From contig ONAV01000015.1 of assembly GCA_900315925.1 (NCBI GenBank), positions 1 through 49,625 of the forward strand: 49,625 nt of DNA. The letters are read 5' to 3'. Source of the stretch: an uncultured Selenomonadales bacterium (GTDB lineage: Bacteria > Bacillota > Negativicutes > Acidaminococcales > Acidaminococcaceae). The position numbers and the translations under genes were made by a program. This document shows, in pieces, positions 1 to 49,625 of this stretch (its first letter is position 1; every line of letters begins with the position of its first letter). Below the pieces are notes generated by a model. The model was given only the letters and a program-made list of their open reading frames with translations, was not told the DNA's origin and did no database searches.

Positions 1-1193
1 ATCAGGAACCCGACGGCCAGGGACAGACCCATGAGAGACATGTTATTCAGGGTAAAGCCCATAATGTCCATGAGGAAAAACGTTGCAATAATGGATGTAG
101 GAATCGCCAGGCCGCCAATGATGGTTGCCCGCAGGTCGCCCAGGAACATATAGGTGATGAGAAGAGCCAGGAACCCGCCAAAGAGGATCGTGTTCCACAC
201 GTCGGCCACGTTCTCGCGGATGTACCGGCTTTGATCCCGGACGATGTACATCTTAATATCCGGGGGCAGGTCATGCTCCATGATCTTTTCCAATTCTTTG
301 TTGACCACGTCAATGACCTGCACCGTATTGGTACGGCTCTGCTTGCGGATAGCCAGCATCACGGAAGGAACCCCGTTGGTACGGGAATAGGACTCCGCGT
401 CTTCCCAGTCGTCTTCCACGTCGGCAATTTCCGTGAGACGGATGGCCTTCCCGTCTTTGTTGGCCACAATGATCTGTTTAAAGTCGTCCACCGTATTCAG
501 CTTGCCGATGGTACGCACGGTAATCGTATTGTTGTTATCCCGGACCTTGCCGCCAGGCGTGTTGATGTTAGCATTGTTTACCTTGGTCAGTACCGTCTGG
601 AAAGAAATACCGTACTGCTTCAGCTTTTCTGATTTCACGTGAACCTTGATTGCACGGTCCGCGGCGCCGTACACCGATACATCGGCCACGCCTTCCAACA
701 TCTGCAGTCCGTCAATGACCACGTCGTTCAGAATGCGGCGGACTTCTCCCGGGCTCCGCTTATCAGACGAAAAAGCATAGGTCGCAATCGCCTGAGAAGC
801 CATGTCAAACCGCTGTACTACCGGTTCATCAATGTCATCCGGCAGGCGGCGGCGCACACCCGCAACTTTTTCACGAACCTCACTGGCCATCTGGCGGGGA
901 TCCGTACCGATTTCAAATTCCAGCACCGTCTGGGAATATCCTTCCCGGATGGTAGAGGTGATCGTCTTAATACCCGAAACCTGGCTGACGCGGTTCTCAA
1001 TGGGTTTGGTAACCAGGGTTTCCATCTCTTCCGGCGCCGTGCCTTCATAGGTTACCGTAACACCTACCATGGGCAGGTCCACGTCCGGATACAGGTCTAC
1101 GCCCAGTCCCGGATAGGAACGGATACCGAAGACGATCAGCACCAGTATGAACATGGTGGTAAAGACAGGCCGTCTTATAAATGTTTCAATCAT
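1..1193 (-). CDS. RND efflux permease, N-terminal part (runs off window)
   Basis: Inner-membrane proton/drug antiporter of the AcrB/MdtB (HAE1/HME) superfamily, which would pump substrates through a tripartite complex with the adaptor encoded just upstream. The translation opens MIETFIRRPVFTTMFILV, a typical RND first helix, followed by a porter domain with the family pattern GVDLYPDVDLP near residue 30. The last readable stretch (NNMSLMGLSLAVGFL) is the start of transmembrane helix 4, so about 397 residues of a normal ~1030-residue protein are present. Its ATG overlaps the adaptor stop codon (ATGA), so the two are translationally coupled. Substrate cannot be told from sequence. Confidence 0.93.
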   Translation of the reverse strand, partial: MIETFIRRPVFTTMFILVLIVFGIRSYPGLGVDLYPDVDLPMVGVTVTYEGTAPEEMETLVTKPIENRVSQVSGIKTITSTIREGYSQTVLEFEIGTDPRQMASEVREKVAGVRRRLPDDIDEPVVQRFDMASQAIATYAFSSDKRSPGEVRRILNDVVIDGLQMLEGVADVSVYGAADRAIKVHVKSEKLKQYGISFQTVLTKVNNANINTPGGKVRDNNNTITVRTIGKLNTVDDFKQIIVANKDGKAIRLTEIADVEDDWEDAESYSRTNGVPSVMLAIRKQSRTNTVQVIDVVNKELEKIMEHDLPPDIKMYIVRDQSRYIRENVADVWNTILFGGFLALLITYMFLGDLRATIIGGLAIPTSIIATFFLMDIMGFTLNNMSLMGLSLAVGFL

Positions 1194-2264
1194 TCTTTAT
1201 CCGTACCCTTCTCTGAAACCTTTACACTGACGCCTTCGTTCAGGCCGCCGGTGATCACATAATCCTTCTCAGAGATACCGTTCAGCACTTCCACCAAGTT
1301 CTCCCCGATGTAGCCGGTCGTCAGTATCTTTCGCACCGCCTTACCGTCCTCGATGACGTAACAGGTACGCTGGTCGTCACGCATAGAGATGGCCGTCATG
1401 GGAATGGTCAGCACGTTCTCCTTGGGTATGGCCGTGATGAGAGCCTCTGCATACATGCCGCCCCGGAGCCGGTTGTCCCGGTTATCCACCACCACTTCCG
1501 CTTCAAAGGTACGGGACGGTTTCACCGCCACCGGACTGATCCGAACGATGTAGCCATCCACATTCTTGTTTTCTCCGCTCATTGAGGGAATGGTGAATTC
1601 CACTTTACCGCCTACCGCCACGCTGTTCACATATCCTTCCGGAATATCAATCTTGGCGGACAGCGTGGAAATATCCGCAATATTGAAAAGGGCCGTACCC
1701 ACTTTGGCATAATACCCTTCCTGGAAATACCGTTTCTGGATTACGCCGGCCCGGGGCGTGGTCACCGTTGTGCCGCCCAGATCCGATTCCGCCGCAGTCA
1801 GAACGCCTTTTGCCGCATCCAACTTGCCTCTGGCGTTTTCCAGGGCAAAACTCATATTGTCCAGGGCTTCTTTGGACACTGCCATAATTGGTCTTGGCGT
1901 CCAGGTAAGCTCCTCTGGCATTCATCAGCTTCGCCGCCGTATCCACCTGCTCCAGCACCACCAGGGCCTGGCCGGCATTCACAGCCTGACCTTCCTCTAC
2001 CAGCACCTTCTCAACACGGCCGTCAACCTTTGCGGCCACATCAGCCTGCCAGATTGGATCCAGGGAACCGGAGAAACGGAACTTCGGCACGATGGTCTGC
2101 CGTTTCGGATACGCGGCCATAATGACGGCCGTGCGTCCCTGACTGCTCTTTTTTGCCTGCTCATTCCGGGCCATAATATTCGATATAACACGGAATGCCA
2201 CGACTCCCAAAATGATGACTACCCCAATGATGAGAATTCGTAGTCTCTTGTCCTGAAAATTCAT
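1190..2264 (-). pseudogene. RND periplasmic adaptor (MFP/HlyD family), frameshifted
   Basis: Membrane fusion protein linking the RND pump to an outer-membrane channel. The first frame gives an N-terminal membrane anchor (RILIIGVVIILGVVAF) and the first lipoyl half (VEEGQAVNAGQALVVLEQVD), ending at AKTNYGSV. The second frame resumes SKEALDNMSFALENARG, then the second lipoyl half (TPRAGVIQKRYFQEG) and the beta-barrel/MP domains to the stop at 1190. The switch lies near 1876-1889. The alpha-hairpin there is shorter than in relatives, so a few residues plus one or two bases appear to be missing. The ATG at 2264 is preferred over an upstream GTG at 2285. Either a real pseudogene or a sequence error; see the finding on four similar lesions. 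Confidence 0.85.
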
Positions 2265-2311
2265 GATGACGCCTGCTTTCTTCACCCTGCCAGCTGTGTT
2301 TCACGCTGCAT

Positions 2312-2956
2312 TTATTTTTTGCAATAATGTACACAAACTCTGCCGCTGACAGACAGCGCAGCCTCTCTCCCGGTTCCGGGGATGACGCTGTCCGTTTCTT
2401 TTTCACCGGACTTGCGGATCCGCAACATATTTATTCGTGTACAGGGTCCCTGGGTCTCTATGTCACTAAAAAAACGAATCAAATCCTGCCAGGTTCCATA
2501 AAACTCTGCTTCCCACTGAAACACGCCCATGTTGTTCCCTGTTTTGGTTTTGTCAGAAGCAGAAGAACCATTCCCTATCTGTTTACATCGTTGAACCGTT
2601 ATGCCATGCAGACCGGCCAGACGGTAAATCCGCTGCACTTCTTCCTCTGGATTTATGTGTTCCGGCACCTGTTCCTGCAGCGCTTGCAGAACATCCTGCT
2701 GTTCCGCCGTCCTTTGCTCATCGGTTTGCTTTTTCGCAAACTCACGATACAGAACAAGCTCCTTTTGCCTGAAATTTGTCTGCTCAGCCATCTGGCGCAC
2801 ACAATTCTCCAACGGACCGGCAATTCCCGTTACCGTACCGGTCAAGAGAATCACGGAAAGCAACAGCCAACAGGCATTTTTGCTGTTTTCAGTCATACTC
2901 TTCGTAAGAGAAAACAATTTTTGAGTTTTCATCAGAGACAACAGCGGTTGTTTCAT
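2312..2956 (-). CDS. PilO-like type IV pilus assembly protein
   Basis: Small bitopic protein of 214 residues: a cytoplasmic N-terminus of about 30 residues, one membrane span (ACWLLLSVILLTGTVTGIAG), a coiled-coil segment rich in E and Q, then a ferredoxin-like C-terminal domain. The pattern (GTWQDLIRFFSDIETQG) resembles the PilO/GspM 'Y..l..fl..le....' core. It would form the inner-membrane alignment complex with the PilN-like partner encoded directly upstream, whose stop overlaps its start (ATGA). Identification rests on topology and neighbourhood more than on strong motifs. Confidence 0.7.
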   Translation of the reverse strand: MKQPLLSLMKTQKLFSLTKSMTENSKNACWLLLSVILLTGTVTGIAGPLENCVRQMAEQTNFRQKELVLYREFAKKQTDEQRTAEQQDVLQALQEQVPEHINPEEEVQRIYRLAGLHGITVQRCKQIGNGSSASDKTKTGNNMGVFQWEAEFYGTWQDLIRFFSDIETQGPCTRINMLRIRKSGEKETDSVIPGTGREAALSVSGRVCVHYCKK

Positions 2957-4107
2957 GGCCTTGCCTCCTTCCGTTCCGAAGCAAGTTCCGCCAGCAAAAC
3001 AAAGGAAACGACTTGTTTGCTGTTATCCCCTCTGCTATTTATAACCATTCGTTTGGTTCCGCTATCCACAAGCCGAACCTTGGAAAATAACCCGGACTGT
3101 TCCAGATTTTCCAGAAACTCCGAAACCCGGGCCAGCTTTATCGCGCAACCTTTCAATTCCAGACAGCCTGCCGGTGCGTGTTTCTGTTGCAATTCTTCCA
3201 GCCAGCACCCCTCCGGAATCGTACTTCCTATCGCACGAAGCACCGGAGCCCACACCGGTTCCGTCTGGTTGATGCGCTGCAGCTTCTCCTGATACTGCCG
3301 GATTTGATACTCTGCTTTTTTACTGTCCGCATATGCGGATTTAACAGACTGATACGGAGCAAGCTGCCACTCCGCTTCCAGCCAGGCACTTCTCGTCCGC
3401 TGCCAGCTGATACCGCCCTGCACTGCCAAAGCCACTGACAGGAGAAGGCACACTACCGTCGCTGTCTGATACCCCCGCTTCACTATCACTTCTTTCCCAG
3501 AAGCGACCGGAAGCAGATTTATCTGCAGCATAGCCTTTCCCGGTTCCATTGCGGTAATGCCTTCAAGCTTCGTCCGTAAAAAACCTGCCAACTGCTGCAA
3601 CGTTTCAATTTTTTCCAACGATATTGCTACCAGCAAAAATGTCTGTAACGCGGCATCCTCTGTTTCCTGCCACTTTGCAGAAAAATCTGCAGCAACGGAT
3701 ACCTGATAATTCTGAATGATTCCATAATCCTTCGAATGCGGCTCAGTCGTCAGGACCGCGTGGTAAGTACCCGGCTCAAAAGGAACATACTGACTTCCTT
3801 CCCAACGAACCCAGTTCTGTTGTTCCTGCGCTGTCATAACAGGAAGTTTGACAGTCTGCAGATAAACCTGCCCAAAATCCAGCACAATCCTGCATCGCCT
3901 GATACGAATCTTTTCTTCCTGCAAAATTGCCAGCAACCAGCCAGCCATTTCTTCTGTGTGGTTCAGATAATTGTAATCCTGAAACGTTTTGGGAAACTCA
4001 TACTTCACAGAGTTTTTTCCCTGACAAATCGTAACAGAATCTCCCGTGATCATCAGTGTGACCAGTTCTCCAAAAAGAATATCATTAAAATGTTTTATGA
4101 TTTTCAT
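2953..4107 (-). CDS. PilM/PilN-like pilus assembly protein
   Basis: 384 residues from the ATG at 4107, which has GGAGG 11 bases upstream. The first ~210 residues look like a degenerate PilM-type actin-fold domain (GDSVTICQGKNSVKYEF, then FGQVYLQTVKLPVMTAQEQQ). A single membrane span (TVVCLLLSVALAVQGG) follows near residue 225, then a periplasmic PilN-like domain ending LENLEQSGLFSKVRLVDSG. The gene thus seems to join the cytoplasmic PilM role and the bitopic PilN role in one chain. It lies between the prepilin peptidase (17-base gap) and the PilO-like gene (4-base overlap). No pilin or ATPase gene is in the window. Confidence 0.7.
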   Translation of the reverse strand: MKIIKHFNDILFGELVTLMITGDSVTICQGKNSVKYEFPKTFQDYNYLNHTEEMAGWLLAILQEEKIRIRRCRIVLDFGQVYLQTVKLPVMTAQEQQNWVRWEGSQYVPFEPGTYHAVLTTEPHSKDYGIIQNYQVSVAADFSAKWQETEDAALQTFLLVAISLEKIETLQQLAGFLRTKLEGITAMEPGKAMLQINLLPVASGKEVIVKRGYQTATVVCLLLSVALAVQGGISWQRTRSAWLEAEWQLAPYQSVKSAYADSKKAEYQIRQYQEKLQRINQTEPVWAPVLRAIGSTIPEGCWLEELQQKHAPAGCLELKGCAIKLARVSEFLENLEQSGLFSKVRLVDSGTKRMVINSRGDNSKQVVSFVLLAELASERKEARP

Positions 4108-4124
4108 CCTGATACAGCCTCCGT

Positions 4125-4601
4125 TCACAAAAACAAAGACCAGTACCAGTCAAGGATACGGGAAGAAAAGAAGAAACTCAGGACAGCCCCGGCACAAAGA
4201 CAGGGACCGAAGGGAAGCCTGGTTTTCCGGTCCGCTTTATGCATGACACAAAGAAATAACGCAACCGCCCCGCCCAGAAAGAAAGCCAGGTACAGATTGA
4301 CCACTATGCCCGGAAAACCGGTCCAGATTCCCAGAACGCCGGCAAATTTAACATCGCCCAGCCCCATTCCGCCCCGGCTCATAATATAAATCAGTCCAAG
4401 AAGACCGCTACCGGTCACGGCGCCCAACAGAGACTCGCTCCAAGTATTGCCGAAGATTCCGGTATATATTAGTCCGGCGGACAGTAACAAAATCAGAACT
4501 TCGTCCAGAATAATCTTCCGCCTGAAATCAATGTAAGCCACTGTTAACAGGCCGAAAATAAATAACAAAACTAAAAAATAACTTAACATGTTCATTTTCA
4601 C
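4125..4601 (-). CDS. Prepilin peptidase, catalytic (A24) domain only
   Basis: Membrane aspartyl protease that cleaves type IV prepilin leaders. Both catalytic aspartate motifs are visible: AYIDFRRKIILDE near the N-terminus and the diagnostic GLGDVKF in the middle. There are five to six hydrophobic helices. The N-terminal methyltransferase domain of classical PilD is absent, as in several Firmicute homologues. A GTG start at 4601 lies 5 bases after AAGGAG; an in-frame ATG at 4595 is the alternative. It is the first gene of the pilus operon. The region upstream of the start repeats one found before the Rpn nuclease gene at 40.2 kb. Confidence 0.88.
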   Translation of the reverse strand: MKMNMLSYFLVLLFIFGLLTVAYIDFRRKIILDEVLILLLSAGLIYTGIFGNTWSESLLGAVTGSGLLGLIYIMSRGGMGLGDVKFAGVLGIWTGFPGIVVNLYLAFFLGGAVALFLCVMHKADRKTRLPFGPCLCAGAVLSFFFSSRILDWYWSLFL

Positions 4602-4628
4602 GGAAACTCCTTTGACAAGAAATATTTC

Positions 4629-4664
4629 ATTCCTGAACATTGCCGTGAAAAGAATATCTGGCTC
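4629..4664. repeat. Dispersed leader repeat, copy 1
   Basis: A 36-base segment ending in GAATATCTGGCTC on the plus strand, upstream of the prepilin peptidase start. It matches 40238-40273, upstream of the Rpn-family nuclease, with 3 mismatches. Both copies are followed on the minus strand by an AAAGGAGTTTC ribosome binding site. Function unknown; it may be shared 5' untranslated sequence or a relic of duplicated Rpn-type genes. Confidence 0.75.
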
Positions 4665-4791
4665 CGTGCGAAACCGTTGCCGTTTTTTTTGCGGCAAACT
4701 GGCATACGCATACATAGTAATTATATCACTGAATTAGCAATAGTGTATAGATTCATTTTCAATAAGAGGACAATTTTACCAAATATTTCAC

Positions 4792-4824
4792 AAAAAAACG
4801 TGGCAACCCATATAAGTTGCCACG
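4792..4824 (-). terminator. Rho-independent terminator
   Basis: A perfect 9-bp stem CGTGGCAAC/GTTGCCACG with an 8-base loop, followed on the minus strand by seven T. It lies about 165 bases past the PEP synthase stop and is probably its terminator. The rest of 4716-4989 shows no gene. Confidence 0.85.
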
Positions 4825-4989
4825 TAATGCGTTACAAATACGTTTTACTTTTTATAAACCGGTTCCCAGAAAACTTCCTGTACAACGTTTATCGTTCGTC
4901 AGCATTCCAGTTTTCCGATTCCTATACAAACTTTTACTGAACGTGACCGGTGCAAGTCTTCCGGTTCTTTTATATCATCCTGATTCAAA

Positions 4990-7258
4990 TTACCAATCCA
5001 GATCTTCCGCTTCCTGACGGCCTCTGCCGGTTAAGGAATCCAACAGGATACGCTGTTCGATGTGAGCCGCCAGTTTCTTTGTGAACTTAACGGTATCCGG
5101 GTTGACGGACATGCTGTCGATACCGCTCTTGATCAGGAATTCGCAGAATTCCGGATATACGGACGGAGCCTGGCCGCAGATGGAAACCGTCTTGCCGGCT
5201 TTGTGAGCCACTTCAATCAGATGACGGACCGCACGGCGGACTGCCAGATTGCGTTCGTCATAAATGTGGGAGACGGTATCGTTATCACGGTCACAGCCCA
5301 GGATCAGCATGGTCAGGTCATTGGAACCGATGGAATACCCGTCCACAAATTCATTGAACTGATCCGCCAGAATAATGTTGGACGGAATCTCAGCCATCAG
5401 CCAGACCTTAAAGTCTTTGCCCCGGGCCAGCCCCTGTTCTGCCATAATGCCGGTAACCTTGCGGGCTTCGTCAATATTGCGGCAGAACGGAATCATCACG
5501 TTCAGGTTCTTCAGGCCAAACTCTTCGCGAACTTTCCGCACAGCCTGGCATTCCAGTTTAAATGCTTCAATATATTTCGGATCATAGTAACGGGATGCGC
5601 CGCGCCAGCCTAACAACGCAGACGGTTCATAAGGTTCAAACTCGTCGCCGCCTTTCAGGTCGCGGTACTCGCTGGATTTGAAATCACTGAAACGCAGGGT
5701 TACCGGGCGGGGAGCCATAGCCTGGCACACCTGGCGAATTCCTTCGGCCAGCTGATTCACCACTTTTTCCGGATGACCGGTCTTGATCAGATACAGCGGA
5801 TGTTCATGGATGTAAGTCGTCCAGATAAATTCTTCACGCATCAGGCCGATGCCGTCGCAAGGCAGGGACGCATATTTTTCCGCCAGTTCCGGATCGCCCA
5901 GGTTCATATAAATCTTGGTGCCGGTGGGCGGGAAGAATTCCGCCGTTACGGTTGCGCCGGCAACAGCAGGCGCCCCGGCAGCCGGTTTTGCCTCTTCCAG
6001 GATACCTTCATATACAACGCCGTGGGTCGCGTCAACGGTAATATCCGCACCGTTCGCAATAGAAGCCGTAGCAGCAGCGCCCCGGCTCTTGCAGCCAACA
6101 ATACAGGGAATCCCCAGTTCGCGGCTGACAATGGAAGCGTGGATCCAGAATGACATGCGCTTTGCCGGAAACCTGTCCGGGACTTGCCGGCGCACCCTTT
6201 ACGATAACTTTCCTGTCCGTAGTAACCGCTCCCTTCTCTTCTGTTTTGGCAGTTTCTTTTGCTTTACGGCGGCTCCATACGGTTTCCGGACGGGCCTGCA
6301 GGATCCAGATCTTGCCGTCCCGTTCGTCAATGCCCCATTCCATATCCATATAGCAACCATAATGTTTTTCAATCTTGATTGCGTAGCCGGCCAGTTCTTT
6401 GATTTGTTCGTCCGTCAGCTTCTGACCTTCCCCTTCCGCTTTCGGTACGGGAACTTCTTCCACGTCTCCGCCGGGTTTGCGGATCAGTTTGACTTCCTGA
6501 GGATTTACCGTTTTTTCCAGAATTTCCAGTTTATCTTTGGAAACCAGATAATCATCCGGGGTCACAGTGCCCTGAACCACATATTCGCCAAGGCCATAAG
6601 CACCTTCGATCAAAACGTTCTTATCATCGCCGTCCGCTACGTTTACCGTGAACATAACGCCGGCCGCTTTCGAGTACACCATCATCTGGATAACCGCAGA
6701 CAGCGCAACGTCCAAATGGTCGAAGCCCTGTTTTTCACGATAATACACCGCGCGGTCGGTAAAGCAGGATGCGTAGCATTCTTTTACCTTCTGGATAATC
6801 ATCTTGGCGCCCTGCACATTCAGGTAGGTATCCTGCTGGCCTGCAAAACTGGCGTCGGGCAGATCTTCCGCAGTCGCGCTGGACCGTACGGCTACGTAAG
6901 GATCTTTTTCGCCGACTTTCTTCCCCAGTTCTTTATACGCTTTGGTGATAGCCGCCTGCAGATCTTTGGGCATCTCTTCGTCCATGATGGCCTTGCGCAG
7001 TTTAGCGCTGATATCCCGCAGCTGCGCCGTATTCTCCACGTCCGTAATCTGTCCGATCAGCGCGGCCATTTTTTCTTTCAGGCCGGTCGCCTCAATAAAG
7101 TAACGATACGCATAAGCAGTGGTCGCATATCCGTAAGGCACGGGAACGTCCGTCTTCGCCGTCATTTCTCCCAGCGAAGAAGATTTTCCGCCGACAATTG
7201 CCACATCCTTGCGTTCCATCTGCTCAAACCACAACAAATACTCTTTTTCTTTCTCCAT
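4990..7258 (-). pseudogene. ppsA: Phosphoenolpyruvate synthase, interrupted by internal deletion
   Basis: PEP synthase converts pyruvate plus ATP to PEP, AMP and phosphate in gluconeogenesis. The N-terminal ATP-grasp part is intact (IVGGKSSSLGEMT at the start, RSSATAEDLPDASFAGQQDT, ILQARPETVWS). The C-terminal TIM barrel is also intact (LRFSDFKSSEYRDLKGG, PFCRNIDEA, GSNDLTMLILGCDRD, ICGQAPS). The swivel domain is broken at about 6142-6149. Frame 1 reads SPGQVSGKAHVI, then leaves frame. Frame 2 resumes at the catalytic-histidine segment HASIVSRELGIPCIVGC. About 43 residues usual for E. coli PpsA between these points are absent, and the join is out of frame. ATG at 7258 has a GGAG-containing site upstream. 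As read, no active enzyme could be made. Confidence 0.9.
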
Positions 7259-7432
7259 AGTCCCTGCTCCTTTTTTAAAAATTTATGGTACACACAAAAA
7301 GAAATTATTTCCCTATAGTATATACTATACCACGCTTTCTGTAGTTATTCAAGGAAGATTCTGTGAAATTTTGCTTGTGAGAACTTCCCCAATCTTCCTG
7401 AAAGCGTCCTCTGTTATAAAGTCATCCTCTGT

Positions 7433-7509
7433 AATAAAAAACAAAAGCGCCGGCATCCTCCCTTCCCCGCAAAAAAACGACGGGGAACCCTGGGATAACA
7501 GCCGGCGCT
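7433..7509 (-). terminator. Nested-hairpin terminator after glyS
   Basis: A 9-bp outer stem AGCGCCGGC (7446-7454)/GCCGGCGCT (7501-7509) encloses a second stem TTCCCCG (7463-7469)/CGGGGAA (7481-7487). On the minus strand it is followed by TTTTGTTTTTTATT, so it should end the glyQS transcript. The rest of 7259-7617 contains no convincing gene, only two near-copies of a short 'TCATCCTCTGTAATAAA'-like phrase. Confidence 0.8.
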
Positions 7510-7617
7510 GTCTTTCATTAATTATTACTTTTTTTACGTACAGAATTTCTTCGTATGCATATTGCCAGATGAATTGTGTAACTGACGGAATCCATTGTCC
7601 CAAATGCAGTCACGGAC

Positions 7618-9577
7618 TTACATTACCAGTTTGGACAAGTCCCCTACACAGTTGACCAGGTCTTTTACCAGACACAAGAGGGACAGACGGTTATTCTTAA
7701 CATCTTCGTCTTTATCCATGACCATCACATCGTCAAAGAATTTGTTTACCGGCGCGTTCAGCTCACTCAAAATGTTCAGGGCCTTTGCATAATCACAGCG
7801 GACCGTCAGCGGGATCATATCGGTATCCAGCTTCCTGACCACAGCATACAGAGCCTTCTCCGCCTCTACCTTAAACAGGCTTTCATTCACAGGCAAAACA
7901 GTTTCCGCCTTGCTGCTGAGATTGTTCACACGAGTTGCAGCCTGAATCATATCCGCAGCTTTGTCCCCTGCGACATATTCATTCAGCGCCTGCGCGCGCA
8001 GATACAAATCGTACAGATCGTTGTTGCGTTCATCCGCCAGCACGGCATCAATCACATCATACCGGATCTTCTGTTCCAGCAGCAGATTGCGGAACCGCAG
8101 CCGGATAAACTCGATGATCTGCGTTGCCAGCTCTTTCACATCTTCCATCGGAACTTTCAGCAGCAGAATGGAAGCCCCCACAACCTTGGCCATGTCCATA
8201 TGCTTCTGGCTGTCCAGCAGGATATTGATAATGCCCAGAGCCTGACGGCGCAGCTTCAGTCTTCGGCAGGATATCACCCGCAAACCGGGGCAGGTACTGC
8301 TCAAAGATACCTTCGCAGACATCCGCTTTTTCTCCGTCCAGACGGGCATACTCCCGGCCCATGACGCCCTGCAGTTCGGTAAATTCCGTAACCATGCCGG
8401 TAACCAGGTCGCACTTGCTCAGTCTGGCCGCGCGCTTCAGATCGTCCAGCGGCACACGGCTCTGCTGTCCGAAATGAATCATCTCCACAAGCTTCTCCAG
8501 ACGCTGGCTCTTATCGTACATATTGCCCAGACCTTCCTGGAAGACAACGGTCTTGATTTTTTCTTCATAGGCTTCCAGTTTCTGTTTCCGGTCTTCGTTA
8601 AAGAAGAATTCAGCATCACTGAGACGGGCCCGCAGCACCCGTTCATTACCGTGGGTCACATTCTCCAGAAACGCCTTGCCGCCATTACGTACGGCAATAA
8701 ATTTGTTCAGCAGTTTACCGTCTTTGCCACGCACCGGGAAATAGCGCTGATGATCGCGCATGGGCGTGATGATGGCCGCTTCCGGCAGCGCCAGATATTT
8801 CTCTTCAAATTTTCCGCACAACGGCGTGGGATACTCTACCAGATAATTGACTTCTTCCAGCAGATCCGCCGCAATTTCAATCTCGCCGCCTTCTTCCCGG
8901 GCAAGTTCGGTAATCTGCTGTCGGATCATCTCCCGGCGTTTATCCTGATCTGCGATGACAAAATTCTCTTCCAAAATTTTTTCATAGTCATCCGCCACCG
9001 GAATTTCAATTTTCTTGTTGCTCAGGAAACGATGGCCCATGGTGTAACGGTCAGACTGGATATCCGTAATGGAAACAGGAACGATTTCCGTACCAAACAG
9101 CGCTACCAGCCAGTGAATGGGGCGCAGGAAACGGAAATCGAAATCCGCCCAGCGCATATGGTTGGGGAACGGAATATTGGTCAGGATCTCCTGCAACACA
9201 TGCGGTAACAGTTCCGCCGTTGCCCGGCCCTGTATGTGCTTCACAGCATAAATATAATTATCCTTTACAACTAGGTCCTTCACATCTACACCTTTGCCCC
9301 GGGCAAACCCCTGGGCTGCTTTGGTCGGCTCACCGTCTTTAAAGGCAATGTTCACGGCCGGGCCCTTAAATTCTTCCGTGCTGTCCGCCTGGGTCTCTTC
9401 CACTCCGCTGACCAACACAGCCAGACGGCGGGGCGTTCCCAGTACGGTTACATCGGCAAAGGGCACCCGGGCGTCCTGTAACTTTTTCAGCGCCAGGGTT
9501 TTTAAATCTTTTAAAATGTTCGGCATATAATTGGCCGGCAGTTCTTCCGTTCCGATTTCAAACAATAACTTCTTCAT
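7618..9577 (-). pseudogene. glyS: Glycyl-tRNA synthetase beta subunit, internal deletion
   Basis: Beta subunit of the bacterial alpha2beta2 glycyl-tRNA synthetase. The start [19 protein letters not shown] is the family signature. The body is typical ([65 protein letters not shown] in two adjacent motifs). At about 8254 the frame breaks after [11 protein letters not shown]. The following residues [14 protein letters not shown] are found in another frame and continue to the anticodon-binding C-terminus ending DLSKLVM. About 31 residues expected between the two points are missing. Its ATG overlaps the glyQ stop (TAATG). An essential gene in this state suggests either an assembly deletion or a second synthetase elsewhere. 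Confidence 0.9.
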
Positions 9578-10324
9578 TATTTGTTTCCTCCCTTCAGCAG
9601 CGGGAAGCCCATCTTTTCCCTTTGCTCCACATACGCTTTGGCACACAGACGGGCCAGCCGGCGAACACGACCGATATACGCGGCCCGCTCGCTGACGCTG
9701 ATGGCGCCCCGGCTGTCCAGCAGATTGAATGTGTGGGAGCACTTCAGAACATAATCATAAGCCGGACGGATGTTGCCTGTTTCCACGATCCGTTCCGTCA
9801 TACACATTTTCCACGCCCTGGATGTACATGGCAATCCGTTCCAGGCCGTACGTAATTTCCACGGCAACCGGTTTGATATCCAGACTGCCGACCTGCTGGA
9901 AATAGGTAAACTGGGTGATTTCCATACCGTCCAGCCAGACTTCCCAGCCCAGACCCCAGGCGCCTAACGTGGGAGATTCCCAGTTGTCTTCTACGAAACG
10001 GATGTCGTGTTCTTCCGCTTTAAATCCTAACGCGGCCAGACTCTGCAGATACAGGTCCTGAATGTTGGCCGGAGACGGTTTGATAATGACCTGATACTGA
10101 TGATGCTGGAACAGGCGATTGGGGTTGTCGCCGTAGCGTCCGTCCGCCGGGCGGCGGGAGGGTTCCACATACGCCACACGCCAGGGTTCCGGTCCCAAGA
10201 CCCGCAAAAATGTCAACGGGTTCATGGTGCCTGCGCCTTTTTCCATGTCATAGGGCTGAGCCAGAATACAGTCCTGCTCAGACCAGAACTTTTGCAGTGT
10301 TAAAACCATTTGCTGAAAATCCAT
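9577..10324 (-). pseudogene. glyQ: Glycyl-tRNA synthetase alpha subunit, internal deletion
   Basis: Catalytic alpha subunit of the alpha2beta2 GlyRS. N-terminal 176 residues are highly conserved ([77 protein letters not shown]). At about 9790-9797 the frame changes. It resumes in the second frame at [20 protein letters not shown] and runs to the normal C-terminus [12 protein letters not shown]. Roughly 46 residues, including the segment after VYD, are missing relative to B. subtilis GlyQ (about 295 aa). ATG at 10324 follows AAGGAGG. Controlled by the T-box directly upstream. Confidence 0.92.
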
Positions 10325-10404
10325 TTTTTCCTCCTTGATTATGTTACAAAGCGGGTTTGTTTATCCTGCCGCGATTATTTTGCCTGGCGCGCCGCCTGCT
10401 GCAA

Positions 10405-10600
10405 ATAAAAAACCGTCCTTGCAACAAATACTTGTTACAGGGACGGAGTATCTCCGCGGTTCCACCCTGCTTGATCACAAAAACGTGACCCGCCTCAATG
10501 GTTATTTAATTTCGCTCAAAGCTGCCTTCTTCCGCCGGTTGCCGGCTTACACTGTCCCGGCTCGCTTTGGTGGCGGAATACTTGGTCTTGTCATCGCTAC
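10405..10600 (-). promoter_or_regulatory. Glycine T-box leader with antiterminator and terminator
   Basis: On the minus strand the T-box sequence GGGTGGAACCGCG is present at 10455-10467. It is followed by a terminator stem CCGTCC/GGACGG (10413-10446) and a run of T (10405-10412). Upstream sequence down to the promoter would form stem I and stem III. Uncharged tRNA-Gly binding would stabilise the antiterminator and switch on glyQS. The specifier codon was not assigned with confidence; glycine is inferred from the downstream genes. Confidence 0.93.
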
Positions 10601-10605
10601 GCATT

Positions 10606-10634
10606 ATTATATGTAGTCCGTGCAGGTTTGTCAA
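10606..10634 (-). promoter_or_regulatory. Sigma-A type promoter of the glyQS T-box transcript
   Basis: A perfect consensus TTGACA (10629-10634) and TATAAT (10606-10611) on the minus strand with a 17-base spacer, directly before the T-box leader. Confidence 0.9.
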
Positions 10635-10726
10635 ATGATTTATGAATTTCCGGTGGGAAACGAAGCTCCGGTTATGTTGTAAAAAAGGCAGCGGCGGGAA
10701 TGAACCAGCAAACACATTCCCGTTTG

Positions 10727-11470
10727 TTATTTTCCTCCCGCAATCTGCCGCAGGAACTCCAGGCTTCGGATCGGCTGCTCCGTCTGATATACCAGGTACC
10801 GGTGCAAAATCTGTTCCAGTTCCATCAGCGCCCCGCCTTTTACAGAAAAATGCCCCGGCTCCGCCAGGTCCAGCATACGAAGCTGCTGCCACAACCTGCG
10901 AGCGTCTTCCTGAAAAGATTGCAGGCCCTGGGATTTTCCGGTACCGCACGATGCACAAACAAAGCCGCCCTGCATCTCACTGAACCAGCCGTCCCCTTCC
11001 GCCGGGCGGCTGCACTGCACACACACTTCATACACGGGACCGATGCCACAATGATCCAGTAACTGGATCAGATAAGCCATGGCTGCCACGCGCGGATTTC
11101 GCTTTACCAGCAACTGCAGCGCACGCCGCAGTAATAGATACAACGATTCCGAAGGTTCGCCCTGTTCCGTCAGGCGTTCCGTCATCTCGGCCATAAGAAA
11201 CCCGTAGGCCATTTGTTCCAGCTCCATCTGCGGCATGGGTGCGGCAAGCTGACAGCTTTTCAGCTTATCCACGCGAGTGCCCGGATACAATTCCGCTTCC
11301 AGACAGGCAAAGGGCTGCAGCAAACGGCCCGACACACTTTTCGGATACCGGGCCCCATAGGCCATAAACACAATTTTCCCATGGTCCCGGGAAAAACAAA
11401 CTGCTTTCTTGTCCGCCGTCTGCCAGTTATTTACTTGTAAGAGTACAATCTCATCCTTATAACTTTCCAT
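10727..11470 (-). CDS. recO: DNA repair protein RecO
   Basis: RecO mediates RecA loading onto single-stranded DNA in the RecFOR pathway. The 247-residue protein has an N-terminal OB-fold (VLLQVNNWQTADKKAVCFSRDHGKIVFMAYGARYPKS, here as two adjoining motifs). A helical domain follows with the zinc-binding pair CVQC and CASC near residues 155 and 178, which is characteristic of RecO. The motif GGFVCASCG is typical. It lies upstream of the T-box on the same strand and downstream of corC and era, the common recO-era neighbourhood of Firmicutes. Confidence 0.93.
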   Translation of the reverse strand: MESYKDEIVLLQVNNWQTADKKAVCFSRDHGKIVFMAYGARYPKSVSGRLLQPFACLEAELYPGTRVDKLKSCQLAAPMPQMELEQMAYGFLMAEMTERLTEQGEPSESLYLLLRRALQLLVKRNPRVAAMAYLIQLLDHCGIGPVYEVCVQCSRPAEGDGWFSEMQGGFVCASCGTGKSQGLQSFQEDARRLWQQLRMLDLAEPGHFSVKGGALMELEQILHRYLVYQTEQPIRSLEFLRQIAGGK

Positions 11471-11518
11471 ACCCTGTGACCGACCGAGCGCTTCTGATTC
11501 CGTTTCTGTCTCTTCCTG

Positions 11519-11637
11519 TTCTGTACGGCAGCACTTGTTCCATTTCCGCCTTCACTTATTCTGTACGACAGCGCCTGCTTCGTTTCCGCCTTTACCATTC
11601 TGCCAGACAACGTCTATTCCGTTTCCGTTTTTTCCGC
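11519..11637. repeat. Three imperfect ~40-bp tandem repeats
   Basis: Three degenerate copies start at 11519, 11559 and 11598 (period 40 then 39). Each begins TTCTG(T/C)and contains TTTCCG. They lie between recO and the CorC-family gene and reach into the 3' end of the latter. Similar TTTTCCG-rich low complexity recurs at 14340-14540 and 16150-16320. Confidence 0.7.
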
Positions 11638-12921
11638 CTTGACCCGTTCAATCCGGAACTGATCCATTTTCAATACAGTAAACGTCCAGTTTTTCCATTC
11701 GACCTCGTCGCCCTCTTCCGGCTTCCGTCCCAACCGGCTGAATATATAACCGCCCAACGTGTCTTCTTCATCTTCCTCATCAAACGACAGCTTCAGCACT
11801 TCGCCCACGTCGTCCAGCGGCATTTCTCCGTCAATATCGTAACTCCCGTTGGCCAGGGGCAGAATATCCGGAAGTTCCGCCGGCTCATATTCATCGCTCA
11901 TATCACCCACGATTTCTTCCAGCAGATCTTCCAGGGTGACCAGGCCGACGGTTCCTCCATATTCATCCACAACCACCGCCAGGTGAACCCGCTGCTTCTG
12001 CATCGTCTGCAACACCCGCAGCGCATTCATCCCCTCCGGCACCCGAATCGTTTTCCGCAACAGGGAACGGATATCAAAGTCCTCCGACAAATCCGCATTC
12101 AGAAGATCCCGCACATGGAAAATTCCCAGAATATGGTCCTTGTCCTCTTCACAAACGGGGAAACGGGTATGGTGCGTGGTCCGAATCAGTTCCCGTATCT
12201 CTTCCAGCGTGTCGTCCACAAACACGCACATCATATCCTGACGGGGCACCATCACTTCCCGGGCCATCGTGTCGTTAAATTCAAACACGTTGTCGATCAG
12301 CACCCGTTCCGCGCTGTCCAGTTCCCCTTCCTTTTCACTGGCGCTGACGATTTGCCGCAACTCTTCTTCACTGCGGGAAATGTCTTCGTCCGGGGTATAG
12401 GTCACGCCAAAAAGTTTTGCAATCCCTTTGGCGATCCAAAAGGCGATGCCCACCAGCGGACAGGTCAGCAGATACACCACACGCAACGGGGTCACCAGAT
12501 GCACGATGATTTCTTCCACCTTGTCCCACACAATGATGCGTGGCACCAGCTCCCCGATTACCACGTGCAGCAACACCAAAATCAGAAACGCGCAAAGCAG
12601 GCTGAGGGATAACGCGGTATCCGGCAGCCAGGAAACCGCCTGAGCCGTTGCAGTCATCCAGGAATGCACACCGGGCAGCCCCAGCATCCACTCTGCCAGC
12701 AGCGGCCCGCCGTACCAGCCCAGCAACAGCGAAATACAGGTGATGCCAATCTGCAGGGCACTGATATACTGATTTTTCCGATCATAAATATGCAGCAGCG
12801 TCTCCGCGCCGGACACGCCGTCCTCCTGCATTTCCTGCAGCTGTGCGCGCCGGATTCGCGCCAGCGACGTTTCCGCCGCCACCAACAGCGCATTGAACAA
12901 AATCAGAAACAGGATCAACAT
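11614..12921 (-). CDS. CorC/HlyC-family membrane protein (DUF21-CBS-CorC)
   Basis: 435-residue hemolysin-family protein. The N-terminal DUF21 domain (about 1-185) has four hydrophobic segments, starting LILFLILFNALLVAAETSLARIRR. A CBS pair follows (about 200-325) with the usual VMVPRQDMMCVFVDDTLEEI and VVVDEYGGTVGLVTLEDLLEEIVGD elements in separate motifs. A C-terminal CorC_HlyC domain (about 340-425) contains GSYDIDGEMPLDDV. Members are implicated in Mg2+/Co2+ or sodium-linked efflux (CNNM/CorC family); a hemolytic role is not established for most. The stop of the upstream gene era lies just beyond its start region (1-base gap at 12922). Confidence 0.9.
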   Translation of the reverse strand: MLILFLILFNALLVAAETSLARIRRAQLQEMQEDGVSGAETLLHIYDRKNQYISALQIGITCISLLLGWYGGPLLAEWMLGLPGVHSWMTATAQAVSWLPDTALSLSLLCAFLILVLLHVVIGELVPRIIVWDKVEEIIVHLVTPLRVVYLLTCPLVGIAFWIAKGIAKLFGVTYTPDEDISRSEEELRQIVSASEKEGELDSAERVLIDNVFEFNDTMAREVMVPRQDMMCVFVDDTLEEIRELIRTTHHTRFPVCEEDKDHILGIFHVRDLLNADLSEDFDIRSLLRKTIRVPEGMNALRVLQTMQKQRVHLAVVVDEYGGTVGLVTLEDLLEEIVGDMSDEYEPAELPDILPLANGSYDIDGEMPLDDVGEVLKLSFDEEDEEDTLGGYIFSRLGRKPEEGDEVEWKNWTFTVLKMDQFRIERVKAEKTETE

Positions 12922-12922
12922 G

Positions 12923-13825
12923 TTACGGTTCCTTATACCCCAATTCTTTCAGCATTTTGGATTTATTCCGCCAATCCGCCTGCACCTTTACCCACAAATC
13001 CAGAAAAACGCCGCAGCCGGTCAGGTTCTCAATATCCTGCCGGGCTTCCTGCCCGATTTTTTTCAGCAGGCCGCCCTTGGCCCCGATGACGATCCCTTTC
13101 TGGGATTCCCGTTCCACAAAAATTGTAGCCCGGATAAAAATATTACCGTTCGAACGTTCCTTGAATTCGTCCACTTCCACCGCAATGGCATGGGGCACTT
13201 CATCATGAGTATTCCGCAGCACTTTTTCCCGGATCATTTCCGCCGCAATCACCCGCATGGGCTGATCGGTCAGTTCGTCTTCCGGGAACAGGCTGGGGCC
13301 TTCCGGCAGCCGGCAGACGATTTCTTCCTGCAGTTCCGCAAAGCCTTCCTTCTCCAACGCGCTGACCGGAACCACGGCATCAAAATTCAAATCATCCCGG
13401 TAACTGCTCATGATCTCCAACAGCTTGCTCTTGTCTTCCAACTTGTCGATTTTGTTAATCACCAACAGCACCGGCGTTTTCACCCGCTTCAGATGTTCAA
13501 TGATAAACCGTTCGCCGGCTCCTTTTTTCTCGCAGGCATCCACCACGAACAAAATCACATCCACCTGGTTCAACGCACCGATGGCTGCCTGGTTCATATA
13601 CTCACCCAGTTTATGCAACGGCTTGTGTACGCCGGGCGTATCAAGAAACATGATCTGGGCATGGTCGGCGGAAAAAATTCCCATGATCTTATTCCGCGTC
13701 GTCTGGGGCCGGTCGCTCATGATTGAAATCTTTTCCCCGATCATCCCGTTCATCAAAGTAGATTTGCCCACGTTCGGCCGCCCTACCAGGGCAGCAAAGC
13801 CTGTACGATGTTTGTTCTCAACCAT
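12923..13825 (-). CDS. era: GTPase Era
   Basis: Ras-like GTPase with a KH domain that binds the 3' end of 16S rRNA and assists 30S maturation. 300 residues, normal length. Visible motifs: G1 GRPNVGKS at 15-22, G3 DTPG at 62-65, G4 NKID at 124-127, and the KH signature GIVIGAKGGLLKKIG in the C-terminal third. ybeY upstream and corC/recO downstream form the usual ribosome-maturation neighbourhood. Confidence 0.97.
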   Translation of the reverse strand: MVENKHRTGFAALVGRPNVGKSTLMNGMIGEKISIMSDRPQTTRNKIMGIFSADHAQIMFLDTPGVHKPLHKLGEYMNQAAIGALNQVDVILFVVDACEKKGAGERFIIEHLKRVKTPVLLVINKIDKLEDKSKLLEIMSSYRDDLNFDAVVPVSALEKEGFAELQEEIVCRLPEGPSLFPEDELTDQPMRVIAAEMIREKVLRNTHDEVPHAIAVEVDEFKERSNGNIFIRATIFVERESQKGIVIGAKGGLLKKIGQEARQDIENLTGCGVFLDLWVKVQADWRNKSKMLKELGYKEP

Positions 13826-13865
13826 ACAAATTCCTCAATCCTCTTACAAAATTTTAAGTAGTTCC

Positions 13866-13959
13866 GTTACGCAAAGTCTGCAACTTAAAGCTGAATGGCA
13901 GTAGCTCAAACGGTTACGCAAAATCCGCCGCCTTAAAACTGAACGGAAGCAGCTCATCC
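13866..13959. repeat. 47-bp tandem duplication of the cdd 3' end
   Basis: Copies at 13866-13912 and 13913-13959, each beginning GTTACGCAAA on the plus strand. The second copy encodes the last residues of the YbeY-Cdd protein (ELLPFSFKAADFA). The first, downstream of the stop, still reads ELLPFSFK in the matching frame. So the end of the gene was duplicated in tandem and the outer copy has drifted. Confidence 0.8.
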
Positions 13960-15065
13960 AGCGTCACCGTCCGCATATCGCCGCGCACGTTTGCCATGAC
14001 GATTACGGGAATCTCAAACTCCGCCATCACCTGACGGCAGGCGCCACAGGGCGAAGTTACGTCTTCTGTATCAGCCGCCACCAGCAGCATGGTAATTTCT
14101 CCCGGACGCACGCCGGCCGCCGCCGCATTGAACATGGCCACCCGCTCCGCGCACACCGTCAAGCCGAAAGAAGAATTCTCCACGTTGCAGCCGGTAAAAA
14201 TGTCGCCGGACTTTGTCAACAGCGCCGCGCCCACCTTAAACTTGGAGAAAGGAACGTACGCGTTTTCCCGGGTCTTCAGTGCTTTCTTATATAATTTTTG
14301 AATCGCTTTGTCTGTCTCTTTTTCTTTCTTGCGGCCCATCACGTTCCCCCCTTCCTTACTATTTTTACTCTGCACTTTCTTCTTTTCTATTTCCGTTTTC
14401 GGTTTATCAGTCGAAATTTCTTTCCGCTTTTCGATTTCTGCAGGTTTTTTCGTTTGCTTTTCCGCTTTCCCTTTTCCGTTTTTCGTTTTCTTTTCTGTTT
14501 TCATTTTCGCAGGCTTTTCCGTTTTCTTTTCCTGCACCGCATCCACCACGGCCACCGCAAAATGATCCGGATCCGCTTTTCCTGCGCTCCGGTCCAGATC
14601 CGCCTGACTCAGGTGAATCAGCTGCAGCGCCTTTTCTTCCTCCTGCCGCATCACCGCTTTGTCCGCCTTGTTCATGTGGTCATAGCCCAGCAGATGCAGC
14701 AGACTGTGCACACCCAGATACACCAGTTCCCGGTTCAGACCGTGACCGTACTCCTCGCCCTGCCGCACAGCCGTTTCCGCCGAAATAATAATATCCCCCA
14801 GCAGATGCGTATTCGGCCCGCCAAACTCCTGCGGTTCCTCCGCTTCATCCAGCGCAAAGGACAACACATCTGTCGGCCGGTCAATGCCCCGATAATCCTT
14901 GTTCAATACGTGAATGACTTCATCACTCACCAGTGACACGCTGACTTCGGTTTCCGCAGACAGCTTGTGCAGTTTTGCCACCGCCTGCAGCCCCTTTTTC
15001 AGCAACGCAACGGCTTCCTTCGGGACCTTTACCTCATCCTGGTCATCGCTGAAAATAATCTTCAT
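13914..15065 (-). CDS. ybeY-cdd: YbeY endoribonuclease fused to cytidine deaminase
   Basis: A 383-residue open frame with two complete enzymes. Residues 1-150 are YbeY (rRNA maturation endoribonuclease) with the metal-binding histidines H120, H124 and H130 in HSLLHLLGYDH. Residues ~255-383 are a tetrameric-type cytidine deaminase (NVENSSFG, CAER at 305-308, PCGAC at 339-343). Between them lies an ~80-residue Lys/Glu/Thr-rich linker from low-complexity DNA. A GGAAGGGGGG site precedes GTG-ATG at 14342/14339 (residue M243), so the deaminase may also be made separately from an internal start. In other Firmicutes ybeY and cdd are separate neighbours, so this may be a true fusion or read-through of an intergenic spacer. 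Confidence 0.9.
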   Translation of the reverse strand: MKIIFSDDQDEVKVPKEAVALLKKGLQAVAKLHKLSAETEVSVSLVSDEVIHVLNKDYRGIDRPTDVLSFALDEAEEPQEFGGPNTHLLGDIIISAETAVRQGEEYGHGLNRELVYLGVHSLLHLLGYDHMNKADKAVMRQEEEKALQLIHLSQADLDRSAGKADPDHFAVAVVDAVQEKKTEKPAKMKTEKKTKNGKGKAEKQTKKPAEIEKRKEISTDKPKTEIEKKKVQSKNSKEGGNVMGRKKEKETDKAIQKLYKKALKTRENAYVPFSKFKVGAALLTKSGDIFTGCNVENSSFGLTVCAERVAMFNAAAAGVRPGEITMLLVAADTEDVTSPCGACRQVMAEFEIPVIVMANVRGDMRTVTLDELLPFSFKAADFA

Positions 15066-15156
15066 GCTGTCTCGTATCCTCCCCTTATCAAAACGGAAAT
15101 CGGATGTTTCCTTTTCCCGGGGTTTCCGGGCAATTCACTCCGCTTCTTCGGCCTTT

Positions 15157-16146
15157 TTACTCTGTCGCCTTCTTTTCGTCCGGTTTCAGTTCAAACTGTT
15201 CGTAGGCCTTGATGATGGCGCCCACAATTTCATGCCGCACCACATCTTTTTCATCAAAATAATTAATGCTGATTCCGGGTACGTCCTTCAACACTTTGGC
15301 CGCATGGACCAGCCCGCTTTTCCTTCCAATGGGAAGATCAACCTGTGTAACGTCGCCGGTTACCACCATGTGAGACCCGAACCCGAAGCGGGTCAGGATC
15401 ATTTTCATCTGCTCCGGCGTGGTGTTCTGCGCTTCATCCAGAATGATGAACGAACCGTTCAGGGTACGCCCCCGCATGTACGCCAGCGGCGCCACTTCAA
15501 TGGTACCCCGTTCCAGATATTTCTGCGCTGTATCGCTGCCCAGCATATCAAACAGCGCATCATACAGCGGACGCAGGTACGGATCCACCTTTTCCTGCAG
15601 ATCTCCCGGCAAAAAGCCCAGCTTTTCCCCGGCCTCCACGGCCGGACGTGTCAGGATGATCCGCTCCACTTCCCGTTTCTTCAGCGCTGTAACCGCCATG
15701 GCCACAGCCAGATACGTCTTCCCCGTGCCGGCGGGACCGATGCCGAAGGTGATGAAATTATTTTTGATGGCGCGGACATAATTCCACTGCCCCAGCGTTT
15801 TGGCCTTGATCTGATGGCCCCGCCAGGTGACGATCAGCGTTTCCGCATACATATTGTGCAGCTTGGCCACCGCGCCACCCTGCACCATATAAATGCTATA
15901 ACGCACATCATGGCTGGTAATCGGAAGCCCCTGCCGGTACAGGAACAGCAATTCCTTAAACAGCTGTTCCAGTTTCTGATTTTCCTCTTCACTGCCACTG
16001 AAAATAATCTTGTTGCCCCGGGCCATGACCGTCGCGTCAAAGCTGGCGTCGATCAGCCGCAAAAATTCATCATTCCTCCCCAGGATGCCGACCATCTCCT
16101 GCTGGTCGTTGATTTCAATTACATGTTCGTCCGATAAAAAAGACAA
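15157..16146 (-). CDS. phoH: PhoH-family ATPase
   Basis: 329-residue P-loop ATPase of the PhoH/YbeZ family, often encoded next to ybeY and linked to RNA metabolism. Walker A GPAGTGKT at 137-144; Walker B FIILDEAQ ending at 239; typical TRPAVEAGEKLGFLPGDLQEK region. The start is a TTG at 16146 with AAGGGG upstream. It lies upstream of ybeY-cdd with a 91-base gap. Confidence 0.92.
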   Translation of the reverse strand: MSFLSDEHVIEINDQQEMVGILGRNDEFLRLIDASFDATVMARGNKIIFSGSEEENQKLEQLFKELLFLYRQGLPITSHDVRYSIYMVQGGAVAKLHNMYAETLIVTWRGHQIKAKTLGQWNYVRAIKNNFITFGIGPAGTGKTYLAVAMAVTALKKREVERIILTRPAVEAGEKLGFLPGDLQEKVDPYLRPLYDALFDMLGSDTAQKYLERGTIEVAPLAYMRGRTLNGSFIILDEAQNTTPEQMKMILTRFGFGSHMVVTGDVTQVDLPIGRKSGLVHAAKVLKDVPGISINYFDEKDVVRHEIVGAIIKAYEQFELKPDEKKATE

Positions 16147-16149
16147 TAT

Positions 16150-16320
16150 TGCTTAACCCCTTTCACCGCGTTTCCGTGGTTTTTCTTCTTCGTTCTCCCC
16201 GCAGACTTCCCTGCGGTTCACCGCTTCGGCTTTTTCCTCACCGGTTTCCTATCTTTGGTTCTTTCCTCGCAGTTTTTCCTGCTTCGGTTTATTTCTTCAC
16301 CGGTTTACTTGCGGTTTCAT
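16150..16320. repeat. Low-complexity intergenic sequence with CACCG/TTTCCG repeats
   Basis: The spacer between the isomerase gene and phoH consists of degenerate repeats: TTCACCG/TCACCGGTTT several times, and CGGTTT. No open frame longer than a few codons was seen on the coding strand. Confidence 0.55.
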
Positions 16321-16890
16321 TTACTTCGCCGCGTCCCCTTCCAGGATAGTGACCTTCTTTATCACAACCGGAACCACCGGCTTATCAATGGCGTCTGTTT
16401 TGGTATGCCCGATTTTCTGCACCACGTCCATGCCGTCGCTGACGCGCCCGAATACCGCATGATGATTATCCAGCCAGGGCGTTGCTTTCAACGTTATAAA
16501 GAACTGGCTGCCGCCGGTATTGGGACCCGCATTGGCCATGGACAGGATCCCCGGTCCGTTGTGACGGAGCTTCGAATTGAATTCATCTTTAATTGTATAA
16601 CCCGGACCTCCGGTTCCATTTCCGTTGGGACAGCCGCCCTGAATCATAAAGTCATCGATCACACGGTGAAAAATCAGATTGTCATAAAATCCTTTATTGG
16701 CCAGCTTAATGAAATTGGCCGTGGTCACTGGCGCCAGTTTTGTTTCCAGCCGGCAGGTAAACGTACCCATGCTGGTTTCAAACACAGCCTTGGCCGGTTT
16801 CGGCTGCGGCTTATGCTCCGCTTCTTTCCCACAGGCGCTGAATGAAAAACAAACTACCATGCACATACATAACAATAAAATTTTACGCAT
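16321..16890 (-). CDS. Peptidyl-prolyl cis-trans isomerase (cyclophilin) lipoprotein
   Basis: Starts at ATG 16890, preceded by AAAGGAGGG; longer versions lack a site. The lipoprotein signal peptide [20 protein letters not shown] has a lipobox FSAC, so it is probably a membrane-anchored foldase. The cyclophilin core is intact: [51 protein letters not shown] (in two motifs), and HAVFGRV. About 189 residues, a normal length for bacterial PpiB-like enzymes with a leader. Confidence 0.93.
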
Positions 16891-17059
16891 CGAAAACCCT
16901 CCTTTATTCTCCGGCAACTTCGTTCCGGATATGTTTTCAAAAAAGCATTGGCAGCGTTCCGCAATTTCCTGCGAAAGCCGATTGCACAAAAATTTTCCGC
17001 GGCAAGTTTTCAAAATAAAACCCTCCGCATCTCACACTTCTTCATTATATATTATAAAC

Positions 17060-17088
17060 AAAAAAGGCAGGCGTGAAAAGTGCCTGCC
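17060..17088 (-). terminator. Rho-independent terminator, first of two after secF
   Basis: 7-bp stem GGCAGGC (17066-17072)/GCCTGCC (17082-17088). On the minus strand it is followed by six T. With the second hairpin it ends the secDF transcript. The spacer 16891-17286 otherwise holds only this pair and the tandem repeat at 17220. Confidence 0.8.
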
Positions 17089-17115
17089 CAAATTATTCCC
17101 AAAAGGAAATCCAAA

Positions 17116-17143
17116 AAGAAAAAGGGATGGCTTCATCCCTTTT
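17116..17143 (-). terminator. Rho-independent terminator, second of two after secF
   Basis: Stem AAAGGGATG (17121-17129)/CATCCCTTT (17134-17142), with TTTTTCTTTTT following on the minus strand. Confidence 0.7.
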
Positions 17144-17219
17144 CCCTATGTAAATCAAACACATCACTGCAAAACTCTTAAACGAAAATTATTTTTCCCT
17201 TACAATATATAAAATGATT

Positions 17220-17279
17220 TGCAAAACGTTTTTACAAAAAATTTTCTTTGCATTTTATGCAAAACGTTTTTACAAAAAC
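17220..17279. repeat. 38-bp-period tandem repeat TGCAAAACGTTTTTACAAAAA
   Basis: Two 21-base copies at 17220-17240 and 17258-17278. Between them is an inverted repeat TTTGCAT/ATGCAAA. They lie directly downstream of secF. A related pair with the same period is at 20540-20608. Confidence 0.7.
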
Positions 17280-17286
17280 GATTCTG

Positions 17287-18171
17287 TTATTCCCCTGCTT
17301 TTTTATGCTGCAAGAACAGCCAGATGGTGCCCGCCAGCAGAATGGAAGTGTAGGCGCCGCTGCAGCATCCTACCAGCATGGCAAAGGAGAAATTATGAAT
17401 CGTCTCGCCGCCGAACAGGAAGATCGCCACGATGGCAAACAAAGTGGTGATCGTCGTGTAAATGGTACGGGTCAGTGTAGACTTGATACTGTTGTCGATC
17501 ATATCCGTTACCGTTTCGGTACGGCGATGCACCTTCAGGTTTTCACGGATGCGGTCAAAAATTACGATGGTGCCGTTGACCGAATACCCGACTACCGTCA
17601 GCAGCGCGGCTACGAAAGTGGAGTCAATTTCCAGCTGCAGCAGGGAGAACCAGCTCAGCGTAACCGACACGTCGATGATCAAAGCGATGATGGCCGCCAG
17701 CGCAAAATTCAGCTGGAACCGGATGGTAATATACAACACCATCAGCACCCAGGACAGGAAGATCGCGATGGCTGCCTGCTGGATCAATTCACCGCCGATG
17801 GTCGCGCCGACGTTTTCCACGCGGCGGATCTCAAACTTGCCCAGAGATTTTTCCATATCCTGCATCACGGTCGTGCGGTCATTATCCGCAATGACCGGCG
17901 TGCGGATCAGCACGCCCTGGGACGAAGTAGCCGCGGAATCGTTGCTTTCCAGCTGGATGATGGCGCCGCCCAAATTATGTTTGCCCAGCACTTCACGAAC
18001 CTGGGCCACCTGCACCGCTTTTTCAAACTTCAAGTCCATGATGCTGCCGCCGGTAAAATCAATTCCCAGATTGAACCCGCGGAAAATCATGGAGCCGTAC
18101 CCGATCATCAGACCGATGATCGTAATCGCAAAGAAAATTTTCCAGTTCCGTACAATAGAAAAGTTTTTCAT
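17287..18171 (-). CDS. secF: Protein translocase subunit SecF
   Basis: 294-residue membrane protein that works with SecD to use the proton or sodium gradient for late steps of Sec export. First helix WKIFFAITIIGLMIGYGSM, then LGIDFTGGSIMDLKF (the SecF signature), a periplasmic domain, and five C-terminal helices with SVTLSWFSLLQLEID and TVVGYSVNGTIVIFDRIREN. The start overlaps the secD stop by 4 bases. Confidence 0.97.
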   Translation of the reverse strand: MKNFSIVRNWKIFFAITIIGLMIGYGSMIFRGFNLGIDFTGGSIMDLKFEKAVQVAQVREVLGKHNLGGAIIQLESNDSAATSSQGVLIRTPVIADNDRTTVMQDMEKSLGKFEIRRVENVGATIGGELIQQAAIAIFLSWVLMVLYITIRFQLNFALAAIIALIIDVSVTLSWFSLLQLEIDSTFVAALLTVVGYSVNGTIVIFDRIRENLKVHRRTETVTDMIDNSIKSTLTRTIYTTITTLFAIVAIFLFGGETIHNFSFAMLVGCCSGAYTSILLAGTIWLFLQHKKAGE

Positions 18172-19403
18172 TTTGCCACCTCCTCTGCTTTCGGAGTGGA
18201 GATGCCAAAAGCCGTGGGGCTCTTGGTGAAGTTAGCGTCAATGAGGAACTTCAGCAAAAATTTGGTAACCGTAACTGCCGAGAACATACTTAAAATAACA
18301 CCGATGGACAGCGTGACGGCAAACCCTTTGATGGGGCCGGTGCCTAAATAGAACAGAACCGCGCAGGCCATCAGGGTGGTGATGTTCGAGTCAAGAATGG
18401 TCACCAGCGCCCGGCCGAACCCGTTGTCCATAGCCTTGCGCAACGTTTTGCCGGTTCGGATTTCTTCCTTAAACCGTTCAAAAATCAGCACGTTGGCGTC
18501 AACCGCCATACCGATGGACAGGATGATGCCCGCCATGCCCGGCAGGGTCAGTGTCGCGTTCAGGTACCGCATCACCAGTAACAGCAGCATGGTATACAGC
18601 AGCAGCGCGATGTCCGCCACAACGCCGCTGAGACGATAGAACAAAATCATAAACACAAACACGCCGGCCACACCAATCAGGAACGCCTTCTGGCTGGCTT
18701 CCTTGGAGTCCTGCCCCAGGGTCGGGCCCACGGTGCGGTTCTCGATGATTTCCAGTTTTACCGGCAACGAACCGCTACGCAGTAAAATTGCCAGATGTTG
18801 CGCTTCTTCCATGGAACGGTTACCGGTGATCTGGGCGCGGCCCCCGGTAATGGCTTCCTGCACCACCGGCGCGGTCAGCACTTCCCCGTCCAGAGTGATG
18901 GCGATCCGCTTGCCCACGTTGCGGGCCGTTACGTCCGCAAACTTCTGGCCGCCTTCATCGGAAAACTCCATGGATACCAGCGGCTGGTTTCCGTTGCCAA
19001 CCACCGCCTTGGCGTCCTTCAGATCCGTACCGGTGAGTACCGTTTTGTTATTGGGATCCTTGAACTCCAGCATCGCGGTCTTGCCCAACATGTTGATGGC
19101 CTTTTCCGGATCCTTTACGCCCGGCAGTTCCACGATGATACGGTCGCGGCCCTGACGCTGAACCACCGGTTCCGTCAGACCCAGCGCATTTACACGACGT
19201 TCAATGATATGCGTCGCCCTATCCAGCGCGTCGTCATTCACTTTCAACTGCGGCGTATCCACAGCCTGCAGCACCACGTGGGTACCGCCCTGCAAATCCA
19301 GTCCCTGTTTAACCGAACTGGCCAGCGGCCGGATGTACATAACAAACCCACCCACAATGGCCAGCGCCACGATCAGGAACTTCCCTAACTCATTCCATCT
19401 CAA
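18168..19403 (-). CDS. secD: Protein translocase subunit SecD
   Basis: 411-residue SecD, the periplasmic-domain-bearing partner of SecF. Signature LDLQGGTHVVLQ near residue 35, RVNALGLTEPVVQRQGRDRI, and a C-terminal five-helix RND-like region (AGIILSIGMAVDANVLIFERFKEE as adjoining motifs). The shorter length is usual for Firmicute SecD. A perfect 7-bp hairpin CTGTTAC/GTAACAG lies at 19423-19440 before the gene. Confidence 0.97.
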   Translation of the reverse strand: MRWNELGKFLIVALAIVGGFVMYIRPLASSVKQGLDLQGGTHVVLQAVDTPQLKVNDDALDRATHIIERRVNALGLTEPVVQRQGRDRIIVELPGVKDPEKAINMLGKTAMLEFKDPNNKTVLTGTDLKDAKAVVGNGNQPLVSMEFSDEGGQKFADVTARNVGKRIAITLDGEVLTAPVVQEAITGGRAQITGNRSMEEAQHLAILLRSGSLPVKLEIIENRTVGPTLGQDSKEASQKAFLIGVAGVFVFMILFYRLSGVVADIALLLYTMLLLLVMRYLNATLTLPGMAGIILSIGMAVDANVLIFERFKEEIRTGKTLRKAMDNGFGRALVTILDSNITTLMACAVLFYLGTGPIKGFAVTLSIGVILSMFSAVTVTKFLLKFLIDANFTKSPTAFGISTPKAEEVAK

Positions 19404-19521
19404 AATACTTTACCCCTTTCATCTGTTACCGTCGTAACAGTTTATCTCCACTGCAATTTGCATAAAGTAACACCTGCAGCCATAAACTTTTTCAAAAACA
19501 ATCGCCCGCCGTCACAATGCT

Positions 19522-20106
19522 TCACGCACCGGCACAGCGGATCCATTTTGTTTCCGTGACCAACGCATCCATCGTTTGGTCGTGCGTTTCCGTGGGAATA
19601 TTTTTCCGCAACAGTTTGTCGCATGTCACGCCCAGGCGAAAGCCTTTCGTCTCTTCCAAAAACCGATCGTAAAACCCGGCGCCCCGACCCATGCGGCCGC
19701 CCATTTCCGAAAACCCGGCTCCCGGCACCAAAATCAATTCCAACGCTTCCGGCGAAATCAGTTCCACCGGTTCCGGCGCCGTCCGGATCCCGTACCGGTC
19801 CAAGGGCAGATTTTCCAATGAAACCAGCCGCGCGGCTTTCATCTCCGTCCGCGAAATGATACACGGCACCGCCACCATTTTTCCCAAACGCAGCGCCGCT
19901 TCCAGCACCGCATCCACGGAAATCTCCTTGTGAAACGAAAGATAACCGAACACCACCGCCGCCTCTTGGAACTCACGGCTTTGCAGCACCCGTTCACAAA
20001 CCGCCCGGCTTGCCTCCGCCACATAGCGTTCCGAAAGCCCGACAGCCGTCTCTTTCAACTCACGCCGCACCCGGCACTTTTCTTCTGTTAGCGAATACGT
20101 TTCCAT
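19522..20106 (-). CDS. fau: 5-formyltetrahydrofolate cyclo-ligase
   Basis: Converts 5-formyl-THF to 5,10-methenyl-THF with ATP. 194 residues. The substrate/ATP-binding signature GGRMGRGAGFYDRFLE (consensus GGRLGxGGGYYDR) is present near residue 135, and the opening EEKCRVRRELKE is typical. It sits between yajC and secD, interrupting the usual yajC-secD-secF run. Its ATG at 20106 overlaps the yajC stop by a base. Confidence 0.9.
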   Translation of the reverse strand: METYSLTEEKCRVRRELKETAVGLSERYVAEASRAVCERVLQSREFQEAAVVFGYLSFHKEISVDAVLEAALRLGKMVAVPCIISRTEMKAARLVSLENLPLDRYGIRTAPEPVELISPEALELILVPGAGFSEMGGRMGRGAGFYDRFLEETKGFRLGVTCDKLLRKNIPTETHDQTMDALVTETKWIRCAGA

Positions 20107-20417
20107 CAGGCATCCAGCGTTTCGGGCTGCGGCTGCGCATCTGCACCGGCATCCTGAAACCCGCTGATGGCGGTTCTGGCAAACTCGATCTCCACGCCTT
20201 CCGCGAGACGAACCTTCACCTTCACGGGACCCACCTTGGTCAGCGTGCCATACATGCCGCCAATGGTGATGATCTTATCACCGCGCTTCAGCGAATCCAA
20301 CATCTCTTTCCGTCTCTTCTGCTCCTGCTTCTGCGGACGCCACAGCATAAAATAAAAAATGCCCGCCATCAATATAAACGGCAGAATGGCATTGGCCATG
20401 ACCATCATATCGTTCAT
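20106..20417 (-). CDS. yajC: Preprotein translocase subunit YajC
   Basis: 103-residue bitopic protein. One N-terminal membrane helix (ILPFILMAGIFYFMLWRPQ), then the YajC signature RPQKQEQKRRKEMLDSLKRGD and GGMYGTL. It forms the SecDF-YajC complex. RBS GGGAGG lies before the ATG. Confidence 0.95.
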   Translation of the reverse strand: MNDMMVMANAILPFILMAGIFYFMLWRPQKQEQKRRKEMLDSLKRGDKIITIGGMYGTLTKVGPVKVKVRLAEGVEIEFARTAISGFQDAGADAQPQPETLDA

Positions 20418-20539
20418 CCTGCACCTCCCGGCAATTCGTAACGTGGGTTGCGCATTTTACATGTGAACCACACAAAATTACATAATATTTTACCACATGC
20501 AACAGGGAGTTTCAACCTCTTTCCCTAATATAGTATGCA

Positions 20540-20608
20540 GTAATTTGCAAAACTTTTCCGCGATACAACAATATTCCGTAATTGCCAAAACTTTTTCGCA
20601 GCACAACA
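20540..20608. repeat. Imperfect 38-bp-period repeat upstream of yajC
   Basis: Copies at 20540-20570 and 20578-20608, each GTAATT(T/G)(G/C)CAAAACTTTT followed by CGC and ACAACA. Similar to the pair at 17220. Function unknown. Confidence 0.6.
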
Positions 20609-20636
20609 AAACAGCCGCAGAAATTTCCACGGCTGT
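20604..20636 (-). terminator. Hairpin terminator of the ACAGCCG family
   Basis: 7-bp stem ACAGCCG (20611-20617)/CGGCTGT (20630-20636), followed on the minus strand by TTTGTTG. It lies just after a 35-codon open frame. Related hairpins occur at 46967 and 49359 in the precursor array. Confidence 0.7.
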
Positions 20637-20649
20637 TGCCAATCAAACA

Positions 20650-20757
20650 TTACTGATCAAATATTGCCAAGCAAACTGTACCGCTGAAAGAAACCACCAA
20701 CGCAGCCGCCAGACCGGCCGTTTTTTTCAACAAGTTCTTATGCAACAAAATCTCCAT
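20650..20757 (-). CDS. Small putative exported peptide (35 aa)
   Basis: Reads from ATG at 20757: a basic start (HKNLLKKT), a hydrophobic stretch (AGLAAALVVSFSGTVCLA), then only IFDQ and a stop, directly before a terminator hairpin. AAAGGATGGAG overlaps the ATG, so an internal TTG four codons later may be the true start. It looks like a signal peptide with almost nothing behind it: either a tiny membrane peptide or the remnant of a truncated exported protein. Low certainty. Confidence 0.35.
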   Translation of the reverse strand: MEILLHKNLLKKTAGLAAALVVSFSGTVCLAIFDQ

Positions 20758-20780
20758 CCTTTTATATTGATAGTTCGTTA

Positions 20781-21104
20781 TTACTGTACCATGCTCAGCA
20801 GAATATGCTCCAACCTGAGACCGGAAGCCCGTTTTATCTTCTTCCCATTCTTAAATGCAATGGTCGTGGGAACCATTATAATACCAAACTGCTGGGCAAA
20901 GTCCGGGTATTCTTCAACATCCAGTTTACAAACTTTTATTTCCGGATGCTTATCCGCTATCGAATCCAGCTCTGCTTGCTGCATACGGCAGGGCTGATCC
21001 CACAAGGCAAAAAAAGTTACCAGCACAGGTCTGCCGCATTCCAGCACCTCTGCTTGAAAGTTATCCGGCGTAAGCGAAATGATATTTTCCTTAACTGATT
21101 CCAT
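20781..21104 (-). CDS. Thioredoxin-like protein with altered active site
   Basis: 107 residues with a thioredoxin fold: VLVTFFALW before the active site, cis-proline in MVPTT (P79), and FKNGKK. The usual WCGPC is replaced by WDQPC, so only the second cysteine (C39) remains. It cannot act as an ordinary dithiol reductase; monothiol or chaperone-like roles are possible. It is preceded by an AAAGGCAGGA-type site and follows the MBL gene on the same strand. Confidence 0.85.
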   Translation of the reverse strand: MESVKENIISLTPDNFQAEVLECGRPVLVTFFALWDQPCRMQQAELDSIADKHPEIKVCKLDVEEYPDFAQQFGIIMVPTTIAFKNGKKIKRASGLRLEHILLSMVQ

Positions 21105-21128
21105 TTTATCCTGCCTTTCTCCTAAACT

Positions 21129-21920
21129 TTACACTTCCACCACGCTGCCGGACGAAATATAATGCAGCCTGTCCCCCATCTTCTGCTTCAAGAACTTATA
21201 CTGCGCCACCCCGGTGCAGTGGCCCGTGTAATACACCGTGTCAAATCCGCAAAGCGTGTCCGCCGCTTCCGACAAAAACGCCTGCCCGGCTTCATCCAGA
21301 CTTACTCCCATGAAATGAAACCCGCCGAACAGCACATCCGGGCGGAACCAGTTTGTGATATTGATAATGCCCTTATGGGAGCAGCCGCTGAACAGATAAC
21401 GCCGCCCATCTTCCTCAATCAGCAGATACTGCTCGTGACGGAAATCCTCCGGAAGAAGAACGCCGTCCCGCTTCACCGTCATGCCGTTGGTCTCAAGGGA
21501 GCGGATGCGCTTTTCCCCGTTACAGGTGAACAGCGTGACGCCCTCCGCCAGCTGCCGCGTTCCGTCCGTCAATACGATGCGGTCCGAATTTCGCAGCGCC
21601 GGATCCACGCCGATATCTTTCCCCTCAATGTTAAAATGCTCTTCGAAAGCATCTTTCTGCACATATACCGGCGCTTTTTCATTGCGCTGCAAAAAACGCA
21701 GCAGCCCGCCGCTGTGATCATAATGCCCGTGAGACAGGATTGCGATATCCGCCGTTCCCAGATCCACGCCCAGCTTTTCCGCGTTATCCGCAAACGCTTC
21801 GGAAGAACCGGAGTCAAACAATATGTTTATCTTTTTTGTTTCAATAAAAAGGCTCAACCCATGTTCCGCGGCATACCGCTCCGCGCAGGCGGTGTTCTCC
21901 ATCAGCGTCGTAACTTTCAT
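21129..21920 (-). CDS. MBL-fold metallo-hydrolase
   Basis: 263-residue metallo-beta-lactamase fold protein of the cluster annotated as 7,8-dihydropterin-6-methyl-4-(beta-D-ribofuranosyl)-aminobenzene-5'-phosphate synthase-like. Metal ligands SHGHYDHSGG at 63-72, then FSGCSHKGIIN and the C-terminal YYTGHCTG motif. The substrate is unknown; the archaeal name should not be transferred literally. Confidence 0.88.
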   Translation of the reverse strand: MKVTTLMENTACAERYAAEHGLSLFIETKKINILFDSGSSEAFADNAEKLGVDLGTADIAILSHGHYDHSGGLLRFLQRNEKAPVYVQKDAFEEHFNIEGKDIGVDPALRNSDRIVLTDGTRQLAEGVTLFTCNGEKRIRSLETNGMTVKRDGVLLPEDFRHEQYLLIEEDGRRYLFSGCSHKGIINITNWFRPDVLFGGFHFMGVSLDEAGQAFLSEAADTLCGFDTVYYTGHCTGVAQYKFLKQKMGDRLHYISSGSVVEV

Positions 21921-21955
21921 GACTCAGCACAACCTCCAAATTATATCAGGTCAAC

Positions 21956-22252
21956 CTACTTCCCTACTTTTTCCCCGTTCAGGATCACCACGTTCATGGG
22001 TTCCGCCTTCACATCCGCCCAAACGTTCGCCTGAATATACGGTTCCGATTTCAGATACTCCTCCAGCAGTTCCCGGGTGGCGAAATCGATCACCATCACA
22101 GAACCTTTCATCTTCCCGGCCTCGTCCAGGATTCCACCGGCGCAGAGAATTTTTCCTTTCAACCGGGACAGATTCTGCAGATGACGGGGCCGTACCTCCA
22201 TCCGCTTCTCCAACATGTTCGGTCCATCATAGGCTGTAATTACAAACTGCAT
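21956..22252 (-). CDS. YciI-like protein
   Basis: 98 residues from the ATG at 22252, which follows AAGGAGGATG; an upstream start lacks a site. YciI/YCII fold features: MQFVITAYDGPNMLEKRMEVRPRHL (family DGP...R...R..HL pattern, in two motifs), GKILCAGGILDEAGKMKGS and a C-terminal VILNGEK. Probably a small alpha/beta-barrel dimer of unknown enzymatic role. Confidence 0.85.
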   Translation of the reverse strand: MQFVITAYDGPNMLEKRMEVRPRHLQNLSRLKGKILCAGGILDEAGKMKGSVMVIDFATRELLEEYLKSEPYIQANVWADVKAEPMNVVILNGEKVGK

Positions 22253-22318
22253 AGCGACATCCTCCTTTTTTATTATATCCGCTAACTTGCTGTTCCTTTG
22301 TATGTACAACAATAAATT

Positions 22319-23167
22319 TCAAATCTGCTTCGCCCATTCCCACGGCCCTTCATATTTTACGCTTTCGGTCGCAATTGTTGACGCAAATGTAAGAGCCGCT
22401 TTAAAATCAAGCTGCTTATGATAATAGGCAAAACAAAACGCACCGTGGAAAATATCCCCAGCCGCCAGGCTGTCCACACAGGGTACAGACGCTACAGGAA
22501 CCTCGCCGTCATCCAGACGAATCGGCTTCTCTCCCCTTGTCATGGCCTTTTGTGCGCTCGCACATTCCTGAATGGAAAAAATGTCACGACCCGCAGGATC
22601 CCTGAACTCTTCGGAAGAAATGACAACACTTGCTTTTTGAAGAAACGCAAGAGTCTCTCCCTTCCAGGAACCCGCATCCACTACAATTTCACAATCACAG
22701 TTGCGGAGAACCGCTAACGAAAGTTCCTGCTGGTTCAGATCAAACAGGCAGAACGCCGGCTCTTCCAACGCAGGAGCATTTATGATTTTATATTGGTTCT
22801 GGCCGCTGAAAATTTGCCGGTCGCCGTTCCGATCCACAGCGATGGCCGCCACGGCAGGCATGGCATCGTCCTCTGTACAATTGACAACGGTCACGCCAAA
22901 TTTTTCCAGCGTTTCTTTTATCACGTCCGACTCCGCCGTGTTACCAAGACAGGTGACCAACGTAGCGTTTCCGCCCAGCAGTGAGTAGGTGATCGCCGCA
23001 TTCGCCGCCGGCCCGCCCACGAGCCTCGTGAAATGATTTGTTTTTACTTTAGAATTCTTCTGCGGATGGGAATTGACATAAAAAACATAATCCATTGTTG
23101 TCAATCCCACAAAATACCCCCGGGGACATTTTTGTAATTTCGATTCCTCCATTTTTAATACCTGCAT
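22319..23167 (-). CDS. PfkB-family sugar kinase
   Basis: 282-residue ribokinase-like carbohydrate kinase. N-terminal RLVGGPAANAAITYSLLGG is the substrate-binding glycine-rich motif. The C-terminal catalytic motif DSLAAGDIFHGAF carries the base aspartate (AAGD in place of the usual GAGD). Substrate not assignable; close relatives include sulfofructose and fructose kinases. No transporter or catabolic partner is adjacent. Confidence 0.88.
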   Translation of the reverse strand: MQVLKMEESKLQKCPRGYFVGLTTMDYVFYVNSHPQKNSKVKTNHFTRLVGGPAANAAITYSLLGGNATLVTCLGNTAESDVIKETLEKFGVTVVNCTEDDAMPAVAAIAVDRNGDRQIFSGQNQYKIINAPALEEPAFCLFDLNQQELSLAVLRNCDCEIVVDAGSWKGETLAFLQKASVVISSEEFRDPAGRDIFSIQECASAQKAMTRGEKPIRLDDGEVPVASVPCVDSLAAGDIFHGAFCFAYYHKQLDFKAALTFASTIATESVKYEGPWEWAKQI

Positions 23168-23232
23168 AGCCCCACGTCCTTCTGCAACGGAAACCTTAAC
23201 TGTAATTGTACAAGCGCTTGCAAAGAATTACC

Positions 23233-23487
23233 TTATTTCCAAACATAAACAGCAACAAGCGTATGTACCAGCATAATAACCGGCACGCCGAACCGGAACA
23301 ACGGCTTTAAGGTTTTGTGGCGGAACACCATCATGCCAAGGTACGCGCCGACAGAACCCCCTGCCGCAGCCAGGCCCAGCAGCACCCACTCCGGGATGCG
23401 CCACCAGTGATTGACGGCTTTCAGCTTGTCCAGGCCGTAGACGAAAAAAGTTATGATGTTGATGATACATAATGCGTAGAAAGTCAT
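23233..23487 (-). CDS. DUF1294 membrane protein
   Basis: 84 residues with two hydrophobic segments and the DUF1294 pattern: YGLDKLKAVNHWWRIPEWVLLGLAAAGGSVGAYLGMMVFRHKT (across adjacent motifs). Function of the family is unknown. Confidence 0.85.
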   Translation of the reverse strand: MTFYALCIINIITFFVYGLDKLKAVNHWWRIPEWVLLGLAAAGGSVGAYLGMMVFRHKTLKPLFRFGVPVIMLVHTLVAVYVWK

Positions 23488-23515
23488 AATTATTTATTTA
23501 CGTTTATGAAGAAAA

Positions 23516-23719
23516 TCAGAGTCTATTCACAGGCGTATCGCTGAAGATATGAAGGACATAGTTTCCACTTTTCGTCTGGTACTTTAGGTACATCATTCGA
23601 TACTTGGTGTGCAGGTATGAGATAACGTCCTCTGACAGAATCTGCTGATCGGGATCCAATGGACTAAACAAGTCAGATTCTTCATGGATCCTGAGCTTAA
23701 TTTCCTCTGTGATCATCAT
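23516..23719 (-). CDS. Hypothetical protein (67 aa)
   Basis: Begins MMITEEIKLRIHEESDLFSP and ends HIFSDTPVNRL. AAGGGTGG precedes the double ATG. Not recognised; mostly charged with no membrane segment. It is the first of three very small genes between the core region and the defence island. Confidence 0.55.
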   Translation of the reverse strand: MMITEEIKLRIHEESDLFSPLDPDQQILSEDVISYLHTKYRMMYLKYQTKSGNYVLHIFSDTPVNRL

Positions 23720-23764
23720 GTGCCACCCTTCCGGTTTTCCGTCATTTATAAAGAGACGAATGAA

Positions 23765-23887
23765 TCATCTTTTCCCCAACACCACATTCAGCCACTTCTG
23801 CTCCCTGTCCGACGGCAGCGCATCCTCCGCCCTCACGGTCAGGTCCGCATATTCTTTTGCATGCACATTATAAAAACTCTGCGTCAT
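23765..23887 (-). CDS. Hypothetical small protein (40 aa)
   Basis: Reads MTQSFYNVHAKEYADLTVRA and ends in WLNVVLGKR. Its ATG overlaps the upstream stop (ATGA), and GGAGAG lies ahead, so it is probably translated with the preceding 67-residue gene. Family unknown. Confidence 0.5.
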   Translation of the reverse strand: MTQSFYNVHAKEYADLTVRAEDALPSDREQKWLNVVLGKR

Positions 23888-24087
23888 TTTCTCTCCGCAA
23901 CCTTCACCATGTACCAGGCGTTGGCGATCATATCGTCGATGAGTTCCTCAAAACGGATCTCCTGCTGCCCCTTGCAGACATGATTCAAAATCGCCTGAAA
24001 CCAGAACAGCTTGTAGCATTCCGCCTTGTTATCGAAGAGGCGGGATAAGCTTGCAATAATCAGTTGTTCTGATTTTGGAAGCTGCAT
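23884..24087 (-). CDS. Hypothetical protein (67 aa), possible N-terminal remnant
   Basis: MQLPKSEQLIIASLSRLFDN and FEELIDDMIANAWYMV resemble the N-terminus of larger Firmicute HNH-nuclease-associated proteins, but the expected continuation is absent and the protein ends VAERK. Either an independent small protein or a trimmed relic at the island edge. Two bases separate it from the GIY-YIG gene. Confidence 0.5.
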   Translation of the reverse strand: MQLPKSEQLIIASLSRLFDNKAECYKLFWFQAILNHVCKGQQEIRFEELIDDMIANAWYMVKVAERK

Positions 24088-24089
24088 GG

Positions 24090-25250
24090 TTAATTTACCT
24101 CTTTAAACTCCCAACCAAATCCGTGTGTTTGTTTTCTAGTACCATGACCGGGAACTTGCTTCTTTAAACAAACTGCACTTATGGAACCTTTGCAATTTGT
24201 ATTCTTAGCTAAGCCCTGCTGAACCAACCACTCTGCAGCCTCTTGCTGACTGTTAAAAGATTTCAAAACTTCACCAGTTTTTAAATCAAGCATATTCACA
24301 GCTTTTTGAGATGCCTTACCTGCTTTAATTCCCCTTTGTTTTACTTCTTCCGGATGTGTTCGATTCCATTCTTTTAGCGATTTACTACGCTTGGCTTTTG
24401 CTTCATCACTATGGGCTGCCTCTATTTGTTTGCGTCTGTATTCAGCAAATTCTTTTGGATGCGCCTCTCTCCATTTCATTAAAGAAGCATTTCTCTTCTG
24501 CTTCGTTGTTTCGTTTTGTTGGGCTAAGCCATTATTTTTACGCGAAGCAGCATATTCTTCGGGATGTTCAGTTTTCCAACGTTTTATACGTTCTCTTGAC
24601 AATTCCCGGTAACTGTCCAGCGTCATCGTGGTTTTAATTCTATCATTGCGGTTTTTTAACGCCTGAGTCGGACCAGACTGATATAACTCTTTACTTTTTG
24701 AAAGCATGGCCTGATACTGTTCAGGATGCGCTAATAAATATTCACGAATATGTGCATTACGTTCCTGACTGTTATGTTTATTGGTTCCTCCTCCACCTCG
24801 AACCAGGTTAAGGCACAACGGATCCTGAAGAAGTTCTTCATTGACGATTTGAGCTTCCAGCTTTTCCGTCTCTTCAGCCGTTTCACAAGAAGCAATAAAA
24901 TATTGGACAAATTCTTCCGTATGTTGTTTATATTTTTTTTGGAATAATAACCCGGAGCCCTTGTATCTCTTTAGTTCTGTCCATTTCTTTCTGTTTACCT
25001 TACCTATGTAATACTCGCCTGTATTTGTATTTATTTGAATATAAATAAAATGATAACAGCCATCAGATTTGCTTTTAGAACGAACCATTCTGCTTAACGA
25101 AATAACATCAAACCACCGATCTTTAATAAAAATGCGCGTTTGATTCTCAAAAAGAGCAACCAGGATATCATCTGTCACTGGTTGACAATACAATTCAACT
25201 GGATCATACTTTTGCCAAATTTTTATGTTCTCGTTAACAGCAAATTCCAT
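24090..25250 (-). CDS. GIY-YIG endonuclease with NUMOD-like repeats
   Basis: 386 residues. The nuclease core (about 65-165) contains FIYIQINTNTGEYYIGK, the GIY-YIG-type pair, followed by YKGSG and a conserved LNLVRGGGG. The middle (about 170-300) is a series of basic helical repeats built on HPEEYA/HPKEFAEYR/HPEEVKQ, like NUMOD3 DNA-binding repeats. A NUMOD1-like segment (MLDLKTGEVLKSFNSQQEAA) lies near the C-terminus, ending HGFGWEF. This is the architecture of homing endonucleases (Seg/I-TevI type). No intron or intein is seen around it. Confidence 0.8.
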   Translation of the reverse strand: MEFAVNENIKIWQKYDPVELYCQPVTDDILVALFENQTRIFIKDRWFDVISLSRMVRSKSKSDGCYHFIYIQINTNTGEYYIGKVNRKKWTELKRYKGSGLLFQKKYKQHTEEFVQYFIASCETAEETEKLEAQIVNEELLQDPLCLNLVRGGGGTNKHNSQERNAHIREYLLAHPEQYQAMLSKSKELYQSGPTQALKNRNDRIKTTMTLDSYRELSRERIKRWKTEHPEEYAASRKNNGLAQQNETTKQKRNASLMKWREAHPKEFAEYRRKQIEAAHSDEAKAKRSKSLKEWNRTHPEEVKQRGIKAGKASQKAVNMLDLKTGEVLKSFNSQQEAAEWLVQQGLAKNTNCKGSISAVCLKKQVPGHGTRKQTHGFGWEFKEVN

Positions 25251-25329
25251 TCTTAATACCTTAACACTTTGAGAATTCCTAATCTTTTATGTCTTTTCTT
25301 CAATAGCACTACTTTTTTGATTCCCAACC

Positions 25330-26355
25330 TTACGTTCTTAATATCCGTTCTTTTTGACTGAAATCAAAAAAGTAAATACCCTCAGCTAATAACCAAATGT
25401 CGATATTTGTGCGGCCATACTTGAGGAGATCAATCATAGAAATGGCAACACCCGAAGGAACGCCAAGGCGATTTCGCAGATACTTGCCAAGTACAACCTT
25501 GTCTGGCGAACTTACAATCTGTTTAGGAAACACACCGCTTTGGATTCCCTCTAAAGCAGCTGTCATATACGTTCCATCATCCCAGATAATTTCAATATTA
25601 TCATCATGAGAAAGATTTTTTGAAACATCACCTGCAAAGCTTTCTGGATACATTATCTTCGCTGGGAAAAGATTCGGATATCTGAGAATATTCTCTAAAC
25701 GAATTGGAATACAAGCATCATCTTTATGCCCATTAGTCTTGCCGGAAGAAGCCAAACCCATGTTTAAACCGCTGTCATCTGACATGTACAGGTGCTGTTC
25801 TTTAACCTCACAGACAGGAGTTTTACAGAAATCTTCGGCATATAGAATATTGTTATCATCTCTGCTCACGATATTTGTCGAGTAGAATGAAAATTTTTTC
25901 GCTTTACCTTCTGTACATGACATGCCGTTTCCCATAACCAATTTCAAATGTTCGCTCAATACCGGGAAAGCATCAGATGTCAATTCAGCTAACGTTTCTT
26001 TTAAAGGAGATGTCATCCCTTTTAGCGTGAAATTGGCAGATCCAGCGAAGGCATATGTTATATTGCCATGGTCCCGCCAAATGTAATGTTGGGAAGCAAC
26101 AGGTACATCCGAATACATGAGTCTAACATTCTTAAACTTTTCCTGTTCAGCCAGATATGTATTATGCAGCATTTCTGGAACTCTGGTACCCAATGTATCT
26201 TTACAATATAATATGACAGTTGACTGTATAGGAAGCTCTTCCAGCCAGCGTAACGGCTCTATTCCAACAGAATCAGAAAGCACTATTAATTCATCAGAAG
26301 GTGTTTTTTTATGTTGATTAAGCACAATCTTATCTAAATCTTTATAAAATAACAT
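25330..26355 (-). CDS. PLD-type restriction endonuclease-like protein (NgoFVII family)
   Basis: 341 residues. The N-terminal half has the single HKD-like element SQHYIWRDHGNITYAFAGSANFT, in the order H, then G(S)xNF, found in phospholipase-D-like nucleases of the NgoFVII/BfiI type. The lysine of the HxK motif is not obvious. The C-terminal half (about 205-341) would be the DNA-recognition domain. Probably a restriction nuclease in this island; no dedicated methyltransferase lies beside it. Confidence 0.7.
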   Translation of the reverse strand: MLFYKDLDKIVLNQHKKTPSDELIVLSDSVGIEPLRWLEELPIQSTVILYCKDTLGTRVPEMLHNTYLAEQEKFKNVRLMYSDVPVASQHYIWRDHGNITYAFAGSANFTLKGMTSPLKETLAELTSDAFPVLSEHLKLVMGNGMSCTEGKAKKFSFYSTNIVSRDDNNILYAEDFCKTPVCEVKEQHLYMSDDSGLNMGLASSGKTNGHKDDACIPIRLENILRYPNLFPAKIMYPESFAGDVSKNLSHDDNIEIIWDDGTYMTAALEGIQSGVFPKQIVSSPDKVVLGKYLRNRLGVPSGVAISMIDLLKYGRTNIDIWLLAEGIYFFDFSQKERILRT

Positions 26356-26426
26356 CCTTTACACATCCTTTTTACACTTACCACCAGCACAGGTTTGTTA
26401 CTATAACGCATAAATGACTTTATAGT

Positions 26427-27206
26427 TTATTTTTTTTTTGTAGCGTGTTTCTCAACCATGAACATACTGATTCCGGCATTAAAATGAACCTGCATAAAAG
26501 CTTTAACATTCTGAGGTTCCATTATTTTTGAGCCTACTGATTCTAATGCTGCTTTCCTTGTTCCGTCAAAAACATAAGAACCTAAAATACTGTAGGCTGT
26601 TGATACTGCACTTATGCGAAGTCGTTTAAGAGATAAATCATATAAGTCTTTATTGCGAAGTGCCGTATTCAACCTTTTCAATTCTGTAGGGGTAAACTGG
26701 CTGTAAGGACGACCATAGTCTATCTGTTTTCCGGTTAAATAAGCTCCGGCACTGAACGAATTCTTAGCAATTACCTTAAGATAAATATTGTATGGCAACT
26801 CGCGAAGAACTAACATTTCAGGGTTTGTTACACACTCAGCAAAAAGAGCATCTAAAACAGATTGAACTTCTTTTATATAAATAAGAAGAGGTTGATCGGT
26901 AACATGAAATTCAAATAAAACCGTGGCAACATGTTTCGTAAGATTACGGAACAAATCTATATTCATACCAGATTCTTGGTCTATATTGCTATTTTGTTCA
27001 AACTTAATCAGCTTATCATAATATGATGGTGGATAGCCCTGACTTTCAGGTATGTCTGGAAAATTAAGATAATGTTCAACATCTGCTGCTACATATGGAG
27101 ACAAAGAGGTTACCGTTTTCCCAGTTGTTGTTTTAAAGATTTCATCCTCATAATATAAAACATATCTGTCATTTTCTTTTCTGAAGTTGTATCTGTTGTA
27201 TATCAA
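26427..27206 (-). CDS. Unrecognised defence-island protein (259 aa)
   Basis: No family recognised. The N-terminus (NRYNFRKENDRYVLYYEDEI, ..TTTGKTVTSLSPY) may be a small beta domain. The rest is alpha-helical (LFRNLTKHVATVLFEFHVTD, LKRLNTALRNKDLYDLSLKR). It lies 33 bases after the DUF262 gene and 71 before the PLD gene on the same strand, so it is likely co-transcribed with both. Confidence 0.75.
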   Translation of the reverse strand: MIYNRYNFRKENDRYVLYYEDEIFKTTTGKTVTSLSPYVAADVEHYLNFPDIPESQGYPPSYYDKLIKFEQNSNIDQESGMNIDLFRNLTKHVATVLFEFHVTDQPLLIYIKEVQSVLDALFAECVTNPEMLVLRELPYNIYLKVIAKNSFSAGAYLTGKQIDYGRPYSQFTPTELKRLNTALRNKDLYDLSLKRLRISAVSTAYSILGSYVFDGTRKAALESVGSKIMEPQNVKAFMQVHFNAGISMFMVEKHATKKK

Positions 27207-27238
27207 AGTTACAGCCTCCTTTTATTAGAAAACCATAA

Positions 27239-29254
27239 TCACGACCGTCCTAAACTGCGTCCATCTAACAAACGCCATTCTCTTCTACCATTTGCAGACC
27301 GTCCCAAAATAATAATTGCTGCTGTAGATGGACTATTAAACTCATAATCGCAGGTAAATTCCCCGTCTTTAATAACGCCTTCCTCAATAAGTTGCTTCCT
27401 TTGTTCAGCATAAGCCGGTTGAAAACTATCCGTAACTACTTCAGAAATTTTGCTTCCCTTTCTTACAACAAACTTGTCATCAGCCAACGGAAATCCTTTT
27501 GCATTACCGCCTCTGCCTGCCAACATGTATTCTGTTTCATAAACTACAGTATCAGTTTCTTTAAGATCCCATTTTTCAATAAATTTTTCCATGAGATCTG
27601 ACTGGCGTTGTTCTACTATTTCCGGAGTCCATGAAGCTTGGTTAATTACTTGCGTAGTTAAACTATAAGAAGAGGTACCACTCTTAGATAAAAAGTATTT
27701 TGTCTTTTTCGTATCAAAATCATAATTCTGCGCTGCTGAATTGCGTTGTCTGGTCAAAGGAACTAAATTTGCAATCCTATTTAACCATAGTTTATGTTTT
27801 GTTTCAGACCAATCCTGCATCCATTTACTATCGGCGGCCGGATTCTGAGGCAGAACATGTTCTATAGTAAATATTTTAGAATCATAGGATGCACCACCAT
27901 CGCTGACAAATGAATCCAACCGCTGGATAATAAAATTACGGCGTATCGAAGGCATTAAATAGACATCGCCGTCCAGCGCCTTCTTAAATTGTTCTTTTTC
28001 CCACTCTGTCAATTCAATATTCTTTATAGGATTATCTAACGTGTCAGTTCCGTTATCAATTTCAACCAGTACCCACTTATAACGATCCATTCGTTGATTA
28101 ACGTCCTGAGCCGTTACTAACATAAACGAAGCAAGCCTTTCTAATTTACGTACAAACCACAAAATATAACTGGAATCATTTTGGTGTTTTGTGAAAAACT
28201 CAATTGCCGGTGGCATCCAATCATAATTATTGGTTTTGTTAAGCCAGGCTAGATACCTGTTTATTTCATCAGCATTCTCGGTAGACGAAAACAGTTTGTT
28301 TTTAATCTGGTAATAAGCATTTGTGTATGGTACAAGATAATCATCAATAAGTTTTTTAGGTTCTACCACTTTCGAAACATATTCCCGAAACTCTTCTAAC
28401 AGGTTTTTCTTCGGTCTTTCTTTGGCAAAAATTGTTCTTGTATGGGTAAAAACTTCATTAAATCCTTCTCTGCCAGTTTGATTTTCCAATTCTTCCCATA
28501 TCTGGGTGTATTTTTCTTGCTCAGAATCTTCCAGTTTTCCAATGGTTTCTGATTTTATAATATCGGTAGGAAGTAAATCCAAGCCTCTGCTATTCATTAC
28601 AGAAAACACCCGGAAAGCTGAATCTTGATTTGGTGTATATACCGCAACCAAATAGCAACGTGTAAGTAGAAACTTGGTAAAATCAACTAACTCTTTTTCG
28701 TTACCAAAAGAATTCTTAAATCTTTCATATAACGTTTTGCAATTCAACTGTATATGTTTTTGTGCTTCTGTTTTTAATAATTTAGGTTCAAACTCTAATA
28801 AGTCTTTTAGTCTCACTTCCTGTACATATTTGTTAAAGAATCCTTGATCCTTCTCTCTAAGAAACAATCTTGGCTGTGCAGCAATACCTGCCAATTCATT
28901 TCCTTCATCCTGAAGATAAGCTTTACAAGCGTTTTTCCTTTTATCTGTAGTAAAAAATTCTGTAAGAACAGAGAATAATATTGTTAACGTAGTAAGACGT
29001 TGCTGCCCATCAATAACATCTGCATTACGTTTATTATCCTCTTTAATGAGCACAATACTTCCTAAAAAGAAATTGTCGGTTTTTTCCGTTTGATAAAACT
29101 CAAGTAAATCATCAAACAAAACTCCTGTTTCATATTCGGTCCATGCATAAGGGCGTTGATACGCAGGAATATGATATTCAAATTCGGAGCTGAAAATTTT
29201 TTGTAATGGATATTCTTTACCAGTAATTTTACTATTAACAGATTTTTCGCTCAT
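27239..29254 (-). CDS. DUF262/DUF1524 restriction protein with C-terminal DUF4357
   Basis: 671 residues. The N-terminal DUF262 (ParB-like) domain has IPAYQRPYAW at 29-38 and the DGQQRLTTL motif from 82, as in GmrS and BrxU. The DUF1524 HNH-type nuclease domain has TIEHVLPQNP around 463-472 (E465, H466) and NRIANL near 492. A C-terminal DUF4357-like domain follows (YMLAGRGGNAKGF ... DGRSLGRS). GmrSD/BrxU proteins hydrolyse nucleotides and cleave modified phage DNA; that activity here is inferred. RBS GAAAGGAAA lies before the ATG. Confidence 0.88.
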   Translation of the reverse strand: MSEKSVNSKITGKEYPLQKIFSSEFEYHIPAYQRPYAWTEYETGVLFDDLLEFYQTEKTDNFFLGSIVLIKEDNKRNADVIDGQQRLTTLTILFSVLTEFFTTDKRKNACKAYLQDEGNELAGIAAQPRLFLREKDQGFFNKYVQEVRLKDLLEFEPKLLKTEAQKHIQLNCKTLYERFKNSFGNEKELVDFTKFLLTRCYLVAVYTPNQDSAFRVFSVMNSRGLDLLPTDIIKSETIGKLEDSEQEKYTQIWEELENQTGREGFNEVFTHTRTIFAKERPKKNLLEEFREYVSKVVEPKKLIDDYLVPYTNAYYQIKNKLFSSTENADEINRYLAWLNKTNNYDWMPPAIEFFTKHQNDSSYILWFVRKLERLASFMLVTAQDVNQRMDRYKWVLVEIDNGTDTLDNPIKNIELTEWEKEQFKKALDGDVYLMPSIRRNFIIQRLDSFVSDGGASYDSKIFTIEHVLPQNPAADSKWMQDWSETKHKLWLNRIANLVPLTRQRNSAAQNYDFDTKKTKYFLSKSGTSSYSLTTQVINQASWTPEIVEQRQSDLMEKFIEKWDLKETDTVVYETEYMLAGRGGNAKGFPLADDKFVVRKGSKISEVVTDSFQPAYAEQRKQLIEEGVIKDGEFTCDYEFNSPSTAAIIILGRSANGRREWRLLDGRSLGRS

Positions 29255-29330
29255 ATTATTTTTCCTTTCATACTCTCTCGTTCTTCACTAAAGAATGTTC
29301 TCAAATCCCAAAATTATTAAAACCGGTTCT

Positions 29331-30173
29331 TTACAACAATTCCTCTATGTTAGGAACGGATTTTTTCTCAATACACTTCCATATTAGCTGATGAAGCAAT
29401 TTTACAGAATTTTTTAATCCCTGATCATCACTATTTTTCATCTCGTGAACAGATTTTGATCTTTTTTCATATAATAATTTTATATCTTCAATCATTCGCT
29501 CATCATTGCATAAAAAATGCGAAATTGCTAAAGAAAGTTCTTTTTTTATGTTTTTTTCAATCAAAAATAAAGATTCAATACCACCCCAAATTATACTTAA
29601 TTGTATAGAAGGACGCGGATGAAATCTATGTCCCCATAGTGCATTTACAGCATTTGAATAACGTTGGTCATCATCCAGCTCCATTGCTGCCAAAATGTTT
29701 TCTTCTAAGTAATGACATTTTTCATCATCAATAATTGTTAATTCACTTGGGAATTTTAACATATTTGGATAAATCATATTAATTTTAGTTTTTGAATTAA
29801 ACTTTTCAGCAGACTCATTTGATTGAAAATACCAAACAACTTCACAATTAAACATTGCGCTAATTTGTAAGCAAATTGTCTGTGCATTCCAGGTTAAAAT
29901 TGCCAAACTTTTTGCATTATCAGCTTTTATTTCCAATTCTGCCGTAACTTTTCTTAATGTTGCAATAAGAATGCCCAGTTCAAACTCATCTGCGTTTCCA
30001 AATTTCATGACATTATCAATCATATCATCAGGTTTAGGCGAAGCTTTTACCGGTAATAATTTAATATTATCATTAATTATCACCTCATGCACAGGTCTTA
30101 TTCCGCATATATAAATATAAGCCACTTTTTGTCCATCATATGTGATAACTCCATTATCAATTTTATTTTTCAT
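29331..30173 (-). CDS. HEPN-like (Apea-like) protein
   Basis: 280 residues. The C-terminal helical domain (about 165-280) has PSIQLSIIWGGIESLF and ends with a HEPN RNase motif R-x4-H (R238/H243 in YEKRSKSVHEMK), as in Apea-like HEPN families. The N-terminal half is unrecognised. HEPN proteins are usually metal-independent RNases in abortive infection and toxin systems. It lies 23 bases after the type III Res gene on the same strand, an unusual companion. Confidence 0.7.
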   Translation of the reverse strand: MKNKIDNGVITYDGQKVAYIYICGIRPVHEVIINDNIKLLPVKASPKPDDMIDNVMKFGNADEFELGILIATLRKVTAELEIKADNAKSLAILTWNAQTICLQISAMFNCEVVWYFQSNESAEKFNSKTKINMIYPNMLKFPSELTIIDDEKCHYLEENILAAMELDDDQRYSNAVNALWGHRFHPRPSIQLSIIWGGIESLFLIEKNIKKELSLAISHFLCNDERMIEDIKLLYEKRSKSVHEMKNSDDQGLKNSVKLLHQLIWKCIEKKSVPNIEELL

Positions 30174-30196
30174 ATGTATTTTCCTTAATTTTTAAA

Positions 30197-33172
30197 TTAC
30201 GAATTCAATACTTCATTTATAATTTGCCGCATCTGTTTGTTATTTAATTGATCACGGAAATGGACAGTATAACCATCTTTTGAAAGCATTTCAAAGAAAA
30301 TTTTAGCGCATTCAATTTTGGTACTTTCAGTTCCTCTTAAAACAACCTGGCCTTCCACATCTTTTGTTTCTACAACAATATTTAATTCCTTTTCGCCATT
30401 TGATTTTTTTACTATATACATAAAGTCCGGGCTATACATTCCACCAGTAATTGTCGGTATGGAAATACTGCTACGTGGTATTTTCCCATACACAACAACT
30501 TCTTCAATATCTGATGTAATATTCATTTTTTCCAATGGAGAATCATATGCAAATACATCATATAAATATTTTTTACTTGGTGTACCAGGAACTATTTTTG
30601 TTCCAATACGGCCTTGTGCAATCTCTTCCCTTGGAGTTCCATCTGCATAAGATAATGCTGTAGCGCCACAATTTGTATTGCCTTTTACATACCGGAACCT
30701 CCCCTGCAAATTCCCGACTTTCCAATTTTGAAATTCAGCACAAAAAGCACTAATGGAACTTTCGTTAATAAACCTATTTTCCAATCCATGCTTCTTGCTA
30801 TACAGAACCATTGCGGAATGCAACACGTTAATAGGAACATTCGTTGCTCGCATAATACGTTTCAAAAATTCCCCGTATGGAATACTACGATCTATTATAT
30901 ATTGGACACCAGTTCCTTCATTTATGCTCATTTGCCCATTATCACTATGAACAACATCACGCCTGCTGGAAATAACAACATCTGAAAATACAGATGGTTT
31001 TTCTAGTAGCGAAAGAATGACATCCTCCAGTTCAGTATTCAAATCAGTATCATAGAACAATAAATACCGTTGGTTAATTTTTTCCCACAGTTCACGTATT
31101 TCATTGTAAACCGCTTTACGAATTTTAATTTGTTTCGGTTTATTCTTATTCCTATCTTTAATTCTTCCTTCAGATAACCCTATTGCAAAATCTGGATATT
31201 CTTCAAAAAACTTTGCTCTATTTTCTGGGCGAATATTATTATGTCTGTCAATGTATTTTTTACTATACAATTCATCAAACAAGTCGTCAACAGATATGCC
31301 AAGCTTTTGAGCCACTTGCATAAGTCGCGCCTCTGTTATTACAGATGCCTGCGGTATTTCACCATTAATTTGATCAACTAATTGTTGAGCAAAATCTGCT
31401 TCAGTAAAATCTACTATGTAATTTAACTGAAAATCTTCATTTGAAATACGGTTTCCATTTTCATCTACCGGTAAACGTAAACCTCTTCCAACTTCCTGCA
31501 ATTTACTAATATCACTACCACTTGACCGCAATTTAGCAATCGTAAATACATTAGGGTTATCCCACCCTTCTTTTAATGTCCATTTCGAGAACAAGAAACG
31601 TAGCGTATTATACGACCCATCCGGTTTACGGAAAGACAAAAGTTGTTTCTTGCCGTTAAGTATTGCATCAATCTCTTCTGCAATTGCTTCATCAGAGTCA
31701 CTATTATCTTGTGAAAAATACCCTGCATGACACGCAGATAGATTAGCAAGAGAAGCCTCCAGGTATTCACGATACTCCCTTTCATGTTCATTTAGTGAAG
31801 CAATGAGACACTCCATTCGTTCTTTTAACAAATTTTCAAAAGCCGTTAACAAATATGGTACTTTACCATCTTCGCGTTTTCGATATGAAGAAATATCATC
31901 AATAAAAAATAGTGCCAATGTCTTGATTTTAAAAGACCGATTACAGAAATTTTCCCGTTCAGTTTCAAAATGGCGCTCTAATGCTAGCCGGAGCATTTGT
32001 TCCTGATAGGATGTCATGTACACATCAACATCCATTTCTTCACCAGTAGTCTTACTGACACCATTTGAAAATTCTACTGTATTTGCTGTAATTGCCTGTA
32101 TAGTTATTCCTTCAAAAGCTTCACTTATAATCGCCAAGGAATCCCCTGTTTTTAACACAAATGTTCTGGTAACTTCGTCTCGTTTTTTTCTTTGAAATGT
32201 TACAAAATCTCTATTTTCAATATTAATTATTTTTACTTTTTCTTCTTGTTGTGATATAGGTTCAAAATGTTCCTTTGCAACACCCTTAATAAGGCCTTGA
32301 TTAAAAGACTCACATGCATTTAGGTCATATAAAAGATTTTGATAATCTTTTATAACAGTTCTGTTTCTACCACGCCCAGTAGCAGTTTCAGGAAAAGTTG
32401 CGCCATACCGGATAATACACTGTGGCTGTATTTCATCCATAATTACGCCAAATGCCTTTTGTTCACGCGCAAAACGATGCGGTTCATCAATTATAACAAA
32501 GGGCTTTGTCGCACGAATAGCATCAAAAGGACGATAGAATCCTTCCGCTCCATAATCATAATCATCTCGCCAAAGCAAACCCGTATCTCTTCCGTTTCTC
32601 TTTTGATTATTTGTTAAAAGCTGCATATTAACCAAAAGAACATAAATTTTTTTAGTGTCCTGGCAACTTCCTTTTACAAAGTCACTAACAACACTAGGAA
32701 AATAACTGCGACCCTTTTTCTTATTCTTTGGTGCTTCCAATACGCCAAGCTCAATTTCCGATCCATATCCGCATCCATCAGTAAAATGTCTACGGGAATA
32801 TTCGTCTTGTATAAATTGTGCCGTGCCGGCTTTAATAGCAAGTGACGGAACAGCAATTATAAACTTATTTACGCCATACCATTTATGTAGTTCATAAATG
32901 GTTTTTGTATATACGTAGGTTTTTCCTGTACCGGTTTCCATTTTAATATCTAAGTGTAAACAACCACCAGCAGTTGTTGCATTTCGATATTCAAGAGGAA
33001 TATCGGTTTGTAAATTTTGAATATTAAAAAGAATTTTACTATCCGTTAACTCAAATCGCGGATTTTCATAAAATTGAACAGGATTACTAAGTCTTACGTC
33101 TTTAAAAACATTCTTTATAGCATCTATAGCTTTTTGTTGGTGCGGTAAGCTTTGCTGGAGGATAATATCCAT
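30197..33172 (-). CDS. Type III restriction enzyme Res subunit
   Basis: 991 residues. SF2 helicase motifs: Walker A GTGKT at 81-85, DEPH at 229-232, GATF at 257-260, and motif VI VGRGLR at 561-566. The C-terminal PD-(D/E)xK nuclease is visible as SPDFMYIV ... NIVVETKD near 920-945. With Mod it would cut DNA after ATP-dependent sliding between two inversely oriented unmethylated sites. Full length for the family with no lesion seen. Base composition is clearly richer in A+T than the flanking core genes. Confidence 0.95.
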   Translation of the reverse strand: MDIILQQSLPHQQKAIDAIKNVFKDVRLSNPVQFYENPRFELTDSKILFNIQNLQTDIPLEYRNATTAGGCLHLDIKMETGTGKTYVYTKTIYELHKWYGVNKFIIAVPSLAIKAGTAQFIQDEYSRRHFTDGCGYGSEIELGVLEAPKNKKKGRSYFPSVVSDFVKGSCQDTKKIYVLLVNMQLLTNNQKRNGRDTGLLWRDDYDYGAEGFYRPFDAIRATKPFVIIDEPHRFAREQKAFGVIMDEIQPQCIIRYGATFPETATGRGRNRTVIKDYQNLLYDLNACESFNQGLIKGVAKEHFEPISQQEEKVKIINIENRDFVTFQRKKRDEVTRTFVLKTGDSLAIISEAFEGITIQAITANTVEFSNGVSKTTGEEMDVDVYMTSYQEQMLRLALERHFETERENFCNRSFKIKTLALFFIDDISSYRKREDGKVPYLLTAFENLLKERMECLIASLNEHEREYREYLEASLANLSACHAGYFSQDNSDSDEAIAEEIDAILNGKKQLLSFRKPDGSYNTLRFLFSKWTLKEGWDNPNVFTIAKLRSSGSDISKLQEVGRGLRLPVDENGNRISNEDFQLNYIVDFTEADFAQQLVDQINGEIPQASVITEARLMQVAQKLGISVDDLFDELYSKKYIDRHNNIRPENRAKFFEEYPDFAIGLSEGRIKDRNKNKPKQIKIRKAVYNEIRELWEKINQRYLLFYDTDLNTELEDVILSLLEKPSVFSDVVISSRRDVVHSDNGQMSINEGTGVQYIIDRSIPYGEFLKRIMRATNVPINVLHSAMVLYSKKHGLENRFINESSISAFCAEFQNWKVGNLQGRFRYVKGNTNCGATALSYADGTPREEIAQGRIGTKIVPGTPSKKYLYDVFAYDSPLEKMNITSDIEEVVVYGKIPRSSISIPTITGGMYSPDFMYIVKKSNGEKELNIVVETKDVEGQVVLRGTESTKIECAKIFFEMLSKDGYTVHFRDQLNNKQMRQIINEVLNS

Positions 33173-33186
33173 AACTTAATTCCTCC

Positions 33187-35223
33187 TTAATACCTAATTT
33201 CAAAATTGATGCGCAGATTCTTTTCTGTTTCTTTCAATCGTGCAAGATTAGTCTTTAATGCCTCAATTTCTGTCCAAGTAAAACTATATCCGAACAGTAC
33301 AATATTCTCCGGGTTAAATGTGCCATCAGTTTCATATTTTTCAGTTATAACTGCAATAGCCTGTTCGCTCAACTCAGAATTAACAAGGTACAAATGTTTT
33401 CCCATGTAATAAGCAGAGTATCCAGCAAAATCTATCTCTTTAAAATCTGTAGTAAAACCATATCCATCGCGAACAAGCCAGGTAGTAAGCACGGTATCTA
33501 TACCGAATTCTTGTAAAACATTATCTTGTATTAACAAACTATTTTCCTCCGGCAAGAACTTGTCCAATTTATCAAGTGTTTCAGCAGACGGTTCGGAAAG
33601 AGTAAAATGTCTAAATCCTAAATCAGCCGTCGTATCAGAATTTTCTTCCCGAATTTTGTTTGCCGCGCGTATAATTCGTTCAAATCCTAAATAGTCTAAT
33701 GTATGTGGATAATTATTATTGACTAAAAACGTCTTCAGTTTTTCTAAATTTTTTTTATCGTCACCTGTTGCTTTAATAATTTTTTCATCAATATTTTCAG
33801 GTAGTTGTATCATAATAAATTGAAGATTTTTATTTTTACTGTTAAGTCGCATTATAGCTTCTGCAGTTGTCGCAGAGCCAGCGAAAAAATCACATACAAT
33901 AAAATTGTCTTTTTGCATTGATGCAAGTAATTTCATAATAAGTAATACTGGTTTAGGATAACTCATCAAAGATTGTTCTTCAAACAAAAGTCTTTGCTCT
34001 TCATCAGCATCTTCATTAGAACCCCATCCACCACTTTGTAAATTGTCAAAATCAAAATTATATGAATATCCCGTATTCTCTGAATCCCCAAGCCTTAACA
34101 ATAAATCTTTAAGTCCCTTATATCTAGGCTCACTTACAATTCTTCTTAAATAAAGATCTCTAGTTATATATAACTCGTTATTACGGGCATATTCTTGCAT
34201 GTTATCCTGCCCATACCGCCAATTGCCTTCAATAACTAAGTCTTTAGCCAAGACACCATCTTTTATAATTAAATCTGAATGCAAAATTAAATCCATTGTT
34301 GTATCTGAAATGATTTCACCTTTTTTCATTATGAAATTCTTTTCTCTGTACTTACTCTTAATACCTGCAGGAATTATGCGAATATCTCTCACATTGGTTG
34401 CATTAACACAAGGATAAGTTTCTTCTTCTCTATTAATTTCACCTATTAGACCAGAAAATTTGGACTTGTTTTTTGCATATACAAGTATATACTCCTTAAT
34501 ATTAGTTATGTCGTTAGCCAAATATGAACCTTTTTTCTTTTTTTCCCATGTTAGTTGTGCAATAAAATTATCTTCTCCAAATATATCATTGCAAATAAGA
34601 GCTAAATTATTTAGTTCGTTATCATCAATTGATATAAAAATCACACCATCTGTCTCTAATAAATCTTTTGCTAATATTAATCTTGGATACATAAACATAA
34701 GCCATGCAGAATGTGACGCACTCCCACGCTTAGTTAAATCTAAAATTCGCTTTGCTTGTTCCTCGCCAATGCTTAACTTATCAGATAATTCTTCAACAGT
34801 AAAATTATAGTTGTCAGTATAAACAAAATCATTAGCACCAGTATTGTATGGTGGATCAATATAAATACATTTGATTTTTTTCGAGTAGGATTTAAGTAAA
34901 TGCTTCAAACCATCAAGATTATCTCCACTAATATAAATATTATTGCTATGCTGATTAATTTGTTTGCTGTTGTGTTCCTCATCCGGAACTATAACTGTAG
35001 TTGTATCGATTGAAGCTACTAAGCGGGCATAGTTTTTCCCTAAAAATTTTAGCTCATACCCCTCATTGGTAACCGCAACTTTATCTGCCAAATATTCTTT
35101 GAATCGTTCGATGTCAAAAGTTCCGTCATTATGAAAGCATGCCGGAAAGTTTTCTCGTAATATAGCAAGCTCTTTATCGTTAGGCAATACGTTTTCATTT
35201 GCTGCAATAATATCCTTAACCAT
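33187..35223 (-). CDS. Type III DNA methyltransferase Mod subunit
   Basis: 678-residue N6-adenine methyltransferase of the beta class: catalytic DPPY at 123-126 precedes the SAM-binding DFFAGSATT at 445-453. The region between, the target-recognition domain, is long and variable. It methylates the recognition site and supplies specificity to Res, whose gene starts 14 bases downstream. No tract of simple repeats suggesting phase variation was seen. The start is 3 bases after the XRE gene stop. Confidence 0.95.
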   Translation of the reverse strand: MVKDIIAANENVLPNDKELAILRENFPACFHNDGTFDIERFKEYLADKVAVTNEGYELKFLGKNYARLVASIDTTTVIVPDEEHNSKQINQHSNNIYISGDNLDGLKHLLKSYSKKIKCIYIDPPYNTGANDFVYTDNYNFTVEELSDKLSIGEEQAKRILDLTKRGSASHSAWLMFMYPRLILAKDLLETDGVIFISIDDNELNNLALICNDIFGEDNFIAQLTWEKKKKGSYLANDITNIKEYILVYAKNKSKFSGLIGEINREEETYPCVNATNVRDIRIIPAGIKSKYREKNFIMKKGEIISDTTMDLILHSDLIIKDGVLAKDLVIEGNWRYGQDNMQEYARNNELYITRDLYLRRIVSEPRYKGLKDLLLRLGDSENTGYSYNFDFDNLQSGGWGSNEDADEEQRLLFEEQSLMSYPKPVLLIMKLLASMQKDNFIVCDFFAGSATTAEAIMRLNSKNKNLQFIMIQLPENIDEKIIKATGDDKKNLEKLKTFLVNNNYPHTLDYLGFERIIRAANKIREENSDTTADLGFRHFTLSEPSAETLDKLDKFLPEENSLLIQDNVLQEFGIDTVLTTWLVRDGYGFTTDFKEIDFAGYSAYYMGKHLYLVNSELSEQAIAVITEKYETDGTFNPENIVLFGYSFTWTEIEALKTNLARLKETEKNLRINFEIRY

Positions 35224-35226
35224 AAT

Positions 35227-35454
35227 TTATGCCTCCCTGCCAAGATTTAACCATTTTTGTTCAATAACCGAAAAATCAATCTCGTGTTTTCTACAAAAAT
35301 CTTTAATGCTTTTCATCGCGACAAAATTAGGCTTAACTTTACCGCTCTCCCATCTATGCACTGTTGAGAATGATACATTAAGCTCCCGAGCAAACGCTTC
35401 TTGTGAAAGCAAACAATGCTGCCTTATGTTTTTTAATTCTTCGGCAAAACTCAT
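35227..35454 (-). CDS. XRE-family transcriptional regulator
   Basis: 75 residues from ATG 35454, which has AAGGAGAAG upstream. Almost the whole protein is a Cro/CI-type HTH: LKNIRQHCLLSQEAFARELN, SFSTVHRWESGKVKPN. It lies directly before mod (3-base gap), so it probably controls the operon, acting like a C-protein. Candidate operators are the direct repeats in its promoter at 35486-35504. Confidence 0.9.
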   Translation of the reverse strand: MSFAEELKNIRQHCLLSQEAFARELNVSFSTVHRWESGKVKPNFVAMKSIKDFCRKHEIDFSVIEQKWLNLGREA

Positions 35455-35485
35455 TTCACTTCTCCTTTTTTGGTTATGACAATGA

Positions 35486-35504
35486 TATAGCATTATTATA
35501 GCAT
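35486..35504 (-). promoter_or_regulatory. Direct repeats overlapping the XRE-mod-res promoter
   Basis: Two TATAGCAT octamers (35486-35493 and 35497-35504 on the plus strand), 11 bp apart, i.e. one helical turn. On the minus strand they contain a TATAAT -10 element. A plausible autoregulatory operator for the XRE protein. Confidence 0.5.
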
Positions 35505-35545
35505 ACACATATCAAATACAAAAACTGTTATCTCATGTAATTATA

Positions 35546-37042
35546 TTATTTCTTTTGCTTTTTTGAATTTAATTTCCAGTTATCTCTTGCCGCTTCCAGC
35601 TTTTCAGGAAAATAATAACAAAGCCTCTTAATGTGATCATTTGTATATTGTGTTTTTTCAATAGGCCAACCTAATACTTTAATAATCGTTATAGTTAGAA
35701 TTAACCTAAGCTGATGCTTCGCAAAATCAAGATAATCATATTTCCTGTATAAATAATCTCCATGAATCAATTTGTTGCGAATATCTGCCAATCCAGGCTT
35801 GTTCACCCCTTCTGCGAAAATTGGCCAAAGATTATCAAGATGTAAACCAAATGCTTCTTGAAATCTTTCTAACGTGTTTCGCAAAGACGGACGATTCAAC
35901 TCGCTAATTTTTTCAATCATTTTAGTTTTTATGTTATCATCAAGCTTATTGCGTACAAAGTAATCTTTTAAGCCTACTTCCATTTCCGTCCTTAATTTAT
36001 CAAATTTTCGATTTGTTAATAATTTTTCACTATCTGTTTTTTTATTATACGCAAGCAAAATTGATTCAAATGCAGAAAAGAGTTCTAAATATTTTGCATC
36101 AATAATACCGTTATCGTTATCATTGCATAGCGCATAGATGGCATTTTTAATTGCAATATAATAATTGTTATTTTCGTTAAATTTATTGAATGACTGTATA
36201 ATAAAATCATTTACAACATAACCATTTTTATCAATCCAATCATTTCGATTAGATTTATGAGTTCTTTTAATAGTCTCCCTGTAAAACTCATAATAATTAT
36301 AGCTATCTGAATACTCATACCCGATCCATGTTACACGGTTACCATAACCAAACGATACAAGTAAAAGAAAATTATCAAGCTTTCCAATAATATCATCTAC
36401 AATTTCCTGATTAGTAATTACGTTTTTAGTAATTACTTCACACACCTTATATCTTCGTGCAGAATAGCCATTCTCATTGTTTTGATATACATACGACCTC
36501 TTAAATTTAAAAGTCAGTTCATCAGAAACTTTTAAAGTTGTATATTCCTCTGGAGCGGCTTTCACTATTACATTTCCGTCATAGTGCTTTTCTAACCAAC
36601 TGTTTTCAGGAATATAAGCATTGTCATTTAACCAAAATGTAATATTGCAATGATTTGATTCTGTCGAAGGAAATGTAATAATTCTTTTAACTTCATAAGC
36701 GAAAATTACGACTCTATATTCCTCATGTATAGATGGCACAATATCATACTTTTTAATAAAAAGCTTATCAGAAATATATTTTTCATTTGAACCAAATGCT
36801 TCAATACGAACCAATGAATAACTCTCTGAGGTTTCATATGCGTCAGAAAATAATTTTTTCTGTTCAGGTATTAGATTTAGCTCTATACGAAATGGACCTT
36901 CGTTATTTTCCGGAAAAGTTATTATTCCTTTTATATTCTCTATAGTTATATTATCTACTGTTAAAGATACAAGTGTAAATATCTCTTTACCCGTTAACAA
37001 CGTCAACACCTTCCAATTGAAACTATCCATTATGCTGTACAT
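35546..37042 (-). CDS. ApeA-like HEPN anti-phage protein
   Basis: 498 residues. The N-terminal ~280 residues look like the beta-rich ApeA N-terminal domain (GIITFPENNEGPFRIEL; SFNWKVLTLLTGKEIFTLV at the start). The C-terminal helical HEPN domain has the catalytic R-x4-H motif RNKLIHGDYL (R422/H427), preceded by FSAFESILLAY. ApeA proteins give phage resistance, probably by RNA cleavage; this role is inferred. A second in-frame ATG at 37030 is possible. It ends 91 bases before the XRE start. Confidence 0.75.
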   Translation of the reverse strand: MYSIMDSFNWKVLTLLTGKEIFTLVSLTVDNITIENIKGIITFPENNEGPFRIELNLIPEQKKLFSDAYETSESYSLVRIEAFGSNEKYISDKLFIKKYDIVPSIHEEYRVVIFAYEVKRIITFPSTESNHCNITFWLNDNAYIPENSWLEKHYDGNVIVKAAPEEYTTLKVSDELTFKFKRSYVYQNNENGYSARRYKVCEVITKNVITNQEIVDDIIGKLDNFLLLVSFGYGNRVTWIGYEYSDSYNYYEFYRETIKRTHKSNRNDWIDKNGYVVNDFIIQSFNKFNENNNYYIAIKNAIYALCNDNDNGIIDAKYLELFSAFESILLAYNKKTDSEKLLTNRKFDKLRTEMEVGLKDYFVRNKLDDNIKTKMIEKISELNRPSLRNTLERFQEAFGLHLDNLWPIFAEGVNKPGLADIRNKLIHGDYLYRKYDYLDFAKHQLRLILTITIIKVLGWPIEKTQYTNDHIKRLCYYFPEKLEAARDNWKLNSKKQKK

Positions 37043-37214
37043 TAATTAAATTCTACAAAAACCTTTAAAAACTACACGCTTGGCTGAACAAGCTTATAAT
37101 ATGAAATATGCTTATAATCGGCATCCCACTTTGATATTGCATTTTGTCCGGCATGTGGTTTTCTCATGAAGAAGCTGAGGTAATCAATATTTTGTAAATT
37201 ATCTATATTTTCCC
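37043..37214. other. Intergenic boundary of the defence island with a possible gene remnant
   Basis: No complete gene. On the plus strand a short frame at about 37127-37183 reads SHFDIAFCPACGFLMKKLR then stops; the C-x2-C tail resembles the end of a zinc-ribbon protein, and its 5' part is missing. It may be the 3' stub of a gene displaced when the island arrived. Confidence 0.3.
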
Positions 37215-37637
37215 TCACTCATAATACTTATCATATTCTTCCGGCGTTAATTCCCGGATCAGTTTCAACGCCAGCCAATAATTTCGTGCTTCTTCGTAAG
37301 TGTAACTTCTTTGTAACCGCCCTTTACCTTTGGTCAGGTACAAGATCTTGTCATCCTCTACATCATACAGATGCAGTTTTCCTTTTACCGGGAACGGTTC
37401 TACGAAGCGCACGTTCCGAATATGCCACACATAATCCCGCGGCCCCCGCTCGGTAATGTCAAACAATTCCACAACGCAAATCGCATGGCCGCGAACAAGA
37501 TCGGGACCTTCGTTTCTGCTGCTGGCACAAATCAACAGGTCGCCCCGGTGATCAGTCTTCCAGCTGCGATACTCTTCCACTTTCTCTCCGGATGCGATGC
37601 AAGATGCGTAATACGGCATAATAGACAGTGCTTTCAT
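37215..37637 (-). CDS. ASCH-domain protein
   Basis: 140 residues. The start MKALSIMPYYASCIASGEKVEEYRSW and HRGDLLICASS are the ASCH (PUA-like) signature, with IRELTPEEYDKYYE at the end. ASCH domains are thought to bind RNA or modified nucleotides and are common in phages and mobile regions. RBS GAGGAGG lies before the ATG. Monocistronic. Confidence 0.85.
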   Translation of the reverse strand: MKALSIMPYYASCIASGEKVEEYRSWKTDHRGDLLICASSRNEGPDLVRGHAICVVELFDITERGPRDYVWHIRNVRFVEPFPVKGKLHLYDVEDDKILYLTKGKGRLQRSYTYEEARNYWLALKLIRELTPEEYDKYYE

Positions 37638-37755
37638 GATTTGGGCCTCCTCGATGTAATATCCTTTTAATATTCTACAAAAGATGTTTTTTTACCTGCA
37701 TTTTCTTTCCGAAACCTGATGCAACCATAACCCGCCTGGCGATTATTTTTTTTCA

Positions 37756-37789
37756 AATTGTCATTGACAGTTTGTAATATGACAATTTG
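37756..37789. repeat. Palindromic element, copy C (upstream of HTH-like gene)
   Basis: Outer arms AAATTGTCAT and ATGACAATTT form a perfect 10-bp inverted repeat around TGACAGTTTGTAAT. It is preceded by a T run. It shares the AAAyTGTCATTGACA core with copies A (39223) and B (40393). It lies about 85 bases before the start of the HTH-like gene, so it may be its operator. Confidence 0.65.
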
Positions 37790-37872
37790 TTATTGATAGT
37801 TTTCCCTCTTTCACAGGCATGTTATAATTACAATATAATAAATTATTATTTAATTATACAGGAGCTGATACT

Positions 37873-38427
37873 ATGGTTACCGATCTTCTGTTTGAAATTG
37901 AATTTGACAAATTTCATTTCGAGGAAATCCACAACAATCCGCCAAAGGGGATTTTTAAACCTCCCAAAAAACGTCGTGAAAATTATTCCGGCATAAACTT
38001 TTCTTCAAATAATTCTATTAATTGTAATTCCTGTTTTGATGATGAATTAGACGATTTGCTGGCAAAACGCGAACCTGACTTTTATGATTTCATTCTTTCC
38101 TATATGCACAGCAAACATATTGATACCGAACCTGAGCTTTACAAAAAAGCCGAGGTCGACCGCAAGGTCTTTGCAAAGATTCGTTCTATGCGGAAAACAA
38201 ACCATCGGCCCAGCAAACCCACTGCTATCAAACTTTGCCTGGCACTGGAACTTACCTCGCGCCAGACGCAAGAAATGCTTAGTACCCTGGGATACGGCAT
38301 GTCAAACGCTTCAAAAGTGGATAAAATCATTATGTTCTTTATTGAGCATAATGACTTCAATATTTTTAAAATCGATAACAAAATCCGGGAGAAGACCGAA
38401 CATCGCTACCTCATCGAAAACCTGTAA
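37873..38427 (+). CDS. HTH-like DNA-binding protein
   Basis: 184 residues. The N-terminal ~70 are polar, Asn-rich and probably disordered. The C-terminal ~110 match an XRE-like helical domain found in Firmicutes beside macro-domain or Rpn genes: YKKAEVDRKVFAKIRSMRK, PSKPTAIKLCLALELTSRQT, EMLSTLGYGMSNASKVDKII. GGAGC precedes the ATG. Likely a regulator; a candidate to bind the palindrome just upstream and its copies at 39.2 and 40.4 kb. Confidence 0.75.
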   Translation: MVTDLLFEIEFDKFHFEEIHNNPPKGIFKPPKKRRENYSGINFSSNNSINCNSCFDDELDDLLAKREPDFYDFILSYMHSKHIDTEPELYKKAEVDRKVFAKIRSMRKTNHRPSKPTAIKLCLALELTSRQTQEMLSTLGYGMSNASKVDKIIMFFIEHNDFNIFKIDNKIREKTEHRYLIENL

Positions 38428-38510
38428 AATGCGATTCTTGTCGGGCAGACGTAACAAAATCATCCAAATGATTATTTAAAAAACTATCGTCAAACCGTCT
38501 TGACTAAAAC

Positions 38511-38541
38511 CGGAGCACTCATGTAGAGTGCTCCGTAAAAA
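38511..38541 (+). terminator. Probable terminator of the HTH-like gene
   Basis: A perfect 10-bp stem CGGAGCACTC/GAGTGCTCCG (38511-38535) with a weak TAAAAAT tail. A second hairpin, CCGGGGTT/AACCCCGG, follows at 38548-38569. Confidence 0.6.
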
Positions 38542-38640
38542 TGTGTGCCGGGGTTTCATTGAACCCCGGAAAGGAGGTTAAATTAATAACAGTTCACGTT
38601 CTCTTTCATCTTCTTACCGGTCTCCCGCTTCATTTCCATT

Positions 38641-39042
38641 TCATTCCTTCTTCCCCGGGTGGGCAACCAGTCTGTAAAAACCGGCGGGCATCATGTCCAT
38701 TCTTGCGATCAGCCCCTTGGGGGAACGTTCCGCAATCAGGCATATCGGTTCCGTGTCAGGTTGCCGCAGTACTAGGCAGGGTTGCCCCGTACCGCGTATG
38801 TACATTATCTCGGTTTGAATCACGATTTTTTCTTTTTTAAGCGTCTGGACTTTTGCGGTGATGTAATCCACGTATCGTGCAGCGGTCTTCATTTCCTCAA
38901 GCACCCAGAAGGAGTTGTACCGGAAGTCCGATTTCATGTGACAGCCGATCTCTTCAATGGCATACTCGCCGTACATCTTTTCAATTTTGCGCAGGAATTC
39001 TTCCTCACTGATGGGAACTTTTTTCATCAAAGCTTTTGGCAT
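38641..39042 (-). CDS. Hypothetical protein (133 aa)
   Basis: Start at ATG 39042, five codons after an upstream ATG that overlaps the GAGGAGG site. A helical N-terminal half (SEEEFLRKIEKMYGEYAIEE) is followed by a beta-rich half (KIVIQTEIMYIRGTGQPCLV, GFYRLVAHPGKKE). Not recognised. Palindromic element copy A lies about 180 bases upstream, with a terminator-like hairpin between. Confidence 0.7.
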   Translation of the reverse strand: MPKALMKKVPISEEEFLRKIEKMYGEYAIEEIGCHMKSDFRYNSFWVLEEMKTAARYVDYITAKVQTLKKEKIVIQTEIMYIRGTGQPCLVLRQPDTEPICLIAERSPKGLIARMDMMPAGFYRLVAHPGKKE

Positions 39043-39112
39043 TGGTTTCCTCCTCATTCACAAACCGTTTTTAGGCGTTTCGTTTTTATATTCTTATTAT
39101 AGTAGATTTTAT

Positions 39113-39139
39113 AAAAAAAGTGGTCGCTTCCCAAGCGAC
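39113..39139 (-). terminator. Terminator-like hairpin in the leader of the 133-aa gene
   Basis: Stem GTCGCTT/AAGCGAC (39123-39139) followed on the minus strand by CACTTTTTTT. Since it precedes the gene at 38641-39042, it may act as an attenuator or simply insulate it. Confidence 0.6.
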
Positions 39140-39222
39140 AATTCCCCCTGCCCCCCTGCCTACTTATATTGTAATATTTTGCCAGTCCATTTGTACGTAC
39201 TTGGAGAAGCACCGCGCGCCAC

Positions 39223-39272
39223 TTTTTTTGACAAACTGTCATTGACAGTATTGCCAATATTGACAGTTTATC
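39223..39272. repeat. Palindromic element, copy A (50 bp)
   Basis: Starts with seven T and TGACAAACTGTCA. It has nested inverted repeats: outer AAACTGTC/GACAGTTT, inner CAATATT near-palindrome. Identical to copy B (40393-40442) except one base. It lies between the Rpn gene and the 133-aa gene. Confidence 0.85.
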
Positions 39273-39282
39273 ATTGCAAAAC

Positions 39283-39314
39283 AAAAAACACCGGACGCTT
39301 TTACACGCCCGGTG
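39283..39314 (-). terminator. Terminator of the Rpn-family gene
   Basis: Stem CACCGG/CCGGTG (39289-39314) with TTTTTTGTTTTG following on the minus strand, 14 bases after the Rpn stop. Confidence 0.8.
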
Positions 39315-39327
39315 AGGAGATTAAAAC

Positions 39328-40218
39328 TTAAAGCACTGCTACGCCAATGGACTTGGCAAGTTTGCGAATAGCGGTCTCAGAAAGTTTGCTTATGTCCTTA
39401 ATTGCATCTAAAGGATAATTCTTTTTCAGCATGTCCTTTGCAACGCGTTCGTTAACTTCGGCTTCCGTTTCTCTCCGCTCTTCACGCCGCAACAGCTCAA
39501 ATTCTCTTTCCTTGTCATATTCAGTAAGGAACATAGCTTTCACCCCCGCTCGGTTCGCTAACAAAAATGCCCGGATCACAAAATCTTCCGGCATTTCATC
39601 AATGGCGGCGTCCACCGCCGCTTCAAAATTCCGCAGCACGTGCTGATGATGGCGAACCCTATCCACCAGCCACGCATACTCCCTTAATGGACGACAGGTA
39701 TCCATTAACTCCTGGTTTTTCCCGTAATTGATGTTGAGCATCGTCACCCTGACTTCGATGTCGCCCTCGCCGCCAAAGGCATCGCTCAGTTTCAACACCT
39801 GCCGTTCCGGCTGCTCTGCTGTGCCATTGTAAAAACAGATGCAGTTCGGTTTTGGCAACGACTGCAACCGGCTGCTGAACCGGGAGTACTCGCTCGTTGC
39901 AATGTAGTTATCATACAATCTGCTTCCGTATGAGAGGAACCGCATGGGCATGTTCGGGTTGAAACTGCTCTGGTGCTCCCACAGGTTCATCTCGTCCAGG
40001 ATGATGAACGACACATCGTTCTTCATCTCCATGTACACCGCGTCATCAATGGTGTTGAATCGGATATCATCCGGATTGCTGTGATTGGATCCGTTCACAC
40101 AGTTATACAGCGACAGCGTCCACTCCTTGTTGGCCGGGTTGCCAAAAATAAATTTGAATACCCTGTCCTTGTACTTCGGGTTAACCCGTTTTCTTTGTTT
40201 AATTCTACTTTTTTTCAT
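39328..40218 (-). CDS. Rpn-family recombination-promoting nuclease
   Basis: 296 residues from ATG 40218, with AAAGGAG upstream. The PD-(D/E)xK-type core begins KDRVFKFIFGNPANKEWTL and continues with DDAVYMEMKNDVSFIILDEM and LWEHQSSFNPNMPMRFLSYG, hallmarks of the Firmicute Rpn/putative transposase group. The C-terminus has the usual REERRETEAEVNERVAKDML helix. Rpn proteins are DNA endonucleases often present in many copies. Its leader repeats that of the prepilin peptidase. Confidence 0.88.
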   Translation of the reverse strand: MKKSRIKQRKRVNPKYKDRVFKFIFGNPANKEWTLSLYNCVNGSNHSNPDDIRFNTIDDAVYMEMKNDVSFIILDEMNLWEHQSSFNPNMPMRFLSYGSRLYDNYIATSEYSRFSSRLQSLPKPNCICFYNGTAEQPERQVLKLSDAFGGEGDIEVRVTMLNINYGKNQELMDTCRPLREYAWLVDRVRHHQHVLRNFEAAVDAAIDEMPEDFVIRAFLLANRAGVKAMFLTEYDKEREFELLRREERRETEAEVNERVAKDMLKKNYPLDAIKDISKLSETAIRKLAKSIGVAVL

Positions 40219-40237
40219 GAAACTCCTTTCATAGCAT

Positions 40238-40273
40238 ATTCCTGAAAAATGCCATGAAAAGAATATCTGGCTC
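40238..40273. repeat. Dispersed leader repeat, copy 2
   Basis: 36 bases matching 4629-4664 with 3 mismatches; here in the 5' region of the Rpn gene. Confidence 0.75.
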
Positions 40274-40345
40274 ACCGTTATTTTATCACTTTTTACGGAG
40301 GTTTGCCATGAAAAATTAGTGAAATGACAGAATATATTTTTTACG

Positions 40346-40390
40346 CAAAAAATCGCCAGACGCGTTATTGCTATCAACACGCCTGGCGAT
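40346..40390 (-). terminator. Bidirectional terminator after yvrJ
   Basis: Stem ATCGCCAG (40352-40359)/CTGGCGAT (40383-40390), extended by CGCG/CGCC pairs. T tracts follow on both strands, so it can end the amidase-DUF1659-DUF2922-YvrJ transcript. A fragment, CGCCTGGCGATTATTTTTTTT, recurs beside copy C at 37733. Confidence 0.8.
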
Positions 40391-40392
40391 TC

Positions 40393-40442
40393 TTTTTTTG
40401 ACAAACTGTCATTGACAATATTGCCAATATTGACAGTTTATC
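40393..40442. repeat. Palindromic element, copy B (50 bp)
   Basis: Same as copy A with one substitution. It lies about 175 bases upstream of the Rpn start, between the Rpn gene and the YvrJ terminator. Confidence 0.85.
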
Positions 40443-40461
40443 CTTTGCAGTTTTCTTTTTT

Positions 40462-40629
40462 TCACTTTTTGGCAACGTCGCTGCGCATGGCGGCGATGTT
40501 GCAGCTCAGCTCCCCGATCACGTCCGTCAGGTTGGCCAGTTTGTTTTCCATACGCACCAGCAGGAACCAGCTCAGTACCACCGGGAAGCCGAAGTCTTTA
40601 ATGAAGCTGAACACTTCCGCAGTCTCCAT
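40462..40629 (-). CDS. YvrJ-family small protein
   Basis: 55 residues: METAEVFSFIKDFGFPVVLS, then WFLLVRMENKLANLTDVIGE. This is the YvrJ pattern (short, one hydrophobic helix, then an amphipathic helix). Last gene of the amidase-DUF1659-DUF2922-YvrJ operon, an arrangement recurrent in Firmicutes. Function unknown. Confidence 0.85.
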   Translation of the reverse strand: METAEVFSFIKDFGFPVVLSWFLLVRMENKLANLTDVIGELSCNIAAMRSDVAKK

Positions 40630-40647
40630 GTAGCGGCCCCCGTTTCA

Positions 40648-40869
40648 TCACTCGGCAATGGGATCCAGCGTAGTAGTACGCAGACGACCGCCCACAGCTT
40701 CCACGATGTCGCCGCCGGAAGTAGCGAATACATTATTATCCACTACGACCTTCATGGCGGCATCGATTTCCGCTTTCGTTAAGCCGGACTTGGGTTCCTC
40801 AATGTTGAGGGTAATCTTTTTACCCGCCGCATTCTTAAAGATCAAATCCAGATCGGTATCAGAAGTCAT
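40648..40869 (-). CDS. DUF2922 protein
   Basis: 73 residues from ATG 40869, with AAGGAGGG upstream. Features: LDLIFKNAAGKKITLNIEEP, KSGLTKAEIDAAMKVVVDNN, typical of DUF2922. Pairs with DUF1659 in many Firmicutes; function unknown. Confidence 0.88.
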   Translation of the reverse strand: MTSDTDLDLIFKNAAGKKITLNIEEPKSGLTKAEIDAAMKVVVDNNVFATSGGDIVEAVGGRLRTTTLDPIAE

Positions 40870-40968
40870 ACTTTTTCCCTCCTTCTTCACTTATTCATTC
40901 ACTCTCTTCACACGTTTTTTGTTGAGGAAATCGTTAACCCCGGAAGGGTTTGCCCCATCGCGAATCTT

Positions 40969-41217
40969 TTAGGCGGCGACTGCAAGAAATCTTGCAGGAT
41001 GCCCCAAAGTCGCCCGTTCCACAATGTTCAGTCCGGTAATATCGTTATCGAACAGACCGCCCAGGGCCTTACCTACCGCCAGCAGTTTTTCCGGTTCCAC
41101 GTCCGGTTTCACGTTGCTGTAGGTGTAGCTTTTGGTTACGGGGTTGCCATCCACGTCCTGCCCGCGCAGGATGGAAATGGATAAGGTACGTTTAATTACA
41201 TTCATCACAGCTGCCAT
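40969..41217 (-). CDS. DUF1659 protein
   Basis: 82 residues, with GGGGAGG before ATG 41217. Pattern KRTLSISILRGQDVDGNPVT, KSYTYSNVKPDV, LFDNDITGLNIVERATL, as in DUF1659. Located between the amidase and DUF2922. Confidence 0.88.
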   Translation of the reverse strand: MAAVMNVIKRTLSISILRGQDVDGNPVTKSYTYSNVKPDVEPEKLLAVGKALGGLFDNDITGLNIVERATLGHPARFLAVAA

Positions 41218-41375
41218 GTTTTACACCTCCCCTCTGTTTAAAAATGGTTGCGGGTCTTACCGCTCACCCGGCTTACATCTGCAGGCCATACGATTCTGCC
41301 GCATGCCGCTTTGCGCGCCCGCTGTATCTGCACTGCGGTTACTTGAAATTATTTTCACCGCAGAACAAATCGGTT

Positions 41376-41462
41376 TCATTTGCGATCACTTATGCTTCGC
41401 ACCGGCGCATCCGGTCTGTCCCGGCTGCGTCTCCTCCTTATCTTCCACCCCATGGTATTCAT
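41376..41462 (-). CDS. Possible 28-aa basic peptide
   Basis: MNTMGWKIRRRRSRDRPDAP ... SISDRK. Its ATG overlaps the amidase stop (TGATG) with AAGGCGGCG upstream, so translation by coupling is possible. No family known. The remaining spacer to 41217 has no gene. Confidence 0.35.
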   Translation of the reverse strand: MNTMGWKIRRRRSRDRPDAPVRSISDRK

Positions 41463-42103
41463 CACGCCGCCTTCTTTTTGTGTTTCATATCCCACAGGTA
41501 GTACGCGGCCTTGCCGCGAATCAGGCACCCGCCGGGACACAGCCGGTTGTTGCGGGCGTTGTCCGGCAGAAACCACAGGTCCCATTTGGTTTCCGGGTCG
41601 CCGCTGCCGGGTCCGTAACCGTCCCGGAAGGCGATTTCGCAATGGGTCATCACCCGGTCCGAGCTGTTGGGAAAATCCAGTTCCTTGCAGAGGATGGCCA
41701 CGATCTTGGCCACGGCTTCAATCTGTTTTTCCGTGGGCGGTTCGCTGCCCCCGTCAATCATGGCTTCATAGGGATCCCGGTAGTCTTCCGGCCCCACTGC
41801 GCTCCACGCCGCTTTGGCGCAGATGGCGGTAGGCAGTTCGCATGTGGCGTCGTAGCCGCAGCACAGGGCGATGCCGATGGTGCCGCCGTTCCGCATCCAG
41901 GTGTGGGACTTGCGCTCGCAGAAATCATCGCAGGTGGCGTACACGGTTCCGTCCTGGTCGATGCACAGGTGGTAGTCGTCAAACACCTGGCCGTAATGGC
42001 CCGCCGTCCAGTGCAGGTAGATGGTGGTGATGCGGCCCCGGGCCAGCTTCGCCATCTTTTTGATTTGTGTTTCCGTAATTTTCACAGGGTTTTCTACTAA
42101 CAT
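41462..42103 (-). CDS. N-acetylmuramoyl-L-alanine amidase (amidase_2/PGRP domain)
   Basis: 213 residues from ATG 42103, with AAAAGGAGAG upstream. Zinc-amidase features: TIYLHWTAGHYG (first His ligand), DQDGTVYATCDD, HTWMRNGGTIGIALCCGYD and MTHCEIAFRDGYGPGSGDPE with the second His. Cuts peptidoglycan between MurNAc and L-Ala. No signal peptide, so it may be cytoplasmic until released, as in phage endolysins, or be exported with holin-like YvrJ help; this is inference. C-terminus KKKAA. Confidence 0.88.
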   Translation of the reverse strand: MLVENPVKITETQIKKMAKLARGRITTIYLHWTAGHYGQVFDDYHLCIDQDGTVYATCDDFCERKSHTWMRNGGTIGIALCCGYDATCELPTAICAKAAWSAVGPEDYRDPYEAMIDGGSEPPTEKQIEAVAKIVAILCKELDFPNSSDRVMTHCEIAFRDGYGPGSGDPETKWDLWFLPDNARNNRLCPGGCLIRGKAAYYLWDMKHKKKAA

Positions 42104-42128
42104 TTTTTTCTCTCCTTTTCCTTTTTCC

Positions 42129-42210
42129 GGCAGCGCCTGCATTTTTATTTGCGCTGCCATTTTTCTTTTTTGCGGCAGCGCTTGCAGATTTTTTTGCGCT
42201 GCCTTTTTTC
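42129..42210. repeat. Two tandem GGCAGCGC hairpins, 45 bp apart
   Basis: Stems GGCAGCGC/GCGCTGCC at 42129-42158 and 42174-42203. On the plus strand each is followed by a T-rich tract, so they look like plus-strand terminators. On the minus strand they form the leader of the amidase gene and overlap a basic small frame. Confidence 0.7.
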
Positions 42211-42264
42211 ATTTTTTTCGAGGCTGCCGGGGAACACAGATCCGAATGTTTTTCTGCCGGCCAT
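42145..42264 (-). CDS. Possible 39-aa basic protein with C-x2-C
   Basis: MAGRKTFGSVFPGSLEKNEK then RQRKKICKRCRKKEKWQRK. Positively charged with a single CxxC. No clear ribosome binding site. Overlaps the tandem hairpins. Uncertain; could be chance. Confidence 0.3.
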   Translation of the reverse strand: MAGRKTFGSVFPGSLEKNEKRQRKKICKRCRKKEKWQRK

Positions 42265-42306
42265 CGCGCCGCGGTTGGGTCCGTGTTCTCCGATTTCCCC
42301 TTTCAC

Positions 42307-42489
42307 TTATATAATCCCGCGAGCCCGAAAAAACGAAACAGTTTTCCCAGATTTTTTTAAACTTTTTTTAAAATTTTTCTAAAGTTTTTTCCGTAAATTT
42401 TTCGGGCCGTCGTTTTTACAAATCCATTTATAAAATCCCGCGGGTCCGAAAAAACGAAACTGCTTTTCCGGTTTTTTTAAAAGTTTTTT
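42307..42489. repeat. Pair of ~62-bp direct repeats in a gene-free stretch
   Basis: Copies at 42307-42368 and 42427-42489, sharing the phrase CCGAAAAAACGAAAC and runs of T and A. Similarity continues weakly downstream (CCGTAAATT/CCGGTAATT). The stretch 42265-42695 otherwise has no gene and is extremely A/T-homopolymer rich. It separates minus-strand genes from the plus-strand replication module and may be a divergent regulatory or replication region. Confidence 0.65.
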
Positions 42490-42695
42490 ATCCGGTAATT
42501 CGTGAGCCGGCCTTTTCCTTTTTTACCTATTTTAATAAAGCTAATTCCAAATTTAGTTTAATTTCTTTTCTGCCGTTTCACGAAATTTTTAAAAAAGCAA
42601 GCGTTTTTTCGAAGAAATGTGAATAAAATGTGAATTAATTTTTTCAAAAAGTGCAATTTTTGGTAAAAATACCGAAATTTTTCCAAGAAACGCCT

Positions 42696-42721
42696 TAATT
42701 GTGAAAAACCTGTCACAATTA
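42696..42721 (+). promoter_or_regulatory. Operator-like inverted repeat
   Basis: TAATTGTGA (42696-42704) and TCACAATTA (42713-42721), a perfect 9-bp inverted repeat with an 8-base spacer, 10 bases before the -35 element of the sigma-like gene. Confidence 0.7.
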
Positions 42722-42731
42722 GCTTTTTTAC

Positions 42732-42760
42732 TGGACTTTCATCATTTTTTGTGGTACAAT
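42732..42760 (+). promoter_or_regulatory. Promoter of the replication module
   Basis: TGGACT (42732-42737) and TACAAT (42755-42760) with a 17-base spacer. A 7-bp hairpin GATCCGG/CCGGATC (42770-42788) follows at the expected transcript start, then AAAGGAG. Confidence 0.7.
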
Positions 42761-42823
42761 GGCTTTAGTGATCCGGACAAACCGGATCAAGTATAATTTT
42801 AGGAAAGGAGATGTCGATTTCCG

Positions 42824-43438
42824 TTGGATTTTTCTGAATTAAAAAAGTTTCCCTGGAATCCCGAAATATACCTTGCCCAACAGGGCGACACAAAGGCCAT
42901 GCGGCGTACTTGCGCCAAAGCAGAGCCGATTGTCGACCAGTTCGGCAAGGTATCTTATTTTGTGAATTTGCTGGGGAAGGATGAGGTGCGCAGCATTGCG
43001 TCCCTCTCGTTGGTGGAGTTTGTTATGAGCTACCCGGGGGGCGTTCCCGATGAGGAAGTTCCCGCCCTGATCAAGCAGGCCATCAAATGCGATCTCATTA
43101 ACAGCGTGCACCGGCTGGAGTACCGTCGGGGCAAAGAAGAGGCGCCGCCCACTAATGGGGACACCGGCTCGCCGGAGAACAGCTCCGGTGATACCGGCTC
43201 GCCTTCCGCGCCCCCTTACGGGGAACCGGAAGCCTGCCTGTTACAGAACGCATATGCCCAAACGGTACAGGACGCCATTCAGCACCTGAACCGGAACGAG
43301 CAGACCGTCATCCAGTTTTATTATTTCCGCCAGGAAACCACCAATGAGATTGCAGTCCGGTTAGGCTGCTCTGTGCAAAACGTGCGGAAAATTAAACGCA
43401 GGGCCTTAACCCGCCTGCGCAGTTTGCTGGAACGTTAG
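42824..43438 (+). CDS. Sigma-70 region 4-like protein
   Basis: 204 residues from a TTG at 42824. The site AAAGGAG is 13 bases upstream, longer than usual, and no in-frame ATG is nearer. The C-terminal ~50 residues form a sigma region 4 HTH (LNRNEQTVIQFYYFRQETTN, EIAVRLGCSVQNVRKIKRRA). The N-terminal part shows no clear region 2. The middle has a repeated GDTGSP linker. Phages of Firmicutes use such proteins (ArpU/sigma-like) as late regulators. A hairpin directly follows the stop (43438-43457). Confidence 0.75.
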   Translation: MDFSELKKFPWNPEIYLAQQGDTKAMRRTCAKAEPIVDQFGKVSYFVNLLGKDEVRSIASLSLVEFVMSYPGGVPDEEVPALIKQAIKCDLINSVHRLEYRRGKEEAPPTNGDTGSPENSSGDTGSPSAPPYGEPEACLLQNAYAQTVQDAIQHLNRNEQTVIQFYYFRQETTNEIAVRLGCSVQNVRKIKRRALTRLRSLLER

Positions 43439-43470
43439 ACGAACAAAAAGGTTCGTCGCGGTTTGCTGTG

Positions 43471-43522
43471 ACATTCCGGTCCCGATGTGAGATCCCGTCG
43501 GGGCCGGAATGTTATTTTTATT
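43471..43522 (+). terminator. Rho-independent terminator after the sigma-like gene
   Basis: Stem ACATTCCGG (43471-43479)/CCGGAATGT (43504-43512), extended by CCCGA/TCGGG, followed by TATTTTTATT. Confidence 0.85.
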
Positions 43523-43585
43523 GCAAAAAAAAAGAGCAGCGGCATGCGCTGCAATCAAAATAAGATTTCGGAGGTTTTGAAATTT

Positions 43586-44344
43586 ATGCAAGTGTGTATC
43601 GACACGCTGAAAGAATACGGTCTCATCGTGGAAAAGGACGGCAAGTTGTTTCTCGAAATCAGCGAGGCTGAGAAAACGAAACGAAAGGGCCAAAGAAAAG
43701 AAAAAGAAGCAATATATAATATTATTAATAATATTAATACTATGAATAAGTCATATGACCATACTTCATACTTCACAAGAGAGGGAAATGAGGAAAAGCG
43801 CAACGGACAGCCGGAGGATCCGCTGTACAATGAGGAGGGCCGGAACTGTCTTCCTTTTGCGCCCGGAGAAGAAACGGACCGGAACACCTGGATCCCCCTG
43901 AGGGAACTGCCGGAGGACTGCCGCCGGGTTGTGAGCGCCTGGAACCGGCTGCACCTGAAAACCTTTTACGGCCTCTACCCTGCTGTGCTGGAAAAGGTGC
44001 AGCGCCTGCTGCAGCAGTATGATGTGGAAACGGTGATCACGGGCATTGCTTTTGTGGCCGACAGTTCCTTTCTGTTGGGCAGAAGCAAATACAAGGGGTT
44101 CAAGATCACCCTGGGCTGGCTGCTGGCTCCGGATCATTTTGCCAATGTGCTGAGCGGAAAGTATGAGGACCAGTTTGACGAGTACGACCAGTGGCTGGAC
44201 GGGGAACCTCTCCCCCCTTCCCTCACGGGCGAAGCGACGGAGCGCCTCATGTCCCGGGAGGAACGCCATCAGGCGGTGGAAGAGTTGATGAATCCCCAGA
44301 CGCCGGAAAAGTTGGAAGCAGCCCGTTTGCTGAAGCTGAAGTAA
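43586..44344 (+). CDS. Phage replisome-organiser/DnaD-like protein, short N-terminus
   Basis: 252 residues from ATG 43586, with GGAGG 11 bases upstream. The opening MQVCIDTLKEYGLIVEKDGK looks like the end of the winged-helix domain of phage replisome organisers, so the first ~80 residues of such proteins seem missing. A linker rich in K, N and I follows. The C-terminal domain (about 110-210: LPEDCRRVVSAWNRLHLKTF, YKGFKITLGWLLAPDHFANV) is typical of replication proteins that recruit the helicase loader. It lies 18 bases before the loader gene. Confidence 0.7.
   Translation: MQVCIDTLKEYGLIVEKDGKLFLEISEAEKTKRKGQRKEKEAIYNIINNINTMNKSYDHTSYFTREGNEEKRNGQPEDPLYNEEGRNCLPFAPGEETDRNTWIPLRELPEDCRRVVSAWNRLHLKTFYGLYPAVLEKVQRLLQQYDVETVITGIAFVADSSFLLGRSKYKGFKITLGWLLAPDHFANVLSGKYEDQFDEYDQWLDGEPLPPSLTGEATERLMSREERHQAVEELMNPQTPEKLEAARLLKLK
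43708..43746. other. AT-only tract inside the replication gene
   Basis: About 39 bases almost purely A/T (GCAATATATAATATTATTAA and on) encode NIINNINTMN. A local unwinding element is conceivable, since phage origins often lie inside the initiator gene. No iterons were seen. Confidence 0.35.
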
Positions 44345-44362
44345 GAGGAGGCGCAACGGGTT

Positions 44363-45106
44363 ATGAAAGAGCAACTGAACGTGAAAGATTTTTCCCGGAT
44401 GCAGAAGCGCCGCAAGGCCATGGAGCTGGATGTGATGATCCACTGGGATTTTGAGCACGACAACGGCGAAGACCCCCGGGCCCGGGAGCTGGCCATGACC
44501 ATGGTGGAACAGTTTCCCGCCTTGCGGAAGAACGGCACGGGCCTGTTTCTGTACGGCGGGCCCCGGGCGGGCAAAAGTTATATGGCCGCCGAAATTGTGA
44601 ATGCGCTGACGGACCGGGGCTACAAGTGTTACATGACCAGCCTGCTGGGGTTGTTCAACTGCCTGAGCAACCGCAACGGGGAAATGCGCAGCCGTCTGCT
44701 GGAGGCCCTGTTCGAGCTGGACCTTCTGGTGCTGGACGACTTCGGCCTGCAGGCGGGCACGCAGCTGAACGACCAGACGCTGCTGTACATCGTCACCACC
44801 TGCCAGAAGCTGCGCATCCCTCTCATCGTGATCACCCACCACAGTCCGGATGAGCTGATGGCGGCCGGCAAGGACGGAAAGCCGCCGGTGTTGGTGAGCC
44901 ACATTCGCCGCTGCGCGCTGGATTTTAATGTGATCATGCCGGCGGCGCGGCGGAGACGGATGTTGCAGATGAAAAAAGACACGAGGCAGATGCTGCATGC
45001 GGACGCGAATGCAAATGCAAATGGGAACGGGAACGCAAATGCAAATGCAAATGCGAATGCAAAAAAAGATGCGCCGGTGCAGCAGGAACTGCCGTTAAAA
45101 GAATAA
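44363..45106 (+). CDS. DnaC/IstB-like ATP-binding helicase loader
   Basis: 247 residues. AAA+ ATPase: Walker A GGPRAGKS near residue 65, Walker B LLVLDDFG near 125, sensor motif VITHHSPDEL. It loads the DnaB helicase encoded next (25-base gap). The C-terminal tail is an Asn/Ala repeat (ANANANGNGNANANANANA) from hexanucleotide repeats, then a QQELPLKE end. Confidence 0.85.
   Translation: MKEQLNVKDFSRMQKRRKAMELDVMIHWDFEHDNGEDPRARELAMTMVEQFPALRKNGTGLFLYGGPRAGKSYMAAEIVNALTDRGYKCYMTSLLGLFNCLSNRNGEMRSRLLEALFELDLLVLDDFGLQAGTQLNDQTLLYIVTTCQKLRIPLIVITHHSPDELMAAGKDGKPPVLVSHIRRCALDFNVIMPAARRRRMLQMKKDTRQMLHADANANANGNGNANANANANAKKDAPVQQELPLKE
45004..45062. repeat. GCAAAT-type hexanucleotide repeat
   Basis: About ten units of GCAAAT/GGAACG/GCGAAT at the 3' end of the loader gene. 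As the unit is 6 bases, length changes keep frame and alter only the Ala-Asn tail. Confidence 0.85.
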
Positions 45107-45131
45107 AAAAAATTGGAAAGGAGCTGATGAA

Positions 45132-46532
45132 ATGCAGGAATGCAAGATTCCTCAAAATATAACTGCGGAGCAAAATGTGCTCAGCGCGATGTTGATCGGT
45201 GCAAAGGTGATCGACAAGGTGGCGGAGATTCTGAAGCCGGAAGATTTTTACCGCCCCTCCCACCGGATTATTTATCAGGTTATGCTGGCGCTGCACGCCA
45301 AAGAGCAGCCGGTGGATCTGATCACTGTGATTGAAGAACTGAAACGCCGGAACAAGCTGGACGATGTGGGCGGCGTAAATTATGTGACCCTTTTGGGGGA
45401 ACTGGCCGTTACGGCGGCCAATGTGGAATGGCATGCAAAAATTGTGGCGGACGAGGCGGTGCTGCGGCAGGTGGCGGAAGGCTGCAACGAAATTGCCTCG
45501 CTGGCCTGCGGGGGAAACGGTAAGAGTCCCCGGGAGATTCTGGGCATGATGGAGCAGAAGGTGCTGGGCCTCACCGCACAGAACCACAGTAACGGACTAA
45601 AGCAGCTGCGTGACGCCATTGGCGAGAACATGGACGCCATGAGCCGCCAGTTGGAACGGCACGAAACCGTTACGGGACTACCCACCGGGTTTCCCCAGCT
45701 GGATCACCTGACCGGCGGCCTTCACTCTTCGGATTTTATTATTCTGGCGGCCCGGCCTTCCATGGGGAAAACTTCGCTGGGGCTGAACATTACCGAAAAC
45801 GTGGCCCTTCGCGGCGCCAAAGAGGGAGAAGCGCCCAAACGGGTGGTGCTGTTCAGTTTGGAGATGAGCCGCAACCAGCTGGTGAAGCGCATGATTCGCA
45901 CCGAGGCGGACGTGGGCGAAGAGGAATTGTGTCCCCATCGATCCCACGCGTCGTTTGCCCCGGCGCAGCCCGAAGCGGATGCACAAGAGATGGAAGTGCT
46001 GGATCGGTTATGGACTGCTTCGGACAAACTGGCCGGCGCCAGCGTGTTCATTGACGACACGCCCGGCCTGACACTGCAGGAATTACGTTCCAAAGCCCGG
46101 AAGCTGAAAACCGAGGGCGGACTGGATCTGATCGTCATCGACTACCTGCAGCTGATGCGGGGCGCCACGCAGCATGGCGGCTTTGAAAATCGTCAGCACG
46201 AGGTTTCGGCCATCAGTCGGGGCCTGAAGGCGCTGGCCCGGGAGCTGAACGTGCCGGTGCTGGCCCTCAGCCAGTTGAGCCGCAGCGTGGAGAACCGGCA
46301 AGAGAAGCGCCCCATGCTCAGCGACTTGCGGGAAAGCGGATCGCTGGAACAGGACGCGGACATCGTACTGTTTTTGTATCGGGAGGATTATTATAAAAAC
46401 ACCTGGAAGGAAGCGCTCCACCCCACGGAGCTGATCATCGCCAAGCATCGCAACGGCCCCACCGGAAAAATTGATTTGTTCTTCAAGAGCGACTGCACGA
46501 AGTTCATCGGTTTGGATGAAGAAGCAGTGTGA
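45132..46532 (+). CDS. dnaB: Replicative DNA helicase, DnaB family
   Basis: 466-residue hexameric 5'-3' helicase. N-terminal domain NITAEQNVLSAMLIGAKVID; RecA-like core with Walker A ARPSMGKTSL, LFSLEMSRNQLVKRM, Walker B LIVIDYLQLM, LSQLSRSVENRQEKRPMLSD and DLRESGSLEQDADIVLFLYR. AAAGGAG precedes ATG 45132. With the preceding two genes it forms a phage-type replication cassette rather than the housekeeping dnaB, whose usual neighbours (rplI) are absent. Confidence 0.95.
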   Translation: MQECKIPQNITAEQNVLSAMLIGAKVIDKVAEILKPEDFYRPSHRIIYQVMLALHAKEQPVDLITVIEELKRRNKLDDVGGVNYVTLLGELAVTAANVEWHAKIVADEAVLRQVAEGCNEIASLACGGNGKSPREILGMMEQKVLGLTAQNHSNGLKQLRDAIGENMDAMSRQLERHETVTGLPTGFPQLDHLTGGLHSSDFIILAARPSMGKTSLGLNITENVALRGAKEGEAPKRVVLFSLEMSRNQLVKRMIRTEADVGEEELCPHRSHASFAPAQPEADAQEMEVLDRLWTASDKLAGASVFIDDTPGLTLQELRSKARKLKTEGGLDLIVIDYLQLMRGATQHGGFENRQHEVSAISRGLKALARELNVPVLALSQLSRSVENRQEKRPMLSDLRESGSLEQDADIVLFLYREDYYKNTWKEALHPTELIIAKHRNGPTGKIDLFFKSDCTKFIGLDEEAV

Positions 46533-46541
46533 AAAAAAGAA

Positions 46542-46580
46542 AACCCTGCTGCACACAGCAGGGTTGTAATATTTTTTATT
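46542..46580 (+). terminator. Terminator after dnaB
   Basis: A perfect 10-bp stem AACCCTGCTG/CAGCAGGGTT (46542-46565) with ATATTTTTTATT following. The A run upstream makes it bidirectional. Confidence 0.9.
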
Positions 46581-46614
46581 GCAACGGAATGGATTAGGGT
46601 AAATTGCAATGTCA

Positions 46615-46902
46615 TTAAGTTAAGCTAAATTGTTGTTTTCGTAACCATAGACGCTTCCGCCGGCTCCGCCTTTTATCACCGCGTGAGAGCCAAATTACAT
46701 GATGTACTTCCAAATATGGATTCCCGTTCTTATCAATAAATGGAGCAGCCTTTTCTATCTGGGCAAACAGATACGTTTCCGCTTCCTCTTTTGTCAGCTC
46801 ATAACCGCCGGTCTTTGCCAGTGCAATCAGTTCATCGGCAGTTTTGCACTGCATGGCTTTTTCAATCATTTCTTTTGTGATTTCGTTTTTGTTGATTGGC
46901 AT
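46615..46902 (-). pseudogene. Nif11-type precursor 1, leader joined to an HNH fragment
   Basis: Starts at ATG 46902 after GAGGGGGG. Residues 1-44 are the array's Nif11 leader (MPINKNEITKEMIEKAMQCK...). From about residue 46 the sequence becomes an HNH-nuclease core fragment (APFIDKNGNPYLEVHHVIWL, HH at 67-68), then a basic tail without the expected zinc cysteines. In another frame, 46620-46670 reads KGGAGG then SVYGYENNNLA and a stop, which looks like the lost leader end and core. So the gene is a mosaic and probably nonfunctional, or shows that a piece of sequence is missing. Confidence 0.65.
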
Positions 46903-46957
46903 TTTCAGAACCCCCCTCAAGAATTAAAGAAACTGTACTTTCGTAGTACATTCTTAT

Positions 46958-46995
46958 TATAACAAAACAGCTGCAGAAATTAAATCCACGGCTGT
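46958..46995 (-). terminator. ACAGCCG-family terminator after precursor 2
   Basis: Arms ACAGCTG (46967-46973)/CGGCTGT (46989-46995) with TTTTGTTATAAT following on the minus strand. Shares flanking sequence (GAATCATTT.CTG.GCAAAAT) with the copy at 49359. Confidence 0.65.
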
Positions 46996-47053
46996 TGAAT
47001 CATTTTCTGTGCAAAATCAGGATTTTTTAACTAATTTTTCTGATTAGTATCCT

Positions 47054-47320
47054 TCAACCCTGATTATTATTGCTATAAATACAATCTATGCCACATTCAT
47101 GTGGATTTCGAATATTATCCCAGCAAATGCCACCAGCGACCTTTTTCAGGGTTTCCTCGTTCAGCTCGACATCAGCCAACTCCGCCATGTAAGCCTCGGC
47201 TTCGTCTTTGGTAATTTCGTAACCGCCTGTCTTCGCCAGCTCCATCAGTTCGTCGGCAGTCTTGCACTGCATGGCCTTTTCAATCTGTTCTTTTGTAAGC
47301 TCTTTTTTGTTAATTGGCAT
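47054..47320 (-). CDS. Nif11-type RiPP precursor peptide 2
   Basis: 88 residues, with GAGGAGGGG before ATG 47320. Leader MPINKKELTKEQIEKAMQCK ... LKKVAGG (AGG at 62-64) matches the Nif11/nitrile-hydratase-type leader family. The predicted 24-residue core begins ICWDNIRNPHECG, has three cysteines (66, 76, 80) and ends in SNNNQG. Cys/Asn/Asp-rich cores fit lanthipeptide or radical-SAM modification; the enzyme is not in the window. Confidence 0.85.
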   Translation of the reverse strand: MPINKKELTKEQIEKAMQCKTADELMELAKTGGYEITKDEAEAYMAELADVELNEETLKKVAGGICWDNIRNPHECGIDCIYSNNNQG

Positions 47321-47382
47321 GATGTTCCCCTCCTCAAAAAAACAATAATTAATATCTCTTATCTAACACTGTTATTCTACAC

Positions 47383-47636
47383 TCATGCTTCATTTTCTGA
47401 TTCCTCCGCTACATCAAGATTTGTAATAGCACGGTCAGAGAATGAATCAGTTTCCGGGCATCCGCAATGCGCAGCCATCCGCCAATGTCTGCCAGCTCCG
47501 CCATGTACGCCTCAGCCTCTTCATTTGTAATCTCGAAGCCTTCGGTCTTCGCCAACGCAATCAGCTCGTCGACGGTCTTGCACTGCATAGCTTTTTCAAT
47601 CATTTCTTTTGTGAGTTCGTTTTTGTTAATCGGCAT
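47383..47636 (-). pseudogene. Nif11-type precursor 3, altered after residue 51
   Basis: ATG 47636 after GAGGG. The leader is normal to ELADI (residue 51), then the segment expected to end in VAGG is missing. The direct frame continues GGWLRIADARKLIHSLTVLL and stops at 47409 without cysteines. A third frame over the same DNA reads MAAHCGCPETDSFSDRAITN and on to 47383, a more core-like sequence with a CGC motif. A small out-of-frame deletion near 47483 would explain this. Confidence 0.6.
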
Positions 47637-47656
47637 GATAAAACCCTCCCCGTCTC

Positions 47657-47695
47657 AAACAAAACTCCCGCCTGAAAACAGGAAGGACGGGAGTT
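47657..47695 (-). terminator. Terminator after the exported protein gene
   Basis: 8-bp stem AACTCCCG (47663-47670)/CGGGAGTT (47688-47695) with an inner CCTG/CAGG stem; TTTTGTTTG follows on the minus strand. Confidence 0.8.
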
Positions 47696-47760
47696 CGAGA
47701 TCATAAAAAAACCTTAATAGTTATACAATACTCCGTTTTCGCCGTACCGTATAATATCCG

Positions 47761-48219
47761 TTAATTAAGAACGCCGCATTTTATTTCCGTTACTTTGCCA
47801 TATTTAATTTCAATCTTTAACCCGATGCCCTGCATCCCTTCGGCATAATAAATAAAATCTTCTTCGTGGATGAAATCCGGTTCGCCGTAGGCACTTTTTA
47901 CCATATCCATACTGGCGCCCAGACCGATACCGGCCTTTGTTTTGGCATCACTGAAATCATCGGCCTTGATTTTGGTTAATTTACCGTTTACAAATTCAAA
48001 ATCCAGGGAGTTGCCGTATTCGTATTCTACTTTTTCCCCGTAGGATTTCATTTCACGCTCGGATTTTCTGGGACGTCCATAGGCATTTTCAACGGCGCTG
48101 ATAGAAGCTCCGTACGGAATTCCCCCAAGTTCCAGCTGGTTTGCGGGTACCGTGGCAAAGCAGGTTGAACCTGCGAGAAGCGCAACACCTGTAACAACAG
48201 TTAATAACAGTTTTTTCAA
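47761..48219 (-). CDS. Exported BamE/SmpA-like protein inside the precursor array
   Basis: 152 residues from a TTG at 48219, with AGGAGG 9 bases upstream. A clear Sec signal peptide (KKLLLTVVTGVALLAGSTCFA) is followed by two similar units, GIPYGASISAVENAYGRP and GIGLGASMDMVKSAYGEP. These resemble the G.s...v...yG.P motif of small SmpA/BamE-like periplasmic domains. Located between precursors 3 and 4 with its own terminator. Could serve immunity, export or be unrelated. Confidence 0.75.
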   Translation of the reverse strand: MKKLLLTVVTGVALLAGSTCFATVPANQLELGGIPYGASISAVENAYGRPRKSEREMKSYGEKVEYEYGNSLDFEFVNGKLTKIKADDFSDAKTKAGIGLGASMDMVKSAYGEPDFIHEEDFIYYAEGMQGIGLKIEIKYGKVTEIKCGVLN

Positions 48220-48278
48220 CTTTGTTGTCCTCCTGTAAATTTTAGTAAATACAATCCGTCTGTCATTCTTTGTCTAAT

Positions 48279-48530
48279 CTAATCCCTGCAGGGGCAACCG
48301 TCGCCACAATTATCCAGGCAATGCCAGCAGGCATTGCTACCGCCGGCAACACTCTTCAGCGCTTTTTCGTCCAGCTCAATGTCGGCAAGTTCCGCCAGAT
48401 AGGCTTCTGCTTCGGCTTTGGTAATCTCAGCGCCTTCAGACTTTGCCAGCGCCATTAAGTCTTCCGCGGTTTTACATTGCATGGCCTTTGCAATCATTTC
48501 TTTTGTGAGGCCGTTTTTGTTAACCGGCAT
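48279..48530 (-). CDS. Nif11-type RiPP precursor peptide 4
   Basis: 83 residues, with GAGGAGG before ATG 48530. Leader MPVNKNGLTKEMIAKAMQCK ... LKSVAGG. The core SNACWHCLDNCGDGCPCRD has five cysteines in 19 residues (68, 71, 75, 79, 81), the most cysteine-rich of the array. Confidence 0.9.
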   Translation of the reverse strand: MPVNKNGLTKEMIAKAMQCKTAEDLMALAKSEGAEITKAEAEAYLAELADIELDEKALKSVAGGSNACWHCLDNCGDGCPCRD

Positions 48531-48631
48531 GATGAAATCCTCCTCATAAGAAAATACTTAATTGGAATAAAGCCAGTTTAATTTTTCAAACCTGAAACCG
48601 GTTTATTTCTTCAACCCTGAAAATATCACTC

Positions 48632-48868
48632 TTAATTGCTCAACGTCCAGCAATCGGTGCCTTCCAATGTGCAAGTGCCGCCCGCTACGTTCCGCAGCGC
48701 TTTTTCGTCCAGCTCAACGTCGGCCAGTTCCGCGAAATAGGCTTCCGCTTCATCCTTCGTAATCTCAAACCCTTCCGCCTTTGCCAGCGCCATCAGCTCG
48801 TCGACAGTCTTGCACTGCATAGCCTTCGCAATCATTTCTTTTGTGAGCTCATTTTTGTTGATTGGCAT
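48632..48868 (-). CDS. Nif11-type RiPP precursor peptide 5
   Basis: 78 residues from ATG 48868 (GAGGGG upstream). Leader to LRNVAGG (AGG 62-64), then core TCTLEGTDCWTLSN with two Cys, three Thr and one Ser, a composition suited to thioether formation. Confidence 0.9.
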   Translation of the reverse strand: MPINKNELTKEMIAKAMQCKTVDELMALAKAEGFEITKDEAEAYFAELADVELDEKALRNVAGGTCTLEGTDCWTLSN

Positions 48869-48974
48869 AATTTTCCCCTCCTCATTATAACGCTTCAAGC
48901 GGTTCCATATCCGTTTTTCCAGTTCTTCGTTTTCTGCGGAAAAATCCACGGCTGTCAGAAAAACAGAAAAATCT

Positions 48975-49205
48975 TCACATCATATCATCCAGGGAAGTTC
49001 TCATATAACACTCACCACCGGCAATATTCTTAAGTGCTCTATCATCTAATTCAAAATCAGACAATTCCGTCATGTAAGCTTCCGCTTCCTCTTTTGTCAT
49101 CTCATAACCGCCTGTCTTTGCCAATGTAATCAGTTCATCGGCCGATTTGCACTGTATCGCTTTTTCCAGCATTTCTTTTGTGAGTTCATTTTTGTTGATT
49201 GGCAT
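48975..49205 (-). CDS. Nif11-type RiPP precursor peptide 6
   Basis: 76 residues from ATG 49205 (GAGGAGG upstream). Leader to LKNIAGG; short core ECYMRTSLDDMM with one Cys, one Thr, one Ser. A degenerate ACAGCCG hairpin follows at about 48940-48965. Confidence 0.88.
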   Translation of the reverse strand: MPINKNELTKEMLEKAIQCKSADELITLAKTGGYEMTKEEAEAYMTELSDFELDDRALKNIAGGECYMRTSLDDMM

Positions 49206-49350
49206 AATGAAATCCTCCTCCATAAATTTTATTTTAAATGCCTTTTATTAATATATACAAAACAGGCTCATCAAAATTGACATTGATGGAAATGCTTTTT
49301 TTATTATATCATGCTAATCTTCGAAAAGCAAAACTGGAATTTGTCATACT

Positions 49351-49389
49351 AAAACAAAACAGCCGTGGATGTTGAAGTTCCACGACTGT
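49351..49389 (-). terminator. ACAGCCG-family terminator after precursor 7
   Basis: Stem ACAGCCGTGG (49359-49368)/CCACGACTGT (49380-49389) with one wobble pair; TTTGTTTT follows on the minus strand. Confidence 0.7.
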
Positions 49390-49447
49390 CGAATCATTTA
49401 CTGCGCAAAATTGGAATCTGTCTTTTACTTGCCAGGCAGGAGACCGA

Positions 49448-49625
49448 TCAAAAATAGCCGTCATTTACGCAGGTTTGATTCTTCGGAAGAACACCACCCG
49501 CAACATGTCTAAGCTGTCCGTCTTTTATTTCACATTCCGATAACTCGGCAAGGTAAGCTTCCGCTTCGGCTTCTGTAATTTCAATTCCTTCTGATTTGGC
49601 TAACGTAATCAGCTCTTCCGCTGTT
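49448..49625 (-). CDS. Nif11-type RiPP precursor peptide 7 (5' end beyond window)
   Basis: The last 58 codons are visible: TAEELITLAKSEGIEITEAE ... LRHVAGG, then core VLPKNQTCVNDGYF with one Cys. The leader C-terminus (ECEIKDGQ) is the most divergent of the array. Confidence 0.85.
   Translation of the reverse strand, partial: TAEELITLAKSEGIEITEAEAEAYLAELSECEIKDGQLRHVAGGVLPKNQTCVNDGYF

Follow-up and report, generated by a model that had tools for sequence, protein, structure and literature searches.

The window, that is, the whole stretch of DNA analysed here, is an entire contig (C48, 49,625 nt) of a Succiniclasticum genome. At its right end (46615-49625) the ORF list shows seven open reading frames (ORFs) with a common leader, all on the minus strand, as the initial annotation had said (Table 1). 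The cysteine counts given there for the cores also hold: five in p5, three in p2, two in p6 and one each in p7 and p8. The reading of all seven as precursors applies to the five ORFs in which a core is present, but not to p1 and p3, which are broken and have no GG site or core; p8 runs into the contig end and is missing the first ~20 residues.

Table 1. Features of the array at the right end of the window.
Feature	Position	Strand	Description
p1	46615..46902	-	broken Nif11-type leader; tail runs into McrA-like HNH nuclease piece
p2	47054..47320	-	precursor, core ICWDNIRNPHECGIDCIYSNNNQG; profile E 3.8e-39
p3	47409..47636	-	broken Nif11-type leader; out-of-frame core remnant
152-aa protein	47761..48219	-	signal-peptide-like start; not a precursor (ORF list)
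p5	48279..48530	-	precursor, core SNACWHCLDNCGDGCPCRD; profile E 1.1e-36
p6	48632..48868	-	precursor, core TCTLEGTDCWTLSN; profile E 3.0e-39
p7	48975..49205	-	precursor, core ECYMRTSLDDMM; profile E 4.4e-39
promoter-like element upstream of p7	49248..49276	-	3 mismatches; 40 bp before leader match
p8	49448..49625	-	precursor, truncated at contig end, core VLPKNQTCVNDGYF; profile E 2.2e-21, beginning at model position 22

Judged from sequence, deletions that shifted the frame have left p1 and p3 as relics that lack a GG site. Relative to the gene in IMG/VR contig L181 (99.3% identical over 135 bp), p1 is missing 91 bp, which comprise the GG site and the start of the core, and a piece of its tail resembles a McrA-type HNH nuclease (25-residue match to 6ghc, E 4.9e-5). 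In p3, 53 bp are absent over the GG site and core start, as compared with the genus relatives L184 (G012) and L188 (G004). The array is broken up by a leaderless 152-residue protein, for which protein-family scans gave no family above cut-off. The frame of p6 is open further upstream, to 48949, and this N-terminal extension is in frame in relatives too. Phage-like replication genes lie directly left of p1, and L181, from a reading of its ORFs, appears to be host DNA bordering a predicted provirus; a phage origin of the array was rejected, as no whole phage gene lies inside it. We also rejected joining the window end to another contig of the genome: of five own loci compared with its last 200 bp, two matched at 75-76% identity, and these are therefore paralogues.

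A profile search (84 positions, built from 23 of the matches) found 31 Nif11-type leaders on 12 contigs of this genome, far above chance (E 3e-39 to 2e-21); leader counts are to be read as minima, since contigs tend to break at these repeats. Complete genes encode a leader of ~64 residues ending in [VI][AS]GG, followed by a short core. GG site and core are present in 28 of the 31 (five of seven in the window), the three without a usable core being p1, p3 and a copy on contig C40. The proposed Nif11 type of the leaders finds support, though mostly below cut-off: TIGR03798 matched all seven ORFs (E 2.6e-4 to 1.1e-8), its 32.3-bit cut-off being exceeded only by p6 (35.1 bits); the PF07862 cut-off was exceeded by p3 and p6 in both the protein and the genome scan, and by p1 in the genome scan only. 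The proposed constancy of leaders and divergence of cores describes the situation inside one genome; between genera, however, some cores are more conserved than leaders.

The promoter pattern occurred at 18 sites in five of 14 genomes of the genus, and the reversed control at none. Fifteen sites lie 36-42 bp before a leader match, at scattered precursors, one lies 433 bp before a maturase ORF on contig C58, and the remaining two are close to contig ends (3 and 121 bp away). Identity of the element was 84% over 12 upstream regions (picked by eye from 30 listed, which raises this mean), versus 37% (350/940) at fourfold sites of the leaders behind them. A search of the 704-800 bp preceding nine further maturase genes or operon starts did not find the element; the operon on contig C9 of the same genome was among the nine. 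Its conservation suggests that many scattered precursors may be switched on together.

We found no maturation enzyme on the window's contig. Modification and export genes had been suggested as possible past the array. As the window comprises the full contig, it cannot be extended; a C39 exporter with modification enzymes does exist elsewhere in the genome, on C9. There an operon-like cluster encodes the one C39 transporter matched in the genome, a SPASM radical-SAM protein, a partner protein, an HExxH protein and a B12 radical-SAM protein, together with one precursor (C9-type, VKTCYMVDGCAFKCGTLKDC). The three families that in one cluster define an NHLM export system all exceeded their cut-offs (TIGR03796, 962.8 bits; TIGR03797, 737.7; TIGR03794, 241.5), as did TIGR03975 (477.4). 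Instead of the single promiscuous enzyme first proposed, the genome has two SPASM maturases, one on C9 with the partner and one alone on C58; that one of them may act on all cores is putative only. A precursor sits inside the maturation cluster in three genomes (this one, S. ruminis DSM 9236 and RGIG2291), so the case that would have spoken against the initial annotation, no modification or C39 gene near the precursor of any relative, did not occur.

Within the genus, a SPASM maturase was found in eight of ten leader-positive and none of four leader-negative genomes (hypergeometric 15/1001), and an NHLM exporter over cut-off in six of ten and none of four, respectively; the zero leader count of G003 is open to doubt, as its contig ends 3 bp from a perfect promoter site. 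The two genomes with leaders and no SPASM match are G002, which is 75% complete, and G010, which has two partial leaders. LanC-like (PF05147) and YcaO (PF02624) proteins were each found in 0 of 14 genus genomes, some of them only 73-89% complete; LanM and YcaO, both named earlier as possible modifying enzymes, thus find no counterpart, and we rejected lanthionine and azole chemistry. Because LanC-like and YcaO proteins were not found and the sole C39 transporter lies on C9 with a SPASM protein, maturation most likely proceeds in trans, as for prochlorosins, but by radical-SAM chemistry.

The SPASM maturase matched 5wgg, which we take to be CteB, with E 4.6e-15. It resembles ranthipeptide and sactipeptide maturases in its SPASM domain, CxxxCxxC motif and Cys-rich substrates, which makes a thioether a candidate product by enzyme homology only; scores stayed far below cut-off for CefB (NF038107, 120 bits versus 600) and PapB (NF047865, 87 versus 340). 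Membership in TIGR04064 (nif11-like peptide radical SAM maturase; SPASM) was rejected at 64 bits against a cut-off of 519. Unlike in the ranthipeptide and sactipeptide systems, leaders here are of the Nif11 type, and a cluster-less partner lies near 27 of 78 maturase loci. The C9 partner is without the catalytic CxxxCxxC, keeps a SPASM-like tail and has an extra N-terminal domain. The HExxH protein, whose AlphaFold model (pLDDT 83) gave no match in the PDB at E <= 0.001, may be a peptidase or an alpha-ketoglutarate hydroxylase.

We analysed the cores for common features. The pair C[YW] occurs in 16 of the 28 own cores, as compared with a mean of 4.5 and a maximum of 12 in 2000 shuffles. The Cys-aromatic motif is directed; the 221 'distinct' cores of this test are not independent. 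Cores were cut by the GG pattern, leaving out ORFs without GG; 250 ORFs were kept, with overlapping loci counted twice. Plain class II bacteriocin-like peptides, cut by C39 and exported unmodified, are a possible but quite improbable reading of the cores; the radical-SAM enzymes would then serve other substrates. GG leaders and a C39 exporter would be enough for this, and 12 of the 28 cores have no C[YW] (two have no Cys). However, precursors adjoin the SPASM gene in the genus, 63 of 78 maturase loci from many taxa have leader ORFs in the flanking sequence retrieved (up to 10 kb), the motif is directed, and leaders of the Nif11 type form a known class of RiPP leaders.

As compared with the only 127 distinct cores found near maturases, five of the 28 own cores recur clearly in other genera, four are marginal and 19 have no match above shuffles. 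This is the unbiased figure, since 16 cross-lineage pairs were picked for core likeness, with some sequences reused. Three of the five are present in another class or phylum; recurring cores have near-saturated synonymous sites and diverged leaders. A few cores thus reappear nearly unaltered in rumen bacteria that are only very distantly related: KTCYMVDGCAFKCGTLKDC-type cores occur in Negativicutes, Clostridia and Spirochaetia, and YNICENYGQACPSYINVG in Negativicutes and Clostridia. Most maturase loci come from MAGs, taxon labels of the tree and the ruminant count were taken from record titles, and the series names RUG, RUI and RGIG carry the meaning that we presume. Mis-binned metagenome contigs are nevertheless a very improbable source of the shared cores: this genome and Lachnospiraceae bacterium AC3007, a record not labelled MAG, have the identical core YNICENYGQACPSYINVG, yet 11 synonymous sites differ, leaders differ strongly, and the system is present in cultured or strain genomes (S. 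ruminis DSM 9236, Selenomonas ruminantium HD4 and S137).

Within the genus, the p2 core has near-identical counterparts in RGIG2291 (G012) and S. ruminis (G004, L187), and three relatives share 18/19 residues of the p5 core. The p6 core, in contrast, changes faster than its own leader in 3/3 comparisons (pN 0.06-0.13 versus 0.01-0.03). This, the three own copies without a usable core, leader fragments with stops or shortened leaders in other genus genomes, and a phage lineage that carries a precursor would fit scattered genes that are mostly decaying duplicates, persisting by duplication and phage transfer, with only the C9-cluster precursor matured. We consider this unlikely, given the cores kept behind most leaders, the p5 core, a promoter element far more conserved than synonymous sites, and dispersed cores kept across classes while synonymous sites are near-saturated.

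The genes, the promoter element, the co-occurrence and the selection pattern form the basis of the explanation that we favour as fairly probable: Succiniclasticum keeps RiPP precursors in several dispersed stores, this array among them; many of the genes would be switched on together, and the peptides would be matured in trans by SPASM enzymes and exported through C39. About thirty scattered peptide genes of this rumen bacterium, many behind a nearly identical promoter, are apparently finished and exported by a distant radical-SAM set. The C9 maturase with its partner and the lone C58 maturase would bind the leader and modify the Cys-rich core, mostly at the Cys-Tyr/Trp pair, possibly forming thioether or other Cys/aromatic cross-links. 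The HExxH and B12 radical-SAM proteins might introduce a further change. As expected for its family, the NHLM-type exporter would cleave after GG and export the core, which would work outside the cell; cores kept across classes would probably each have a conserved task.

NHLP/Nif11 clusters of anaerobes are reportedly the subject of Haft 2010. With such clusters, as described in part of PMC4289311 (Letzel 2014), our system shares VAGG leaders, a peptidase-bearing transporter, radical-SAM proteins and several precursors; three precursors are listed there for Eggerthella lenta, in contrast to dozens on many contigs here. The words Negativicutes, Selenomon and Acidaminococc are absent from the text of PMC4289311. 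Prochlorosins and synechococsins combine Nif11 ProcA/SyncA precursors with ProcM/SyncM (PMC10783134, in part). The initial comparison with them is supported as to logic: leaders ending in GG, many diverse, scattered precursors and few enzymes elsewhere in the genome (here 31 leaders on 12 contigs, two SPASM maturases and one C39 exporter). Unlike prochlorosins, our system has SPASM radical-SAM proteins in place of a LanM-type lanthionine synthetase, a shared promoter element and some cores conserved across phyla; it likewise differs from YcaO-modified Nif11 peptides in having no YcaO cyclodehydratase in the genus genomes. In open PMC text, no title or abstract start pointed to a paper on this system. 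We regard as new the element before the precursors and the second maturase, the Cys-Tyr/Trp enrichment, the recurrence of cores in other genera, the leader-Hint fusions and the phage-borne precursor.

Systems of the prochlorosin type, with many precursors and few enzymes, may yield either meaningful molecules or a random library. Here, the subset of cores kept across classes and phyla serves as a shortlist of peptides that probably have a set role. We tentatively suggest, as a possible though less than probable extension, that several rumen classes and phyla share a stock of radical-SAM-modified peptides, with cores under purifying selection, diverging leaders and maturases, and phage or horizontal spread. 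SPASM enzymes and a new two-domain partner, with a prenyltransferase-barrel-like front and a cluster-less radical-SAM/SPASM back as part of the same tentative proposal, would act at the Cys-aromatic pair. If so, each shared core would be a standing molecule of rumen ecology, such as a signal, a metal scavenger or a bacteriocin with a fixed target, and not a member of a random library. The system is testable in the cultured S. ruminis DSM 9236, which has the cluster and, counting fragments, 25 leader matches. According to part of PMC8241843, from which the words nif11 and Succiniclasticum are absent, Acidaminococcaceae account for 21.2% of the 'bacteriocin' clusters in a count over 8,160 rumen genomes; any link of these clusters to our system is putative. 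Related leaders are also fused to Hint domains, and, if confirmed, these fusions, like the two-domain partner, would add new protein architectures to RiPP biosynthesis.

The initial annotation had claimed a same-strand run of seven genes with a common leader at the right end of the window, and this run was borne out: seven minus-strand ORFs (p1, p2, p3, p5, p6, p7 and p8) at 46615-49625 carry it. That all seven are precursors held only in part, as a GG site followed by a core was found in p2, p5, p6, p7 and p8 (the last truncated by the contig end), but p1 and p3 are broken. Compared with a gene showing 99.3% identity over 135 bp of leader, p1 misses 91 bp, and p3 misses 53 bp relative to two relatives; both deletions put the rest of the gene out of frame and take away the GG site, and the tail of p1 runs into 25 residues resembling McrA (6ghc, E 4.9e-5). 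The Nif11 model TIGR03798 matched 7/7 ORFs, though mostly under its cut-off, and the best match of the leader profile among solved structures was a Nif11 domain protein (9zn4, E 4.5e-4). Immediately left of the array (42824-46532) lie genes for a phage-like sigma factor, a replication initiator, DnaC and DnaB.

The array is part of a dispersed set. A profile of 23 leaders found 31 leader places on 12 contigs of the same genome (2.56 Mb, 100 contigs, 88% complete), 28 of them with a GG site and core. Leaders were matched in 11 of 41 genomes (our own and 40 relatives), namely 10/14 within Succiniclasticum and 1/27 outside, and, class-wide, in 10 of 200 genomes and 4 of 82 genera, where one genome outside the genus had 21 matches. 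Succiniclasticum ruminis DSM 9236 had 25, fragments among them. Precursor genes lie at or near contig breaks at the end of contig C30 of genome G003 and, in our genome, at the ends of the window (C48) and C77 and the starts of C23, C58 and C75; with breaks so frequent, metagenome assemblies may undercount precursors.

Modification and export genes had been suggested as possibly lying beyond the window. Such a cluster does exist, but on another contig, C9, the window being a complete contig (C48, 49,625 bp). It holds the only C39 peptidase match found in the genome. Along the direction of transcription it encodes a HExxH protein (DUF7005), a SPASM radical-SAM protein, the 676-aa partner and a precursor (core VKTCYMVDGCAFKCGTLKDC), followed by a TIGR03975 B12 radical-SAM protein, two HlyD-like proteins, an NHLM C39 transporter and a second NHLM transporter. 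LanM and YcaO enzymes, named as search targets, found no support, with LanC-like and YcaO proteins each in 0/14 genus genomes. SPASM proteins occur in 8/14, every one leader-positive, and in none of the four leader-negative genomes; NHLM exporters over the cut-off occur in 6/14, again all leader-positive, and the B12 protein in 4/14. All 9 of the 9 aligned SPASM proteins share CNFRCPYC and seven cysteines further on. Contig C58 carries a further SPASM protein by itself, as an open 544-aa ORF, whose start follows the one stop reported by the search. In the DUF7005 protein HExxH is kept in 12/12 homologues, and its structure model had no match at E <= 0.001.

The partner of the C9 SPASM protein is a lead: it possibly joins a prenyltransferase-type barrel to a radical-SAM/SPASM half that lacks the motif of the catalytic cluster. 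CxxxCxxC was present in 0/26 homologous ORFs (several partial), though 7-11 Cys persist in the last 110 residues of the longer ones, and the back half is related by sequence to SuiB (5v1q, E 1.5e-9). The AlphaFold model of a Selenomonas ruminantium S137 homologue (pLDDT 81) matches PqqE, SuiB and a sactipeptide maturase. Two prenyltransferases of the fungal type are matched as well: AnaPT at rank 13 (E 7.9e-5, rmsd 10.2) and CdpNPT at rank 43 (E 5.7e-4, rmsd 6.9). Their TM-scores by target are only 0.40-0.45, similar to those of unrelated barrel enzymes such as GH84. The front ~310 residues, matched by no Pfam or NCBIfam model, have ten predicted strands with helices between, the pattern known from ABBA barrels.

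Many scattered precursors share a ~45-bp upstream element, often preceded by another promoter-like block, which finishes with TATGATATAAT. A 29-bp pattern (<=3 mismatches) found 18 sites in 5/14 genus genomes, and the reversed control none. Of these, 15 sit 36-42 bp ahead of a leader match, one is 433 bp ahead of the C58 maturase ORF, and two are near contig ends (3 bp in G003, 121 bp in G013:C86); in our genome 10/11 precede a leader. In 12 upstream regions, selected visually out of 30, mean identity of the element is 84%, against 37% (350/940) at fourfold-degenerate positions in the leaders that follow, so the element seems kept by selection rather than merely copied recently. A search ahead of nine other maturase genes or operon starts did not find it, and at <=3 mismatches it is missing from leader-positive G001, G002, G006, G011 and G012 (RGIG2291), and from G010, which has partial leaders only.

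The cores are enriched in C[YW], present in 16/28 own cores (against a mean of 4.5 and a maximum of 12 in 2000 shuffles) and 120/221 distinct cores (mean 39.7, maximum 62); in the opposite order, [YW]C, the counts fall under the shuffled mean (2/28, mean 4.6; 27/221, mean 39.6). GTDB genomes were scanned with the SPASM alignment, and the best 80 of 290 relatives gave 78 loci, by record titles 58 ruminant, rumen species or rumen genome series, 17 ambiguous and 3 non-ruminant; 63 contain leader ORFs (188, some partial). When the 28 own cores were compared with 127 distinct cores of other genera, five scored far above Cys-preserving shuffles (80-150 versus null maxima of 41-62), four, p7 included, barely exceeded them, and 19 did not. 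Three of the five cross a class or phylum boundary: the KTCYM-type core (18/20 in Spirochaetia, 19/20 in Saccharofermentans), the YNICENYG-type core (18/18 in Lachnospiraceae AC3007) and the MCYSAG-type core (18/22 in a Spirochaetaceae MAG); the other two stay within the class but occur in other families (23/28, 13/18). The window's own five cores all fall outside this group of five; those of p2 and p5 are conserved inside the genus, and that of p6 evolves faster than its leader. In 16 chosen cross-genus pairs, 494/847 leader residues are identical (nonsynonymous and synonymous differences per site, pN 0.26 and pS 0.74), compared with 265/302 core residues (pN 0.077, pS 0.82), and YNICENYGQACPSYINVG is identical in our genome and AC3007 despite 11 synonymous differences. 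For the recurring subset, ancient cores under strong selection, joined to leaders that diverge, fit a fixed function per core.

Already known (PMC4289311, PMC10783134) are this class of leader, the exporter, and the occurrence of radical-SAM proteins next to Nif11/NHLP precursors. A system that combines precursors dispersed by the dozen, a promoter element common to many of them, absence of LanM and some cores kept between phyla did not come up in searches of the open literature, as judged by titles and the beginnings of abstracts. PMC8241843 counts clusters labelled there 'bacteriocin' in Acidaminococcaceae, and places Selenomonas clusters labelled 'sactipeptide' among those with higher expression in less efficient steers.

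The SPASM tree (76 rows; some long branches unsafe) needs 16 taxon-label changes where the minimum possible is 6, starred branches forcing 4 in Acidaminococcaceae, 7 in Selenomonadales and 4 in Lachnospiraceae; from these changes, part of them explicable by loss, maturases have probably moved between lineages. In IMG/VR, four loci from 342 candidate stretches encode a relative, and in three (L178, L179, L180) the precursor protein is identical.

Coordinates of precursor variants and associated genes (L, fetched loci)
Feature	Coordinates	Strand	Remarks
Phage-borne precursor	L180:5989-6246	opposite	locus checked; adjoins large terminase; portal and head protease genes nearby
Leader and core fused to Hint (intein/hedgehog-type) domain	L103:8590-9312, L105:8546-9268, L109:5601-6293, L130:5204-6016, L137:1890-2705, L140:2283-3077, L140:3088-3567, L141:2922-3719		
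Same	L182:1470-2234		from Succiniclasticum
p6 with N-terminal extension	window 48632-48949	minus	in frame ahead of leader
Same extension	L083:2031-2378, L026:15530-15907, L092:4959-5366, L095:3855-4289, L137:156-428		divergent lineages
Leader fused to ~66-residue tail	L030:15338-15718 (own contig C40)		no leader GG site, no Cys
DUF7005 (HExxH) protein	L137:4473-5339		starts with partial Nif11-type leader
Partner protein	L034:3220-5250		

The N-terminal extension shared by these leaders reads MDxLFRxxDFSAENxxLxxRIW..., and two proteins with it, scanned against Pfam, gave nothing over the cut-off. A Hint-type domain follows nine leader ORFs, in 8/124 leader-bearing loci (some overlapping), and the three fusions tested all scored above the Pfam threshold for Hint_2 or Hint. 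TTESQ stands in 7/9 at the position where we would expect a TxxH block, and 4/9 end in a second Nif11-like stretch.
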